In this document: piece after piece, positions 1-52,265 of the stretch
Position numbering within the stretch: position 1 is the first letter of the stretch
How the letters are laid out: each line of letters begins with the position of its first letter
Source: Methanotrichaceae archaeon
GTDB taxonomy: Archaea; Halobacteriota; Methanosarcinia; Methanotrichales; Methanotrichaceae
Length of the DNA stretch: 52,265 bases
NCBI GenBank assembly: GCA_013178225.1
Contig: JABLXE010000018.1
Location: 1-52,265 of the forward strand
Direction: 5' to 3'
The notes under the pieces: model-generated
What the model was told of the DNA's origin: nothing
Database searches by the model: none
The model's input: the letters and a program-made list of their open reading frames with translations, nothing else
Position numbers and translations under genes: made by a program

Positions 1-387
1 ATACAAATAATTTAATTAAATAAAATTTTCTAATTGCTTTTTTTGGCATTAAGTTGATTTTATGATACAGTGTAAGGAGATAAAAATTTGTCGTGATGAG
101 AGCTATCTGGCCCATCAGCTTAATATAAATGAAATTTAATAGTTAATTTATAATTAAGCTTAATAAATCGATAACAGGAAAAATACTTGATTTAAGAAGT
201 TAACATGCGAAATGTGGGTTCAAGATGGGGCTGATCGACGTCCAGGATCTGGAGCACATGGCAGAGGATCTGTCGGGTTCGGAGAAGGCCTCGGCGGCGA
301 AAAAAGTGCTGGCAGCGATCGAGGGTTCGGCCTGATCTTCAGAGCGCCAGCCTAGATCTTTCATTCTGATTATGCTACTGGCAGGCT
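1..387. other. AT-rich intergenic stretch with one doubtful micro-ORF
   Basis: The first 220 bases are strongly AT-rich and hold no recognisable gene. A 36-codon reading frame on the + strand (225-335, ATG to TGA) would encode an Ala-rich peptide beginning MGLIDVQDLEHM. It has no clear Shine-Dalgarno site and no family I recognise, so it may be a gene remnant or chance. The end of this stretch is the downstream side of the MC1 gene. Confidence 0.3.
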
Positions 388-678
388 TCAGAGTTCCGTC
401 AGGTTCTCGGTGCCTGTTTTCTTCACTTGCGGCTTCCAGATCTTGTCCGGCATCCAGGCCGGGGCGCTCTTGGGCTTATCCGCCTGAATCCTATTGCCCT
501 CGAAGACGTGTACTTTCTTGGTGCCTCGCTCCCGGAGCTTGATGTCCGTATAGCCTCGATTGGCTGCCTTCAGGGCTGCCTGGCGGGGCGACCTCCCGGT
601 GAATACTGCAATCTCGTTGCCGTTCTCGTCCCTCAGAGCAAAGTTCCTGGTCTCCTTCTGTTTCCCTTTCTCGACCAT
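388..678 (-). CDS. Archaeal chromosomal protein MC1
   Basis: Small basic DNA-binding chromatin protein of about 96 residues. MC1 binds and sharply bends double-stranded DNA and is a main nucleoid protein in Methanosarcinales and haloarchaea. The protein shows the family signature in order: TRNFALRDENGNE, VFTGRSPRQAALKAANRG, LRERGTKKVHVF, and PAWMPDKIWKP near the C terminus. The length fits the family (about 93-100 residues). I place the start at the ATG at 678 because a GGGAGG ribosome-binding site lies nine bases upstream; the longer frame would begin at a TTG at 693 overlapping that site. It stands alone with AT-rich flanks. Presence of MC1 is one of the best taxonomic clues in the window. 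Confidence 0.95.
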   Translation of the reverse strand: MVEKGKQKETRNFALRDENGNEIAVFTGRSPRQAALKAANRGYTDIKLRERGTKKVHVFEGNRIQADKPKSAPAWMPDKIWKPQVKKTGTENLTEL

Positions 679-952
679 TTTGATGCCTCCCAACCAAAAT
701 CGATATGCTATACGAAGAATAACGCTACTGGATAATATATAAATCTTATCAAGATATAACTTAGGTTATCTCTGAATTGGCAGTGGGCGATCCAGATCTT
801 CTGCACTTTCGCCTAGCTTTGCAGGATGGTCAAGGGATAGTCCACGATTCTGAAGATGAAAGTAGTTCCGTCCCTGCTAGGCAAAAGCGAGACGGTAACA
901 GCAATTAACGTATTGCGGAAGGATAATTGAGGATCGTAGCTACCTGTAATAT

Positions 953-1627
953 TTACCTTTTTATTTCACCCAAATACCTCAGCTTGTCATTATTGAATGA
1001 TGTATTAGCGGTCATTATTTCAGGTTCGATGAACTCGTAGAGTTCCCTCCCCTTAATCACATACTTAGGTACGAGTTCTAACAGGCAAAATCCTTCTTTA
1101 AAAGTGAAGGCTGGATTTATTGGGTTTATAATGCCACTCGGCAAATCGTCCTCAGTCAACTTAACATTGAATGCGAAAACTTCTCTGGTTCCCCACGATT
1201 CTCTTGAGAGATTATTTGCTTCTCCCACCACGATTGCCAGTTCTGGTACAACTACACTATTGAGCTTAAATGTGTATTCTATTCCACCAATTTCTGAGCT
1301 GTTGTATTCTCCAATCCTTTCCGGGATAGTAGCATCTATTTTATATAAATTATATTTAGAAACCACCGCCAATGCTTCAAATAGGCTCATTTCCCTCGGA
1401 ATTCTCAGAGATCTAGCGAATTCTATAGTTGAATTCATATCCGGGCTTTGGGGAGTGACATTTTCTGATTCGGAGTTTACCAGGAGCAATGACGACGCTC
1501 CTAAATTTCTCGCATTTCTAAAACTCCCGTTAAATTCAGAGTTCAGCTCGTAAATAGAATCCGCAGCGCTTGCTATGCTTATTAAGGCTATAGCGATTGT
1601 TACCATGCCAACCAAGCTTCTAATCAT
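953..1627 (-). CDS. Secreted protein of unknown function
   Basis: Predicted exported protein of about 224 residues. The N terminus is a clear Sec signal peptide: a short basic start (MIRS), a hydrophobic core (LVGMVTIAIALISIA), and an SAA-type cleavage region near residue 22. The mature part has several N-x-S/T sequons and beta-rich segments but no motif or family that I recognise, and no further membrane helix. The ATG at 1627 is preferred over the ATG at 1633 because a GAGAGG site sits six bases upstream of it. It is transcribed alone, with about 270 bases of AT-rich sequence on its 3' side. Surface or pseudomurein-independent envelope role is only an inference from the export signal. Confidence 0.6.
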   Translation of the reverse strand: MIRSLVGMVTIAIALISIASAADSIYELNSEFNGSFRNARNLGASSLLLVNSESENVTPQSPDMNSTIEFARSLRIPREMSLFEALAVVSKYNLYKIDATIPERIGEYNSSEIGGIEYTFKLNSVVVPELAIVVGEANNLSRESWGTREVFAFNVKLTEDDLPSGIINPINPAFTFKEGFCLLELVPKYVIKGRELYEFIEPEIMTANTSFNNDKLRYLGEIKR

Positions 1628-1693
1628 CTGCATCCTCTCATTATTGGATTATTCAAACGAAGGACTGGTTGGTGCTTCTATCGATTATTTGTT

Positions 1694-1861
1694 TCATATT
1701 TCTTTCAGCAATATCTGCGCATCCGCATGCATGCTGGATATCTTCCTGGTGATCTGATGATTGGGACCGTACTCCTGCTCCGCCAGCCCCTTGATCCGCC
1801 AGATCTCGGATAGCAGCCTCCCGATCTCCTTCTTGATGTATTTGCGATTTTGGTCAGTCAT
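1694..1861 (-). CDS. Small 55-aa protein, third gene of the HTH/nucleotidyltransferase operon
   Basis: A 55-codon frame that starts with ATG at 1861-1859, sharing an ATGA with the stop codon of the nucleotidyltransferase gene (TGA at 1860-1858), and ends with TGA at 1696-1694. The product is charged and probably helical (begins MTDQNRKYIKKEIGRLLSEI, ends AQILLKEI). The four-base stop/start overlap indicates translational coupling, which is the main reason to call it a gene. I do not recognise the family. In a toxin-antitoxin-like reading of this operon it could be an accessory or a second antitoxin, but nothing in the sequence proves this. Confidence 0.6.
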   Translation of the reverse strand: MTDQNRKYIKKEIGRLLSEIWRIKGLAEQEYGPNHQITRKISSMHADAQILLKEI

Positions 1862-2565
1862 ATTCTCGCCTGCCTGTTGCGGCTCTCGATATCCGCATAT
1901 AGCCTCTCCCGATATTCGTCCGCCAGCTCAGAAATTTGGTCCGCAATGGGTATCACCAGCTCGTGCTCTTCCTCCAGCCTGCCGATGCCCTCCTCGATAT
2001 AGGTGATCCAGATCTTCTGCTCCACTGCCCCTGGCTTGCGATACTGCGCCTCTATCTCCTGGAAGACGGCATCCAAGTCCAGGACGGCTGAGAACAACGC
2101 AGCACAATCTCGAGCATCTCCGGGCCGGTTGGCGATCAGCTTCATGACGAAGACATCTTCCAGAGCAGCGTCCCTGACCGCCAGCATTCCAAAAGGCCTG
2201 GTTCGAGCAGCCCTCTGCCATATAGCCTCGGAGAGCCCGAAGTCATAGGAGATCCGGCCAGCGAAGATGTCCAGGTTTCGCCCTCCCTTCACTGCCAGCC
2301 GGTTGACGCCCAACCGAGCATGTCTCTTCTGGGGCCCGATGATCTGAAAGCCCAAGCTCCCGGCGGCCTCAAGAAGCCTGGATCGATCTGACTCATCCCT
2401 GCAGACCACATCGATATCTTTGGTGGCGTCTTTTAGCCCCAGCTCCAGCATAACTGCTCCGCCTATGAGCAGCGCCTCTACCTTCTGATCCAGAACCTGG
2501 CCGAGCTGCTCGAACAGCTCGTTTACCTCCTCACGCCTGGATATGAGATCAGATCTCGATTTCAT
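1858..2565 (-). CDS. Nucleotidyltransferase-fold protein (DUF6036/AbiEii-like)
   Basis: A 235-residue protein with a Pol-beta-type nucleotidyltransferase signature near residues 36-55: LLIGGAVMLELGLKDATKDIDVV, that is the GG...DxD arrangement used to bind metal and NTP. The C-terminal half is helical. Proteins of this kind (DUF6036, AbiEii and relatives) are frequent toxins of type IV-like toxin-antitoxin modules or transfer nucleotides to RNA or protein. The gene overlaps the upstream winged-helix gene by 17 bases and the downstream 55-aa gene by four, so all three are probably made from one transcript. The pairing of a DNA-binding regulator with a nucleotidyltransferase is the AbiE-like layout, but here the regulator is much longer than AbiEi-type partners I know. 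Toxin activity is an inference. Confidence 0.75.
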   Translation of the reverse strand: MKSRSDLISRREEVNELFEQLGQVLDQKVEALLIGGAVMLELGLKDATKDIDVVCRDESDRSRLLEAAGSLGFQIIGPQKRHARLGVNRLAVKGGRNLDIFAGRISYDFGLSEAIWQRAARTRPFGMLAVRDAALEDVFVMKLIANRPGDARDCAALFSAVLDLDAVFQEIEAQYRKPGAVEQKIWITYIEEGIGRLEEEHELVIPIADQISELADEYRERLYADIESRNRQARI

Positions 2566-3427
2566 ACAGATCCGCCCGGTCCTCGATGTCCTCCAAAGAG
2601 GGATAGTCCTTGATCTTCTCGCCCTGCAGCACCGCTTTTATGTCCGCCATCATGGGATGATCGACATCCTGCAATTTATCCTTGTTCTTCAGGTAGAACA
2701 GTATACAGAATAGCTTTTGCTGGAATTCGCCTGCTGAGTCCAGGGAGTGGACGAACACCTCCTGGATGGACAGCTCCCTCTTGGGCAGGGTATAGTAGTT
2801 GTCCCGCAGGCCCAGCTCGATCCCGTAATCCTCGTAGGCGGAGAAGGCAGTGGGTGTCGCATCCTGTTCCCGGATGCTCTTGAAGAGCACGCTGTCCCTG
2901 TAGTTCTTGATGAGCAGGGCCTCGCGGGGGACCATGGACAGAGCCATGGTTTCAAGAAGAGATGACACAAAGCCGGTGATCTCCGGCCAGAGGCGGCTGT
3001 TGACCGAGTAGAGGTAGGTTCTCCCCTTACGGGAGCGCTTCACTGCACCCAGCCGGAGAAAATCTTTGAGATAGCGGTAGATGGTCTTTTTCGGTATGCC
3101 CGTCTCTTTCTCCAGATCTTCGGCGCTCTTTTGTGCGCTCTCGATCCGGGAGAGCACATCCACCTTCCTGTCAGCGAGCAGGAGCGGGAGAGGCGAGGCC
3201 CGGTGGGCGAAGTAGAGCTTCTTGAACCATTCGGCAGCAGGGGTCCCGGCCAGGGCTATCTCTTTGCCCTCCCGCTCCAGCAACCCTTTGTCTGCCAGGC
3301 TGGTAATCACCCTGGAAAGAGTCTCAGGGCGGAGGTTCAAGGCCCGGGATAGGTCTCCTGGGTGCTGAGCGTGCTCAGATCCGGCAACGAGGACCAGAAC
3401 CTCAATCTCGCTCTCGCTGAAGTGCAT
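2549..3427 (-). CDS. Two-domain winged-helix regulator, first gene of the nucleotidyltransferase operon
   Basis: A 292-residue protein with two helix-turn-helix modules. The first (residues about 1-65) is MarR-like: AQHPGDLSRALNLRPETLSRVITSLADKGLLEREGKEIALA. The second (about 90-150) reads SAEDLEKETGIPKKTIYRYLKDFLRLGAVKRSRKGRTYLYS, followed by a helical C-terminal part (about 150-292) that may sense or bind the partner protein. The gene is the promoter-proximal member of the operon, and its stop region overlaps the nucleotidyltransferase start. By analogy with AbiE-like pairs it likely represses its own operon and may neutralise the nucleotidyltransferase. The divergent intergenic region upstream contains repeated TTACATATAAGA motifs that could be operators for it or for the next gene. 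Confidence 0.75.
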   Translation of the reverse strand: MHFSESEIEVLVLVAGSEHAQHPGDLSRALNLRPETLSRVITSLADKGLLEREGKEIALAGTPAAEWFKKLYFAHRASPLPLLLADRKVDVLSRIESAQKSAEDLEKETGIPKKTIYRYLKDFLRLGAVKRSRKGRTYLYSVNSRLWPEITGFVSSLLETMALSMVPREALLIKNYRDSVLFKSIREQDATPTAFSAYEDYGIELGLRDNYYTLPKRELSIQEVFVHSLDSAGEFQQKLFCILFYLKNKDKLQDVDHPMMADIKAVLQGEKIKDYPSLEDIEDRADLYEIEI

Positions 3428-3524
3428 TGAATCTCATTAATTGTCAATCAATTATATAAGATTGATGTTTCATGAGAATATAGCTCTAATCTTCTTATGT
3501 GTAAAATTCACCTGGATGTAGAGG

Positions 3525-3664
3525 ATTACATATAAGATAGCATGAGCTGAAAGGCCGGGGTATTAGAAGATGATGTCAAGAAAAGCGTGCAGCAGGCGTC
3601 ATCCTCATTATCTTATATGTAATAGCAAGCTTGATCTGCCAGGAATTACATATAAGACAGCATG
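3525..3664. promoter_or_regulatory. Repeated ATTACATATAAGA operator-like sites
   Basis: The motif ATTACATATAAGA[T/C]AGCATG occurs twice in direct orientation, at 3525-3544 and 3645-3664, exactly 120 bases apart, and an inverted copy (ATTATCTTATATGTAAT) lies between them at 3607-3623. The second copy runs into the start codon of the DUF6788-like gene; the first ends in an ATG followed after one codon by TGA. The arrangement in a divergent intergenic region suggests protein-binding sites, or a duplicated 5' gene end. A TATA role is also possible for CATATAAG. Confidence 0.5.
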
Positions 3665-3979
3665 GATTCCGATGGCCTCAAACGTAGGCTGGATGCGCTC
3701 CGGGAAGAGAGGGCCAGGATCGATGCCGAGATTGAGCAGCTCGAAGCCCAGCTGGAGGCTCAGGAGCGGGCCAAGAGGAGGGGTGCCGAGGTTCTGGAGG
3801 TCGAGCCTGCCAGGGGCGGCGGCTCTTATGTGCTGCAGAAGGTGAAGTGCGGGAAGCCCACCTGCCGCTGCGCCAGGCCGGGCGGGCAGCTGCACGGGCC
3901 ATACTGGTATTATTACTATCGGAAGGATGGGAAGAATAGGAGCAGGTATGTGGGGAAAAGCAGGCCGACGGGGATGTGA
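3662..3979 (+). CDS. DUF6788-like small protein with coiled coil and Cys motif
   Basis: A 105-residue protein. Residues 1-45 form a coiled coil rich in Glu/Arg/Leu (LKRRLDALREERARIDAEIEQ region), followed by a compact domain with YVLQKVKCGKPTCRCARPGG and HGPYWYYYYRKDGKNRSRYVGK. The CGKPxCRC plus HGPYWY pair is what I know from the DUF6788 family of small proteins, often found in mobile or repeat-rich archaeal and bacterial regions; the function is unknown. The three clustered cysteines and the His could bind zinc. No Shine-Dalgarno site is evident before the ATG because the repeated operator-like motif abuts it, suggesting a leaderless or regulated start. Confidence 0.65.
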   Translation: MDSDGLKRRLDALREERARIDAEIEQLEAQLEAQERAKRRGAEVLEVEPARGGGSYVLQKVKCGKPTCRCARPGGQLHGPYWYYYYRKDGKNRSRYVGKSRPTGM

Positions 3980-4149
3980 GGGCGGGGCGGTGTTTTGTGC
4001 CACATCATAAAGAGAGACTGATCATTGGCACATAAGATATTCTGGCGAACGTTGGGCTCCAGAGTCGTATGCCATAGAGAACAAGCGATCAGTTTCGGCG
4101 CCCACTTCAAGCAGAGTAGATAATCCCTATGGGATCTCACGCACACAAT

Positions 4150-5004
4150 TCAGCGAGGTACCTCTTTTATTATATCGTAAGATATCGATTCCAGGTCATA
4201 AAACAGCATTCTTTTTGTTATTCCAAGATCCGATAAATCTTTTCTAAGTTTTTCCTTGGATTTTTCAGGTATTGTAAATCTAGATAAATCTGTTCTGTTA
4301 TGTAATATATGCTCAATTGAATTTCCATCTGGTTTCGGATGGATCGTAAAAACACTCAATTGCGATGCTTGTCTTTGAAAGGTTTTTTGTGGCATAAAAG
4401 CTATAGGATACTTGGGGAATTCAAAATCCTGGCCATACGATTCTTTCCAGTCATTTTTTACTTTTTCTTGGTACATTGACTCTTCTCTTACCATTGGCTG
4501 TTCTGCTAGATATTGGACCAGCAAATTCTCACTAAGTGCTATATCATCATGAAGATATTCGTTTTTATGATGCTTGTTTAGAGAAGCCGGATCCATTGCC
4601 CACAATTCTGCGCAATCTTTTTCCTTCCGAGCTGTATTTTTTTTCGATCGCTCTGGCACCTTCATTGTCGAAGTAGGGGTGGGAATACTATTGACTGAAA
4701 ACCATAAGGCAATAAGAATGCTCTCTGTCCAATCTAGCAGCCTTGTTGGCAGGCCAAAGTGTTGGGCTAAGACGAGCCAAGATAAAAAGTCTCTCGAATC
4801 AGGGACGCTTCCCGCAATTATTGGAGCATGTATTTTAAACTTTTGTATAAAATAAAACTCATAATGGGGTGGATAATCATTCCTGAATACTTTAGGATTT
4901 AGATTGTTATAGGCTTGATCATGACCTCTAAACCAGCCATGCGAAAAAGAGGCACCAATTTTTAGAGCATCGTTTATCGAATTAATTTCGCTAGGTAGCT
5001 TCAT
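4150..5004 (-). CDS. FRG domain protein
   Basis: A protein of about 284 residues carrying the FRG domain, named for its F/WRG motif. Visible features: GWFRGHD near residue 25, LNPKVFRNDY just after, and the diagnostic stretch SWLVLAQHFGLPTRLLDWTES in the region of residues 73-95, followed by ALWFSV. FRG-domain proteins are frequent in accessory and phage-related regions; their activity is not firmly established. The start is uncertain: a GTG at 5013 and an ATG at 5004 are in frame and neither has a good Shine-Dalgarno site, so I give the ATG. The gene is AT-richer than the neighbouring restriction-modification operon, in keeping with an acquired gene. Confidence 0.8.
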   Translation of the reverse strand: MKLPSEINSINDALKIGASFSHGWFRGHDQAYNNLNPKVFRNDYPPHYEFYFIQKFKIHAPIIAGSVPDSRDFLSWLVLAQHFGLPTRLLDWTESILIALWFSVNSIPTPTSTMKVPERSKKNTARKEKDCAELWAMDPASLNKHHKNEYLHDDIALSENLLVQYLAEQPMVREESMYQEKVKNDWKESYGQDFEFPKYPIAFMPQKTFQRQASQLSVFTIHPKPDGNSIEHILHNRTDLSRFTIPEKSKEKLRKDLSDLGITKRMLFYDLESISYDIIKEVPR

Positions 5005-5147
5005 ATTAATCACATACTAATGATTAATGCTTGATAGCATTATTGTCTTTGATATCATCTCTCCATTCGCCGGGCAGTGAGTTGAACACTTTCAGATCGA
5101 CCTTGGCGCCTGTTATCTCGTATCGGACTCGTCATCTCCATCAAAGG

Positions 5148-5342
5148 CTAAGGTTTTGGTTTTAGCGTTCCATCCTTAATCAATTGGTCGATAGTTAGTC
5201 TTACAACCCGAAGCGGATAACCGATCATCCTTGCGATTTCTGCTGCGCTTTTGCCCTCTTCCCACATGCAGCTCAAAGTGTTCATAGCACGCGAGTCATC
5301 TGTTAGCATTCTACCAGCGGGTCGATTTGGTGGATTTATCAT
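5148..5342 (-). CDS. Small helix-turn-helix protein
   Basis: A 64-residue protein whose C-terminal half reads MWEEGKSAAEIARMIGYPLRVVRLTIDQLIKDG, a compact helix-turn-helix of the type found in small DNA-binding regulators. A GAGG site lies about nine bases upstream of the ATG at 5342. It is divergent from the MBL-fold gene that follows and could regulate it or the FRG gene downstream on the same strand. No enzyme domain is present. The family is not one I can name. Confidence 0.55.
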   Translation of the reverse strand: MINPPNRPAGRMLTDDSRAMNTLSCMWEEGKSAAEIARMIGYPLRVVRLTIDQLIKDGTLKPKP

Positions 5343-5432
5343 GGTTGAATTCCTCTGTTCCTTTTATATTTACCTCCAATTCATAACCATTTTTCTCATA
5401 AAGACTTATATTGTCCCTGATCGATTCCCTAA

Positions 5433-6992
5433 TTGGCTAGGAGGGAGAGATCAACGGTATCGCTCACGGTCTACGATGGAGCCCACGGCATCGGGGGAAA
5501 CAAGATCTACCTTGAGGAGGGCGGAAAGGGAGTCTTTCTGGACTTCGGCAAGAACTTCGGCAAATACGGAGCATTCTACGAGGAGTTCTTAAAGAGCCGG
5601 GACACCCGCGGCATCCACGACCTCATGTACCTGGACCTGCTGCCCAAGTTGAATATCTATCGCTCGGACCTGATTCCAGCCGACCTGTCCATCAGCCAGT
5701 ACCCCACCCTGAACGTGGCCGCAGTTCTCCTCACCCATGCCCACCTCGACCACTGCGGGAACATCGGCATGCTCAGAAAGGATATTCCGGTGGTGGCCTC
5801 TCCGGAGAGCATCGTTATCATGAAAGGCATGCAGGATGCTGGCATATCATCTCTGGAGTCGGACACCGCCTATTTCTCTCCCCGCCAGCCCTCAGACGAG
5901 CTGGGCCTCTATCTTTCATCAGCAAAAATGAACTACCAGGGCCGGGACTTCTGCTGCATTGGAGAGCCTTGCGAAGCTCTGACCAACTTCCTATCCTGCA
6001 AGCCCGGCCAGAACGGCAAGAATGCCAAGAAGCTGGATCCAGGGAAATGCTGCTGCTTCGAGGACGCCGCCTTAGAGGTTCCCTTCGAAATCTCTGCCCA
6101 TCCCGTGGACCACTCCATCTTTGGAGCGGTGGCCTACATCCTGCGGGGCGATACCACCGTGGCCTACACCGGCGACTTTCGGCTGCACGGCAAAAAGGAA
6201 CAGTCTACCCGAGAGTTCATCCGGCAGGCCAAAGAGGCCTCGGTGCTGATCACTGAAGGCACACGGGCCGGTCCCTCCGAGGGTGAGAGGACCTCCGAGC
6301 AGTCGGTGGAGGAGGCCTGCCAGGAGGCAGTGGAGGAATCAAAGGGCCTGGTGATCGCCGACTTCTCGCCCCGCAACTTCGAGCGGCTGGAGTCCTTCCA
6401 GGAGATAGCCAGGAAGACCGGACGGGAGCTGGTGGCCATGGCCAAGGACCTCTACATGCTGCACAGCCTGAGCTGCATCGGTGGATCCTACAGCACCGAA
6501 GGGCTGCGGATCTATCAGGAGATTGGAGATAAATCGAGGCGGAAATGGGAGCAGGAGGTGGTTCAGGCCGAGTACGGAGACCGCTATGTGGATCACGCCT
6601 CTATCAGAAAGAGCCCGGAGAACTACATCCTCTGCTTCTCCTTTTTCGATATGAAGCACCTGCTGGACATCAAGCCGCAGGGCGGGACTTACATCTACTC
6701 GGCCTGCGAGGCCTTCAACGAGGAGATGGAAATCGATTTCCACAGGCTGTGGCAGTGGCTGCAGCGCTTCGGCATCGGATCATGCGGATTTTCGGTGGAT
6801 GAGAAAGAGGAGCTGAGCTTCGATGGGCGCTACCATGCCTCCGGACACGCATCGGGCGAGGATATCGCCTGGGCTATTGAGCAGATCGATCCAGACTGGA
6901 TTGTGCCGGTTCATACTGAGGCGGGGGCGTGGTTTGAGGAGAGATTCGAGAACGTGGTGAGAATAGAAGAGGGTAAGCAGTATATGTTTTGA
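5433..6992 (+). CDS. MBL-fold beta-CASP-like metallohydrolase (RNase J-like)
   Basis: A protein of about 519 residues of the metallo-beta-lactamase fold. The zinc signature HAHLDH lies at about residues 102-107 (LLTHAHLDHCGN); later metal ligands are suggested by HPVDHSIFG (about 217), YTGDF (about 245) and the C-terminal PVHTEAGAWF. The GRYHASGHASGED stretch near residue 470 resembles beta-CASP ribonucleases of the RNase J group, so an RNA- or DNA-processing nuclease is likely. A CxxC-type insert (CCFEDA, CIGEPC) is unusual. The start is a problem: a stop codon at 5430 limits the frame, the only standard start is TTG at 5433 without ribosome-binding site, and a strong AGGAGGGA at 5439-5446 lies inside the frame with no ATG/GTG/TTG at proper distance. 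The gene ends 35 bases before hsdM on the same strand. Confidence 0.8.
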   Translation: MARRERSTVSLTVYDGAHGIGGNKIYLEEGGKGVFLDFGKNFGKYGAFYEEFLKSRDTRGIHDLMYLDLLPKLNIYRSDLIPADLSISQYPTLNVAAVLLTHAHLDHCGNIGMLRKDIPVVASPESIVIMKGMQDAGISSLESDTAYFSPRQPSDELGLYLSSAKMNYQGRDFCCIGEPCEALTNFLSCKPGQNGKNAKKLDPGKCCCFEDAALEVPFEISAHPVDHSIFGAVAYILRGDTTVAYTGDFRLHGKKEQSTREFIRQAKEASVLITEGTRAGPSEGERTSEQSVEEACQEAVEESKGLVIADFSPRNFERLESFQEIARKTGRELVAMAKDLYMLHSLSCIGGSYSTEGLRIYQEIGDKSRRKWEQEVVQAEYGDRYVDHASIRKSPENYILCFSFFDMKHLLDIKPQGGTYIYSACEAFNEEMEIDFHRLWQWLQRFGIGSCGFSVDEKEELSFDGRYHASGHASGEDIAWAIEQIDPDWIVPVHTEAGAWFEERFENVVRIEEGKQYMF

Positions 6993-7027
6993 ACGAATTC
7001 TTGCAGTAACAGCAGAGGCTTTGCTTA

Positions 7028-9724
7028 ATGACAACCGAAAAAATCACACTTTCACAACTTGAATCTTTCTTGTTCAAGTCTGCGGACATCCTCCGTGGCA
7101 AGATGGACGCCTCCGAGTTCAAGGAATTCATCTTTGGGATGCTATTCATCAAGCGGCTATCCGATGAATTCGACCTCAAGCGCGAACAACTCCGTAATGT
7201 GGATTATGCCCATCTGAAAGATCAGCCGGAATTAATTGCAGAGCTTCTGGAGGATAAAAACTCCTACGGCGAGACCTTTTTTGTTCCTGTTAGAGCCCGC
7301 TGGAATGAGTCTTGGACAGATGAGAATGGAGAGCTCGTCCCGGCGCTTAAGGATCTCAAGTATGATATCGGCAACATGCTGAACAAGGCAATAGCTGCGA
7401 TTGAGGATAACAACGATGCTCTAGCCGGTGTCCTGAAGAATAACATCAACTTCAATGCAGTCAAAGGCAAGACCAAGATCCCAGACCAGAAGTGGAAGGA
7501 ACTACTCGACCACTTTAACCAGCCTCGTTTTGTATTGGTCAATGGTAACTTCGAGTTTCCAGATCTGCTCGGCGCAGCATACGAGTACCTTATCAAGTAC
7601 TTTGCCGACAGCGCCGGGAAGAAAGGCGGCGAATTCTACACACCTGCGGAAGTTGTGCGCCTTCTGGTTCAGATCACCAAGCCTGAGGCTGGCAATGAGA
7701 TCTACGACCCGACTGTCGGCTCAGGCGGTTTCTTGATTCAGTCCTATCAGTACGTCGAGGAGCAGGGGCAAAATTCCAATGACCTGGCACTTTTTGGCCA
7801 GGACTCCAACGGCACTGTTTGGTCCATCTGCATTATGAACATGATTCTCCACAACATAACCCGCTTTACCATTGAGAACGGCGACACGCTGGAGGATCCG
7901 ATGCTCCTTAAAAACGGCCAGGTGCGTCAGTTCGACCTGGTTCTCGCCAATCCGCCGTTCTCTCAAAATTACAGCCGGGCTAACATGAAATTCCCAAATC
8001 GATTCCGGGAATGGTGTCATGAAACCGGAAAGAAGGCTGATCTGATGTTTGTCCAGCACATGCTGGCAAGCCTCAAGCCAGACGGCCATATGGCTACCAT
8101 CATGCCACATGGCGTTTTATTCCGAGGGGGCAAAGAGAAGCTGATCCGTGAACTATTGATCAACGACAATATGATCGAGGCTATCATCGGCCTCCCACCC
8201 GGACTTTTCTATGGCACAGGCATCCCTGCCTGTGTTCTGGTCTGCAATAAAAACAAGTCTGACAAGCTTCAAAACAAAATACTGTTTATCAATGCCGATA
8301 GAGAGTACGCCGAGGGCAAGGCCCAGAACAAGCTCCGCCCTGAGGACATTGAAAAGATAGACTTCGTCTTCACTCACAAAAGAGAGATCCCCAAATACAG
8401 CCGCCTGGTTGACAAGGCGGAGATCGTGGAGAAGCACGACTATAACCTCAACATCCGCCGTTATGTGGACAACACCCCAGATCCCGAGCCTGAGGACGTG
8501 CAGGCCCATCTGATAGGCGGCATCCCCGAGACGGAGGTTGAGGCCCGTGCCTCCGACTTCGCTCGATTTGGCATTGATCGGGACACTCTATTTGCTCCCC
8601 TGAAGGAAGAGAGACGGGCAGGCTATCTGGCCTTTTGCGATAGCTTCGACAGCAGGTCGGCAATCAAGACTACAATGGAGAGCAATCTTGCGCTGCAGAA
8701 GACCTTTGCAGATCACTTTGATGCTCTTGAAGAGTGGTGGACTGCAGCCAGGGACGACTTTGCACAGCTTCAATACGCCAGGAATGGAGGCAAGAAGATC
8801 CCGGAGGTGCGCTCGAAGCTGATGGCCGGCCTGAAGCACCAGATGGTCCCATTAGGTGTACTGGACGAGTTCAAGAGCGCCGGCGTTTTTGTCAACTGGT
8901 GGCAGCAGATACGCTATGATCTTAAGACCATAGTCTCAATGGGCTGGCATCATAGCTTGATCCCTGATGAGTACCTTATCGAGGAGTTCTTCAAGGCGGA
9001 GGCAAGCGTTATTGAGACCCTGGAGGCCAGCATAAGCGAAGCCCAGAGTGAGCTGGCTGAGGCAGTGGAAACGGCCCAGGATGTTACCTCCTATGAGCCG
9101 GAAGAGGAGGAGAAAGTCACCGCCGCGACCATGAAGAAGGCCCTCAAAGAGCTAATTGAGGGGCTCAAGGAGAGCAAGAGCGATCTGGCCAGGAAGGAGA
9201 TGAAGCAACTCAGGGATCAAGAGGAGATCATCAAGTCCATCGAGAAGCGAATCAAAGAGGCCAAGGCCAAGCAAAAGGAGAAGAGCGAAAAGCTGGAGCA
9301 TAAGTTGAAGCTCAAACGCCTTGGTGGAGAGTCTTTCAAAGCCGAGAGCCAGGCAATGATCAAACAGGCCGATTCCCAGCTCTCTGGGCTTGATCCTGGA
9401 AACAAGGCGGACAAGAAGAAGATCAAGGCGATCAATAAGGACAAAGAGATACTGGCGGCGCGCATCTCCCAAACCGATGCCCTATTGGCCGAGATCGGAG
9501 GACAGCTTTCGGAGGAAGAGGCACGCAGGATCATTCTGAAGAAGATCTATGACATCGGTCGCGCTGAGCTGGAACGCTATCTGAATGCTGAGAAACGCGG
9601 CTTGATTCATGGAGTCGAGAATCTGTGGAACAAATATGCTGTCAGCAGCCAAGAACTGGAGGCTGAGAGAGAAAGATCTCTCAAGACGCTGGACAGGTTC
9701 ATGCGAGAAATGGGGTATGTATAA
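7028..9724 (+). CDS. hsdM: Type I restriction-modification DNA methyltransferase subunit HsdM
   Basis: Modification subunit of a type I system; transfers a methyl group from S-adenosylmethionine to adenine N6 in the target chosen by HsdS. The N-terminal HsdM domain ([29 protein letters not shown]) is followed by the SAM-binding motif [10 protein letters not shown] near residue 226 and the catalytic NPPF near residue 307. At 898 residues it is much longer than the usual 500-550; the extra C-terminal 300 or so residues, from about 600, hold a long charged coiled coil ([35 protein letters not shown]). Its TAA shares one base with the hsdS start, so the two are coupled. Confidence 0.95.
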
Positions 9725-10995
9725 TGAGTTCTTCAGGCCAAACTCGATTACTGGGCTCGGTTGTGACACTTGATAAAGGGAAGCCTCCGATCCAGCATCC
9801 CTATTTAGGCCCAGACGCTGAATTATATTTAACGCCTGAATACCTCCGAGGAAATGCAGGAGGCGAACTAGCAAAGCCAAGCGCTAATGCAGTTAGGGTA
9901 TCAGATGGGGAGACTATTATCTTATGGGACGGTTCCAACGCTGGTGAAATATTCAGGGCACGAAATGGAGTTCTCGCTTCGACAATGAGCAGAGCACATC
10001 ACATCGATTCATTTGATAAAGATTATTTTTTCTATGCGCTCAAGAAATGGGAAAATTACCTCAAAGGTCAGACATCAGGTTCCGGCATACCACATGTTGA
10101 CAAGGAAGTTCTTTATAAAATTAAGCTCTTCGAACCTTTCAAACCTGAACAAATTAAGATCGCCAAAATTCTCTCGACCGCGGACCGGGCCATCGAGCAG
10201 ACGGAGGCATTGATCGCCAAGCAGCAGCGCATTAAGACTGGCTTGATGCAGGATCTTCTCACCCGCGGCATCGATGATCAAGGCAATCTCCGTTCTGAAG
10301 AGACTCATGAGTTCAAGGACTCACCTCTGGGACGGATTCCTGTCGGATGGGATATCCTTATTATTAAAGATTGCTTAGCGAGTGTAGATCCTGCGATGAG
10401 GAGCGGGCCCTTCGGAAGTGCGCTTCGAAAAGATGAACTTGCTGTATCAGGGATTCCTCTACTGGGAATTGATAATATATTCCCTGAAGATTTCCGAAGA
10501 AACTATACAAGATTTGTTCCCCCTCGGAAAGCTCGTCAATTAGCACGCTATCTTGTTCGTCCACGAGATATCATGATCACTATCATGGGGACAGTTGGTC
10601 GCTGCTGTGTAGTACCGGATGATATTGGTGAAGCATTATCTTCAAAACATGTTTGGACAATCTCTCTCGATCCGCTCAAATATTCTGCTGCGCTAGCCTG
10701 TTATCAGGTAAACTATTCCCCCTGGGTATTAAGCCATTTTGCCCAAGATGAGCAAGGTGGTATCATGGGTGCGATCAAATCTGAGACAATTCGGACCACT
10801 AGATTGCCTGTTCCCCCTCGGAATGAACAACGAGTGATTGAAGAATATCTTGCCTGCATGAATGCAGATCATACTGCACTTAAAGTCCATCTGGCCAAGC
10901 TACGCTCCCTCAAGACTGCCCTCATGCAAGATCTGCTCACCGGCAAGCGCCGAGTGACTGCCTTGCTTGCCAAACCGGAGGAGGCCAGCACATGA
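9724..10995 (+). CDS. hsdS: Type I restriction-modification specificity subunit HsdS
   Basis: Target-recognition subunit of 423 residues that directs both methylation and restriction. Two target-recognition domains are separated and followed by the conserved helical spacers: the first ends with AKILSTADRAIEQTEALIAKQQRIKTGLMQDLLTRG, the second with LPVPPRNEQRVIEEYLACMN and LRSLKTALMQDLLTGKRRV. The bipartite DNA sequence recognised cannot be read from the protein. The stop overlaps the hsdR start (ATGA at 10992-10995). AT content rises within each recognition domain compared with the spacers, as is common because these domains are exchanged between strains. Confidence 0.93.
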   Translation: MSSSGQTRLLGSVVTLDKGKPPIQHPYLGPDAELYLTPEYLRGNAGGELAKPSANAVRVSDGETIILWDGSNAGEIFRARNGVLASTMSRAHHIDSFDKDYFFYALKKWENYLKGQTSGSGIPHVDKEVLYKIKLFEPFKPEQIKIAKILSTADRAIEQTEALIAKQQRIKTGLMQDLLTRGIDDQGNLRSEETHEFKDSPLGRIPVGWDILIIKDCLASVDPAMRSGPFGSALRKDELAVSGIPLLGIDNIFPEDFRRNYTRFVPPRKARQLARYLVRPRDIMITIMGTVGRCCVVPDDIGEALSSKHVWTISLDPLKYSAALACYQVNYSPWVLSHFAQDEQGGIMGAIKSETIRTTRLPVPPRNEQRVIEEYLACMNADHTALKVHLAKLRSLKTALMQDLLTGKRRVTALLAKPEEAST

Positions 10996-13900
10996 AAATG
11001 GACAAAACCCCTGCTCATATAAAGCTCGACGAACGCAACCACGTCGAGAAGCCTCTCCTTGATCAGCTTTGCGGCCTCGGCTGGGAGATCATCGACCTCA
11101 CCGATAAGAAACAACAACCCTCTGATAGCCACCGCCAGAGCTTCACCGAGGTGGTGATGTACTCGGTGTTACGGGACCAGCTCAAGGTCATCAATCCCTG
11201 GATGGCAGAGGATCAGGTGGAAGAGGTCATCAAGCAGCTCACTGCCAGCTTTCCGAGCACCGGGCTGCTGGAGAATAACCTGCACCTTTTTCAAATGTTA
11301 CTGGAGAACACCAGCGTCAGCGAGAACCGCCAGACAAGAGAGAAGAGCCCCACCGTCCGCTTTGTAGACTTCAAGCAGAAGAACAACAACAGCTTCATCG
11401 CCGTCTGCCAGCTAAAAGTCCGCATCCTTGGCACAGAACACCACATCCTCCCGGACATTGTGCTTTTCTTGAACGGGCTGCCGGTGGTGGTAATCGAGTG
11501 CAAATCGCCCAAGGTCAAGGACCCAATCCCTGAAGCCATCGATCAAATGATGCGCTACAGCGAACAGCGCGGCGAGAAGGGCGAGGGCAACGCGCCTCTC
11601 TTCTACTACAACCAGTTTGTGGTGGCCACCTGCCGCCAGGAGGCTAAATTCGGCACCATTACCACCCACAGCGAGAAATACTTCTATCGTTGGTCCGATC
11701 CCTATCCTCGCACCGTGGACGACTTGGAGCACGGTGCAGGCAGCCCAAACGATCAGCAGCGCCTTGTGGCAGGAATGCTCGATCAGGATAACCTGCTCGA
11801 CCTGATCCGCACCTTCACCCTCTTCTCAAACAACGACAAAGGCCAGATGATCAAGATCGTGGGCCGCTACCAGCAGTTTCGAGCGGTCAAGTTGGCATTG
11901 AAGCGTCTCCTGGAAGGAAAGAATCCGAGGGAGCGTGGCGGTATCGTCTGGCATACTCAGGGCTCGGGCAAATCTCTGACCATGATGTTCATGGTCAGAG
12001 AGATGTATCGCCATGCAGAGCTCTCCAGATGGAAGATAGTCTTTGTCACCGACCGCACCCAGCTTGAAAAGCAGCTTTCCGAGACCAGCCAGAACATAGG
12101 TTTCACTGTGCAGGTGGCAAAAAGCATCAAGAGGCTCAAAGAGCTGCTCCGGGACGACAGCTCCAACCTGGTCATGGCCATGATCCACAAGTTCCGTGAG
12201 GCCGAACTTAAAGAGATCTTCCCAGAACTCAATCCTAGCCCCTTCATCTTGATCATGACCGACGAAGCCCATCGATCACAGTATAAGATGCTGGGTGCAA
12301 ACCTAGATAAGGGCCTTCCCAATGCGACCAAGATTGGCTACACCGGAACACCAATCGATAAAACTGAACAGGTCTTCGGTGACTACATAGATAAATACAC
12401 CATGCGAGAGTCTATCGATGACGGCGTTACTCTGCAGATAGTCTATGAGGGCAGAACCCACAACGCAGAAGTTGCAGATCCAATTGGGATGGATACCGCC
12501 TTTGCTGATGTTTTCAGCGATTATAATCTGACTGAGAGGCTTCAGATCCTTGGCTACGGCTCGCGGGACGCCTATTTGGAGGCGGATAAAACAATCAAGG
12601 CTAAAGCCAAGGACATGATCGCCCACTACTTGACTCATGTCTATCCGAACGGCTTCAAGGCCCAGGTCGTCGCTACCTCGCGGGAGGCTGCAGTCCGATA
12701 TAAGAAGAACATTGATGAGGCCCTGGCTTTAGCAATTGCTGATCTGGAGAAGAACAATCCCAGGAGGCTGGATCTGAATCAGCTTAAGGCCATGAAGACT
12801 GATGTCATCATCTCCGGCAGCAATGATGACCTTCCGCACATGAAGCCTTATACGGATGAATCCCGGCATGAATCGAGCATCAAGAGCTTCAAGATGGCCT
12901 TCGGAAGCGAAGATGAAGGCGTCAGAGGAGATATGGGCATATTGATAGTCAACAATATGCTGCTCACTGGATTCGATGCACCGGTTGAACAGGTGATGTA
13001 CCTGGACAAGGTCATCGTTGCCCACAATCTCCTGCAGGCCATCGCCCGCGTCAATCGTGTGGCGGACGAATCCAAGGACAAGGGCTTTGTGGTTGACTAT
13101 GTCGGCATTGGCCACCATCTCAAGAGGGCCATCGATGCTTATGATGAGAGAGAACAGAAAAAGATTATTGATTCTTTAAGCTGTCCCGATAAGGAGCTGC
13201 AAGATCTTGCAAAAAGCTACTCTGAGATCATGGACCTGTTGAAAAAACACGGCCTAACCGACCTTTCGGATCACGACGCATTCTTTGATGTTTTCTATGA
13301 TGAAGATCTTCGCTTTGAATTCATCAGGTTGTTCCGGGAGCTAACCAAATCCCTGAACCTGGTTTTTCCTTCACGCCATGCTCTGGAGTATATCGGAGAC
13401 TACAAGAAGCTTACAGAGATAAATGTGCTGGCATCCAAGCATTTCCGGGATGACCGCCTCAGCATGAAGGGCATTCCACCGAAATTAAGAGCGATCGCTG
13501 ACGAATATCTTGAATCTCGTGGAATAGAGCAAAAAGTGCCACCGATTTCAATTATGGATGAGGATTTTCAGATGGGAGTGGCCAAGCACAACCGGACCAA
13601 GACCAAGACGGCAGAGGTTGAGCATGCCATCCGGCATTATCTCGATGTTGAACTGGATGATGATCCAGACCTTCAAGCTTCATTCTCCCAGGCTCTTGAA
13701 GAAATCTTTAGGAAATTTAGGGATAACTGGGACGAGATCTATCAAGAGCTGGAGAACCTTCGTGTTAGGATCATAAACGCTAGCAAAGAGCCGACCTACG
13801 GCCTCAATAGGAAGAAACATATGCCGTTTTTCCGCAGCATGAGACGTGAGGTTTTTGGTGAAAGCAAATTGGACGAGGAGGCAATTGCATTGCTCGTCTC

Positions 13901-14126
13901 ATTAACCCAGAAGCTATTCAATGTTATAGACCTAGAGCTTCGCCTGACCGGCTTTTGGGAGAGTCTCCCAGCGCGCAATAAGCTGAAGGCAGAGATTCAG
14001 AAGGTTCTGCTCGATCAGGAGTTCCAGTCCCTTCCGATCCTCATAAGAAACCGCAACCAGATTATAAGCCGAGTTATGGAGATTGCACAGAAAAACAACG
14101 ACATCATCCTCTATGCAGAGGAGTAG
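10992..14126 (+). CDS. hsdR: Type I restriction endonuclease subunit HsdR
   Basis: Restriction and translocation subunit of 1044 residues, the usual size. The N-terminal PD-(D/E)XK nuclease has LPDIVLFLNGLPVVVIECKSP near residues 155-172 with the E-x-K pair. The helicase motor follows: Walker A WHTQGSGKS near 320, DEAH box TDEAHRSQ near 423, motif III YTGTPI, and the C-terminal helicase half with MLLTGFDAP and QAIARVNR near residues 655-690. A helical C-terminal part would contact HsdM. The ATG at 10992 overlaps the hsdS stop; an ATG two codons later is also possible. All motifs needed for an active enzyme look intact. Confidence 0.95.
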   Translation: MKMDKTPAHIKLDERNHVEKPLLDQLCGLGWEIIDLTDKKQQPSDSHRQSFTEVVMYSVLRDQLKVINPWMAEDQVEEVIKQLTASFPSTGLLENNLHLFQMLLENTSVSENRQTREKSPTVRFVDFKQKNNNSFIAVCQLKVRILGTEHHILPDIVLFLNGLPVVVIECKSPKVKDPIPEAIDQMMRYSEQRGEKGEGNAPLFYYNQFVVATCRQEAKFGTITTHSEKYFYRWSDPYPRTVDDLEHGAGSPNDQQRLVAGMLDQDNLLDLIRTFTLFSNNDKGQMIKIVGRYQQFRAVKLALKRLLEGKNPRERGGIVWHTQGSGKSLTMMFMVREMYRHAELSRWKIVFVTDRTQLEKQLSETSQNIGFTVQVAKSIKRLKELLRDDSSNLVMAMIHKFREAELKEIFPELNPSPFILIMTDEAHRSQYKMLGANLDKGLPNATKIGYTGTPIDKTEQVFGDYIDKYTMRESIDDGVTLQIVYEGRTHNAEVADPIGMDTAFADVFSDYNLTERLQILGYGSRDAYLEADKTIKAKAKDMIAHYLTHVYPNGFKAQVVATSREAAVRYKKNIDEALALAIADLEKNNPRRLDLNQLKAMKTDVIISGSNDDLPHMKPYTDESRHESSIKSFKMAFGSEDEGVRGDMGILIVNNMLLTGFDAPVEQVMYLDKVIVAHNLLQAIARVNRVADESKDKGFVVDYVGIGHHLKRAIDAYDEREQKKIIDSLSCPDKELQDLAKSYSEIMDLLKKHGLTDLSDHDAFFDVFYDEDLRFEFIRLFRELTKSLNLVFPSRHALEYIGDYKKLTEINVLASKHFRDDRLSMKGIPPKLRAIADEYLESRGIEQKVPPISIMDEDFQMGVAKHNRTKTKTAEVEHAIRHYLDVELDDDPDLQASFSQALEEIFRKFRDNWDEIYQELENLRVRIINASKEPTYGLNRKKHMPFFRSMRREVFGESKLDEEAIALLVSLTQKLFNVIDLELRLTGFWESLPARNKLKAEIQKVLLDQEFQSLPILIRNRNQIISRVMEIAQKNNDIILYAEE

Positions 14127-14131
14127 TGAAC

Positions 14132-14815
14132 ATGGATTTATCCTATACCGTTAGGCGATCAGAAAAAAGGAAGAAGCTCACAATAACAGTAGAAAGAGAC
14201 CGCACTATCGTCGTTCATGCTCCCTCTCATGCATCTGATGAAGCCATCGAGCGAATTGTGGAGTCCAAGAAGTTGTGGATCTTCGAGAAATCGAATCACA
14301 AGCAGAAGTATCGGGAGCTACCTCATCCACCTGGTAAAGAACTAGTGAGCGGTGAATCGGCTTTGTACCTAGGTCGCCAATATCGAATTGAGATCGTTAG
14401 GGACGATTCGAAGGAGATCAAGTTTGCCCATGGATTTATGATTCCGGCATCGCATGTGAATCAACGGAAGGATGCAATGCGAGACTGGTATATTGCACGG
14501 GCACGAGAGAAAATCCTTCCGCGTGTCGAGCATCATGCCCGCAACCTGGGTGTCGAGTTCAAGCAGGCCAAGATCGTAGATAGCCGTTATCGTTGGGGTT
14601 CGTGTACCTTGAAGGATAACGTCAATTTTAATTGGCGGCTGATTAAGGCACCTATGTTCGTAATCGATTATGTGATTGTACATGAGCTGGCTCATCTTAT
14701 CGAAGCAAATCACACTGCCGATTTCTGGAACATTGTGAAAACTCAAACACCTACTATGGATAATGCACGTCTTTGGCTCAAAGAGAATGGACAAATCCTT
14801 GAGGAGGATATCTGA
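14132..14815 (+). CDS. YgjP-like (DUF45/M48-type) metallopeptidase
   Basis: A 227-residue protein of the YgjP/WLM (DUF45) zinc-peptidase group. It has the N-terminal SDEAIERIVESKKLWIFEKS region, a central YRWGSCTLKDNVNFNWRLIKAP segment and the zinc motif VHELAHLIEANHTADFW (HExxH with a downstream His/Asp). Such genes are very often found next to type I restriction-modification genes, as here, where it starts a few bases after the hsdR stop; its role there is not firmly established. I place the start at the ATG at 14132 because a GAGGAG site lies eight bases upstream; a GTG at 14126 overlapping the hsdR stop is the alternative. Confidence 0.9.
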   Translation: MDLSYTVRRSEKRKKLTITVERDRTIVVHAPSHASDEAIERIVESKKLWIFEKSNHKQKYRELPHPPGKELVSGESALYLGRQYRIEIVRDDSKEIKFAHGFMIPASHVNQRKDAMRDWYIARAREKILPRVEHHARNLGVEFKQAKIVDSRYRWGSCTLKDNVNFNWRLIKAPMFVIDYVIVHELAHLIEANHTADFWNIVKTQTPTMDNARLWLKENGQILEEDI

Positions 14816-14816
14816 C

Positions 14817-15743
14817 TTGAATCATTCCTCAGGCAGTGGCCAGTTCGATATCTTGGACTACTCTCTGCAGATGTCAATGAGGAAGCCGTTTTCCATCCGC
14901 ATCTTCTGCCCGGATGGTAATCCCGGTGGCCTGCGCATAATCTCCAAATCCAATTGGAACGGCTGCGGCATAGTTTGCCCGCGATCTATCCTGCCAGCAG
15001 TGAAGAGCCGTAAAGAGTTCTCGCAGCCCGGAGTCTATGTCCTTGTTGGCCCCAAGGAAGAAGATGTGCGTGATAAAATATATGTCGGTGAAGGCGACCC
15101 GGTAGGTCATAGGTTAGAGCGGCATTATGCAGAAAGAGATTTCTGGACCTGGGCGGTCTTCTTCGTGTCCACCGACAACAGCCTGAACAAGGCCCATGTT
15201 CAGCATCTAGAGGCCAGACTGTTGGAGATGGCCTGGCAGGCCAGGAGGGCCACTCTAGATAACGCAAACATTCCCCAGAGGCCTGCTTTATCCGAAGCCG
15301 AGACCGCCGATGCAGAGAGCTTCCTGGCGGATATTCTCAGCATCTTTCCTCTGTTAGGCCTAACAGTTTTCGAGAACATCGTCACCGAAAAGAGCAATTC
15401 GAGGCATGAATTAAAGATTGAGGCGAAGGGGATCATTGCACGAGGCTATGAAACGGCAGAGGGATTCGTCGTTATCAAAGGATCGACCGCGGTTTGTTCC
15501 GAGGTCCCCTCCATTCACCATTACCTATCTGACCTGAGAAGAGACCTCCAATCCCAGGGCGTGATGGTTCCCCAAGGAGACCACTTGGAGTTCACTCAGG
15601 AGTATCTCTTCAATTCTCCATCTACGGCAGCAGGAGTTGTCCAGGGCAGGTCGGCCAACGGGCGCATAGACTGGAAGGACAAGCATAGCCGGACCTTGAA
15701 GAAAATCCAGGAAGAGAAAATGGGGATTCAGACCGGCAACTGA
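14817..15743 (+). CDS. GIY-YIG nuclease domain protein with DUF4357-like C terminus
   Basis: A protein of about 308 residues, last gene of the hsd operon. The GIY-YIG-type nuclease domain is seen as QPGVYVLVGP (about residue 70) and KIYVGEGD followed by RLERHYAERDFWTWAVFFVS and a conserved EARLLEMA. The C-terminal part (about residues 190-308) resembles DUF4357, found fused to such nucleases. I choose the TTG at 14817 because GAGGAGG (14801-14807) sits ten bases upstream and the codon begins one base after the preceding stop; the next ATG (14871) has no ribosome-binding site. GIY-YIG proteins with this architecture are common companions of restriction-modification systems and could act as an extra nuclease. 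Confidence 0.82.
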   Translation: MNHSSGSGQFDILDYSLQMSMRKPFSIRIFCPDGNPGGLRIISKSNWNGCGIVCPRSILPAVKSRKEFSQPGVYVLVGPKEEDVRDKIYVGEGDPVGHRLERHYAERDFWTWAVFFVSTDNSLNKAHVQHLEARLLEMAWQARRATLDNANIPQRPALSEAETADAESFLADILSIFPLLGLTVFENIVTEKSNSRHELKIEAKGIIARGYETAEGFVVIKGSTAVCSEVPSIHHYLSDLRRDLQSQGVMVPQGDHLEFTQEYLFNSPSTAAGVVQGRSANGRIDWKDKHSRTLKKIQEEKMGIQTGN

Positions 15744-15747
15744 CGCT

Positions 15748-16634
15748 TCAAATTACATCCTCTTCTCTTGCCAGTCTCTCCGCCATCCCCCACTCCTCGC
15801 TCAGATCCAGCCCGATATCCATCCCCGGCTCGATCCTCTTGAAGCCGGCGTACATGATGCACACCAGCTCCAGCGCGGAAAAAGTCCTCCCCGGCAGCGA
15901 GCGCAGAACGTGCGTCTCCTGAGGGTCGTTGATGTCCAGCCCCTGCCTTCCCAGCATGCCGATCTCGAAGGTGATCTCCCGGACCTGATCCATCGACCGG
16001 CCGCGGAACAGCTTCATGGCATCCAGCAGATAGAAGACCGCATCCAGCCTGGGCCCCCTGGCCTTCAGCTTGCGGGCGGCGATATCTCGCAGGCCGTCCC
16101 TGGCCAGACGCTGCAGGCCCTCGGGAGCCCGCATATCCAGCACCTCCTGGAAGTGCCTCTGAGCCTGTTCGGCATCGCCCAGCTTCAGGCAGGCATAGGC
16201 CAGCCCGTACACGGTCTGTGGGTCCTTGGGGTCGATCTGGTAGGACCTGCGCAGGTAGTACAGAGCCCACAGGCTGTCGCCCTCCTTGCCTATGATAGCT
16301 CCCAGGTTCTTGAGGGCCACCGGGTCCTCGGGATCGGCGGCCAGAGCCTGCACCGTGTGCTCCCTGGCCCGCTGGAGGTCGCCCTGGCGCTGGTAGGCGG
16401 CGCCCAGTGCTGTGTGGGCCTGCTTATGTCCGGGAGCGATCTGGAGGCAGCGCTGCAGAAGCTGCATGCCCTGATCGATATGGCCCATATCGATGTAGCA
16501 GAGGCCCAGGTTGTAGAGCAGGTCGGAATTCTCGGGATCCTGGCGGAGCAGCTCCTCCAGGTAGATGCGGGCCTGGTCGAGCTGGCCGGAGGCGATGAGC
16601 TGCAGGCGCGGGAGAGGTTGTCGTTATCGGTCAT
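15748..16634 (-). pseudogene. TPR-repeat protein gene with 1-base frameshift near its start
   Basis: The long frame 15748-16488 encodes tandem tetratricopeptide repeats (QAHTALGAAYQRQGDLQRA, VALKNLGAIIGKEGDSLWA, TVYGLAYACLKLGDAEQA) and an unrecognised C-terminal domain ending in an acidic tail. TPR coding continues upstream of the ATG at 16488 in the same frame (LIASGQLDQARIYLEELL, LLYNLGLCYID), but that frame meets a TAA at 16626-16624. A good start, MTDNDNL, exists at 16634 in another frame. Adding one base between about 16624 and 16600 would join the two and give 295 codons. I therefore annotate one locus with an apparent 1-base deletion, either a true mutation or a sequencing error. It lies opposite to and between the hsd operon and the DUF6361 trio. 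Confidence 0.7.
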
Positions 16635-16824
16635 TTGGGCATCAGTCCAGATGCAAATAGGCAGCTATTATTAAAATGGTTTTCACGGAAGCTGGTCATG
16701 AATCATTATAGGTTGTAATTTGTGCTGCTTCGGAGTAGACTACCAGCTATCTTCCAACCGCTAAATTATTGAATATTCGAATAAAGTCAATTTTCGGTCT
16801 AGAAAATGTTGGATATGGTTTAAA

Positions 16825-18057
16825 ATGGCTTCAACCTTCACCTGGCTGGACTATTCCGAGAAAGAACGCCAAGAGATGCTAGATATCCTGAGCACTTTCA
16901 AGGATCATGAAACTCGAGATGAGCTTGGAATTGGAGTCATTAGAGATGCATTCTCGGATATGTTTTTTCCTGGGACGAGCGTTATCCAGACCCGCGCCAG
17001 GTATTTCCTGTTTGTGCCATGGATATACAGGAGCCTGGAGGAGAAGAAGGTCCTCTCCTCGAAGATAGAAAAAAGAGCAAGGGATGAAGAGGTGCGGCTG
17101 ATCTATGCCCTTTTGGAGTCGATTGACACCAATGGTGTAATAGGCAAAGAAGCGAAAAAAAACCTCAAGCGGCTTCCGAGCAATATCTATTGGCGGGGTC
17201 TTGAAGCCTGGGGTATCAGGCTCTGTCCTTACACCGTCTCTGACTATCACCGTTCTCTAGATGCTTTTTACAGACATCTCAAGGATATCTCCCATAGCTA
17301 TGAAGAAGAGATCGATGGCTGCGAAAGATATCATAACTGGCATCCCGGGCTTCCTCAAGCACCTTCCGACTTCCCGGCCAGAGCCTCTTTTGACTTGACA
17401 TATGAAGAAGCCTGCTATCTGAAAGAGAGAGTATTGGCCAGACAGCCAAATACAATGCTTGCACACCTCTTGGACTCGGACATGCCAATAAAATCAGTGG
17501 CCTTTCTATGGGATCATCCCATTTGCCCAGACCTTCCCCAGCCAATCCAAGAGAAAATTTTGCATGCCAGAAACTTCTCAGATGCCATTAATGGCGCTTC
17601 CCTCCTTTATAATCTCATGCTTGCCGAAAAAATGGATGTATTAACCGGCCAAGTGCAGGAAAGCCTGACGAGCTACTATGAAGAAGAATTTAGAGAATGG
17701 GCAGACTATCTTCAGTTCCGCAGTGATGACATGAATCATTGGGATTATAGAAGGCGGTTCTGGGAGATATTATACAACGAGGGTGCAAGAGTAACAGGCC
17801 TAACGTGGCGATTTGTAAATCAATGGCTACAGATGGCCTTGTCTCCGGGAGGGGCCAAACGAATCGCAAAGGATGACTTTGCCAGGAAGCTGATCCACGA
17901 TAGGGAGAGCCTCTTGAAACACAACCTCTCAAAGCTTGACAATCCTGATGCTCTGGCCAGATGGAACGGGCAAGCTGGCACCGGAAGGCTCAGGTATAGA
18001 TGGAGGCCCGCGGAGACTATCATTTCAGATATATTATTGGGGCTTCGGAGGTCCTGA
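16825..18057 (+). CDS. DUF6361-like protein, first gene of a three-gene helicase system
   Basis: A 410-residue protein that I associate with the DUF6361 family, of unknown biochemistry. Recognisable parts are the start FTWLDYSEKERQEML, the segment GIGVIRDAFSDMFFPGTSVIQTRARYFLFVPWIYR (residues about 37-72) and a C-terminal RYRWRPAETIISDIL. No catalytic motif is evident. It opens a tightly coupled operon: its TGA overlaps the start codon of the phospholipase D-like gene (TGATG), which in turn overlaps the helicase gene. This and the position directly after a restriction-modification operon suggest a defence role. The assignment to DUF6361 is from memory of the motif pattern and could be off. 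Confidence 0.65.
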   Translation: MASTFTWLDYSEKERQEMLDILSTFKDHETRDELGIGVIRDAFSDMFFPGTSVIQTRARYFLFVPWIYRSLEEKKVLSSKIEKRARDEEVRLIYALLESIDTNGVIGKEAKKNLKRLPSNIYWRGLEAWGIRLCPYTVSDYHRSLDAFYRHLKDISHSYEEEIDGCERYHNWHPGLPQAPSDFPARASFDLTYEEACYLKERVLARQPNTMLAHLLDSDMPIKSVAFLWDHPICPDLPQPIQEKILHARNFSDAINGASLLYNLMLAEKMDVLTGQVQESLTSYYEEEFREWADYLQFRSDDMNHWDYRRRFWEILYNEGARVTGLTWRFVNQWLQMALSPGGAKRIAKDDFARKLIHDRESLLKHNLSKLDNPDALARWNGQAGTGRLRYRWRPAETIISDILLGLRRS

Positions 18058-19946
18058 TGCTAGATCCCTACGATCGGAGACACCTTCTTGAGGTCCTCAG
18101 ACCTCCAGATAGCTATAGCCTCGATTTCGCTATTGGCACGACATTCTCTCTCGATCTTTTGGCTCTAATGACAGCGCCGCTTGGCTTTACGCTCTTCGAG
18201 GCCGAGTGCGATCATGGATCGCCCGATCCACTAGCGCTCATAGAGTCAATTCGAAGATATGCAGGGAGGATCAGCATCTTCTGCCAGGAAGGCAGAATTC
18301 ATATCCCCAAAGAGTATGGTCAGCCGCTCTATACATATTTGGAAGATTCTGTTTTCCAGGTACATCCACCCCTCGAAGGATCAGTCTTTCATCCCAAGGT
18401 TTGGGTTCTACGATACATTTCTGAGGACGAACCTGTCGTCTACCGTTTTCTATGTCTGAGCAGAAATCTCACTTACGACAGGTCATGGGATACGGCTTTG
18501 GTTCTTGATGGAATCCTGGAAAACAGAGTTAGGGCTTTTGCCTCGAATCATCCCTTAGGGGATTTTCTGGCTTCTCTTCCAGGAATGGTAGAAACGGGTG
18601 TGCCAGAGGAGCTGCAGAAAAGGATTGACTTGACGCAACATGAGGTTCGAAGGGTATCCTTTAATCTTCCCCAAGGCTTTGATGAAATGATATTTTATCC
18701 TCTTGGTATCGGCGACCGGCGATCCAATCCGTTCTCAGATAGAATCGATAAAATCCTGGTAGTATCCCCCTTTTTATCAGAGGGACGACTCGATTTTTTT
18801 GCATCTTTGGGAAAAGGATCTGCGCTGATATCCAGATTCGATAGCCTTCAGAAGATTAAAGCCGATAGTCTAAGGCAATTCTCGGATATATATTGCCTCA
18901 AAGAAGAATTCGTTGTGCAGGAGGATACTTCTGGATTTATCGATCCCAGCCAAGGACAAATGGATGCCGAGGGAGATCGTATAACTGCATTGGACGATAA
19001 CCTCGAAGGGCTGCATGCAAAACTCTATGTTGCTGATGCAGGCAGCCAGGGCCGAATATGGACAGGGTCAGCTAATGCCACGGATGCCGCCTTCCAGGTA
19101 AATGTAGAATTCCTTGTGGAACTGCGAGGAAGAAAAAAGTTCTGTGGCATAGATGCGATACTAAATGGCGGCAAAGAGGCGGAAAATGGAACGCAAGCCA
19201 GTTTAAGAACTCTTCTTGATCCATACACGATTACCGATATTGCTCCAGTGGATGAGATGGAGTCTTTGAAGCATCTGGCAGACAAGATCAGAAATGTGTT
19301 GATAAAAGCAAATCTTACTGCAAATTTATCCAGGGATGACGATGATCATTTCAGTATTTCCATAGAGGGGAAACTGCCAATCCTTCCTGAAGAAGCTACT
19401 GTAACAATCAGGCCAATCACTCTGCAAAAATCAAGATCTGTATATCTCTCATCAATTCCCGGCGCTTCAACAGAATTCAGGCACCTGCAGGATAAGGAGA
19501 TCTCAGCTTTCTTCGCCTTTGAATCAACTATAATTTTAGAGAACAAACGGCTGGCAGATGGATTTGTCCTAAAGCTGCCCCTCAAAGGGGCACCTGAAGA
19601 TAGAAATGAGCGCATACTTCGGGCTATGCTGAAGGACAAAAGCCAGGTGCTTAGGCTTATGCTGCTTCTTCTCTCTCTTGATGGACGGTCCAACCCGGAG
19701 AGCACGATAGGAATTATGACAGGGCAGGCCAATGGCGGGAAATGGACTTCCCCAGGTATGGTTCCTCTCTTCGAGTGCATGATCCGAGCATTAGCACGGG
19801 ATAAACGAAGACTCGACGACTTAAACCACCTTATTCAGGATCTTAAGAGTCATCCTGATACGAAAGATCTGCTCCCCGATGGAATAGATGAGATATGGGA
19901 GCCCATCTGGGAGGCCAGGAAGATAATCGGAGAGACAGGCCCATGA
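18057..19946 (+). CDS. Phospholipase D-like protein with two HKD-type motifs
   Basis: A protein of about 629 residues, probably a nuclease of the phospholipase D superfamily. Two half-sites are seen: HPKVWVL with downstream LSRNLTYDRSWD (about residues 111-145), and LHAKLYVADAGSQG followed by TGSANATDAAF (about residues 318-345), that is H-x-K plus a downstream Asp and S/N residues. The remaining C-terminal 270 residues have no motif I can name. The ATG at 18057 overlaps the stop of the DUF6361-like gene and has a GGAGGT site five to ten bases upstream; an upstream in-frame ATG at 18000 inside the previous gene is less likely. PLD nucleases paired with helicases occur in several phage-defence systems such as DISARM and Mokosh, but the set here differs. 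Confidence 0.8.
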   Translation: MLDPYDRRHLLEVLRPPDSYSLDFAIGTTFSLDLLALMTAPLGFTLFEAECDHGSPDPLALIESIRRYAGRISIFCQEGRIHIPKEYGQPLYTYLEDSVFQVHPPLEGSVFHPKVWVLRYISEDEPVVYRFLCLSRNLTYDRSWDTALVLDGILENRVRAFASNHPLGDFLASLPGMVETGVPEELQKRIDLTQHEVRRVSFNLPQGFDEMIFYPLGIGDRRSNPFSDRIDKILVVSPFLSEGRLDFFASLGKGSALISRFDSLQKIKADSLRQFSDIYCLKEEFVVQEDTSGFIDPSQGQMDAEGDRITALDDNLEGLHAKLYVADAGSQGRIWTGSANATDAAFQVNVEFLVELRGRKKFCGIDAILNGGKEAENGTQASLRTLLDPYTITDIAPVDEMESLKHLADKIRNVLIKANLTANLSRDDDDHFSISIEGKLPILPEEATVTIRPITLQKSRSVYLSSIPGASTEFRHLQDKEISAFFAFESTIILENKRLADGFVLKLPLKGAPEDRNERILRAMLKDKSQVLRLMLLLLSLDGRSNPESTIGIMTGQANGGKWTSPGMVPLFECMIRALARDKRRLDDLNHLIQDLKSHPDTKDLLPDGIDEIWEPIWEARKIIGETGP

Positions 19947-22900
19947 AAAAGCATGATTGCATCGATAAGGCCAAGAATGCAAAGAACCTCCAAAAGCCCA
20001 ATTGCAATGCGATTCTGGGAAACTTGAAGGACTTTCAAAAGGATACCGTGGATTATGTCTTCCGCCGACTCTACACCGATAAAGATTGCACAAGACGGTT
20101 CCTTGTTGCAGATGAGGTAGGCCTTGGAAAAACCCTTGTGGCCCGAGGAGTTATAGCTAAGACGATAGAGCACCTCTGGGAGACCGTTCCCAGGATCGAC
20201 ATCATCTATATTTGCTCAAATTCTAATATTGCCCGGCAGAATATAACAAGACTGGATGTCTTACAGGATGGTAATGCTCCTTGTTTTAGCCGCATTTCCC
20301 TCCTGCCTACGGTAATCAATAATCTCAAGGAAAGAAAAGTCAATTTTGTCTCTCTGACCCCTGGTACCTCCTTTGATGTATCGTCTGGGACTGGAATAGC
20401 CAATGAGCGGGCTCTCTTATACTGGATGTTGAAAGAGGAATGGGATCTCGAAGGAGAGGGACCGAAGAAGGTCTTTTGCGGCAGCATGAAGCTCATGAAC
20501 TTCAAGCGGCTCATCAAAGAATATCCTAAGAGACATAAGGTAGATACGCATCTAAAAGCATGTTTTCTCAGTCTATTGCAGGATGGGACAGATGCAGCCC
20601 TAGGAACTTCCGGCATCAAACTGCGAAATAAGGTTCAAGAGCTTTCTAGAGACTTCTCGGAAACACGCTTGAGCGCTTCGAGAAAGAAGGACATCGAGAA
20701 AGAGAGCAATAGATGCGTGGCCGAGCTGCGCAGACTTCTCGTCAGATCATGTCTAAAAGCCCTTGAGCCAGACCTGATTATTTTGGACGAATTCCAGAGG
20801 TTCAAACACCTCATGTACGGCGATGAAGGCGACGATGAATCAACGATTTCGGCCAGGGAACTGGCGCAAGAGCTTTTTGATTATGCTGATGAGAACTCCA
20901 AAGCCAGAGTGCTGCTGCTATCTGCAACGCCTTATAAGATGTATACAATGGCAGACGAGGCCGGAGTAGATGATCATTATAAGGACTTTCTGAGAACTCT
21001 GAAGTTTCTTATGCCCGATCCTGAGGCAGTTGAGAATTGTGAAAGCATCCTTCGGGATTATAGGAAAGAGCTGTTCAGGATTGGAAGCGGGGATGTATCT
21101 AATCTAGTTCGTATGAAGGAGTCGCTTGAAACTCAGCTTAGAAGGGTCATGGTAAGGACTGAAAGGCTTGCGGCCTCGGAGGACAGAAACGGGATGCTCA
21201 AAGAGGTTTCCGGTGGCATGGCGAAGCTCCATTCAGTTGATCTTTTAGCTTATTGCGGCCTGCAGAATATGGCTGAATACCTGGAAAGCCGCGATTCTCT
21301 CGAGTACTGGAAATCTTCGCCCTATCCTCTGAACTTCATGGAAAAGTACGAACTAAAGAGCGCCTTTGATGAGGCCTGTTCGCATAACAATCGAAAAGTC
21401 TACAACTTTCTATCAGATGCAGACGGATTGCTGCTTCCTTGGGAAGACATCGAAGCCTATAAGGCAATAGATCCCATGAATGCAAGGCTACGCAGCCTTC
21501 TTTTGGGCACAGTTGGTGCTAATGCTTGGAAACTGCTCTGGCTTCCACCATCTCTGCCTTATTATGAGCTGGGATGGCCTTTTGCAGATCCTGCCCTCAA
21601 GAACTTCACCAAAAGGTTGGTATTCTCTTCCTGGAGGATGGTACCGAGGATGGTTGCTAGCCTGACGAGCTATGAGGCGGAGTGGAATATAATAAAGCAT
21701 TTCGATTCCAATATTCAAAACAAGCCTGAGTCGATGAAGAAGATCGGGCGTCTACTTAGGCTTGGAAGAAGTAATAGAGATGGAAGAATAACAGGATTAC
21801 CCATCTTAGGCATCATATATCCGAGTATAACCCTCGCCAAGGAATGCGATCCCATTAGGCTGGCTTCTCAGCAACTGCTGGTTTCTCAGCAACTGCCATC
21901 GATAGAAGATGCGATCCAGAAAGCCCGAATGCGAATAGATGACCTCCTGGACCCTATTTTAGAGTCTTCTCCAAAATCTGGAAACGAGGATGAAGACTGG
22001 TACTGGGCTGCTCCCATCTTGCTGGACCTGCATTATAACCAAGGAGGCATTGAAAGGCTTTTCCGCAACAGAAAATTGGCTGATATTTTGGGCGGCGAAG
22101 ACGAATCCGAGGAGGGTGAAGATGATGACGATGATAGTTCGACCCTCTGGAATGAGGCAATTAAAAGAGTCAATGACCTGATCGAAGGTAAGATCCGGCT
22201 TGAAAAACCTCCGAAGGACCTCTCACTAATCCTGGCAAAGCTGGCGTTAGCCGGTCCTGGAATAACATGTTTAAGGGCCTTATCTAGGGTTACAGGAGGT
22301 TTGTCAGGGAGCGGCACTTGGCATCTTTTTGATGATCTAAGCATAAGTTCCATTCGAATGGCTCGACCTTTTATTCATCTTTTTAGTCTGCGCACTTCCA
22401 TTGCCCTATTGCGTGGCCTATATGCATTGGATGATCGAGGTACTCAGGCCTATTGGCGGCAAGTATTGGACTATTGCCTAGATGGCGGTCTTCAAGCAGT
22501 CTTGGATGAATACGTTCACTTTCTGAAGGAATCGGAGGGACTTTTTGGTCGAGAAAGGGTGGTCGTGGCCGGCAGATTATCGGAGGTTGCAGCTGAGGCC
22601 ATGAGCCTGAGAACTGCAAGCATAGATGTTGATAAGATACAACTCAATGAGAGTTCAAAGTCCGTTTCAAGATCTATCAAGAAGATGAGGACTAATTTTG
22701 CGGTAATGCTCTCCGATAAGAAAAGCGTTGAAGGTCAGTCGGTGAATAGGATCTCCCAGGTTAGACAGGCTTTCAATTCCCCGTTCTGGCCTTTTGTTTT
22801 GGCAACAACGTCAATAGGACAGGAAGGGCTGGATTTTCATGCATATTGCCATGCAATCGTCCATTGGAATCTGCCGTCGAATCCTGTGGACCTTGAGCAG

Positions 22901-23287
22901 CGTGAAGGAAGGATACACAGGTTCAAGGGCCATGCTATAAGGAAGAATTTGGCGGTCAAGTACGGGCTCACTGGGGTCGGACCTAACGATACTGATCCAT
23001 GGGAGGCGCTTTTCCGGGCAGGAAAACGGGACAGAAAAAGTGGTGGGGATCTCGTCCCCTTCTGGATATATCCTGAGGGTGATGCCAAAATAGAGAGGCA
23101 CGTCCCTGCGCTGCCCTTGAGTCGTGATAGAGAAAAGATGAATGAGCTGCAAAAGTCTCTGGTAGTCTACAGGATGGTCTTTGGGCAATCCAGGCAGGAA
23201 GATCTTGCTGTTTTCTTGATGAACCGACTAAACGATGATGACATAGAAAAGCTGAGGATTGACCTAAGTCCACCAACGAATCAATAG
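19943..23287 (+). CDS. SNF2-type helicase, third gene of the DUF6361/PLD system
   Basis: An SF2/SNF2-like ATPase of about 1114 residues. Walker A is VADEVGLGKTLVARG near residues 53-67, the Walker B box is LIILDEFQRF near 278 (DEFQ rather than DEAH), motif III is LLSATPYKM near 324, and the C-terminal helicase half ends with TTSIGQEGLDFHAY and NPVDLEQREGRIHRFKG near 955-995. Between the two motor halves is a large insert of several hundred residues, including an acidic low-complexity run (EDESEEGEDDDDDSS). The ATG at 19943 overlaps the PLD gene stop (ATGA). The same gene pair order and overlap imply a stoichiometric complex. Likely substrate is foreign DNA, by inference only. Confidence 0.85.
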   Translation: MKKHDCIDKAKNAKNLQKPNCNAILGNLKDFQKDTVDYVFRRLYTDKDCTRRFLVADEVGLGKTLVARGVIAKTIEHLWETVPRIDIIYICSNSNIARQNITRLDVLQDGNAPCFSRISLLPTVINNLKERKVNFVSLTPGTSFDVSSGTGIANERALLYWMLKEEWDLEGEGPKKVFCGSMKLMNFKRLIKEYPKRHKVDTHLKACFLSLLQDGTDAALGTSGIKLRNKVQELSRDFSETRLSASRKKDIEKESNRCVAELRRLLVRSCLKALEPDLIILDEFQRFKHLMYGDEGDDESTISARELAQELFDYADENSKARVLLLSATPYKMYTMADEAGVDDHYKDFLRTLKFLMPDPEAVENCESILRDYRKELFRIGSGDVSNLVRMKESLETQLRRVMVRTERLAASEDRNGMLKEVSGGMAKLHSVDLLAYCGLQNMAEYLESRDSLEYWKSSPYPLNFMEKYELKSAFDEACSHNNRKVYNFLSDADGLLLPWEDIEAYKAIDPMNARLRSLLLGTVGANAWKLLWLPPSLPYYELGWPFADPALKNFTKRLVFSSWRMVPRMVASLTSYEAEWNIIKHFDSNIQNKPESMKKIGRLLRLGRSNRDGRITGLPILGIIYPSITLAKECDPIRLASQQLLVSQQLPSIEDAIQKARMRIDDLLDPILESSPKSGNEDEDWYWAAPILLDLHYNQGGIERLFRNRKLADILGGEDESEEGEDDDDDSSTLWNEAIKRVNDLIEGKIRLEKPPKDLSLILAKLALAGPGITCLRALSRVTGGLSGSGTWHLFDDLSISSIRMARPFIHLFSLRTSIALLRGLYALDDRGTQAYWRQVLDYCLDGGLQAVLDEYVHFLKESEGLFGRERVVVAGRLSEVAAEAMSLRTASIDVDKIQLNESSKSVSRSIKKMRTNFAVMLSDKKSVEGQSVNRISQVRQAFNSPFWPFVLATTSIGQEGLDFHAYCHAIVHWNLPSNPVDLEQREGRIHRFKGHAIRKNLAVKYGLTGVGPNDTDPWEALFRAGKRDRKSGGDLVPFWIYPEGDAKIERHVPALPLSRDREKMNELQKSLVVYRMVFGQSRQEDLAVFLMNRLNDDDIEKLRIDLSPPTNQ

Positions 23288-23362
23288 GATCTAATTGATT
23301 TCAAAGATTCGAGCCTCGTTTTCTAAATTGAGCAAGGTTTATCAGCACGACCAACTCAGGAC

Positions 23363-23551
23363 TCAAGCATTAATTCCCATCTCCTCGATCGTCCCAGCGT
23401 AGCCGTTTAGGATCGCCTCGCACTCTTCGATCAGCTCCCGGCCGGTCTTGTATAGCTCCCTTGCCTCCTCGGGCGGCAGCTTTTCTGAATCGAGCCTCGA
23501 AATTATGGCTTGAATCCGGCCAATATTATCAAAATACCGCTTGTCATTCAT
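23363..23551 (-). CDS. xseB: Exonuclease VII small subunit
   Basis: A 62-residue helical protein, small subunit of exonuclease VII, which with XseA degrades single-stranded DNA to oligonucleotides. The family pattern is visible: IGRIQAIISRLDSEKLPPEEARELYKTGRELIEECEAIL, close to the usual LExIVxxLExGxLxLEExLxLYExGxxLxxxCxxxL. Length is normal for XseB (60-80). Its ATG overlaps the xseA stop by four bases (ATGA), so the subunits are translationally coupled. Exonuclease VII is mostly bacterial and patchy in archaea, so transfer from bacteria is plausible. Confidence 0.85.
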   Translation of the reverse strand: MNDKRYFDNIGRIQAIISRLDSEKLPPEEARELYKTGRELIEECEAILNGYAGTIEEMGINA

Positions 23552-24795
23552 AAAGAAACCCCACCCATCAGGAATACCAGAATAACGAGCACCAACAGCA
23601 ACATTAGAGCTATAATAATCACCTTATACTTCAGCAGATCGGATTTGCTGCTCTCAACGCTCTCTAGAACCTGTTTTATCTGCTCATCTTTCTTGCCAAG
23701 CTCAGATTCTTTCTCTTCTATCTCCTCAAGAACCTGCTTTATCTCCTCATCCTTCTTTCCAAGTTTGGACTCTTTTTCTTCAATCTCCAGGCTCATGAGG
23801 TAGGAGTTATAGGACCGGTCCAGGTTTTTCCTCAAAGATCTCAGGCCAAATCTTAGGTTCTGGCAGTCTTTGCGTTCCAGATCTAAAACAAGAGAATAAG
23901 AGCGCCCCAAGCGCAATCCCAGGTCGTTCAGCCCATCTCTCAGCTCCTGCACATCAGGAATAGCCGCTTTGGCTGCAGCAGTGGGTGTGGAGGCCCTGAA
24001 GTCCGCTGCCAGATCCGCCAGGCAGTTGTCCCGCTCATGGCCGATGCCGGTTATTACAGGCTTGGAGCTCGAGGCTATGGCCCGGACCAGACTCTCATCG
24101 TTGAAGGCCATGAAATCCTCAGAAGGACCGCCACCCCTGGCCAGGATGATGGCATCCACATCGCTGACCTTGTTAAGGTGGTTCAGGGCTCGGATTATGC
24201 TGCCAGGAGCCCTTTCTCCCTGAATGGTGGCATAGGCCATAACCAGGTCCATGCTGGGACAGCGGGAATTGACCACGGTCAGAATATCCGTGATGGCCGC
24301 GCTATCCTTTGAGGTGATGATGCCCACTTTCCTGGGCAGTCGAGGCAGCGGCTTCTTCCGTTCCGGGTCGAACAGCCCTTCGCCCTCCAGCTTCTCCCGG
24401 AGGCGCTTCAGCCTCAGGGATGATAGGCCATCCCCTATTGGTATGATTTTATTGACGTTCAGCTGATACTGGCTCCTGGGCTCGTAGCCGGTCAGAGATC
24501 CCATAGCCACTATTTGCAGTCCGTCGCCCAGATTGTTGCAGCCGGCCTCCTGGAGACGCCTGAAATAAGCACATGCAATGACGCAATTCTCATCCCTGAG
24601 ATTGAAGTAGATATGGCCTGATGCGGCCCGGGAAAAGTTCGAGATCTCACCTTTCAAGAGAAGGCCATTGAAGTGGGAATTGGCCGCCAAAGCATCCTTT
24701 ATGTGCCGGGATAGCTCAGTCACCGTGTAAATGGCAGTAGGATCGATATCGGCAAGACTGAGATTCTCTGGAGCAATCCCGGTTTCAGGTGACAT
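23548..24795 (-). CDS. xseA: Exonuclease VII large subunit with C-terminal membrane segment
   Basis: A 415-residue large subunit. The N-terminal OB fold (TVTELSRHIKDAL, LLKGEISNFSRAASGHIYFNLRDE) is followed by the catalytic domain with ILARGGGPSEDFMAFNDESLVRAI and the hallmark ITGIGHERDNCLADLAADFRASTPTAAAKAA near residues 240-280. After a coiled coil with two near-identical repeats (EIEEKES[K/E]LGKKDE[E/Q]IKQVLE) the protein ends in a strongly hydrophobic stretch VIIIALMLLLVLVILVFLM, a predicted transmembrane helix at about residues 390-410. Bacterial XseA usually ends in a coiled coil that binds XseB and is soluble, so membrane anchoring is unusual. It converges with the helicase gene to its left. 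Confidence 0.88.
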   Translation of the reverse strand: MSPETGIAPENLSLADIDPTAIYTVTELSRHIKDALAANSHFNGLLLKGEISNFSRAASGHIYFNLRDENCVIACAYFRRLQEAGCNNLGDGLQIVAMGSLTGYEPRSQYQLNVNKIIPIGDGLSSLRLKRLREKLEGEGLFDPERKKPLPRLPRKVGIITSKDSAAITDILTVVNSRCPSMDLVMAYATIQGERAPGSIIRALNHLNKVSDVDAIILARGGGPSEDFMAFNDESLVRAIASSSKPVITGIGHERDNCLADLAADFRASTPTAAAKAAIPDVQELRDGLNDLGLRLGRSYSLVLDLERKDCQNLRFGLRSLRKNLDRSYNSYLMSLEIEEKESKLGKKDEEIKQVLEEIEEKESELGKKDEQIKQVLESVESSKSDLLKYKVIIIALMLLLVLVILVFLMGGVSL

Positions 24796-24990
24796 CCGAT
24801 CCCTCGAGGATTATGGGTCTGGCAATCAGTCAGTCTTGCTCATTATAAAGGCTTTGATTTGATGCTCAAGGCGCCTTGTACATTATTCTAGGCTTCTCAG
24901 ATCATGGGTTTTTAAAGTTTCACTGAAAATATAAATAAAAGATAGGTGGATAAAAATTTAAATGTCTCTCTTCTATACCACTTGGCATAC

Positions 24991-26223
24991 TTAGGAACGG
25001 ATAGAGATAAAAAAGTGGCCTCCATATTTATTAGCCTCTTTATAGGCTTCTTTTGCTTCATCCCGCCTGCCCAGATTATCAAGAACTTTCCCTTTGAGAG
25101 ACCAAGCATCTAAATTTTTGGGGTCTACCTCAATAGCTTTGTTGAAGCAGTTGAGGGCTTCCTCATGTCTGCCTAGTGATTCTAAAACTTTTCCTTCTTG
25201 TAAGACCCAGTCTACGTTTCGTGGATTAAGCTCAATAGATCTGTTGTAAGCTTGAAGGGCTTCATAATGCCTGCCCAACTTTTCAAGTGTATTAGCTTTG
25301 CCGTACCAGGCATCTGCATCTTGGGGATTTTTTGTAAGGGCCCTATTATAATCTTGAATTGTTAACTCAATAACTTGATTGAAGCATGTGGTGGCTTCTT
25401 CATCCCTGCCTAGTTTTTCGAGAGCGTTACCTTTGCCTGTCCAGGCATCCGAATTTAGCGGATTAGTTTCAAGAGCTTTGTCATAAGCTTGAATGGCTTC
25501 ATCATATGCATGAATGCCTTCATCGCGTCTATTCAATTCATCAAGAGCTTTTCCTTCGCCATACCAGGCATCTGCGTTTAGAGGATTAATTTCAAGAGCC
25601 TTTTCATATGCTTGAATAGCTTCATAGTGCCTACCTAGTTCGCTGAGAGCATTGCCCTTTTTACACCAAATTATTGTATTTTGCGGATTAATCTCAATGG
25701 ATTTGCCATAAGCATAAAGGGCATCATGGTATTTGCCTTGATTATGCAGAACCGTGCCCTTCTCAAGCCATTCATCTGCAGCTGTATTTATTCTGCTTTG
25801 ATTATCTATGCTGATATCATTTGAATCTAGAGCCAAATTTGTTTCGCTTTGCTTATTTACTAATGTATTTTTTATTACTAAAATATGCCATCTAATCGAA
25901 GTACTTAGATCCCCTGGATCCACTTTGACCAAAACAAGATTAGTCTCTGTGCTCAAGGATCGTGATTTTAATTCCAGCTGATACGAACCGTTATCTATCA
26001 CCTGAGTATTAACTTCCTTTTGGGGTGCAATGCACTGATGGGTTATCCAGTGAAGCCTATCTTCATTAGGTGCTGTTCTATAAATGGTGAGGTCCCAAGG
26101 ATAGATAGAATCAGATTGCACATTGATATAGAATGTGTCCCCATTTGACAACTCACCGAGGTTTTTTGTGTATTGGATAGCAGGCTCAGTGGTGCCATCA
26201 AAAATTGTTACATTTTTGAGCAT
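24991..26223 (-). CDS. Secreted-type TPR protein, N terminus cut by an IS insertion
   Basis: The annotated frame (410 residues from ATG 26223) has an N-terminal beta-rich domain (SNGDTFYINVQSDSIYPWDLTIYR) and about seven tetratricopeptide repeats of 34 residues or slightly more, each like NPQNTIIWCKKGNALSELGRHYEAIQAYEKALE. The frame stays open upstream of 26223 and encodes a signal peptide (GIIFPVIVVFAAVCILALGQA) until it enters the IS element at 26352. Joining the sequence across the IS and removing one copy of the 4-base duplication extends the frame to a TTG at 27506-27504, preceded by a stop, giving MHESGGRSIIRG before the hydrophobic core. The gene thus probably lost its native start and promoter; expression now would need a start inside the IS. 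Confidence 0.75.
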   Translation of the reverse strand: MLKNVTIFDGTTEPAIQYTKNLGELSNGDTFYINVQSDSIYPWDLTIYRTAPNEDRLHWITHQCIAPQKEVNTQVIDNGSYQLELKSRSLSTETNLVLVKVDPGDLSTSIRWHILVIKNTLVNKQSETNLALDSNDISIDNQSRINTAADEWLEKGTVLHNQGKYHDALYAYGKSIEINPQNTIIWCKKGNALSELGRHYEAIQAYEKALEINPLNADAWYGEGKALDELNRRDEGIHAYDEAIQAYDKALETNPLNSDAWTGKGNALEKLGRDEEATTCFNQVIELTIQDYNRALTKNPQDADAWYGKANTLEKLGRHYEALQAYNRSIELNPRNVDWVLQEGKVLESLGRHEEALNCFNKAIEVDPKNLDAWSLKGKVLDNLGRRDEAKEAYKEANKYGGHFFISIRS

Positions 26224-26478
26224 ATCGCCTGGATCTTGTTCGGCGGGCGTAGTTCCATTGTAATTCAGGTCAGATACAGCCTGTCCAAGCGCTAATATAC
26301 ATACCGCTGCAAATACTACTATAACAGGAAATATTATTCCTCTAATAATAGGAGGATTCCTATTTACCCGATTCTTACAGGTTCTTCTTCGAGATTAGCC
26401 AAAATTTTGTTCCAAATGGCATCCGCGGTCTTCAAATTACTCTCTTTTTCGCTAATTCTTCGATAGCCTCCGCTAAGT

Positions 26479-26841
26479 CTAAATGATTCTGGCATTTTTC
26501 AAAGTGCATAGCTGATAAAGGTTAAAAGCAAAAGCTGTAACCATCATTTTCACACTGACTCTTTGAACTGTAGTGACCAATACTCTTCCCGCCCCAAAGA
26601 CCCTTTTGATCACAGCATGAGGTCGTTCGCCTGGCGATCTTAAAGCGCTGATCAACCGATTTCGCTCTTTATCGAGTACGCTGAGAGGCATTTCAGTCGT
26701 CCTGCGCTTCATCGTAAAATCCTCGCCTTTTGCCTCTACACCGAAATAGCCTCTATCTCTAAGCACAATCTCACCCTCTACAGAGAGATCGATCTGACTA
26801 TCATGCAGCGACGCAGTTGTGGTCTCGATTTCACGTATCAA
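26479..26841 (-). CDS. IS5-like transposase, C-terminal part (frame 2)
   Basis: C-terminal 120 residues of the same transposase: TTASLHDSQIDLS, the second catalytic Asp in LRDRGYFGVEAKG, the YREK-like region around RRTTEMPLSVLDKERNRLISALRSPGERPHAVIKRVFG with the catalytic Glu, and VSVKMMVTAFAFNLYQL. It begins just downstream of the A5 run and its coding actually continues upstream of the listed ATG into the frame-1 overlap. Together the parts give about 310 residues, a normal length for this group. The last 130 bases of the element after the stop are non-coding. Confidence 0.85.
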   Translation of the reverse strand: MIREIETTTASLHDSQIDLSVEGEIVLRDRGYFGVEAKGEDFTMKRRTTEMPLSVLDKERNRLISALRSPGERPHAVIKRVFGAGRVLVTTVQRVSVKMMVTAFAFNLYQLCTLKNARII

Positions 26842-27410
26842 GCAGTAATCGATATCGGTTTTTGGTGCAGCTTATAGCCAAAATGAGATTCTGCTCCCTT
26901 TTTGGCCCATGTTCCATCTCGGCTGCGTCGAGTCTTTGCATCCTCACCCCGTAGTTTCTTAGATGAACCTGGGTCTGCTTCTATGAACGTGGCATCCTGA
27001 ATCGTTCCACGCTTAACTTTCAGACCCATAGTGTCCAGCTGTCTTTGTAGCTCTGCCCAAACCAATTTGTCTTTCTCAGTCTTGGCCATACGTTCTGTGA
27101 ATAGCCAAATAGTCCTGGAATCGGGGAACGGATCGGGAAAGTCAAGAAACGCCATAAACGATATGCGGTCAGCCATTTGCCTTTCAACTTCCAGATCGCT
27201 CAAGCCGTACCACTGCTGAAGTATCAGAATCTTGAACATCAGAATGACGTCGCAGTTGGGTCGGCCTCCACGCTCGCTTTTATTATCATACATCTCTTCG
27301 AGAATACAGCGAATTGGGGACCAGTCTATCAAATCCGATGTCTGAGATAGACGGGATTGGCCTCGCTTGGCGCTAAGTCCTCGTAGTGTCCAGGTAGTAA
27401 AAGAATCCAT
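26838..27410 (-). CDS. IS5-like transposase, N-terminal part (frame 1)
   Basis: First 190 residues of a DDE transposase: a helical DNA-binding N terminus, RGGRPNCDVILMFKILILQQWYGLSDLEVERQMADRISFMAFLDF (typical IS5/IS1182-type), PDSRTIWLFTERM, GLKVKRGTIQDATFIEADPGSSKK with the first catalytic Asp, and GTWAKKGAESHFGYKLHQK. The frame ends shortly after an A5 run (CACCAAAAACCG at about 26869-26858) while the homologous sequence continues one frame over as TDIDYCLIREIETTTASLHDSQ. A minus-one slip on the A run would fuse both parts, so either programmed frameshifting, as in several IS families, or an inactivating 1-base loss is possible. Confidence 0.85.
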   Translation of the reverse strand: MDSFTTWTLRGLSAKRGQSRLSQTSDLIDWSPIRCILEEMYDNKSERGGRPNCDVILMFKILILQQWYGLSDLEVERQMADRISFMAFLDFPDPFPDSRTIWLFTERMAKTEKDKLVWAELQRQLDTMGLKVKRGTIQDATFIEADPGSSKKLRGEDAKTRRSRDGTWAKKGAESHFGYKLHQKPISITA

Positions 27411-27484
27411 ATATATGAATAGTAATGTTAGTATATAAACATTTCTATGCTGCTAGGTAGGGTGGTTTATAGGAGTCCTCATAG

Positions 27485-28109
27485 ATCTCCCTCCACTTTC
27501 ATGCAATTAACATACCTATCCAAAAGCTTTGTGATGAGGTTTTCTTTGCACCGAAGGTTACTCGTTCTAGTCATCCTTCAGTAGATGGCAAAAATGCTGA
27601 GCGAGGCATACCCAAGCTGGTGCGAAAATATGCCAGAACGATCCTTTTCTTCCGCCGCACCTTAATATGCTTTAGACCCTAGCATCCTCCCCTCTTCCGT
27701 CCCTTTTGCAGCCACATGACTTCAACAGTGGGGAAATGGATCGCTAACTCATGAAAACAGGGGGCATAAACTCTCCGCACAAATGACGCTACTGCTCTCG
27801 AACCCCAGCCAGATGCTAAGTTCGATCCTACGGTCATTGGGCAAGCCAGCAGGTGGTGAGAAAATATCCAATCATCCTTCGAAAAAGGATACATCTCTCT
27901 TGCGTAGTGATCCTCAAGGAATTGTCCGGCGCTAAGCTGACCGACAATATATCCCCTTTTTTAATCTGGTTGTTCTATGCCAAGCGTGGTTACAGCTAGC
28001 GGGCAGCTGCCAAGATGCCCGTTTGCATAGCCCTCTGACTGGATCCATTTTGTTGGATTTTAGTGCATTTCACAGGCACCTCTGAATCCAGGCTCTAAGA
28101 ATCTCCACC
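27485..28109. other. Gene-free stretch with degenerate sequence and a hairpin
   Basis: No convincing gene in 625 bases. Frames are broken and no protein family is recognisable; a 71-codon frame at 27679-27894 (-) has no start signal. The first 25 bases include the original start region (TTG at 27506-27504) of the TPR gene disrupted by the adjacent IS. A two-tier inverted repeat lies at 27975-28030: CTATGC pairs with GCATAG outside, and CGGGCA (28000-28005) pairs with TGCCCG (28016-28021) inside. It may be a decayed gene or IS scar. Confidence 0.4.
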
Positions 28110-29189
28110 CTACTTCCCCATCTGCCCCCTCGCCATCCTCATAGCCTCGTGCAGCTTGGCCTCCAGCAGCCTCTTTGGCGGCAGCTCCAGCAGATACTCG
28201 GCCACCCTGATCTCGCCCCGATCCAGCTGCAGCAGCTCGATCTGCTCCCGGTTCTTCTCGCCGCACAGGATCAGCCCGATGGGCGGCTCCTCTCCCGGCC
28301 GGCGCTCGTATCTATCCAGCCAGCGCAGATACAGCTCCATCTGGCCTTTGTAGGCGGCGTCGAAACTACCCAGCTTCAGCTCAATGGCCACCAGGCGGCG
28401 CAGGCTGCGGTGGTAGAAGAGCAGGTCCAGATAGAAGTCCCGGTCTCCGATGGCCATGCGCTTCTGGCGGGCGATGAAGGAAAAGTCGGTGCCCAGCTCC
28501 AGCAGGAACCTCTCCAGCTCCCGGAGTATGGCCGCCTCCAGGTCCCGCTCGCTGTAGGTGTCAGCAAGCCCCAGGAAGTCCAGCAGATAAGGGTCCCGGA
28601 AGACCAGATCGGGCGTCATGCGGTCCTCCTCCTGCAGGGCCTCCAGCTCAGCTCTGGCCAGCTCCTCCGGCTTGCGGGAGATGGCTGTCCTCTCGTAGAG
28701 CATGCCCTGGATCTTCTGGCGCAGGGTCCGCACGCTCCAGCGCTCCACCCTGGCCATCTCGGCGTAGAACTGACGCTGCAGAGGGTCCTTGAGGTAGATG
28801 ATCTCGATGAAATGGGACCAGGACAATTGTCCAGACAGTGTCTGGACTATCTTGGCATCATCGAAGACCTCGGCAAAACGGATCATGTGAAACACATTGC
28901 TGCGGCGGAAGCCCTTCCCGTATTCGACGATCAGGCTGTCGCTTACCTGTTCGACCATCCTGGCTCCATACTCAGCCCGACCCTCTCCGGCCAATGTCTC
29001 GCTGATGCGTTTTCCTATCTGCCAGTAGAGCAGCACCAGCTCGGAGTTCACCGATTGGGCGACGCGGGACCTGGCCTGCTCTATGAGGGGCCTGATGCTT
29101 CCCACCAGCTCCTCTGAGGCCAGGGATATCTCATCCACTCTCCCGCCCGCAGAGGGCAGCTCTTCTCTCACTTGAAGGCCCTTCTTCAT
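28110..29189 (-). CDS. DUF1016 (YhcG-like) PD-(D/E)XK nuclease family protein
   Basis: A 359-residue protein of the DUF1016/YhcG family. The N-terminal helical domain contains IEQARSRVAQSVNSELVLLYWQIGKRI and YGKGFRRSNVFHMIRFAEVF, LSWSHFIEIIYLKDPLQRQFYAEMA; the C-terminal domain carries the nuclease fold with RDFYLDLLFYHRSLRRLVAIELKLGSF (D-x11-E-x-K, near residues 254-274) and YLRWLDRYER, IGLILCGEKN. These proteins are common in defence and mobile regions, sometimes beside type I restriction-modification systems, and may be nucleases that process DNA or support recombination. Gene length and motifs look complete. It follows the zinc-ribbon gene on the same strand with a gap of about 30 bases. 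Confidence 0.9.
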   Translation of the reverse strand: MKKGLQVREELPSAGGRVDEISLASEELVGSIRPLIEQARSRVAQSVNSELVLLYWQIGKRISETLAGEGRAEYGARMVEQVSDSLIVEYGKGFRRSNVFHMIRFAEVFDDAKIVQTLSGQLSWSHFIEIIYLKDPLQRQFYAEMARVERWSVRTLRQKIQGMLYERTAISRKPEELARAELEALQEEDRMTPDLVFRDPYLLDFLGLADTYSERDLEAAILRELERFLLELGTDFSFIARQKRMAIGDRDFYLDLLFYHRSLRRLVAIELKLGSFDAAYKGQMELYLRWLDRYERRPGEEPPIGLILCGEKNREQIELLQLDRGEIRVAEYLLELPPKRLLEAKLHEAMRMARGQMGK

Positions 29190-29219
29190 GGCGTCATCGT
29201 CTCCCAGGATAGCCTCTCC

Positions 29220-29675
29220 TCATATCTCGCCCTTCCGCCACAGGTCCCAGGCGATCTCCTGCCAGCGGTTGAATGGCCCGGCCTTACGAACCTTCTTCAC
29301 GGCCGCATCGATGTCCTTTACCTCCAGGATCTGCAGCCACTCCCGGAGCGTTCCAGGAACTCTCCAGTAGCCTTCCGGCGGAATTTTCTCCTCCGGAATG
29401 GGGCGGCACCACATGGGCGTGGAAATGCCGGCGTTCTGCTCAAGCCACCACTGCCGATAATTTCGGTACGCCTCCCTGAGAGCCTCGCTCTCCAGCCGGA
29501 TTTTCTCCTCCTGCTCCCGCCTCCTCTCCCTTTCCAGGATCTCTGCGGCCTTCAGGGCATCTTTGATGTTGACCTCCTCCAGCTCGTAGCCGCAGTGAGG
29601 GCAACTGGTGCGCCGGAAGAGATTATCATAGGTCCTGTTGGCCAGGGCTCTGCATCTGGGGCATGTGACCTGCAT
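29220..29675 (-). CDS. Zinc-ribbon protein of unknown function
   Basis: A 151-residue protein with an N-terminal zinc ribbon, CPRCRALANRTYDNLFRRTSCPHCG (CxxC at residues 5-8 and 25-28 approximately), then a charged helical stretch (AAEILERERRREQEEKIRLESEALREAYRNY) and a C-terminal domain rich in Trp (YRQWWLEQNAG, GYWRVPGTLREWLQILEV, WQEIAWDLWRKG). The function is unknown. It sits 30 bases upstream of the DUF1016 gene on the same strand and so likely shares its transcript. Confidence 0.6.
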   Translation of the reverse strand: MQVTCPRCRALANRTYDNLFRRTSCPHCGYELEEVNIKDALKAAEILERERRREQEEKIRLESEALREAYRNYRQWWLEQNAGISTPMWCRPIPEEKIPPEGYWRVPGTLREWLQILEVKDIDAAVKKVRKAGPFNRWQEIAWDLWRKGEI

Positions 29676-29707
29676 TTTGCATCAACTACTGGCTATAGGC
29701 TTATAAA

Positions 29708-30514
29708 TCATAGACCTTTGCCGTTTATGATTTCGGGAATTAAAGAGGCAAACCAAACCTTGTTAAGGCCCATTCGAGGGCATCCGTCTTCTCTGATTTG
29801 TTCCATATCACAAGGTTCCCAATTAGTAGGTATAAATGCACCCGAATTGACTCCTATTAATTCCCTCTTGAAAGATGCTGTTTTGTCGTGGACAAGTCGA
29901 GCTCGTCCATTAACATCACGAATAACATCACTCGGCTTAAGTAAAACGGGACTTCCGCTTGTGCCATCGTGTAAGAACGAATCTATTAAGAAATATGGCT
30001 TTCCATCGAATGGAAGAGGATATACGGATGCAATGATGGCACTACGTACTATTGGGGTTTTATGCTTAGTATCACGGATTCCTAGAGGAAAACCGACAAC
30101 AAGAAGGTCGTCTCCTATCGAAATATACCTTCTTGGGCTTAGGAGATCTTTCTTGCTAAATGCCTCTACATGAAATTCCGAATCTATTTCATCTTTATCA
30201 ACGGGCAATGCCACTACATCAATACCCTTACCATCTCTTGGATACTCAAGCCACAATCTCATATCTCCTTCATAAAGACTTATAGTATATTTTTTACTTC
30301 GAGAAAGATCTTCCTGGTCTGTATGTAAATTCAGTTCTAGGCTATCTGGGAAAAAATCCTCTTCTTCGTCAACAACGACATGGCGGTTGGTAACAAAGAA
30401 CAATTTATTTAAATCTTCATAAAAAAATCCAGAAGCGGAGTCTTCCAACGTCGCATCATGTTTTCTAAATTTAATTAATGATACTGCAAAAACTTCACGA
30501 TCAAGTATTTTCAT
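29708..30514 (-). CDS. Trypsin-like serine protease, cytoplasmic
   Basis: A protein of about 268 residues with the trypsin-like fold. The triad can be read as His in FVTNRHVVV (about residue 45), Asp in KGIDVVALPV (about residue 99) and Ser in HDGTSGSPVLL (about residue 186). There is no signal peptide, so it probably acts in the cytoplasm; such stand-alone trypsin-like domains occur in conflict and defence systems as well as in stress responses. The ATG at 30514 is chosen because a GGAG site lies nine bases before it; a GTG at 30541 would add nine residues and lacks such a site. The gene is AT-richer than the two genes downstream. Confidence 0.8.
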   Translation of the reverse strand: MKILDREVFAVSLIKFRKHDATLEDSASGFFYEDLNKLFFVTNRHVVVDEEEDFFPDSLELNLHTDQEDLSRSKKYTISLYEGDMRLWLEYPRDGKGIDVVALPVDKDEIDSEFHVEAFSKKDLLSPRRYISIGDDLLVVGFPLGIRDTKHKTPIVRSAIIASVYPLPFDGKPYFLIDSFLHDGTSGSPVLLKPSDVIRDVNGRARLVHDKTASFKRELIGVNSGAFIPTNWEPCDMEQIREDGCPRMGLNKVWFASLIPEIINGKGL

Positions 30515-30872
30515 AATATCCAACTCCGCTATTCCGAACACATCGTATGTGAACTATATTTACTTCTTTTCATCTAGGTTTTTATTCGCTCGGCCCTCCA
30601 ATCATTCTCCCTCATATCATATGAGCTTCCAGACTATCGATCTTCTGCTGAACCAGGTCCACTACAAGTTAGCTTGTAGCGGACGCCGGACATCTGTATG
30701 ATATAATCAATTCCATTCGTGTTAAGTTTCAGGATTTAATTCATATAATTTATAGTATATATATATCGCCAAATAACATTTTGGCTCGTTTCCAAATCTA
30801 TCCCAAAAGAATAACCACCAAAATCCTTTTCAATTTGGATGCCGATGTTGAATCCGTAGGAGGATTACATAG
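30515..30872. other. AT-rich divergent intergenic region with short hairpin
   Basis: A 358-base divergent region between the protease gene and the small + strand gene. It holds a perfect 7-bp inverted repeat, CTACAAG at 30662-30668 and CTTGTAG at 30673-30679 with a TTAG loop, and a TA-rich block (30745-30770) that could contain the promoter for the + strand gene. No coding frame is supported. Confidence 0.4.
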
Positions 30873-31199
30873 TTGGTGAAACTTGAGAGCAATGTAGAGG
30901 ATATTATCCAAAAATTTGAGCAAATAAAACGCAATGTAGAAGAGAACTCGGGCGAACATGTTATCCCATTTAATAATCTATTTACATCGGAATTCATGAA
31001 TAATTATACGGATTTTGATTCGATAGATAATTTGATTCGATCAAGCTGTTTCCCAATAAGATCTTCCGAAGATATAGAAAACCTACCTAGTGATGAATGG
31101 AATAGGTATATTCAGAAACACACACGATTTTCAAGTTGGGATGAAATGGTTCAAACTGCTGCAAAGGAATACTTCGCCAAGAAAATAGGTCTCCTTTAG
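30873..31199 (+). CDS. Small hypothetical protein (108 aa)
   Basis: A 108-residue acidic, probably helical protein (begins VKLESNVEDIIQKFEQIKRN, ends AAKEYFAKKIGLL). It is supported by an excellent AGGAGGA ribosome-binding site at 30858-30864, eight bases before a TTG (30873) that is followed directly by GTG; either could start translation. No family is recognised and there is no membrane segment. AT-rich composition like the preceding protease gene suggests an accessory gene. Confidence 0.6.
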   Translation: MVKLESNVEDIIQKFEQIKRNVEENSGEHVIPFNNLFTSEFMNNYTDFDSIDNLIRSSCFPIRSSEDIENLPSDEWNRYIQKHTRFSSWDEMVQTAAKEYFAKKIGLL

Positions 31200-31298
31200 A
31201 GGACCTTCGAAACATAGTCGCAGTCTTGGCGCTGTCCAACATTAAGCTGCCGCTATCTTTGATTCAATATCAATGCAGACCTCCATCCTAAGGCAAAC

Positions 31299-31334
31299 CG
31301 CATCGTTCACACCAAAGCAAACTGCAGGGCATGC
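31299..31334 (+). repeat. Degenerate copy of the hairpin element
   Basis: The stretch from about 31299 with GCAAACTGCAGGGCATGCAA resembles GCAAGCTGCGGGGCATGCAA within the hairpin at 49546-49592, but the pairing is lost. It lies in the 258-base gene-free region between the 108-aa gene and Bax1. Confidence 0.35.
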
Positions 31335-31457
31335 AAAGCTCAGCCGCATAAAATTGGAACAGAAAATCTGACCTATTTCTATTCTGGATTCGGATGCCCC
31401 GTTATCCCATTCTAAGCAAGCTATTGTGTATTACGCTTTAGTTGAGCTTTAGCCATT

Positions 31458-32975
31458 TCATGCTCTAAATATCTCCGCACTCTCCGGATCCAGCCCGCTC
31501 CACCTCACCTTATATCCGAGCAAAGCAAGCGCCTGGCTGGAGGCACTTACGCCATATCTCCTGAAGATCTCCAGGGCCTCAGCATGCCTCTTAACCCCCA
31601 CCAGCTCCTCCCGCACAGCCTCAAGCACCTGCCTGCTGACGAGCTGATCGCCCAAGAGAGCATAGCCAAAATCCTTCCGGCCTTTGATCACTTCCCTGAG
31701 CGCCTCCAGACCCACCCCATATTCCCTGGCCAGCTCCTCCAGTTCGATAACCCCCGCACCGTTCTCAAACGAGATCTTCATGCCCTTCAGCCGCTCGATC
31801 TCCTCGGCCTGCTGCTGGCCCTCGTATCTCCGCAGGATCTTGATGATCTCCAGGTGTGGGATCTTTCGGTCATAGAAAAGCAGGTTCTCTGCCTGCGCCT
31901 GGAACTCCGAGCCGGTGCAGGCCAGGCTCCTGTTCACCAGCAGGATCAGCCTCTCCGTTCCCTGCAGGCTGTTCAGCTTCTGGATCTTGTGCTTGAGGTA
32001 CTCAGGCGTCCAGAAGCCGACGATCTCGACATATACCCTGATGCCGTTTCGCTCCAGGGAGAAGTCCGGGATAAAGGCATACTGGCCAGCCTCCAGCACG
32101 GCAGGCTCTCTCCTGACCGTCCAGCCCGGAAAGCCGAGCTGATAGAACTCCTTCTCGATGGCACTATCGAACTCAGGGTCCGCCATGCCGGAGGCCATGC
32201 TGAAAAGCGACCCTTTGGTATGATCCAGGGCGAAGTCGTAGATCCTCTTTCCCTGGAAGGTCTTCCGGGATATGCTGGCTCGCAAGCTCCACCGGGAGGA
32301 GGCCATCAGGACCGGCAGCAGCTTGGCGAAGGCCGAGCCGTATTTCTCGGTCAGTTTGAACAGGGAGAGTGGTCCCTCCAGGGAGATCCTGTCTCCCTGT
32401 ATGGAATAGATCAGCCCCAGCTGCTTGATCCTCCTGAACAGAGGCTGGTAGTTGTCCTCTGCCCCAATCTCCATCCCTGTGGCCCGGAAGAGCAGAGTCT
32501 GGACCAGAGAGAGATTGTACTGCCGGAGAAGGTCCTCGGGAGCCATGGTCTGGAAGGACTTTATCACCAGGTTGTCCTCGCTGTCCGCCCAGAGGGCGTT
32601 CTCCAGGACCTCAGGCTCAATCGACAGCCTCCTGGCAGCCTGAGCCAGGACCTTCTTCCGCTCACCCTCGCCGGTCACAAAGCCCCTGGACTGCTCGAAG
32701 GCCGCCCTTCTGGCAGCCACAGGATCGATTGCCGAATCCGCTTCTATGGCGCACCGCCTCTCCAGGATCTGGGCCAGACCCCGGATCAGACGGTAGTTGA
32801 TCTCCTCAAGGCCCTCCAGCTCGCCAGTAAGATCGCCATAGGTCTTGCCCACATGCTTCTGGTAAAGATCGACCAGCGAGCCGGCAAGCTCCAGGTTCGG
32901 CCGGCTGAGCTGAGCATAAATGGGCTCTATTCTTCCCTGAGATATCTTGGTGATAAGCAGATCGCCGGTGAGCAT
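31458..32975 (-). CDS. bax1: Bax1 nuclease (DUF790), partner of XPB
   Basis: A 505-residue protein of the DUF790 family, known in archaea as Bax1, the XPB-associated structure-specific endonuclease. It begins MLTGDLLITKISQGRIEPIYA and includes LEGLEEINYRLIRGLAQILERRC, then the nuclease-like domain with GQYAFIPDFSLERNGIRVYVEIVGFWTPEYLKHKIQKL near residues 295-335, in which D, E and K residues fit a PD-(D/E)XK-like site. The gene follows the XPB helicase with a gap of four bases. The pair is thought to act in nucleotide excision repair, with XPB unwinding and Bax1 cutting DNA bubbles. Confidence 0.92.
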   Translation of the reverse strand: MLTGDLLITKISQGRIEPIYAQLSRPNLELAGSLVDLYQKHVGKTYGDLTGELEGLEEINYRLIRGLAQILERRCAIEADSAIDPVAARRAAFEQSRGFVTGEGERKKVLAQAARRLSIEPEVLENALWADSEDNLVIKSFQTMAPEDLLRQYNLSLVQTLLFRATGMEIGAEDNYQPLFRRIKQLGLIYSIQGDRISLEGPLSLFKLTEKYGSAFAKLLPVLMASSRWSLRASISRKTFQGKRIYDFALDHTKGSLFSMASGMADPEFDSAIEKEFYQLGFPGWTVRREPAVLEAGQYAFIPDFSLERNGIRVYVEIVGFWTPEYLKHKIQKLNSLQGTERLILLVNRSLACTGSEFQAQAENLLFYDRKIPHLEIIKILRRYEGQQQAEEIERLKGMKISFENGAGVIELEELAREYGVGLEALREVIKGRKDFGYALLGDQLVSRQVLEAVREELVGVKRHAEALEIFRRYGVSASSQALALLGYKVRWSGLDPESAEIFRA

Positions 32976-32979
32976 TTTC

Positions 32980-34326
32980 TTAACCCTGCTGCTTCAATGG
33001 CCGCTTTCGTCTCCGTGCTGTGCCGACCTCGCTGGTCTCGGCAGAGACGATCTCGTACAGCACCGCCTCTTTTCCGTCTTTCTTGCGCAGGATGCGGCCC
33101 AGCCGCTGGATAAAAGCCCTCTCGCTCCCGGTGCCACTCAGGATAATCCCTACATCCGCATCCGGGACATCAATCCCCTCGTCCAGGACCTTGGAGGTGA
33201 CCACCGCCCGGTACAGGCCCGATCTAAAGCGGTCCAGGGTCTCGCTCCGCTCCTTGCCCGAGGTTCGGTAGGTTATGGCGGGGATCAGGAACTGCCTGGA
33301 GATCCGGTGGACCAGCTTGTTGTGCTCGGTGAAGATGAATATCCTGCTCTCCGGATGCCGTTTCAGGATCTCGGACAGATTTGCCATCTTCGATACGCTG
33401 TTGTAGGCCACATCTCGAGCCCTGTTCCGGGAGAGAAGTGCCTTCCTGGCCGCAGGGTCCCGGCCGCTCCTCATGACCAGCTTCTGGAAGTCTGCCGGGC
33501 TGCGGATGGTCAGGTTGATCCGGGCCAGGTAGTCAGAGAAGATCCTCTGGTTTCGCTCATATTCCTCCTGCTCCGCTTCGGTCAGCGCAACAGCGATCTT
33601 CTCCAGCCGGAAGGGGGAGAGGTGCTTGCCAGTAAGCTCTCGCACCCGTTTCTCGAAGACCTTCCCGCCCACCAGCCGGTTCAGCTCGGCATGCAGCCCG
33701 TCCTCCCGCTCGAAGGTGGCGGTCAGGCCCATGCGGTAAGGAGTGGCGAACATCTCGGCTATGTTCCTGTAGCCGGCCGCAGGCAGATGGTGGACCTCAT
33801 CGAAGATTATCAGGCCGAACCGGTTCCCCAGCTTATCGGCGTGAATGTACGCCGAATCGTAGGTGGAGACGGTCAGGGCCTTCAGGTCCCATTCGCCGCC
33901 GCCCAATACCCCGATCTCGGTCTTGAACTCGCTCTTCAGCTTGGTGCGCCACTGATCTACCAGATCGAGGGTGGGGGCGATTACAATTGTTGGGGTGTTG
34001 AGGAGAGAGATGGCCTTGATCCCCACCAGCGTCTTGCCGCTCCCGGTAGGGAGCACGATCACGCCCCGCTGGCCGTTGGCGGTCCAGGCATCCAGGGCCT
34101 GGCTCTGGTAGTCCCTCAGCGTCACGCTGCTCAGAAGCTCGGGGCAGGGCAGGAGATCCATGACCTCGTCCTGGTAGTCGAAGCCGGATGATTTTAGGAA
34201 GGCGATGATGTCGCTATAATGTAGAGCCAGGGCCCGGTAGGCTCGGGAGCGCTCGTCCCAGGTGGAGTTCGGGACTCGGATGTTTCCCTGGATGCAGATG
34301 GTTCCTTTGTCGAAGGTGAGTTTCAT
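32980..34326 (-). CDS. xpb: Archaeal XPB DNA repair helicase
   Basis: An SF2 helicase of 448 residues. Motifs in order: a damage-recognition-like N terminus, RDYQSQALDAW (Q-motif region), Walker A VLPTGSGKTLVG near residue 90, DEVHHLPA (motif II), LTATFEREDG (motif III and the RED motif typical of XPB, near residue 205), and the C-terminal half with VTSKVLDEGIDVPDAD and QRLGRILRKKDGK. Length matches archaeal XPB, which lacks the long N-terminal extension of the eukaryotic TFIIH subunit. It is the first gene of the XPB-Bax1 pair, with the Bax1 gene starting four bases after the stop. Confidence 0.94.
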   Translation of the reverse strand: MKLTFDKGTICIQGNIRVPNSTWDERSRAYRALALHYSDIIAFLKSSGFDYQDEVMDLLPCPELLSSVTLRDYQSQALDAWTANGQRGVIVLPTGSGKTLVGIKAISLLNTPTIVIAPTLDLVDQWRTKLKSEFKTEIGVLGGGEWDLKALTVSTYDSAYIHADKLGNRFGLIIFDEVHHLPAAGYRNIAEMFATPYRMGLTATFEREDGLHAELNRLVGGKVFEKRVRELTGKHLSPFRLEKIAVALTEAEQEEYERNQRIFSDYLARINLTIRSPADFQKLVMRSGRDPAARKALLSRNRARDVAYNSVSKMANLSEILKRHPESRIFIFTEHNKLVHRISRQFLIPAITYRTSGKERSETLDRFRSGLYRAVVTSKVLDEGIDVPDADVGIILSGTGSERAFIQRLGRILRKKDGKEAVLYEIVSAETSEVGTARRRKRPLKQQG

Positions 34327-34654
34327 GATCGGAATTTAGGCGTTACGTTGCGGTTTTGCGAGCTGTAAGGTCGATTGAAGTGGAGTTATATATCGTTGGC
34401 CGTTTCAGTGCTTAAATACCTTCTAACACGATTATTACACACAGGGCGGTTATCCGATACTCTCGAGAGTGCAACATCTTTTTCATGTGATAGGTGCTTG
34501 TCGCCCCTAGAATACCTCAAAAGAATATAGAATATAGCAACCACCCCCGTAATTATGCTCATTTTTTGCAGTTTCAATGAAGCCACTTCTTTTCGGATAT
34601 GGATAGGCAGATTACAGCTCTACAGCCTCAATAAAATTCGAGGAGGTGAAAGAC
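34327..34654. other. Intergenic region upstream of XPB and of a 26-aa peptide gene
   Basis: A 328-base region that is divergent between the XPB gene and the small peptide gene. A 66-codon frame on the - strand (34386-34586) would encode one hydrophobic helix (ITGVVAIFYILLRY) but has no ribosome-binding site, so I do not call it. The right end carries the strong GAGGAGGTGA site described with the next gene. Confidence 0.35.
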
Positions 34655-34735
34655 ATGAATGAACCGAATCTTGTAATCCTAAACTTTTTTTTGGATGCAA
34701 TATATATCGCATGGATTATATTGAGTCCTTCTTAA
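34655..34735 (+). CDS. 26-aa hydrophobic peptide with consensus Shine-Dalgarno
   Basis: A 26-codon frame, ATG at 34655 to TAA at 34735, encodes a hydrophobic peptide beginning MNEPNLVILNFFLDAIYIAW. Its ribosome-binding site GAGGAGGTGA (34640-34649, five bases before the ATG) is one of the best in the window, which is why I call it in spite of the length. The coding part includes an eight-T run. The peptide could be a small membrane protein, a leader peptide or the start of a longer gene shifted at the T run; a 60-codon frame starting at 34711 overlaps in another frame but has no such site. Confidence 0.5.
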   Translation: MNEPNLVILNFFLDAIYIAWIILSPS

Positions 34736-34875
34736 GCATTCAATGGTTCCTATTTTTCTCATTCGTCCGGCTACAGGCTTTCTATTTCGATGCGTCTCTA
34801 TTCTCTGAAAAAGCGCTTAGACTCACACTACGTTTAAAAATGAAGAATTGGCTCCAGGCATACATAGAGCTGGCT

Positions 34876-36621
34876 TTAGCCTTCATATCCTAGCTCCTTA
34901 GCCTTATTGAAAGCAACATCGGCTTCAGTGGCTCTCCCAAGAGCTTCGAGAGCAACACCTTTATTATACCATGCACTTGCAAGGTCAGGTGACAACCTAA
35001 GGGCTTCATCACAGGCCTTGATGGCATCTTCATAATTACCTAGGTGATTGAGAGCATCCCCTTTTCCACTCCAGGGCCATGAAAATTTTGGGGATAACCT
35101 GATAGCTTCATCGTAACACTTAATGGCTTCATCATATTTGCCTAAGTATTTCAGAACCCAGCCTTTGCGTTCCCAAAAATCAGCTTTATTGGGATATCGC
35201 CTAATACCCTCATCAAAGACATCGATTGCCTCCTCGTATTCGCCCTGGCCAAAGAGACTAATGCCTTGCTTTCTCACTAAAAGCCAATCATCTAAGCCGT
35301 TATTCATTGGTGCGTCTGTAGATTGGGTTTCCATTACTTTAACTTCAAAAGGATTAAAACCAATATGATTATTATTGCTATTAGAATTCTTTTCATCGTT
35401 CCAATTACCGGCATTGTCAGCAACATGTATGCCGTACCAATACCTGCCTGCATTCAATGGAACATCCGTAAACGAACCAGATATTGGCCCATCTCCACCA
35501 GATACTGCATTTCTATTGATCTCCTGCCAATCACTCTGCCCATCCTTTCGCCACAACTCAACTCTGCTTATACCAGAGCCTCCTGTATCCGAAACGGTAT
35601 ATTCAATCGTGAAGAGCATCCCACAGGTCAAACTTTGAGGTGATACCTGGAAGGCTTGGACCATAGGATGGATGCCATCTAGCATTGGCGTTGTAGTCTT
35701 CGCAGATTCGGGAGTTATCGGTTGGAGGTTAAGATTTAGATTTAGATTTAGATCTTGTTGAGAACCTATTGAAGTTTCCGTTGGCGCAGATACCTGAAAA
35801 TACAACGGACTTGAGATATCACTCCAGGTCCCGGAACAATAATGAGCTTTCATATTCCAGCGATATCTTGTGTCCTCTCGAAGAGGAATAGGCAATTCAA
35901 AAGATTCTCCGGTTATGTAGCCACAAGGAACATCATTGTCACTATTAAATACTAGGTTTCCCGTTCCATATGGATGCCTGCTAATATATAAGGCGTAAGA
36001 GTCAGCATTAGGAATAGCATCCCAAAGAAAAGTAGGCGAAATGGAATTAATGCTTTGGCTCGGTTCGGAAATTGAACCGGGGGATATGAGAACTGGTTTG
36101 TTTACGGGCATAATGCTATAGAAGATAAAATGATCTGTTTCCGATTCTTTCACAGTATACCAGTAGTTGTTGTCCCATGAACTAGGCTTGCTAATGCTTT
36201 TATCATGGTAGTAAACCACAGGATTCCCGGAAGAACCATAATGTTGTTGGAAGCTTCCACTTGCCAACAAATAGCAATGGGTCCATATTTCCTTTTCTTC
36301 ATAACTCATTTTCTCAGGATCGGCAGACTTAGCCCAGTTATTATTGTTTGAATCTCCAATACAAGAAAATGCTCCGCCCTGCGAAACCACCTGATACATG
36401 GTTTTCAAATTGCCGTTGTCGAATCCCAAATTGTTGATACGTCCCACTATAACGGACGCGACAAGTTCACGTTCTTCATCGCTACAAGATGGCCCTGCCT
36501 CTGAGAAAATAACGCGTGCAACAAAGTTGCACTCTGTACTTCCTTGCTGTTCACCATATGAAAGAGCAGGTGCGACCTGTATTATGCCAAGCAAAATTAA
36601 AATTATCCAACTTATCTTCAA
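34876..36621 (-). CDS. Secreted SleB-like hydrolase fused to Ig-like and TPR domains
   Basis: A 581-residue exported protein. The start is a TTG at 36621 with GAGGGA six bases upstream; residues 1-20 form a signal peptide (ISWIILILLGIIQVAPALS). Residues about 30-170 resemble the SleB cell-wall hydrolase domain (NFVARVIFSEAGP, ELVASVIVGRINNLGF, VVSQGGAFSCIGD, WTHCYLLASGS, GNPVVYYHD). Then come a fibronectin-like segment, a low-complexity LNLNLNLNL run coded by AGATTT-type repeats near 35730, an Ig-like domain (ISRVELWRKDGQSDWQEINR, AGRYWYGIHVADNAGNW) and about four TPR repeats to the C terminus. SleB enzymes cleave spore peptidoglycan in bacteria; this archaeon should lack murein, so another envelope target is likely. 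Confidence 0.8.
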   Translation of the reverse strand: MKISWIILILLGIIQVAPALSYGEQQGSTECNFVARVIFSEAGPSCSDEERELVASVIVGRINNLGFDNGNLKTMYQVVSQGGAFSCIGDSNNNNWAKSADPEKMSYEEKEIWTHCYLLASGSFQQHYGSSGNPVVYYHDKSISKPSSWDNNYWYTVKESETDHFIFYSIMPVNKPVLISPGSISEPSQSINSISPTFLWDAIPNADSYALYISRHPYGTGNLVFNSDNDVPCGYITGESFELPIPLREDTRYRWNMKAHYCSGTWSDISSPLYFQVSAPTETSIGSQQDLNLNLNLNLQPITPESAKTTTPMLDGIHPMVQAFQVSPQSLTCGMLFTIEYTVSDTGGSGISRVELWRKDGQSDWQEINRNAVSGGDGPISGSFTDVPLNAGRYWYGIHVADNAGNWNDEKNSNSNNNHIGFNPFEVKVMETQSTDAPMNNGLDDWLLVRKQGISLFGQGEYEEAIDVFDEGIRRYPNKADFWERKGWVLKYLGKYDEAIKCYDEAIRLSPKFSWPWSGKGDALNHLGNYEDAIKACDEALRLSPDLASAWYNKGVALEALGRATEADVAFNKAKELGYEG

Positions 36622-36737
36622 TTGTATCCCTCTTCGCTGAGATTGATAACCAATAACTGTTCTTATAAGTGTTATGATTCGCTACATTAACTAATCAGGC
36701 GATCAGTAAAAAAAGATCAAAAACAGTGCATCTTTGC

Positions 36738-37271
36738 TCATTTTGAGAGGATCATATCGATCAAATCTACATAAGCTGTTCTTTCTTGTGAGACTCTCAC
36801 AATTAGGCGTCGTACGCCACTTACGTCAATATCGACATTTATCGGAAGATCCCCTGGAACCATATCAACATCAAGAAGATCTCTATCGTCGCCAATAAAA
36901 CTAACTTTAACCTTGCCGATATCATTATAGGTATTATCATCCAGACCTAAGAGACCAACCAAACGTGAATACTCTCCATTTAGGTTAAAATAGGCATCGT
37001 ACTCGCCACCAGAGGCGTGATTATCGTATAATTGTATCCCTTTGTTGTACTCTACATTCCCTATTTTCATGGAGGCTTTCGAATCGTATTCCACTTCATA
37101 GAAAGATGCACGATAAGCACCGAGATCCGAAAGATATACTGATTTTTCCTCTGAAATATCTATCGATGCGTTTTTTATAGATGTAGCATTAATTATATTT
37201 TCGTCCTGAGACATTGCCGCTCCTGAGCTGATAATGAGCACCAAGATTAAAGACAAATGCCATCTAATCAT
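36738..37271 (-). CDS. Secreted NPCBM-like carbohydrate-binding domain protein
   Basis: A 177-residue exported protein with a signal peptide (MIRWHLSLILVLIISSGAAMS) and a domain resembling NPCBM/NEW2: YDSKASMKIGNVEYNKGIQLYDNHASG, DAYFNLNGEYSRLVGLLGLDD, VKVSFIGDDRDLL and VSGVRRLIVRVSQE. NPCBM domains bind sugars or polymers and are common in cell-surface proteins. AGGTGG precedes the ATG by six bases. It lies upstream of the SleB-like gene on the same strand with a gap of about 115 bases and may be co-regulated with it, suggesting an envelope function. No enzyme domain is present. Confidence 0.72.
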   Translation of the reverse strand: MIRWHLSLILVLIISSGAAMSQDENIINATSIKNASIDISEEKSVYLSDLGAYRASFYEVEYDSKASMKIGNVEYNKGIQLYDNHASGGEYDAYFNLNGEYSRLVGLLGLDDNTYNDIGKVKVSFIGDDRDLLDVDMVPGDLPINVDIDVSGVRRLIVRVSQERTAYVDLIDMILSK

Positions 37272-37402
37272 CCTTTATCCACCTAACGCTATATTATTGA
37301 AGTGTAGATGGTCATGAAATATATATTCTTTTAGGTAGTCAGTCCATGAGATCGCATTTCATGGCAAATCATGTACACCTTAACCCCATCTTCTCCTCCC
37401 CC

Positions 37403-38359
37403 TTACGCTTCGCCAATAAGCAGCTGATCCACAGTGCACTCTTCCGGTGGTTTATCGATCCGCCTTCTGAGGAACACGGGTGCCCTGAGATGTCCCCTCT
37501 TTGATACTTCCATAGCCTCGACTTCCACCACCAGCTCGGGTTTCAACCATTGCACATCTTTCCGATCAGGAGGATTGAAGAATGGAGTACCTTCTGACAT
37601 CTTGAACTCGAGGGATATCTCTTCCAGCTCCTGCTGCGAGAATCCCGATCCGACCCGTCCCATGTACACCAGTTTCCCCGAGTCATAGGCACCCACCAGC
37701 AAGCTTCCAAAGAAAGGTCCTCTCTGCCCCTGGCCGAGCATGTATCCGCCCACCACCAGATCCAGGGTCAGATGCTTCTTGATCTTGACCCAATCCCGGC
37801 TTCTGACCCCCGGCTGATACGTCGAAGCCAGCCTCTTGGCCATTATGCCCTCCAGGCCTTTCTTAAGGGCGGCTTTGAAGTAAGCCTCTCCTTCGGCCGG
37901 AAGGTAGTCTATTCTTGTGATGAAATCGTTATCCTGAAGCTCATTTTCCAATATAGATTTGCGCTCAATCAGAGGCAGATTCATCAGGCTCTCCGAGCCC
38001 CTATAAAGGATATCGAAGACTATGTAGCTGGCAGGAAGAGCCTTGGAGAGATAATCGATCCGAACGGCCTTTACTTGCTGCTCACGCACTGCCAGAGAGG
38101 AGAAATCCGGTATGCCTTTGGAAAAGACGGCCAGCTCTCCGTCCAGGACGCAGCCTCCCGCGGCCGTCTGCAGGGCACGGGTTATCTCCGGATAACGATG
38201 AGTGATGAGCCTCAGCCTGCGGTTCTGAAGCTCCACGGTGTCATTGGAGATGTGAGCGATGCATCTCGTGCCGTCTATCTTGGGCTCGAATATCCATTCG
38301 TTGCTGGAGAAGACCTTGCCCTGTACGGCCAGCATGGGCTTAATTGGATCCATAATCAT
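37403..38359 (-). CDS. ATP-dependent DNA ligase of the NHEJ (LigD-like) type
   Basis: A 318-residue ligase with nucleotidyltransferase and OB domains. The adenylation motif I is EPKIDGTR with the nucleophile Lys at about residue 27; other motifs are CVLDGELAVF (motif III-like), YIVFDIL, KKGLEGIMAKRLASTYQPGVRSRDWVKIKKH (motifs IV and V) and the OB part beginning VVGGYMLGQGQRGPFFGSLLVG. The layout matches the ligase domain of bacterial LigD without the polymerase and phosphoesterase domains. It overlaps the Ku gene by four bases (ATGA at 38359-38356), which makes a role in non-homologous end joining very likely. Polymerase and phosphoesterase partners are not in this window. Confidence 0.92.
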   Translation of the reverse strand: MIMDPIKPMLAVQGKVFSSNEWIFEPKIDGTRCIAHISNDTVELQNRRLRLITHRYPEITRALQTAAGGCVLDGELAVFSKGIPDFSSLAVREQQVKAVRIDYLSKALPASYIVFDILYRGSESLMNLPLIERKSILENELQDNDFITRIDYLPAEGEAYFKAALKKGLEGIMAKRLASTYQPGVRSRDWVKIKKHLTLDLVVGGYMLGQGQRGPFFGSLLVGAYDSGKLVYMGRVGSGFSQQELEEISLEFKMSEGTPFFNPPDRKDVQWLKPELVVEVEAMEVSKRGHLRAPVFLRRRIDKPPEECTVDQLLIGEA

Positions 38360-39195
38360 TTCAGCGATTCGGCGGTCGCCCTCAGCTCATCCATCAGGTT
38401 CTTGGCCTCAGGTCTGGCAGCCTTCTTCTCCAGCTGAACGACCTCTCCCTTGATCTTGGATTGGACCATTGATTCGATGGTTTCCCGGAAGGAATCCTTG
38501 AACACTGTGATATCGAGGTCTTTGGTGAGCTTCTTCACGATCTCCAGGCCCAGAGATATCTCGTTCTCGGAGGGTTCAGGAAGGTCTTTCAGTATTGCGG
38601 CCTTGCCGGGGTCCAGAACTTCGTCGCTGTATCTCATCAGTGTGGCCACGATGGCCTCCTGATAGTAATGGACCAGGACAATGTGTTCCTTGGACCTCAT
38701 GGTCATCAGCCCTATTGCCGCTTTACCGGTTTTCTCCATGAGCTTTCTCAGTAGGGAATAAGCTCTCTCCGACCTGTCGGGAACCAGGAGCAGCGTGTTT
38801 TCGAAGTAATGGGGATCAGCCTGGAAGAAGTCCACGAACTCCTTCAGATCGATGATATCGCTTGATTCAGGTTTGGCCGCTTCGATCTCTTCGTCGGTGA
38901 AGATCACGTACTTTTTGTGGCCGAGGGCATAGCCGTGGACGATCTCTTTAGTCTGGACCTCCTCTCCTTCCTCGCAATACTTCTTGTAGTGGATGGGAGT
39001 GCCACAGGTCTGGTGGATCATCTTGAAGCTGACTCTTTTGTCCCTGGTAATGGGGATGGCCTTTACCGGGACGTTCACCAGTCCCATGCTCAGGCTGCCC
39101 GACCAGATAGCTTTAGGCAAGATAAGCTCTTCTTCTTGAGGCTCCTCTTTCACTTTCTCTTTCTCGGAGAGCTTCTGTTTCTGGGACTTTTTCAT
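38356..39195 (-). CDS. ku: Ku DNA end-binding protein
   Basis: A 279-residue prokaryotic Ku protein that forms a ring-like homodimer on double-strand breaks. After a charged N-terminal extension (KKSQKQKLSEKEKVKEEPQEEE), the family core reads AIWSGSLSMGLVNVPVKAIPITRDKRVSFKMIHQTCGTPIHYKKYCEEGEEV, GYALGHKKYVIFTDEEIEAAKPESSDIIDLKEFV and PHYFENTLLLVPDRSERAYSLLRKLMEKTGKAAIG. The C-terminal basic tail of some bacterial Ku proteins is short here. It starts the Ku-ligase operon. Ku is rare in archaea (known for example in Methanocella), so this is a notable find and points to transfer or a retained NHEJ system. Confidence 0.95.
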   Translation of the reverse strand: MKKSQKQKLSEKEKVKEEPQEEELILPKAIWSGSLSMGLVNVPVKAIPITRDKRVSFKMIHQTCGTPIHYKKYCEEGEEVQTKEIVHGYALGHKKYVIFTDEEIEAAKPESSDIIDLKEFVDFFQADPHYFENTLLLVPDRSERAYSLLRKLMEKTGKAAIGLMTMRSKEHIVLVHYYQEAIVATLMRYSDEVLDPGKAAILKDLPEPSENEISLGLEIVKKLTKDLDITVFKDSFRETIESMVQSKIKGEVVQLEKKAARPEAKNLMDELRATAESLK

Positions 39196-39353
39196 AATTT
39201 ATAATTGGTAGTCCAAAATACAAAAGATTTATCAGCAGATCCGAGATGAGGTGTCCAGATCCGGGTTTGTATAGGATCCTTTCCAACACCGACTTCACCT
39301 TCGCCCTGCCCTTTACTCGCCCTCATATCCCATGAGCTACCTGATTCTCGACC

Positions 39354-39866
39354 ATGGACTTCGAGCTACTTCCCACCATTACCCTCCGGCCCAGGTCCTT
39401 CAACGCCCTGGTGGCCCCCAGTGATCTGTTCATAGGAGCCCTGAACCGCAGCCTGAACCTGCAGCGCTTCCGGGTGCTGTACGTCACCGGCAACTACTCC
39501 GGCATCCTCACCCGCCTGGACCGCAGGTTCAGCGAGCTGGAGATCCGCCGTGGCTTCACCGCCTTCCAGCTCATGACCATCCTGGAGGAGGCCCGCCACT
39601 CGCTGATCCTGGTGGAGCATGACCCCATGCTGTACGAGGACGCGGTAGAGATGACCGAGTACGTCTCCGGGGCGCTCCAGCAGGCTGCCCAGGAGGCAGC
39701 GGTGCTGCTGTTCGCATCCGGTGTGGACCCCTATTTCGAGGAGCTGGTGCAGAACGCCGATAGGGTATGGTACTTCGACGAGGGGCCGCGAGCCGAGGCC
39801 CGGATTGTGGCCAGGACCCATCCCAGGACGCAGGAGAGCCAGACCACCCTGGAGGCCTTCACATGA
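39354..39866 (+). CDS. Hypothetical protein (170 aa), first gene of a three-gene operon
   Basis: A 170-residue protein beginning MDFELLPTITLRPRSFNALV. A hydrophobic strand followed by acidic residues (SLILVEHDPMLYEDAVEM) looks like a Walker-B-type element, and AVLLFASGVDPYFEELVQNADRVWYFDE resembles the end of a RecA/ATPase-like core, but no Walker A is seen in this gene. It may be a degenerate ATPase-like domain; I do not recognise the family. Its TGA overlaps the start of the next gene (ATGA at 39863), and the third gene follows two bases after the second, so a small operon is likely. Confidence 0.55.
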   Translation: MDFELLPTITLRPRSFNALVAPSDLFIGALNRSLNLQRFRVLYVTGNYSGILTRLDRRFSELEIRRGFTAFQLMTILEEARHSLILVEHDPMLYEDAVEMTEYVSGALQQAAQEAAVLLFASGVDPYFEELVQNADRVWYFDEGPRAEARIVARTHPRTQESQTTLEAFT

Positions 39867-40084
39867 GATGGCTGCTCCGGCGGGAGGGCAGGGCTGCGAC
39901 GGCCGAGCCGCTCAGGTCAATCGATCCCCGGCGGGCTGAGCTGCAGGCGGCCAAGGAGATCCTGGCTGAGATCTTCCGGGTGCGGGCGGTCGAGGTGGAG
40001 GAGATGATCCGCTCTAGGATTGTTGAGGAGAGGGTTCTGCCCGAGGGTGGGATGTGGCCGGAGAGGTTTTGGGTAGGGGAGTAA
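39863..40084 (+). CDS. Small protein (73 aa), paralogue of the gene at 44.4 kb
   Basis: A 73-residue protein starting at the ATG of an ATGA overlap with the preceding gene. The core RRAELQAAKEILAEIFRVRAVEVEEMIRSRI and the end MWPERFWV closely match the 88-aa protein on the other strand at 44429-44695 (LELQTAKEILAEIFQIDLQEVEGMIRERC, LWPERLWV). The repeat in two places and in two different orientations supports a real gene family. Helix-rich, with no membrane segment or catalytic motif. The function is unknown. Confidence 0.6.
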   Translation: MRWLLRREGRAATAEPLRSIDPRRAELQAAKEILAEIFRVRAVEVEEMIRSRIVEERVLPEGGMWPERFWVGE

Positions 40085-40086
40085 CC

Positions 40087-40308
40087 ATGGGAAGGAGCTT
40101 CGAGAGCGTTAGGATGGGCACAAAAGAGGTCTCGGAAAGATGGCTGAAGGCCTCCAGGGCGCTGAAGAAGGAGGATCAGGTTTACGGGCAGATGGTGGCG
40201 GAGATGGCCAAGAAGCATTCCAGCGAGGCCTTCTATGCGCTGGACGATCCGCTGGAGGCCGCGGTGTTCTCGGTGCTGGTGGAGATGATCAAGAAGGGCA
40301 AGATCTAA
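40087..40308 (+). CDS. Small helical protein (73 aa)
   Basis: A 73-residue basic, helix-rich protein (begins MGRSFESVRMGTKEVSERWL, later SSEAFYALDDPLEAAVFSVLVEMIKKGKI). It starts two bases after the stop of the previous gene, so it is the third member of the operon. Positively charged helices and its tiny size would fit a nucleic-acid or protein-binding accessory, but I recognise no family. The ATG at 40087 is used; an in-frame ATG at 40054 lies inside the preceding gene. Confidence 0.55.
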   Translation: MGRSFESVRMGTKEVSERWLKASRALKKEDQVYGQMVAEMAKKHSSEAFYALDDPLEAAVFSVLVEMIKKGKI

Positions 40309-40484
40309 CGTGGACCTGCAATTTGTACATACGAGTTTATACAAGTTGTGGTGATGCCTTAAGACGATGCCTATAGCGTTTGGGCTAACTACTTGTCCAG
40401 ATACACTATGGAATGATTTTTCGACAACTGCCCAGTCCCGATTTTTCGATATCTGTAAACCAGAAAAGAAGCGGTATAATCCAT

Positions 40485-40500
40485 CGCGTAGAATAGGGGC
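40485..40500 (+). repeat. Left 16-bp direct repeat (possible attL)
   Basis: CGCGTAGAATAGGGGC, identical to 42079-42094. It lies 100 bases beyond the 3' end of the recombinase gene, a usual position for an attachment site. No tRNA gene adjoins it. Confidence 0.6.
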
Positions 40501-40600
40501 TAACACATCAAGCTTGTTATTAATAAAAATGACATTTTAAAATAAGATTTCAGGTCCGATCCCCAGCCAGAAAATTTGGCAACTTCGATCTCATATAAGC

Positions 40601-41152
40601 CTATCGCCTGTGTTTTGGGCTAACCTTGAGATAGATGCCCGTGGTAGCCAGAGATGTATGTCCAAGCTGATCCTGGAGATCTCCCACTGGCACGCCACTA
40701 TCAAGGCTCCAGACGGCGAAGCTGTGCCTGAGCAGGTGAGGGTGCACTCGGTGACGGTTCTTGCCTGCTTTATCCTGGCGTTTGACCTCCTGCAGGCCGG
40801 CTCTGGTGGCAATGCCATCGAGAATATTCTGGACCTGTCGAGCGGAGATATGCCCTTCACGATAGCTCGGGAATAGCCAGCCCTTAGAACGCCCTGTTAG
40901 TTGCCTCTGAATGGCCTCGGCAACGCTGGGAAGTAAAACCACTGTGCGAGGCTTATCGAACTTGGCATTAACGGCCTGGATGTGCAGGTAGCCTTTACTG
41001 AAATCTGTATCCTCAGCTTTGATCTGGGTCATTTCACCCACACGGAGGCCAGCTCCGGCCAGCAGAAGGAGGATGCATCGTTCTCTATCATCCTTTGCAG
41101 CCTTTAGCAGAGCGTTGAACTCTTTTGGGGTGAGGAATTTCTCGGGCTCCAT
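40601..41152 (-). CDS. Tyrosine recombinase (integrase), catalytic domain only
   Basis: A 183-residue XerC/D-like recombinase. Catalytic residues are readable: Arg37 in GLRVGEM, a probable beta-hairpin Lys near residue 64-67 (NAKFDKPR), His139 and Arg142 in HPHLLRHSF, His165 in QLGHTSL and the nucleophile Tyr174 in TGIYLK. The protein has only the catalytic domain; the N-terminal SAM-like core-binding domain of typical Xer proteins is absent or reduced to the short EKFLTPKEFNALL segment. Such small integrases occur in archaeal mobile elements. The neighbouring direct repeats suggest that it moved the surrounding 1.6-kb segment. Confidence 0.88.
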   Translation of the reverse strand: MEPEKFLTPKEFNALLKAAKDDRERCILLLLAGAGLRVGEMTQIKAEDTDFSKGYLHIQAVNAKFDKPRTVVLLPSVAEAIQRQLTGRSKGWLFPSYREGHISARQVQNILDGIATRAGLQEVKRQDKAGKNRHRVHPHLLRHSFAVWSLDSGVPVGDLQDQLGHTSLATTGIYLKVSPKHRR

Positions 41153-41181
41153 GTCATCAAGACGACTCCGATCCTACTTCA

Positions 41182-41211
41182 AATTTCTGATTATCATCGT
41201 AATCAGAAATT
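41182..41211. repeat. Perfect 12-bp inverted repeat
   Basis: AATTTCTGATTA (41182-41193) is followed after TCATCG by TAATCAGAAATT (41200-41211). It lies between the recombinase start and the downstream end of the next gene. A second palindrome with the same 11-base arm sits at 41805-41834 and a single arm at 43754-43768. It could be a binding site of the recombinase or of a regulator. Confidence 0.6.
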
Positions 41212-41216
41212 CAATC

Positions 41217-41702
41217 TTAGCTGAAGCCAAATCCTTGCTCGCCTTTACCTTCAGACTTTTTCTCGGCCTTTTCTATTTTTGATTCTGCCTCTAATGATTC
41301 GAGTCTTTCTTCTATTAATTTCTCTGTTGCTAAAACATCTGACATCCCATTCTCTAATTCCACTACCAACACTTCGTTTTCTTCAATAAATTCAACAGAT
41401 TCTGCCTGGAAAAGAGTTTTAAGAAATTTTTGTAAATCGGAAATCAACTCTTTTAGACTCTCTTTAAATGTCTTATAATTTAATATAATTGTGCCCGCAC
41501 TGATAATAATTGAGGTAACCAATGCCATATCAACATAAAGACTTCCTTTATAGAATTTCACAGATTGCACTGTAGTATTTGCACCCAAGACTCGATTAAC
41601 TCTATATTTGAATACGTCTTCAACTATCTGCTTTACGTCTTCAGTTGGCGGTAGCTTTTCTCCATTGATTTTAAACCTGAAAACATGTATAAGTTGATCC
41701 AT
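41217..41702 (-). CDS. Hypothetical membrane-associated protein (161 aa)
   Basis: A 161-residue protein with one predicted membrane segment near residues 55-75 (LYVDMALVTSIIISAGTIILNYKTF), followed by a helical region (FKESLKELISDLQKFLKTLFQ) and a charged, probably coiled-coil C terminus (ATEKLIEERLESLEAESKIEKAEKK) ending in GFGFS. A GAGGT-type site is five to six bases before the ATG. It lies inside the candidate integrative element, upstream of the recombinase on the same strand. No family is recognised; cargo or immunity-type function is possible but unproven. Confidence 0.55.
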   Translation of the reverse strand: MDQLIHVFRFKINGEKLPPTEDVKQIVEDVFKYRVNRVLGANTTVQSVKFYKGSLYVDMALVTSIIISAGTIILNYKTFKESLKELISDLQKFLKTLFQAESVEFIEENEVLVVELENGMSDVLATEKLIEERLESLEAESKIEKAEKKSEGKGEQGFGFS

Positions 41703-41804
41703 CCTTTAACCTCATACTAAATCAGGGACTCCCAATAAATAACTTTCCATATATTTTGCATCAAGTTTGGACCTATTCCGTAATACGGGATATGGAGTCA
41801 GACG

Positions 41805-41834
41805 AATTTCTGATTATGCACCAAATCAGAAATT
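41805..41834. repeat. Perfect 11-bp inverted repeat, same arm as 41182
   Basis: AATTTCTGATT (41805-41815), loop ATGCACCA, AATCAGAAATT (41824-41834). The arm matches the palindrome at 41182 and the single copy at 43754, so three related sites bracket the small membrane gene and the RiPP genes. Confidence 0.6.
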
Positions 41835-42078
41835 GCGATCAATATCGGGAAGTCACTCACCTCTATATAGGCCCGCAGTTAGCAAGGTAGTATATAAGCA
41901 AGCCCACAGAAACAGCATTTGGTGCACCAAGATTTTACAGCCGATTTTGTGAGCCATAGTTGCCTTGGGCATTCTGGAGCAGATATATATCACTAAAAGA
42001 ATGAAAATTGGCATCCCGATCTTCATGAGCTATAAACCATTTCGAATATTATTTCGCAGCTGCAGTCCCGAAATCTGG

Positions 42079-42094
42079 CGCGTAGAATAGGGGC
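42079..42094 (+). repeat. Right 16-bp direct repeat (possible attR)
   Basis: CGCGTAGAATAGGGGC, identical to the repeat at 40485-40500. Together they enclose the tyrosine recombinase and the membrane protein gene. The 40 bases before it also match weakly with the sequence before the left copy. Confidence 0.6.
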
Positions 42095-42329
42095 CTTTGT
42101 AGGGCAGAAAGGTATTTATAATAATATCCATACTCAAAGACGACTCTGGGAATGCAACTGTTGTCTTGCAGGTTGCACGTACTTTTAGATGAATTAGCTA
42201 GTTGACCAATCTATCCTTATAAGTCACCACGTAACAAAGAGAGTATTTTAATAAGTATCTTAAATTCCTATAACTATATACGTTAGAATAAATAAAACAT
42301 ACATTTCTAATAATACAAAGAGGTGAACA

Positions 42330-42563
42330 ATGTTAGCGCTAAGTGAAGACGATATGGTAAAGCTAAGGGATCTTAATGAGACGCTTAACGAACTGCTTGC
42401 ACGTACGAGCGCAGGCACATCCTCAACACAGGGGATTGGTGTCTCCAGGGTAGATCTAAAGGCACGGCAAGCAGGCTGCAGTCAGTGTGAGATGGGCTGC
42501 ACGGGATGCATGGGCTGCTCCAATACTTCAAAGGTTTCTGTCGCTGTCGTTCAGACCGAATAG
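42330..42563 (+). CDS. Cys-rich RiPP precursor peptide
   Basis: A 77-residue peptide directly upstream of a radical SAM peptide maturase. Residues 1-48 look like a leader (MLALSEDDMVKLRDLNETLN, then a Thr/Ser/Gly-rich linker and SRVDLKARQ), and residues 49-68 hold the Cys core GCSQCEMGCTGCMGCSNTSK with cysteines at 50, 53, 57, 60 and 63, partly in a CxxC/GCxGC pattern, followed by a short tail. An AGAGGTG site lies five to seven bases before the ATG. Ribosomally made peptides with multiple Cys beside radical SAM/SPASM enzymes are typically given thioether (sactionine or ranthionine) links. It does not exactly fit the SCIFF or other classes I know, so the product could be new. Confidence 0.8.
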   Translation: MLALSEDDMVKLRDLNETLNELLARTSAGTSSTQGIGVSRVDLKARQAGCSQCEMGCTGCMGCSNTSKVSVAVVQTE

Positions 42564-42612
42564 TTATAACTTGATAGAAAATGTCTAATATTTTTCAGAG
42601 ATCAATGAGACT

Positions 42613-43740
42613 ATGAATCAAGTTCCTCTAATGGTGCAGCTTCACATTACCAATGCCTGCAATCTAAAATGTAGATATTGCTATGAGATTCATAAAGGTA
42701 ACAACTACATGCCATTAGAAGTGGCAAAAGAGGCAATATCGAAGTATATGTCGTTCGATGATGGTTCAGAAAAAGTAATTATTGATTTAATTGGTGGTGA
42801 GCCCCTCATTGCTTTTGATATGATCAAGGATCTAATGCAGTTTGCCTCTGAAGAGGCTAAAAATTGGAAGAAGGATTGCGTCTTCTTCGCCACAACTAAT
42901 GGTACACTCCTCGACGAAGAGAAAAAAAAATGGTTGTTTGAGCATAAGGATAAAATAGTGCTTGGTCTGAGCTTGGATGGGACAAAGACCGCTCACGATT
43001 ATAATCGCTCTGGCTCCTATGATATGGTAGCTAAGCACTTTTCTTTCTTTAGGGATACTTGGCCATCTCAATGGGTCAAAATGACTATTGGACCCGGTTC
43101 TATCGATCAAGTATATGAAGGCATTTTGAATATATATAATAACGGTTTTAGGTGTGCCGCAAACGTGGTTATGGAGGATGTCTGGGGTAATTCAAAAGAA
43201 GAATACCTAAGGGTTTTTGAAAGTCAATTGGAACGCTTAGTTGAGTATTTTTCGAACCACAGAGAACTAGAGCCACCTATATTGATCTGTCTCCCAATAG
43301 AGTCATTAGTTATAATGGAAGACAAGAATAAACCCTGGTGTGGCTCAGGAATCTCAATGGTAGCGATTGATATGGAAGGGATAGAATATCCATGTCACCG
43401 ATTCATCTCGACATCGAATACACGTAAGTATGATCCTAGCTTAATCGCAAAATCTCCACGGAAGATATCTGCATGCGATAATTGCCCTTTTTTATTGGTT
43501 TGTCAGAGTTGTAATGCCAATAATTGGGAGACCAATAGCCATCCTAATTCTAGAACGAGTTTCCACTGTGAGTTTACTAAGCTTCAGATCCTTGCCACGG
43601 TCAGGCTTAAGTTTAACTATATATTACAAGAACTATCTCAGATGCCATCATCCCTTGAAGATTCAGAAAGGCTAAAGGATATATTGGTTACTACACAGGC
43701 AATCTCATACGTATACTCCCACAGAGATTCCTTAACTTGA
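42613..43740 (+). CDS. Radical SAM/SPASM peptide maturase
   Basis: A 375-residue enzyme of the radical SAM superfamily. The [4Fe-4S] cluster motif CNLKCRYC gives Cys16, Cys20 and Cys23, preceded by QLHITNA, and followed by GGEP (LIGGEPL) for SAM binding. The C-terminal SPASM-like region has PWCGSG (about 243), GIEYPCHRF (about 261) and CDNCPFLLVCQSCNANNW (about 287-303) then SFHCEF, enough cysteines for two auxiliary clusters. These enzymes install thioether, C-C or similar cross-links in precursor peptides; the Cys-rich peptide 49 bases upstream is the obvious substrate. No transporter or protease follows. AT-rich composition suggests transfer. Confidence 0.88.
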   Translation: MNQVPLMVQLHITNACNLKCRYCYEIHKGNNYMPLEVAKEAISKYMSFDDGSEKVIIDLIGGEPLIAFDMIKDLMQFASEEAKNWKKDCVFFATTNGTLLDEEKKKWLFEHKDKIVLGLSLDGTKTAHDYNRSGSYDMVAKHFSFFRDTWPSQWVKMTIGPGSIDQVYEGILNIYNNGFRCAANVVMEDVWGNSKEEYLRVFESQLERLVEYFSNHRELEPPILICLPIESLVIMEDKNKPWCGSGISMVAIDMEGIEYPCHRFISTSNTRKYDPSLIAKSPRKISACDNCPFLLVCQSCNANNWETNSHPNSRTSFHCEFTKLQILATVRLKFNYILQELSQMPSSLEDSERLKDILVTTQAISYVYSHRDSLT

Positions 43741-43753
43741 TGCTATTGACAGT

Positions 43754-43768
43754 AATTTCTGATTATGC
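43754..43768 (+). repeat. Single copy of the AATTTCTGATTATGC arm
   Basis: AATTTCTGATTATGC occurs 13 bases after the stop of the maturase gene and matches the left arm and first loop bases of the palindrome at 41805. It has no inverted partner here. It marks the end of the AT-rich RiPP region. Confidence 0.5.
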
Positions 43769-43923
43769 CTTATTATAATGGAAAATTTTTAGGATGACAT
43801 CTGTATTGGTTAAATGGGGAAGGGTGCGTGGGTCTCATCCCCCGCACCACCCATGGTTCAGCATGTCTCCCCGTCATCTCGCGCCTCGTCGCGCGCCGCC
43901 AGGCGCTGCCCCGTGAGGGATGA

Positions 43924-43955
43924 GGGGGGTGGGTGCGGGGGGGGGAGAAGGGGGG
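43924..43955 (+). other. Possible G-quadruplex-forming purine tract
   Basis: Four G tracts of 6, 3, 9 and 6 bases at 43924-43929, 43931-43933, 43937-43945 and 43950-43955 are separated by one, three and four bases. This fits the usual intramolecular G-quadruplex rule. It lies in the leader about 70 bases upstream of the next gene's start, and its C-rich counterpart at 43836-43852 can pair with part of it. Confidence 0.6.
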
Positions 43956-44024
43956 CAGAGGCCAGGACTACCTCTCAGAATTTTATTGCCAATTATCGTG
44001 ATATTCCCGCCCAGGAGACCGCCC

Positions 44025-44432
44025 ATGTTCCCCAGCACCTTCGACGTGGTTCCCAAGCGCAAACGGATTATCATGTTCAAGGTGGGTAAGGTCTGGATCT
44101 TCAAGCACTTCTTCGAGGACAAGGAGATCTTCCGCCAGCTGGCCGACCACTATGATAAGGACATCTACCGCTTTTCATTCAAGACCTTTGCCGAGAGAAA
44201 TCAGGCCATCAAGCTGCTGGAGAGGCGCGGCTTAGATGTGGACCTGGTGGAGGACCTGAAGGGCTACGTCGTCAAGCTGGACCGGCGCAGCAAATATGCC
44301 TCCATCCTGAAGAACTCCGTGGCCCACATCGAGACTCCCGAGCTGCGAATCTTCCTCATGAAGGACCTGGCCGCGGTGGAGGAGGCGGTGAGGATGGGGG
44401 CGAAGGTGGTTGAGGTGGATGTGAAGTTCTAG
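44025..44432 (+). CDS. Hypothetical protein (135 aa)
   Basis: A 135-residue basic protein (begins MFPSTFDVVPKRKRIIMFKV; later FAERNQAIKLLERRGLDVDLVEDLKGYVVKLDRRSKYASILKNSVAHIETPE). A GGAG site is eight bases before the ATG; a longer frame starting at 43920 runs through the G-rich tract and is unlikely to be coding. Helix/strand alternation suggests a small alpha/beta domain, but I recognise no family. Its 3' end overlaps that of the opposite-strand 88-aa gene by four bases. Confidence 0.55.
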   Translation: MFPSTFDVVPKRKRIIMFKVGKVWIFKHFFEDKEIFRQLADHYDKDIYRFSFKTFAERNQAIKLLERRGLDVDLVEDLKGYVVKLDRRSKYASILKNSVAHIETPELRIFLMKDLAAVEEAVRMGAKVVEVDVKF

Positions 44433-44695
44433 AATACCTGCCCGGCATCGGCAGGCGTCTCCTCCACCCACAGCCTCTCCGGCCAGAGCTCCTGATCCGT
44501 TTGTTGCACGCCTTCCTCACAGCGCTCCCGGATCATCCCCTCCACCTCCTGGAGATCGATCTGGAAGATCTCCGCCAGGATCTCCTTGGCGGTCTGAAGC
44601 TCCAGAACCCTAGGATCAACCGGCATAAACCGCGGCCCACATAGCTCCGCCCTCCTGCTGAAAGGCCAGCTGAACTGCCCGAGAACTCCTGCCAT
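44429..44695 (-). CDS. Small protein (88 aa), paralogue of the gene at 39.9 kb
   Basis: An 88-residue protein, convergent with the preceding gene. Its core LELQTAKEILAEIFQIDLQEVEGMIRERCEEG and tail LWPERLWVEE closely match the 73-aa protein at 39863-40084. The N terminus (MAGVLGQFSWPFSRRAELCG) is different. The family is unknown to me. It is next to a similarly placed hypothetical protein, as in the earlier operon, which hints that the two neighbourhoods share a related small system. Confidence 0.6.
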   Translation of the reverse strand: MAGVLGQFSWPFSRRAELCGPRFMPVDPRVLELQTAKEILAEIFQIDLQEVEGMIRERCEEGVQQTDQELWPERLWVEETPADAGQVF

Positions 44696-44990
44696 AGAAA
44701 CCCTATAGTACGTGTAAGAATAAGTACTTTTGCCGGAAAAAGATTTGTTGATATCATTTTTACACTAAACAAAGTATGTATAAGATACAAAGAAATCGCT
44801 AATAATCCCCGGATAGAGACGAGTAAGAATAGGGTGCCAGGCCTTCCACGAATTAAATCTAATAATCGACAGCAAAATTGCCATCCATTCGGGCATAGGA
44901 ATTCAGCTACCCAAGACATAATCTCCACTTTAACCGCCTTGTGTTTCTGATAAATCGCATGCCAGTATAATGGAAGAATAAAGATTCTGC

Positions 44991-45080
44991 ACTTAAGACT
45001 GAACAATCTAAAGTGATCACTCTTAAGTCTAAAGGATATAAGAGATCAGTTAGTAGTTAAGGCTATTAACTCTTAAGTCA
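44991..45080 (+). promoter_or_regulatory. Cluster of TTAAGACT/CTCTTAAGTC sites upstream of parA
   Basis: Three copies of a CTTAAG-centred motif precede the parA start at 45093: CTTAAGACT at 44992-45000, CACTCTTAAGTCT at 45018-45030 and AACTCTTAAGTC at 45068-45079. The segment AAGTGATCACTCTTAAGTC (45011-45029) matches AAGTGATAACTCCTAAGTC inside the coding repeats of the downstream gene at 17 of 19 positions. It is a good candidate for an operator and partition site bound by the repeat protein. Confidence 0.6.
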
Positions 45081-45092
45081 TCAATTATCAGC

Positions 45093-45845
45093 ATGGAGAT
45101 ACTATCTGTAGCGAACCAGAAGGGTGGCTGCGGGAAAACGACCACCGCCGTCAACCTCTCCGCCTATCTCGCTCAGAAAGGTAAGCGCACACTTTTGATA
45201 GACTTGGATCCCCAGGGAGCTGCCACTACCAGCCTGGGCGTGAAGAAGAGGACACTGGAGAGGACTATCTATAACGTCATGGTCGACGACCTGGGATTGG
45301 CCGATGTTGTCGTGCCTGATGTGGCCCCCAGCCTTGACATCGCCCCAGCCAACATGAACCTCTCGGCCGCAGAGCAGGGGTTGGTCAATCAGCCGGGAAG
45401 AGAGACCATCATCAAGATGAAGCTGAAGGCGCTCAACGGCTACGATTATGTCCTGATCGATACCCCACCGAGTTTAGGAATACTCACTTTGAACTCCCTC
45501 GTAGCTTGCAATACCCTGATCATCCCGGTGCAGACCGAGTACTTCGCCATGGAGGGCATGAGCCAGCTCTTGAAGATCATCAAGATGGTGGAGGAGAGGC
45601 TGCTTGGCAGCAGCATAAAACGCCGCTATCTTCTGACCATGTACGACGCCCGGACCAATCTGAGCAAGGAAGTGGCCGAACAGGTGAGGGAGCATTTCCA
45701 AGACCAGGTTTTCAAGACCGTTATACCCAGGAGCGTCAAACTGGCTGAGGCCCCCAGCCATGGCAAGCCCATCTCTCTGCACGAGCCCGACTCTCCCGGA
45801 GCCAAGGCCTACGAGCAGCTGGCAGCGGAGGTAATGGGACAATGA
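45093..45845 (+). CDS. parA: ParA/Soj-type partition ATPase
   Basis: A 250-residue deviant Walker-type ATPase. Motifs: KGGCGKTT (residues 10-17, the deviant Walker A), TLLIDLDPQGAAT (Walker A'), and YDYVLIDTPPSLGILTLNSLVA (Walker B). The C-terminal part contains PVQTEYFAMEGMSQLLKII and VFKTVIPRSVKLAEAPSHGKPI. Such ATPases move DNA or protein cargo by forming ATP-dependent gradients on the nucleoid. There is no N-terminal DNA-binding domain, so it is of the chromosomal/short type. The stop overlaps the next gene by four bases (ATGA), the usual parAB coupling. It probably comes from an integrated plasmid or is a chromosome partition gene. Confidence 0.94.
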   Translation: MEILSVANQKGGCGKTTTAVNLSAYLAQKGKRTLLIDLDPQGAATTSLGVKKRTLERTIYNVMVDDLGLADVVVPDVAPSLDIAPANMNLSAAEQGLVNQPGRETIIKMKLKALNGYDYVLIDTPPSLGILTLNSLVACNTLIIPVQTEYFAMEGMSQLLKIIKMVEERLLGSSIKRRYLLTMYDARTNLSKEVAEQVREHFQDQVFKTVIPRSVKLAEAPSHGKPISLHEPDSPGAKAYEQLAAEVMGQ

Positions 45846-47394
45846 CCAAGAAGGCCCTTGGGAAAACAGCCGATGACCTGTTCTCAGAGGAGTCCGATAA
45901 CTGGGGCGACCTGAACGGCTTAAGCTCCCAATTAATAGTTAAGACTCAAGCCTCTGAGGTGATAACTCCTAAGTCTGAGGTTATGACTGAAGAGTCCAGA
46001 GTCTTAAGTGAAGAAGGCAGAGAGATGGACTCGGAAGTTAAGACTCAAGCCTCTGAGGTGATAACTCCTAAGTCTGAGGTTATGACTGAAGAGTCCAGAG
46101 TCTTAAGTGAAGAGGACAGAGAGATAGACTCTGGAGTTAAGACTCAAGCTTCTGAAGTGATAACTCCTAAGTCGGAGGTTAAGACTGAAGAGTTTAGAGT
46201 CTTAAGTGAAGAGGACAGAGAGATAGACTCTGGAGTTAAGACTCAAGCTTCTGAAGTGATAACTCCTAAGTCGGAGGTTAAGACTGAAGAGTTTAAGTCT
46301 TAAGTGAAGAGGACAGAGAGATAGACTCTGGAGTTAAGACTCAAGCTTCTGAAGTGATAACTCCTAAGTCGGAGGTTAAGACTGAAGAGTTTAGAGTCTT
46401 AAGTGAAGAGGACAGAGAGATGAACTCTGGAGTTAAGACTGAATCCTCTGAAATGATAACTCCAAAGTCGGAGGTTAAGACTGAAGAGTCCAGAGTCTTA
46501 AGTGAAGAGGACAGAGAGATGAACTCTGGAGTTAAGACTGACACCTCTGAAATGATAACTCCAAAGTCTGAGGTTAAGACTGAAGAGTCCAGAGTCTTAA
46601 GTGAAGAGGACAGAGAGATGAACTCTGGAGTTAAGACTGACACCTCCGAAGTGATAACTCCAAAGTCAGAAGTTAAGACTGAAGAGTTTAGAGTCTTAAA
46701 TGAAGAGGGCAGAGAGATGGACTCTGGAGTTAAGACTGAAGCTTCTGAAGTGATAACTCCAAAGTCAGAGGTTAAGACTGAAGAGTCCAGAGTCTTAAGT
46801 GAAAAGAATGATATCAAACCGAGCACCATAAGCGCCGGAAACTCCAAACTCAATGCAGAATCCAAAAAGGGAAGATCAGCCAGACCTAAGGCCAGAAGCA
46901 GAAAAGAGCAACTAAAAATCTCAGACATCGACATGGACCTGATGGAATCTATCGCAGAGGAGGCCAGAACCAAGGCCAGAATAGGCACATATTCTACCAT
47001 CTCTCTGGCCGTCCTGAAGTACATGAAAAAGACCGTGCCAGAGTACTCCATAAGCGACGACGCCAGGCTGCTGCTTGAAGACGGAGTTAATTCAAAATAC
47101 CCCAAGCTCACCGAGAATCTATCTCTGGAAAAAGGGGTGCTACGATCTCAAGCGAGGGACCTGGACGGCAGAGATTACGACAAAGAGATGATCGAACGAG
47201 TCGCTGCAGAGGCAAGAGACAACCCTAAGATCACGGTGTGGTCTCCGTATGCCTATGCGATCTTCAAATATCTGCGCAAGACCGTGCCCGAATTCTCCAT
47301 CAGCATGGAGGCCAGAGTGCTGCTGGAAGAGGCTGTGGCCCGAAAGTACCCGAACCTGTTTGAAGAGATAAATACCGCATTGAAGTCCGTCTGA
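45842..47394 (+). pseudogene. ParB-like partner with nine 33-aa repeats, interrupted by a 1-base deletion
   Basis: The gene overlaps parA by four bases and takes the parB position. After a short N terminus (MTKKALGKTADDLFSEES) come nine repeats of 33 residues like VKTQASEVITPKSEVKTEE[S/F]RVLSEEDREMDSG, and then a C-terminal duplicated domain: MDLMESIAEEARTKARIGTYSTISLAVLKYMKKTVPEYSI and KEMIERVAAEARDNPKITVWSPYAYAIFKYLRKTVPEFSI, which may be a DNA-binding helical fold. The fourth repeat lacks one base (GAGTTTAAGTC for GAGTTTAGAGTC at about 46295), giving a stop at 46303. Restoring it yields 517 residues. I see no HTH of standard ParB. Slippage within the repeats could switch the gene on and off. 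Confidence 0.7.
45938..46800 (+). repeat. Nine tandem 99-bp repeats within coding sequence
   Basis: Units start at 45938, 46037, 46136, 46235, 46333, 46432, 46531, 46630 and 46729; spacing is 99 bases except 98 after the fourth unit. Most units contain TTAAGACT, eleven bases, AGTCTTAA, an inverted repeat, plus a second TTAAGACT at the unit start and an ACTCC[T/A]AAGTC element. Nine copies with few changes suggest recent duplication or selection for the DNA motifs. Confidence 0.92.
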
Positions 47395-47636
47395 AGAGCA
47401 TCTTCAGATCGATCCTTTCTATTTTCCTAAGGCTTACCTTATGAGTCATAAGTCTATAGTCTTGAGTCTTAACTTATGATGGAATCAAAACAACCCATAT
47501 CAGAAAGAGCACCTGCTTTCAAAAGCAGTCGAGAGCTGCCTGCAAGTAGATTAACTCTAACTCATGACGAGCATCGAAACGAACTTGTCAGAAAGATTAA
47601 TGAAGTATATCGCCATTATAATAAAGATAGATCATC
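47395..47636. other. Intergenic stretch before the SOUL gene
   Basis: Holds the downstream GAGTCTTAA cluster. A 66-codon frame at 47476-47676 (+) overlaps the SOUL gene in another frame and lacks a ribosome-binding site, so I do not call it as a gene. No other feature is visible. Confidence 0.4.
47443..47473 (+). promoter_or_regulatory. GAGTCTTAA motif cluster downstream of the repeat gene
   Basis: GAGTCATAAGTC, then AGTCTTGAGTCTTAAC at 47458-47473, resemble the motifs in the coding repeats and upstream of parA. The motif thus occurs upstream, within and downstream of the parA-repeat gene module. Confidence 0.45.
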
Positions 47637-48131
47637 ATGCCTGGAAAAACCGAGGAGCCCTCTTACACGGTCTTGAAGAAGCTGGAGGACGGCGTGGAGA
47701 TCCGGGAGTATGGCGCTCAGATCCGGGCCAGGTCTCCCATGCGCCAGGAGAACAGAGCCTTTGGCGTCCTGGCTGAGTACATTTTCGGCGAGAACGACCG
47801 GCACGAAAAGATAGGCATGACCGCCCCTGTGGTCACTTCTCAGGACGAAATGGCCTTCATTATGCCCGGAAGGTACAGCCTGGCAAATCTGCCCATGCCC
47901 ATGAACACCCAGATAAGGATTGATCGAGAGCCGCCAGAGAAGATCGCCGTTTTAAGGTTCTCCGGGTTCACCAGCTCCAGCAAGAACGAGAAGAAGATCA
48001 ACAAACTGCTTGAAGTCCTGAAAAGCCACGGCATAAAGACTGAAGGGAAGCCCTTCTTAATGCGCTATAACCCTACCTGGACCTTGCCCTTCCTGCGGAG
48101 GAACGAAGTGGCCGTGAAAGTCAAGCTTTAG
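47637..48131 (+). CDS. SOUL heme-binding family protein
   Basis: A 164-residue protein of the SOUL/HBP family, which binds heme or other tetrapyrroles. Family features: YTVLKKLEDGVEIREYGAQIRA, AFGVLAEYIFGEND, the signature KIGMTAPVVT near residue 60, FSGFTSSSKNEKKINKLLEVLKSHGIKTEGKPFLMRYNPTWTLPFLRRNEV. Such proteins are widespread in methanogens. The gene stands alone; no ribosome-binding site is obvious before the ATG and the transcript may be leaderless. Confidence 0.93.
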   Translation: MPGKTEEPSYTVLKKLEDGVEIREYGAQIRARSPMRQENRAFGVLAEYIFGENDRHEKIGMTAPVVTSQDEMAFIMPGRYSLANLPMPMNTQIRIDREPPEKIAVLRFSGFTSSSKNEKKINKLLEVLKSHGIKTEGKPFLMRYNPTWTLPFLRRNEVAVKVKL

Positions 48132-48434
48132 CCCTTCATTACCCGCTCTTTTCTATGACATCAAATTCTGGGTAGTGGGTGCGGGCCACTGAAAGAAATC
48201 GCAAGAATCGATATCCAAAGGTCAATCTTGCAAGAATTCCCTTAAGGTCCAATGCTAGCGATATTCAGTAACTCGCCCACACGACCCAATATTTCATATT
48301 TCAAATTCTATAATCGATATCATGGAAAATAATAGCATTTTTGGCGGCGCACCTGCAGGATGTGGGCTGACCATATTTGGACTATGAAGGATCAGATGAC
48401 TTGGAGAGCACCGATTCTATAGTTCGCATACATG
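48132..48434. other. Intergenic stretch with left copy of a duplicated segment
   Basis: No gene is seen. Bases 48381-48432 (52 bases) are identical to 49632-49683, and similarity continues a little to both sides (CTGA[C/T]CATATTTGG upstream). The copy abuts the 3' remnant of an IS5-like transposase. Confidence 0.5.
48381..48432 (+). repeat. 52-bp direct repeat, copy 1
   Basis: Identical to 49632-49683, 1251 bases away. In one frame both read DYEGSDDLESTDSIVRIHD, so this may be part of a lost gene, duplicated. Copy 1 runs directly into IS remnant sequence. Confidence 0.85.
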
Positions 48435-48935
48435 ACCGATTACTGCCTTATACGCGAAATATAGACCAATACAGCAAAGACGCACGATAGTCAGATCGAT
48501 CTATCTGAGGTGGGAGAGGTTGTACTTAGAGATAGAGGTTATTTTAGTGTGAGTGCAAAAGGCATTGATTTTACCATGAAGCGCAGAACCACCGATATGC
48601 CTCTCAGTGAACTCGATAAAGAGCGAAATCGATTGATCAGCGCTTTAAGATCACCAGGCGAAAGACCTCATGCTGTGATTAAAAGAGTCTTTGGGGCTGG
48701 GGGAGTGCTGGTTACCACAGTTAAAAGATTTGGTGTCAAAATGATGGTTACAGCGTTCGCTTTTAACCTCTATCAGCACAGCACTCTTAAAAACGCCAGA
48801 ATCATTTAGACTTAGCGGAAGCTATCGAAGAATGACTGAAAAAGAGGGTAATTTAAGGAAATTGGACGCCATCAGCGCGAAACTTGAGCCAACTTCTAAG
48901 AATAACTTCTCAAACATAGGTAAATAGGAATCCTC
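48435..48935 (+). pseudogene. Remnant of IS5-like transposase (3' part)
   Basis: Closely related to the second half of the transposase at 26479-26841. The start of the remnant (ITDYCLIREI region, at about 48437-48460) has an in-frame stop, and the rest is open from 48510 to 48809: LRDRGYFSVSAKGIDFTMKRRTTDMPLSELDKERNRLISALRSPGERPHAVIKRVFG. The first catalytic residues and the left IS end are missing, while the right end GGAATCCTC at 48927-48935 matches the other copy. It cannot code for a working enzyme. Confidence 0.85.
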
Positions 48936-49032
48936 CTGCAAGTGCGTAAGTCCTAAAATTTTAAATATTAGTACTACTGTCTCTAACAGAGTGCGAACTA
49001 ACGTAAACGAATTAAAAATTCGGAGAATGAAT

Positions 49033-49443
49033 ATGTCTGAAATTGGTGAAAAGGCGTTCTTTAGAGTGAAACTTGAATCGCAGAAATTTAAAAATTATGT
49101 CTCTTTAGCAGCCGACAGGACATTAGTAGCCGATCGGGCCTCATCAGAAGGCGCCGAAATATTTCGTATCATACAAACCCTAGAAGAAGATAGGTATGCA
49201 ATTCTGCCCGAGACTAGTAATTTCAAATTTGTCTCAATGGGGCATAGCGATAACATGCTCAAGGCAAACAAAGACTGGATATTGAAGCATGAGGTTTTCA
49301 TGCTTCAAGTGCTTGATAATGACGCATATGCCTTGAAATCGCTAGAAAATAATAAATACGTTAGCGTTAGAGATGACAATATACTCAGAGCTTCTGGTGA
49401 TAAACCTGATAAGTGGGAAAAATTTCATTTTGTACATGTTTAG
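49033..49443 (+). CDS. Fascin/beta-trefoil-like domain protein
   Basis: A protein of about 136 residues with repeated beta-trefoil-like blocks: FFRVKLESQKFKNYVSLAADRTLVADRASSEGAEIFRII, YAILPETSNFKFVSMGHSDNMLKANKDWILKHEVFML, YALKSLENNKYVSVRDDNILRASGDKPDKWEKFHFV. The pattern (F-x-x-x-x-x-x-x-K-Y-V-S plus L-x-A) is like fascin and related sugar- or protein-binding trefoils. No signal peptide is present. A GGAGA site is seven bases before the ATG at 49033; a GTG at 48991 is less likely. The gene lies inside the 1.25-kb segment bounded by the 52-bp repeats. Confidence 0.7.
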   Translation: MSEIGEKAFFRVKLESQKFKNYVSLAADRTLVADRASSEGAEIFRIIQTLEEDRYAILPETSNFKFVSMGHSDNMLKANKDWILKHEVFMLQVLDNDAYALKSLENNKYVSVRDDNILRASGDKPDKWEKFHFVHV

Positions 49444-49545
49444 CTCCTCTATATGGCTCGATTGGAACATGCTCAATAGCAGGTAAGATTATCCAGCCGT
49501 TGGGATCATGTATGCCAACCTGGGCATAGTAAAATTATTAGAGTC

Positions 49546-49592
49546 AAACAGCGCACCCCGCAGCAAGCTGCGGGGCATGCAAGGCGCTGTTT
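49546..49592 (+). repeat. Two-tier perfect hairpin, REP-like element
   Basis: Outer arms AAACAGCGC (49546-49554) and GCGCTGTTT (49584-49592) are perfectly complementary; inside, CCCCGCAG (49556-49563) pairs with CTGCGGGG (49568-49575) around a CAAG loop. It lies about 100 bases after the trefoil gene and could be a terminator-like structure or a mobile palindromic repeat. A degenerate similar sequence sits at 31299-31334. Confidence 0.75.
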
Positions 49593-49631
49593 TAGTCGAA
49601 ATCTCGCATTGATTACTGATCATATTTGGGG

Positions 49632-49683
49632 ACTATGAAGGATCAGATGACTTGGAGAGCACCGATTCTATAGTTCGCATACA
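49632..49683 (+). repeat. 52-bp direct repeat, copy 2
   Basis: Identical to 48381-48432. Here it lies in the region before the DNA polymerase gene. In one frame it continues as DQILIVRHITDQL, so the full-length source may have been here and copy 1 the partial one. Confidence 0.85.
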
Positions 49684-49815
49684 CGACCAAATTCTGATTG
49701 TTAGGCATATCACAGACCAGCTTTCACATTCGCCCTCCTCCCCTCGCCCCTTTATGCCCGCCCTGCCAGGATATCTCCTGGGGGAGCTGGCAGTAATGCT
49801 GGGGAGGGTTTTGCA

Positions 49816-51747
49816 GTGTGGATCTTCGACTCCTATTACAAGGGCTGCGTGGAGCTGTGGGGCCGGGAAAGAGGCCTGGCCAGAGCCAGCATCCCCTATC
49901 CGCCCTCGTTTTACATGCACCTCAAAGACCCTCCTGCCCACCGGGAGATGATCGAGGCCCTGGAGAGCCGCTACCGGGCCGAGGAAAGCAGCTTCCGCAC
50001 CATCTTCGGAGTCTTCGAGGGCCACCGCGTCTATGCCGGCCGCCAGGTGGCCGAGAAGATCGAGAGACAGACCCGTTTTGAGGTGGAGCTGTACAACGTG
50101 GACATCCGCCAGGATCAGCGCTACATGGCCGAGCATGACCTATTCCCCTGCGGGGATAGAGACGAATCCCGCTTCAGCCCCGATTTCGAGGTTCCGCTGA
50201 GTACCATGGAGCTGCAGGTACAGGGCGATCCCTACCAGACACAGGAGATCACTTGCATCGATGCCGGCAGACGCCATCTGCACGGCCCGGAGAGGCAGGT
50301 ACTGGACGACCTGCTGGAGCTGGTCAGGTCCCACGACCCGGATATGGTCCTGATGCCCTTCGCCGATACCTGGATCCCCCTGATAGTCCGCAAAGCGAAG
50401 AGGTACGGCCTGGAGCCGACCATCAGCCGCGGCGGGCGCTTCAAGCAGATGAGTTCGAAATCCTACTGGAGCTACGGGCAGGTAAAGCACAAGGACGGAG
50501 CCTTGATTCCGGAAGGCAGGGTGCTGATCGACACCGCCAAGAGCTTCGTCTATGCCGAGAGCGGACTGAAAGGGGTGCTGCTGGCCGCTCGACTGACCGG
50601 CCTCTCGCCCAACCTCACCTCACGCTTCACGCCCGGTACTCTGATCTCCAGCTACGAGGTTTTCGAGGCATTGCGGCGAGGCATCGCTGTGCCCTTCAGG
50701 AAGAGGGATGTGGAGGCGGTGAGGAACATCTGCGAGCTGAGGGCCTGCGACAAGGGAGGGATGATCTTCCAGCCCGAGCCGGGAGTGTACGAGCGGGTTC
50801 ACCAGATCGACTTCACCTCGCTCTACCCCTCCATCATAGTGAAGTACAACCTCTCTCCGGAAACCATCGAGCACCCGGAGCTGAAGGGCTTCCTCAGCAC
50901 CGTTATCTCCTCGCTGCTCAGCCTGCGGATCGAGACCAAGCGGCGGAAGAAAATCGACCCGGAGTACAAAGGCCTGGACTCAGTGCTTAAGTGGATGCTG
51001 GTGACCTGCTTCGGCTACACCGGCTATCGCAATGCCAAGTTCGGGCAGATCCAGGTTCACGAGAGGATTACCGAGATCTCCCGAGAGCTGCTGATGCAGA
51101 TCAAACAGCTGGCCGAGGAGATGAAGTACGAGGTGCTGCACGGAATTGTGGACTGCCTGTGGGTGATAGGCGAGCCCATCTCCGCCTTCAAGGAGGCGGT
51201 GGAGCGGGAGACCAGCATCCTGACCGAGGTGGACTCCTACGATTGGATCGCCTTCCTGCCCATGGCTGACGGCGCCGGGGCCTACAACCGCTACTTCGGC
51301 CGGCTGGACACCGGCAAGATGAAAATCAGGGGAGTGGCGGCCCGCAGGGGAGATACGCCCGAATACGTTCGCCGCATGCAGCAGGAGCTGTTCGACTGTC
51401 TGGCCTCTGCCAGGACCAGGGAGGGACTGGGCCGGATAGAGCCTGCAGCTCGGGAGATCTACCGCAGGTATCTGCAGGGGCTGGAGGATGCGGACGTGCG
51501 GGAACTGACCATCCGCAGGAGGGTTAGCAGGCTAAACTACTCCCGCCGATGTGCCGAGGCCTCGGCGGTGAAGGCTCACTTGAAGCGCGGGATTGCTCTG
51601 GCTCCGGGAATGGAGATTGGCTACGTGGTGCGAGATGCCGGCAACTGGGAGGTGGAGACGGAGAGGGAGGCCTCCGGATTCGATGCTGGGTATTACGGGA
51701 AGCTGCTGGAGAAGGCGTGGGAAGAAGCGGGGTATGTGTTCGAATAG
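49816..51747 (+). CDS. Family B DNA polymerase with altered motif C
   Basis: A 643-residue archaeal family B polymerase-like protein. Motif A is DFTSLYPSIIVKYNLS near residue 335 with the catalytic Asp; the motif B region is VLKWMLVTCFGYTGYRNAKFG near 400; motif C reads HGIVDCLWV near 450 instead of YGDTDS, so the first Asp is lost but the second stays. The N-terminal exonuclease-like region (LEVRSHDPDMVLMPFADTWIPLI) lacks the usual acidic residues, so proofreading is doubtful. The chain is shorter than standard PolB (770-900). I think of the PolB2-type archaeal paralogues. Start: GTG at 49816, with GGGGAGG eight to nine bases upstream. It may act in repair or translesion synthesis. Confidence 0.88.
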   Translation: MWIFDSYYKGCVELWGRERGLARASIPYPPSFYMHLKDPPAHREMIEALESRYRAEESSFRTIFGVFEGHRVYAGRQVAEKIERQTRFEVELYNVDIRQDQRYMAEHDLFPCGDRDESRFSPDFEVPLSTMELQVQGDPYQTQEITCIDAGRRHLHGPERQVLDDLLELVRSHDPDMVLMPFADTWIPLIVRKAKRYGLEPTISRGGRFKQMSSKSYWSYGQVKHKDGALIPEGRVLIDTAKSFVYAESGLKGVLLAARLTGLSPNLTSRFTPGTLISSYEVFEALRRGIAVPFRKRDVEAVRNICELRACDKGGMIFQPEPGVYERVHQIDFTSLYPSIIVKYNLSPETIEHPELKGFLSTVISSLLSLRIETKRRKKIDPEYKGLDSVLKWMLVTCFGYTGYRNAKFGQIQVHERITEISRELLMQIKQLAEEMKYEVLHGIVDCLWVIGEPISAFKEAVERETSILTEVDSYDWIAFLPMADGAGAYNRYFGRLDTGKMKIRGVAARRGDTPEYVRRMQQELFDCLASARTREGLGRIEPAAREIYRRYLQGLEDADVRELTIRRRVSRLNYSRRCAEASAVKAHLKRGIALAPGMEIGYVVRDAGNWEVETEREASGFDAGYYGKLLEKAWEEAGYVFE

Positions 51748-51862
51748 ATCTTGGAGATAGCCTGGCTTGTCTGGATAGATCAAGATAAGATAGCAAAGTG
51801 CATCAAACTTTAGGATTTAAGTAGGCATAAGTTTATTAGATCTGTCGCTATTCGTTCTCGCA

Positions 51863-52265
51863 ATGCCAGCCCCACCATCCCAAGCAGAAATACACAACAA
51901 GACACTTTCCGATGATGTTGAGCTGATGCAGGAAGCTGTTGCAGAATTACAAAAGAATTTCTCCATTCTTACTGACAAAGACCAGGCCTGGAAGGATCTG
52001 ATCAGGCTGACCCAGGATCAAGATAAGAGCGTGAGATGGAGAGCAGCTGAGGCTATCGGTTCGGCTTTCCAGCACCTGACTGACAAAGACCAGGCATGGA
52101 AGGATCTGATCAGGCTGACCCAGGATCAAGATAAGAACGTGAGATGGAGATCCGTTCGGGCTATCGGTTCGGCTTTCCAGCACCTGACTGACAAAGACCA
52201 GGCCTGGAAGGATCTGCATAGGCTGACCCAGGATCAAGATGAGAACGTGAGATGGGGAGCAGCTG
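51863..52265 (+). CDS. HEAT-repeat protein, cut by the window end
   Basis: A frame from ATG 51863 that continues past the window. After MPAPPSQAEIHNKTLSDDV come nearly identical repeats of 36 residues (108 bases) such as LTDKDQAWKDLIRLTQDQDKNVRW and RAAEAIGSAFQH, starting at about 51971, 52079 and 52187. The pattern is the HEAT/Armadillo kind seen in large repeat proteins common in Methanothrix genomes, which serve as scaffolds. Very high DNA identity between repeats points to recent expansion. No enzyme domain lies in the visible part. Confidence 0.8.
   Translation, partial: MPAPPSQAEIHNKTLSDDVELMQEAVAELQKNFSILTDKDQAWKDLIRLTQDQDKSVRWRAAEAIGSAFQHLTDKDQAWKDLIRLTQDQDKNVRWRSVRAIGSAFQHLTDKDQAWKDLHRLTQDQDENVRWGAA

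Follow-up and report, generated by a model that had tools for sequence, protein, structure and literature searches.

Organization of the locus

In this study, we analyzed a window of 52,265 nucleotides (the whole stretch of DNA presented above) from a methanogen of the Methanotrichaceae with a genome of 2.98 Mb. A gene for a Cys-rich putative precursor peptide is followed, about fifty bases past its stop codon, by the gene of a radical SAM/SPASM maturase, and a recombinase gene, two palindromic repeats and an orphan ORF lie to the left of this pair (Table 1).

Table 1. Features at and beside the two-gene unit, in positions of the window
Feature	Position	Strand	Basis or remark
183-aa tyrosine recombinase consisting solely of a XerA-like catalytic domain	40601..41152	-	Phage_integrase E=9.6e-33
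Perfect palindromic repeat AATTTCTGATT-N8-AATCAGAAATT	41182..41211	.	Candidate recombination site
Orphan ORF, 161 aa, one hydrophobic segment	41217-41702	-	Between the two palindromes
Second perfect palindrome, preceding the RiPP unit	41805..41834	.	Putative function
Precursor peptide, 77 aa	42330..42563	+	ORF with start ATG at 42330, stop codon at 42561-42563 and strong Shine-Dalgarno sequence (gaggtgaac-aATG)
Radical SAM/SPASM maturase, 375 aa	42613..43740	+	Pfam/NCBIfam, tree clade, AlphaFold model
Half repeat copy (AATTTCTGATTATGC), just past the maturase stop	43754..43768	.	Putative function

The peptide consists of a leader of about residues 1-48, the N-terminus of which resembles an amphipathic helix, and a core (GCSQCEMGCTGCMGCSNTSK...) with five Cys at positions 50, 53, 57, 60 and 63 (gaps 2,3,2,2; CxxCxxxCxxCxxC). 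Five Cys per 14 residues were found in no other of the 342 ORFs of at least 40 aa in the window; 0.26 short ORFs of this kind were expected from residue shuffling, so the Cys density by itself is no more than suggestive, and it is the comparison with other loci that decides.

In the maturase, the motif CNLKCRYC at residues 16-23 belongs to a Radical_SAM domain (Pfam, E=3.4e-12). It is preceded by 15 aa, leaving no N-terminal extension of the size of an RRE. The seven C-terminal Cys (243, 261, 288, 291, 297, 300 and 319) are invariant or nearly so across the family described below and make up a set of the SPASM type (C-X12-G-X4-C ... C-X2-C-X5-C-X2-C ... C). The enzyme thereby combines the CxxxCxxC core with the SPASM-type auxiliary Cys that serve as the general criterion for radical SAM/SPASM enzymes of RiPP pathways. 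An earlier sequence-only reading had described both genes as a RiPP locus, and its coordinates and Cys positions for peptide (C50, C53, C57, C60, C63) and enzyme (C16, C20, C23 and many C-terminal Cys) proved exact.

Comparison of the maturase with known enzymes

The highest NCBIfam scores of the maturase were those for the PapB-type model NF047865 (171.8 bits; cutoff 340) and the CXXX-repeat model TIGR04115 (160.4 bits; cutoff 350), followed by models for SCIFF, nif11 and quinohemoprotein maturases, all far under cutoff. On score, identity with SCIFF maturases (TIGR03974; 111.6 bits vs cutoff 425), anaerobic sulfatase maturases (TIGR03942; 63.6 bits vs cutoff 349.45) and viperins (PADLOC pVip, 54.6 bits) was ruled out. 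The AlphaFold model (pLDDT 87.5), in which the barrel begins directly at the start of the protein, was matched best in the PDB by CteB (5WHY; E=3e-20, TMq 0.71), then by sulfatase maturases and by ChlB, which was solved with its leader peptide.

CteB (PDB 5WGG/5WHY), the closest solved structure, is a thioether-forming SCIFF enzyme, but in enzymes of this type CxxxCxxC is preceded by about 100 aa (RRE) and the auxiliary Cys follow the pattern CX2CX5CX3C, compared to 15 aa and CX2CX5CX2C here, and SCIFF peptides contain six Cys instead of five. The earlier statement that the Cys spacing is unlike SCIFF agrees with the score and with the short N-terminus of the maturase. Sulfatase maturases (PDB 4K36) share the fold, the SPASM region and the absence of an RRE, whereas their target is a sulfatase and not an adjacent Cys peptide; the sequence-only reading had named grouping with sulfatase activators as the case that would speak against it, and the maturase groups elsewhere. 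PapB (freyrasin) is likewise a radical SAM/SPASM enzyme with a Cys-rich target and gave the top score, which is nevertheless under its cutoff. The PapB target uses Cys-X3-Asp/Glu (PMC9413430), whereas PapB-type acceptors are scarce in the window core, since it contains no Asp, hence no CX3D, and a single CX3E (C50-E54).

The CXXX-repeat systems (TIGR04115/TIGR04119; targets TIGR04117/TIGR04114) have the same CX2CX5CX2C auxiliary Cys, also lack an N-terminus of RRE size (34 aa in Anaerococcus, L050) and act on Cys-repeat targets, comparable to the mostly CxxxC cores of the window family. However, the TIGR04119 CXXX_matur domain was not matched in the window maturase, which ends after SPASM, whereas L050 has both domains, and the window core lacks tandem CXXX, although most bacterial relatives do have CxxxC. 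The system would function in the manner of a ranthipeptide/CXXX-repeat RiPP. Since the locus departs from TIGR04115 in score, partner domain and repeat spacing, from PapB in score and from SCIFF in score, RRE and the six Cys, it was set as a variant of the radical SAM/SPASM Cys-rich RiPPs.

Maturase family and phylogeny

No relatives were detected when genome and viral contigs were scanned with a single sequence, and a close homologue of the peptide-enzyme pair was not found. A plasmid search yielded a Phocaeicola homologue of the maturase (35%), and an alignment of the two sequences was then used as query. In this way, genomes yielded some 30 full-length homologues (28-38%) from bacteria of many anaerobic phyla, while no members of the window family were obtained from viral contigs.

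In a maximum-likelihood tree, the window family forms a single clade (support 100/99) in which the window maturase pairs with L059 from Aminicenantes (97/95), and the TIGR04115 maturases (L050, L056) are the sister group of this clade (99/97). The viral-contig members join the TIGR04115 side of the tree and none the side of the window. On two IMG/VR contigs (L191 and L208, 3830-5944), a maturase of the TIGR04115 side is followed by a 130-aa CXXX-repeat peptide, i.e. RiPP-type genes occur on putative viruses.

All scanned clade members match both the PapB and the TIGR04115 models below the cutoffs; the best PapB-model score is that of the window maturase (E 2.1e-50), the best TIGR04115 score that of L059 (E 1.2e-47, 163.1 bits). 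The number of residues before CxxxCxxC, counted from the upstream stop codon, is mostly 15-60 in the family (outliers 78 and 106) vs about 100-140 in SCIFF-type controls, so that most clade enzymes have no room for an RRE. The CX2CX5CX2C pattern of the SPASM region is common to the window family and TIGR04115, while SCIFF-type enzymes have CX2CX5CX3C. Judged by these sequence features, the clade is a coherent and widespread group of maturases that curated models miss.

Cys peptides next to family maturases

A short ORF with a Cys motif was found on the same strand within 800 bp of the maturase in 26 of the 30 family loci, as expected by the sequence-only reading, which had asked for Cys peptides conserved beside homologues with a variable rest; identity to the window peptide is 9-33%. 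Such ORFs made up 34/201 of the near same-strand ORFs vs 7/1686 of the distant or antisense ones, an approximately 40-fold and still large effect, for which the Fisher p value of 7e-28 is optimistic because the rule was set post hoc after inspection of the peptides, some loci are near-relatives and two matches (L066, L077) are zinc-ribbon-like. Together, the position of the enzyme in a clade of peptide maturases and this pairing support the RiPP interpretation.

The family leaders mostly comprise 30-40 residues, often start with MKI or ML and show an amphipathic pattern. The cores contain 3-16 Cys, with CxxxC in 125 of 164 consecutive spacings and a range of 0-11 residues. Apart from Cys, which alone among the core residues is nearly invariant, just Gly at position +2 after Cys, often as CxG, is clearly enriched (0.47 vs background 0.29). 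Weak matches to TIGR04117 (CXXX radical SAM target) were obtained for 11 of 28 family precursors. With its gaps of 2,3,2,2 the window core is a compact variant, and compact cores also occur in L064, L072, L075 and L086; the cores most similar to GCSQCEMGCTG of the window are GCSFCGLGCEG (L075), GCSMCGLGCSG (L086) and GCFGCGLGCAG (L072). The Aminicenantes locus has the gene order of the window (Shine-Dalgarno sequence, precursor, radical SAM enzyme), and its precursor carries seven Cys, mostly as CxxxC, behind a AGGAGGTG site.

The peptide might instead bind a metal or Fe-S cluster, or form disulfides, with the maturase acting on another target, as it is rich in CxxC, comes from an anaerobic archaeon and has the zinc-ribbon-like family neighbors in L066 and L077 as counterparts. 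We regard this as very improbable, since Pfam and NCBIfam give no match of the peptide to a metal-binding family, such peptides co-occur with the maturase clade in several phyla, and a spacing of 0-11 residues is unlike a fixed metal site.

Proposed modification of the peptide

Taken together, we consider it fairly likely that the genes form a minimal two-gene RiPP locus of bacterial origin, in which an RRE-free maturase gives a thioether-linked peptide. The peptide is the predicted substrate of the maturase, and we infer that its leader is recognized without an RRE. Ribosomally made, the 77-aa precursor would dock by its N-terminal leader straight on the radical SAM barrel or the SPASM region. 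The maturase would then cleave SAM reductively, remove a hydrogen from one of the core residues and, with assistance of the auxiliary cluster, couple the same carbon to a core Cys sulfur. The product would carry up to five sulfur-to-carbon thioether links in the GCSQCEMGCTGCMGC core (-2 Da each), while leader removal and export, if any, would proceed via unlinked host proteins.

By analogy with PapB and CteB, thioether formation with -2 Da per link is predicted as the most likely chemistry; PapB makes links from Cys-S to Cbeta or Cgamma, each with -2 Da (PMC9413430). Other radical chemistry than thioether coupling is possible. The same pair of genes could bring about C-C or Cys-Cys coupling, epimerization or another modification of the core, given that related SPASM enzymes are known for cyclophanes, epimers and further kinds of link (NCBIfam model names), that the Cys/Gly/Ser-rich family cores have no constant acceptor besides the Gly enrichment at +2, and that the auxiliary cluster differs from the CteB type. 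With Cys as the sole near-invariant core residue and thioether-forming enzymes, PapB and CteB, as the nearest characterized relatives, such chemistry appears unlikely. A bolder proposal, which we hold to be doubtful yet worth naming, starts from the CX2CX5CX2C geometry and the Cys/Gly cores: the RRE-less clade would be a separate RiPP class with an undescribed link type, e.g. ladders from Cys sulfur to the Gly alpha-carbon, and the methanogen product would stay intracellular and be encoded on a recombinase-type cassette.

Archaeal clusters of the ranthipeptide and sactipeptide type, as well as radical SAM RiPPs of methanogens, have been predicted by genome mining (PMC12144867), and the presence of a RiPP in archaea is thus nothing new in itself. 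In the literature consulted, no characterized methanogen radical SAM RiPPs were found, nor anything on TIGR04115/CXXX repeats or linking Methanothrix to RiPPs and radical SAM enzymes. The present analysis defines the clade together with its peptide partners and adds to it a methanogen member, a minimal unit of two genes. A two-gene system free of an RRE is easily expressed and would allow a direct test of leader recognition and of multi-link chemistry without an RRE.

Origin of the unit and neighboring repeats

In a search of 393 genomes of the same phylum, the window maturase scored 400 bits vs 170 bits for the next match (G257), and no further archaeal members of the clade were found. This next match was rejected as a family member, as it lies outside the clade, is PapB-like (226 bits) and has a different Cys peptide; at this locus (L028, 817-2535), the archaeal maturase is preceded by a 79-aa peptide with five spaced Cys.

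The GC content is 38% over 41182-43768 vs 49% for the whole window, while the precursor gene alone has 51%. Because the archaeal copy stands alone among the 393 genomes and the region is AT-rich, the unit was probably acquired horizontally from bacteria, which is the simplest reading; the nearest known relative is that of Aminicenantes. Of the earlier suggestion of a mobile AT-rich region beside a recombinase, the low GC content and the adjacent recombinase are real and, with the isolated occurrence, support acquisition; movement driven by the recombinase is conjectural. Other genomes of the family contain relatives of the recombinase at 50-56%.

The two palindromic repeats have constant 11-bp arms and a variable 8-bp spacer and are the only perfect copies in the genome; perfect inner-arm copies were found elsewhere at G002:C278:20832 and G031:C144:7088. 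Direct repeats flank the RiPP unit, since positions 43754-43768 are identical to 41805-41819 over 15 nt. However, solitary repeat copies in other genomes of the family stand without a visible cassette, so the palindromes were dismissed as proof of a cassette, which is a lead and not a result. The gene at 44025-44429 was unusable as synteny anchor for an empty site, being multi-copy in the family. An immunity role for the 161-aa orphan is unsupported, as it has no homologue in 148 genomes of the same phylum and no domain.

Export, processing and further genes

A scan of the larger ORFs from 34.9 to 51.7 kb found neither a transporter nor a peptide-processing protease, in line with the sequence-only reading. 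The missing exporter genes nearby permit an intracellular role, which the product may have. The Aminicenantes locus continues past the maturase with genes for a beta-propeller protein and for an ABC exporter. Together with the single archaeal occurrence, the presence of an exporter there could mean that the acquired pair, left with no exporter, protease or partner of its own, is degenerating or inactive in the methanogen. We consider such decay quite improbable: both frames are intact, every radical SAM and SPASM Cys is retained, the precursor has its strong Shine-Dalgarno sequence, and many family loci have no local exporter, since a match to an ABC-transporter model was obtained for just 5 of the 103 flanking proteins that were scanned at family loci.

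Several family loci contain additional enzymes. In Kiritimatiella (L070, 6139-10576), Cys precursors are accompanied by a further radical SAM enzyme, a protease resembling ClpP and an ABC exporter. The Prevotella loci show a second radical SAM enzyme along with genes of the same size; among loci with Cys precursors, such an additional radical SAM enzyme is present in L082 (6193-9660), and same-sized genes are present in L083 (3888-7366). Near the methanogen pair, neither these additional genes nor those of the Aminicenantes locus are present. In L075 (4783-7815), a precursor with GCSFCGLGC and the family maturase are followed by a YcaO protein, possibly for a two-enzyme modification or as a chance-adjacent housekeeping S12 YcaO. 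In Phocaeicola massiliensis (L049, 3062-4843; L065, 6182-7963), an M18 aminopeptidase gene flanked by two near-identical Cys precursors lies downstream of the maturase.

Elsewhere in the window, genes for Ku (Pfam, 3.5e-41) and an ATP-dependent DNA ligase (2.9e-37) adjoin on the minus strand (37403-39195), a bacterial-type end-joining pair in a methanogen. On the plus strand (45093-47394), a gene for a ParA-like ATPase is followed by ORFs that contain 8.8 tandem copies of a 99-bp repeat (94% matches).
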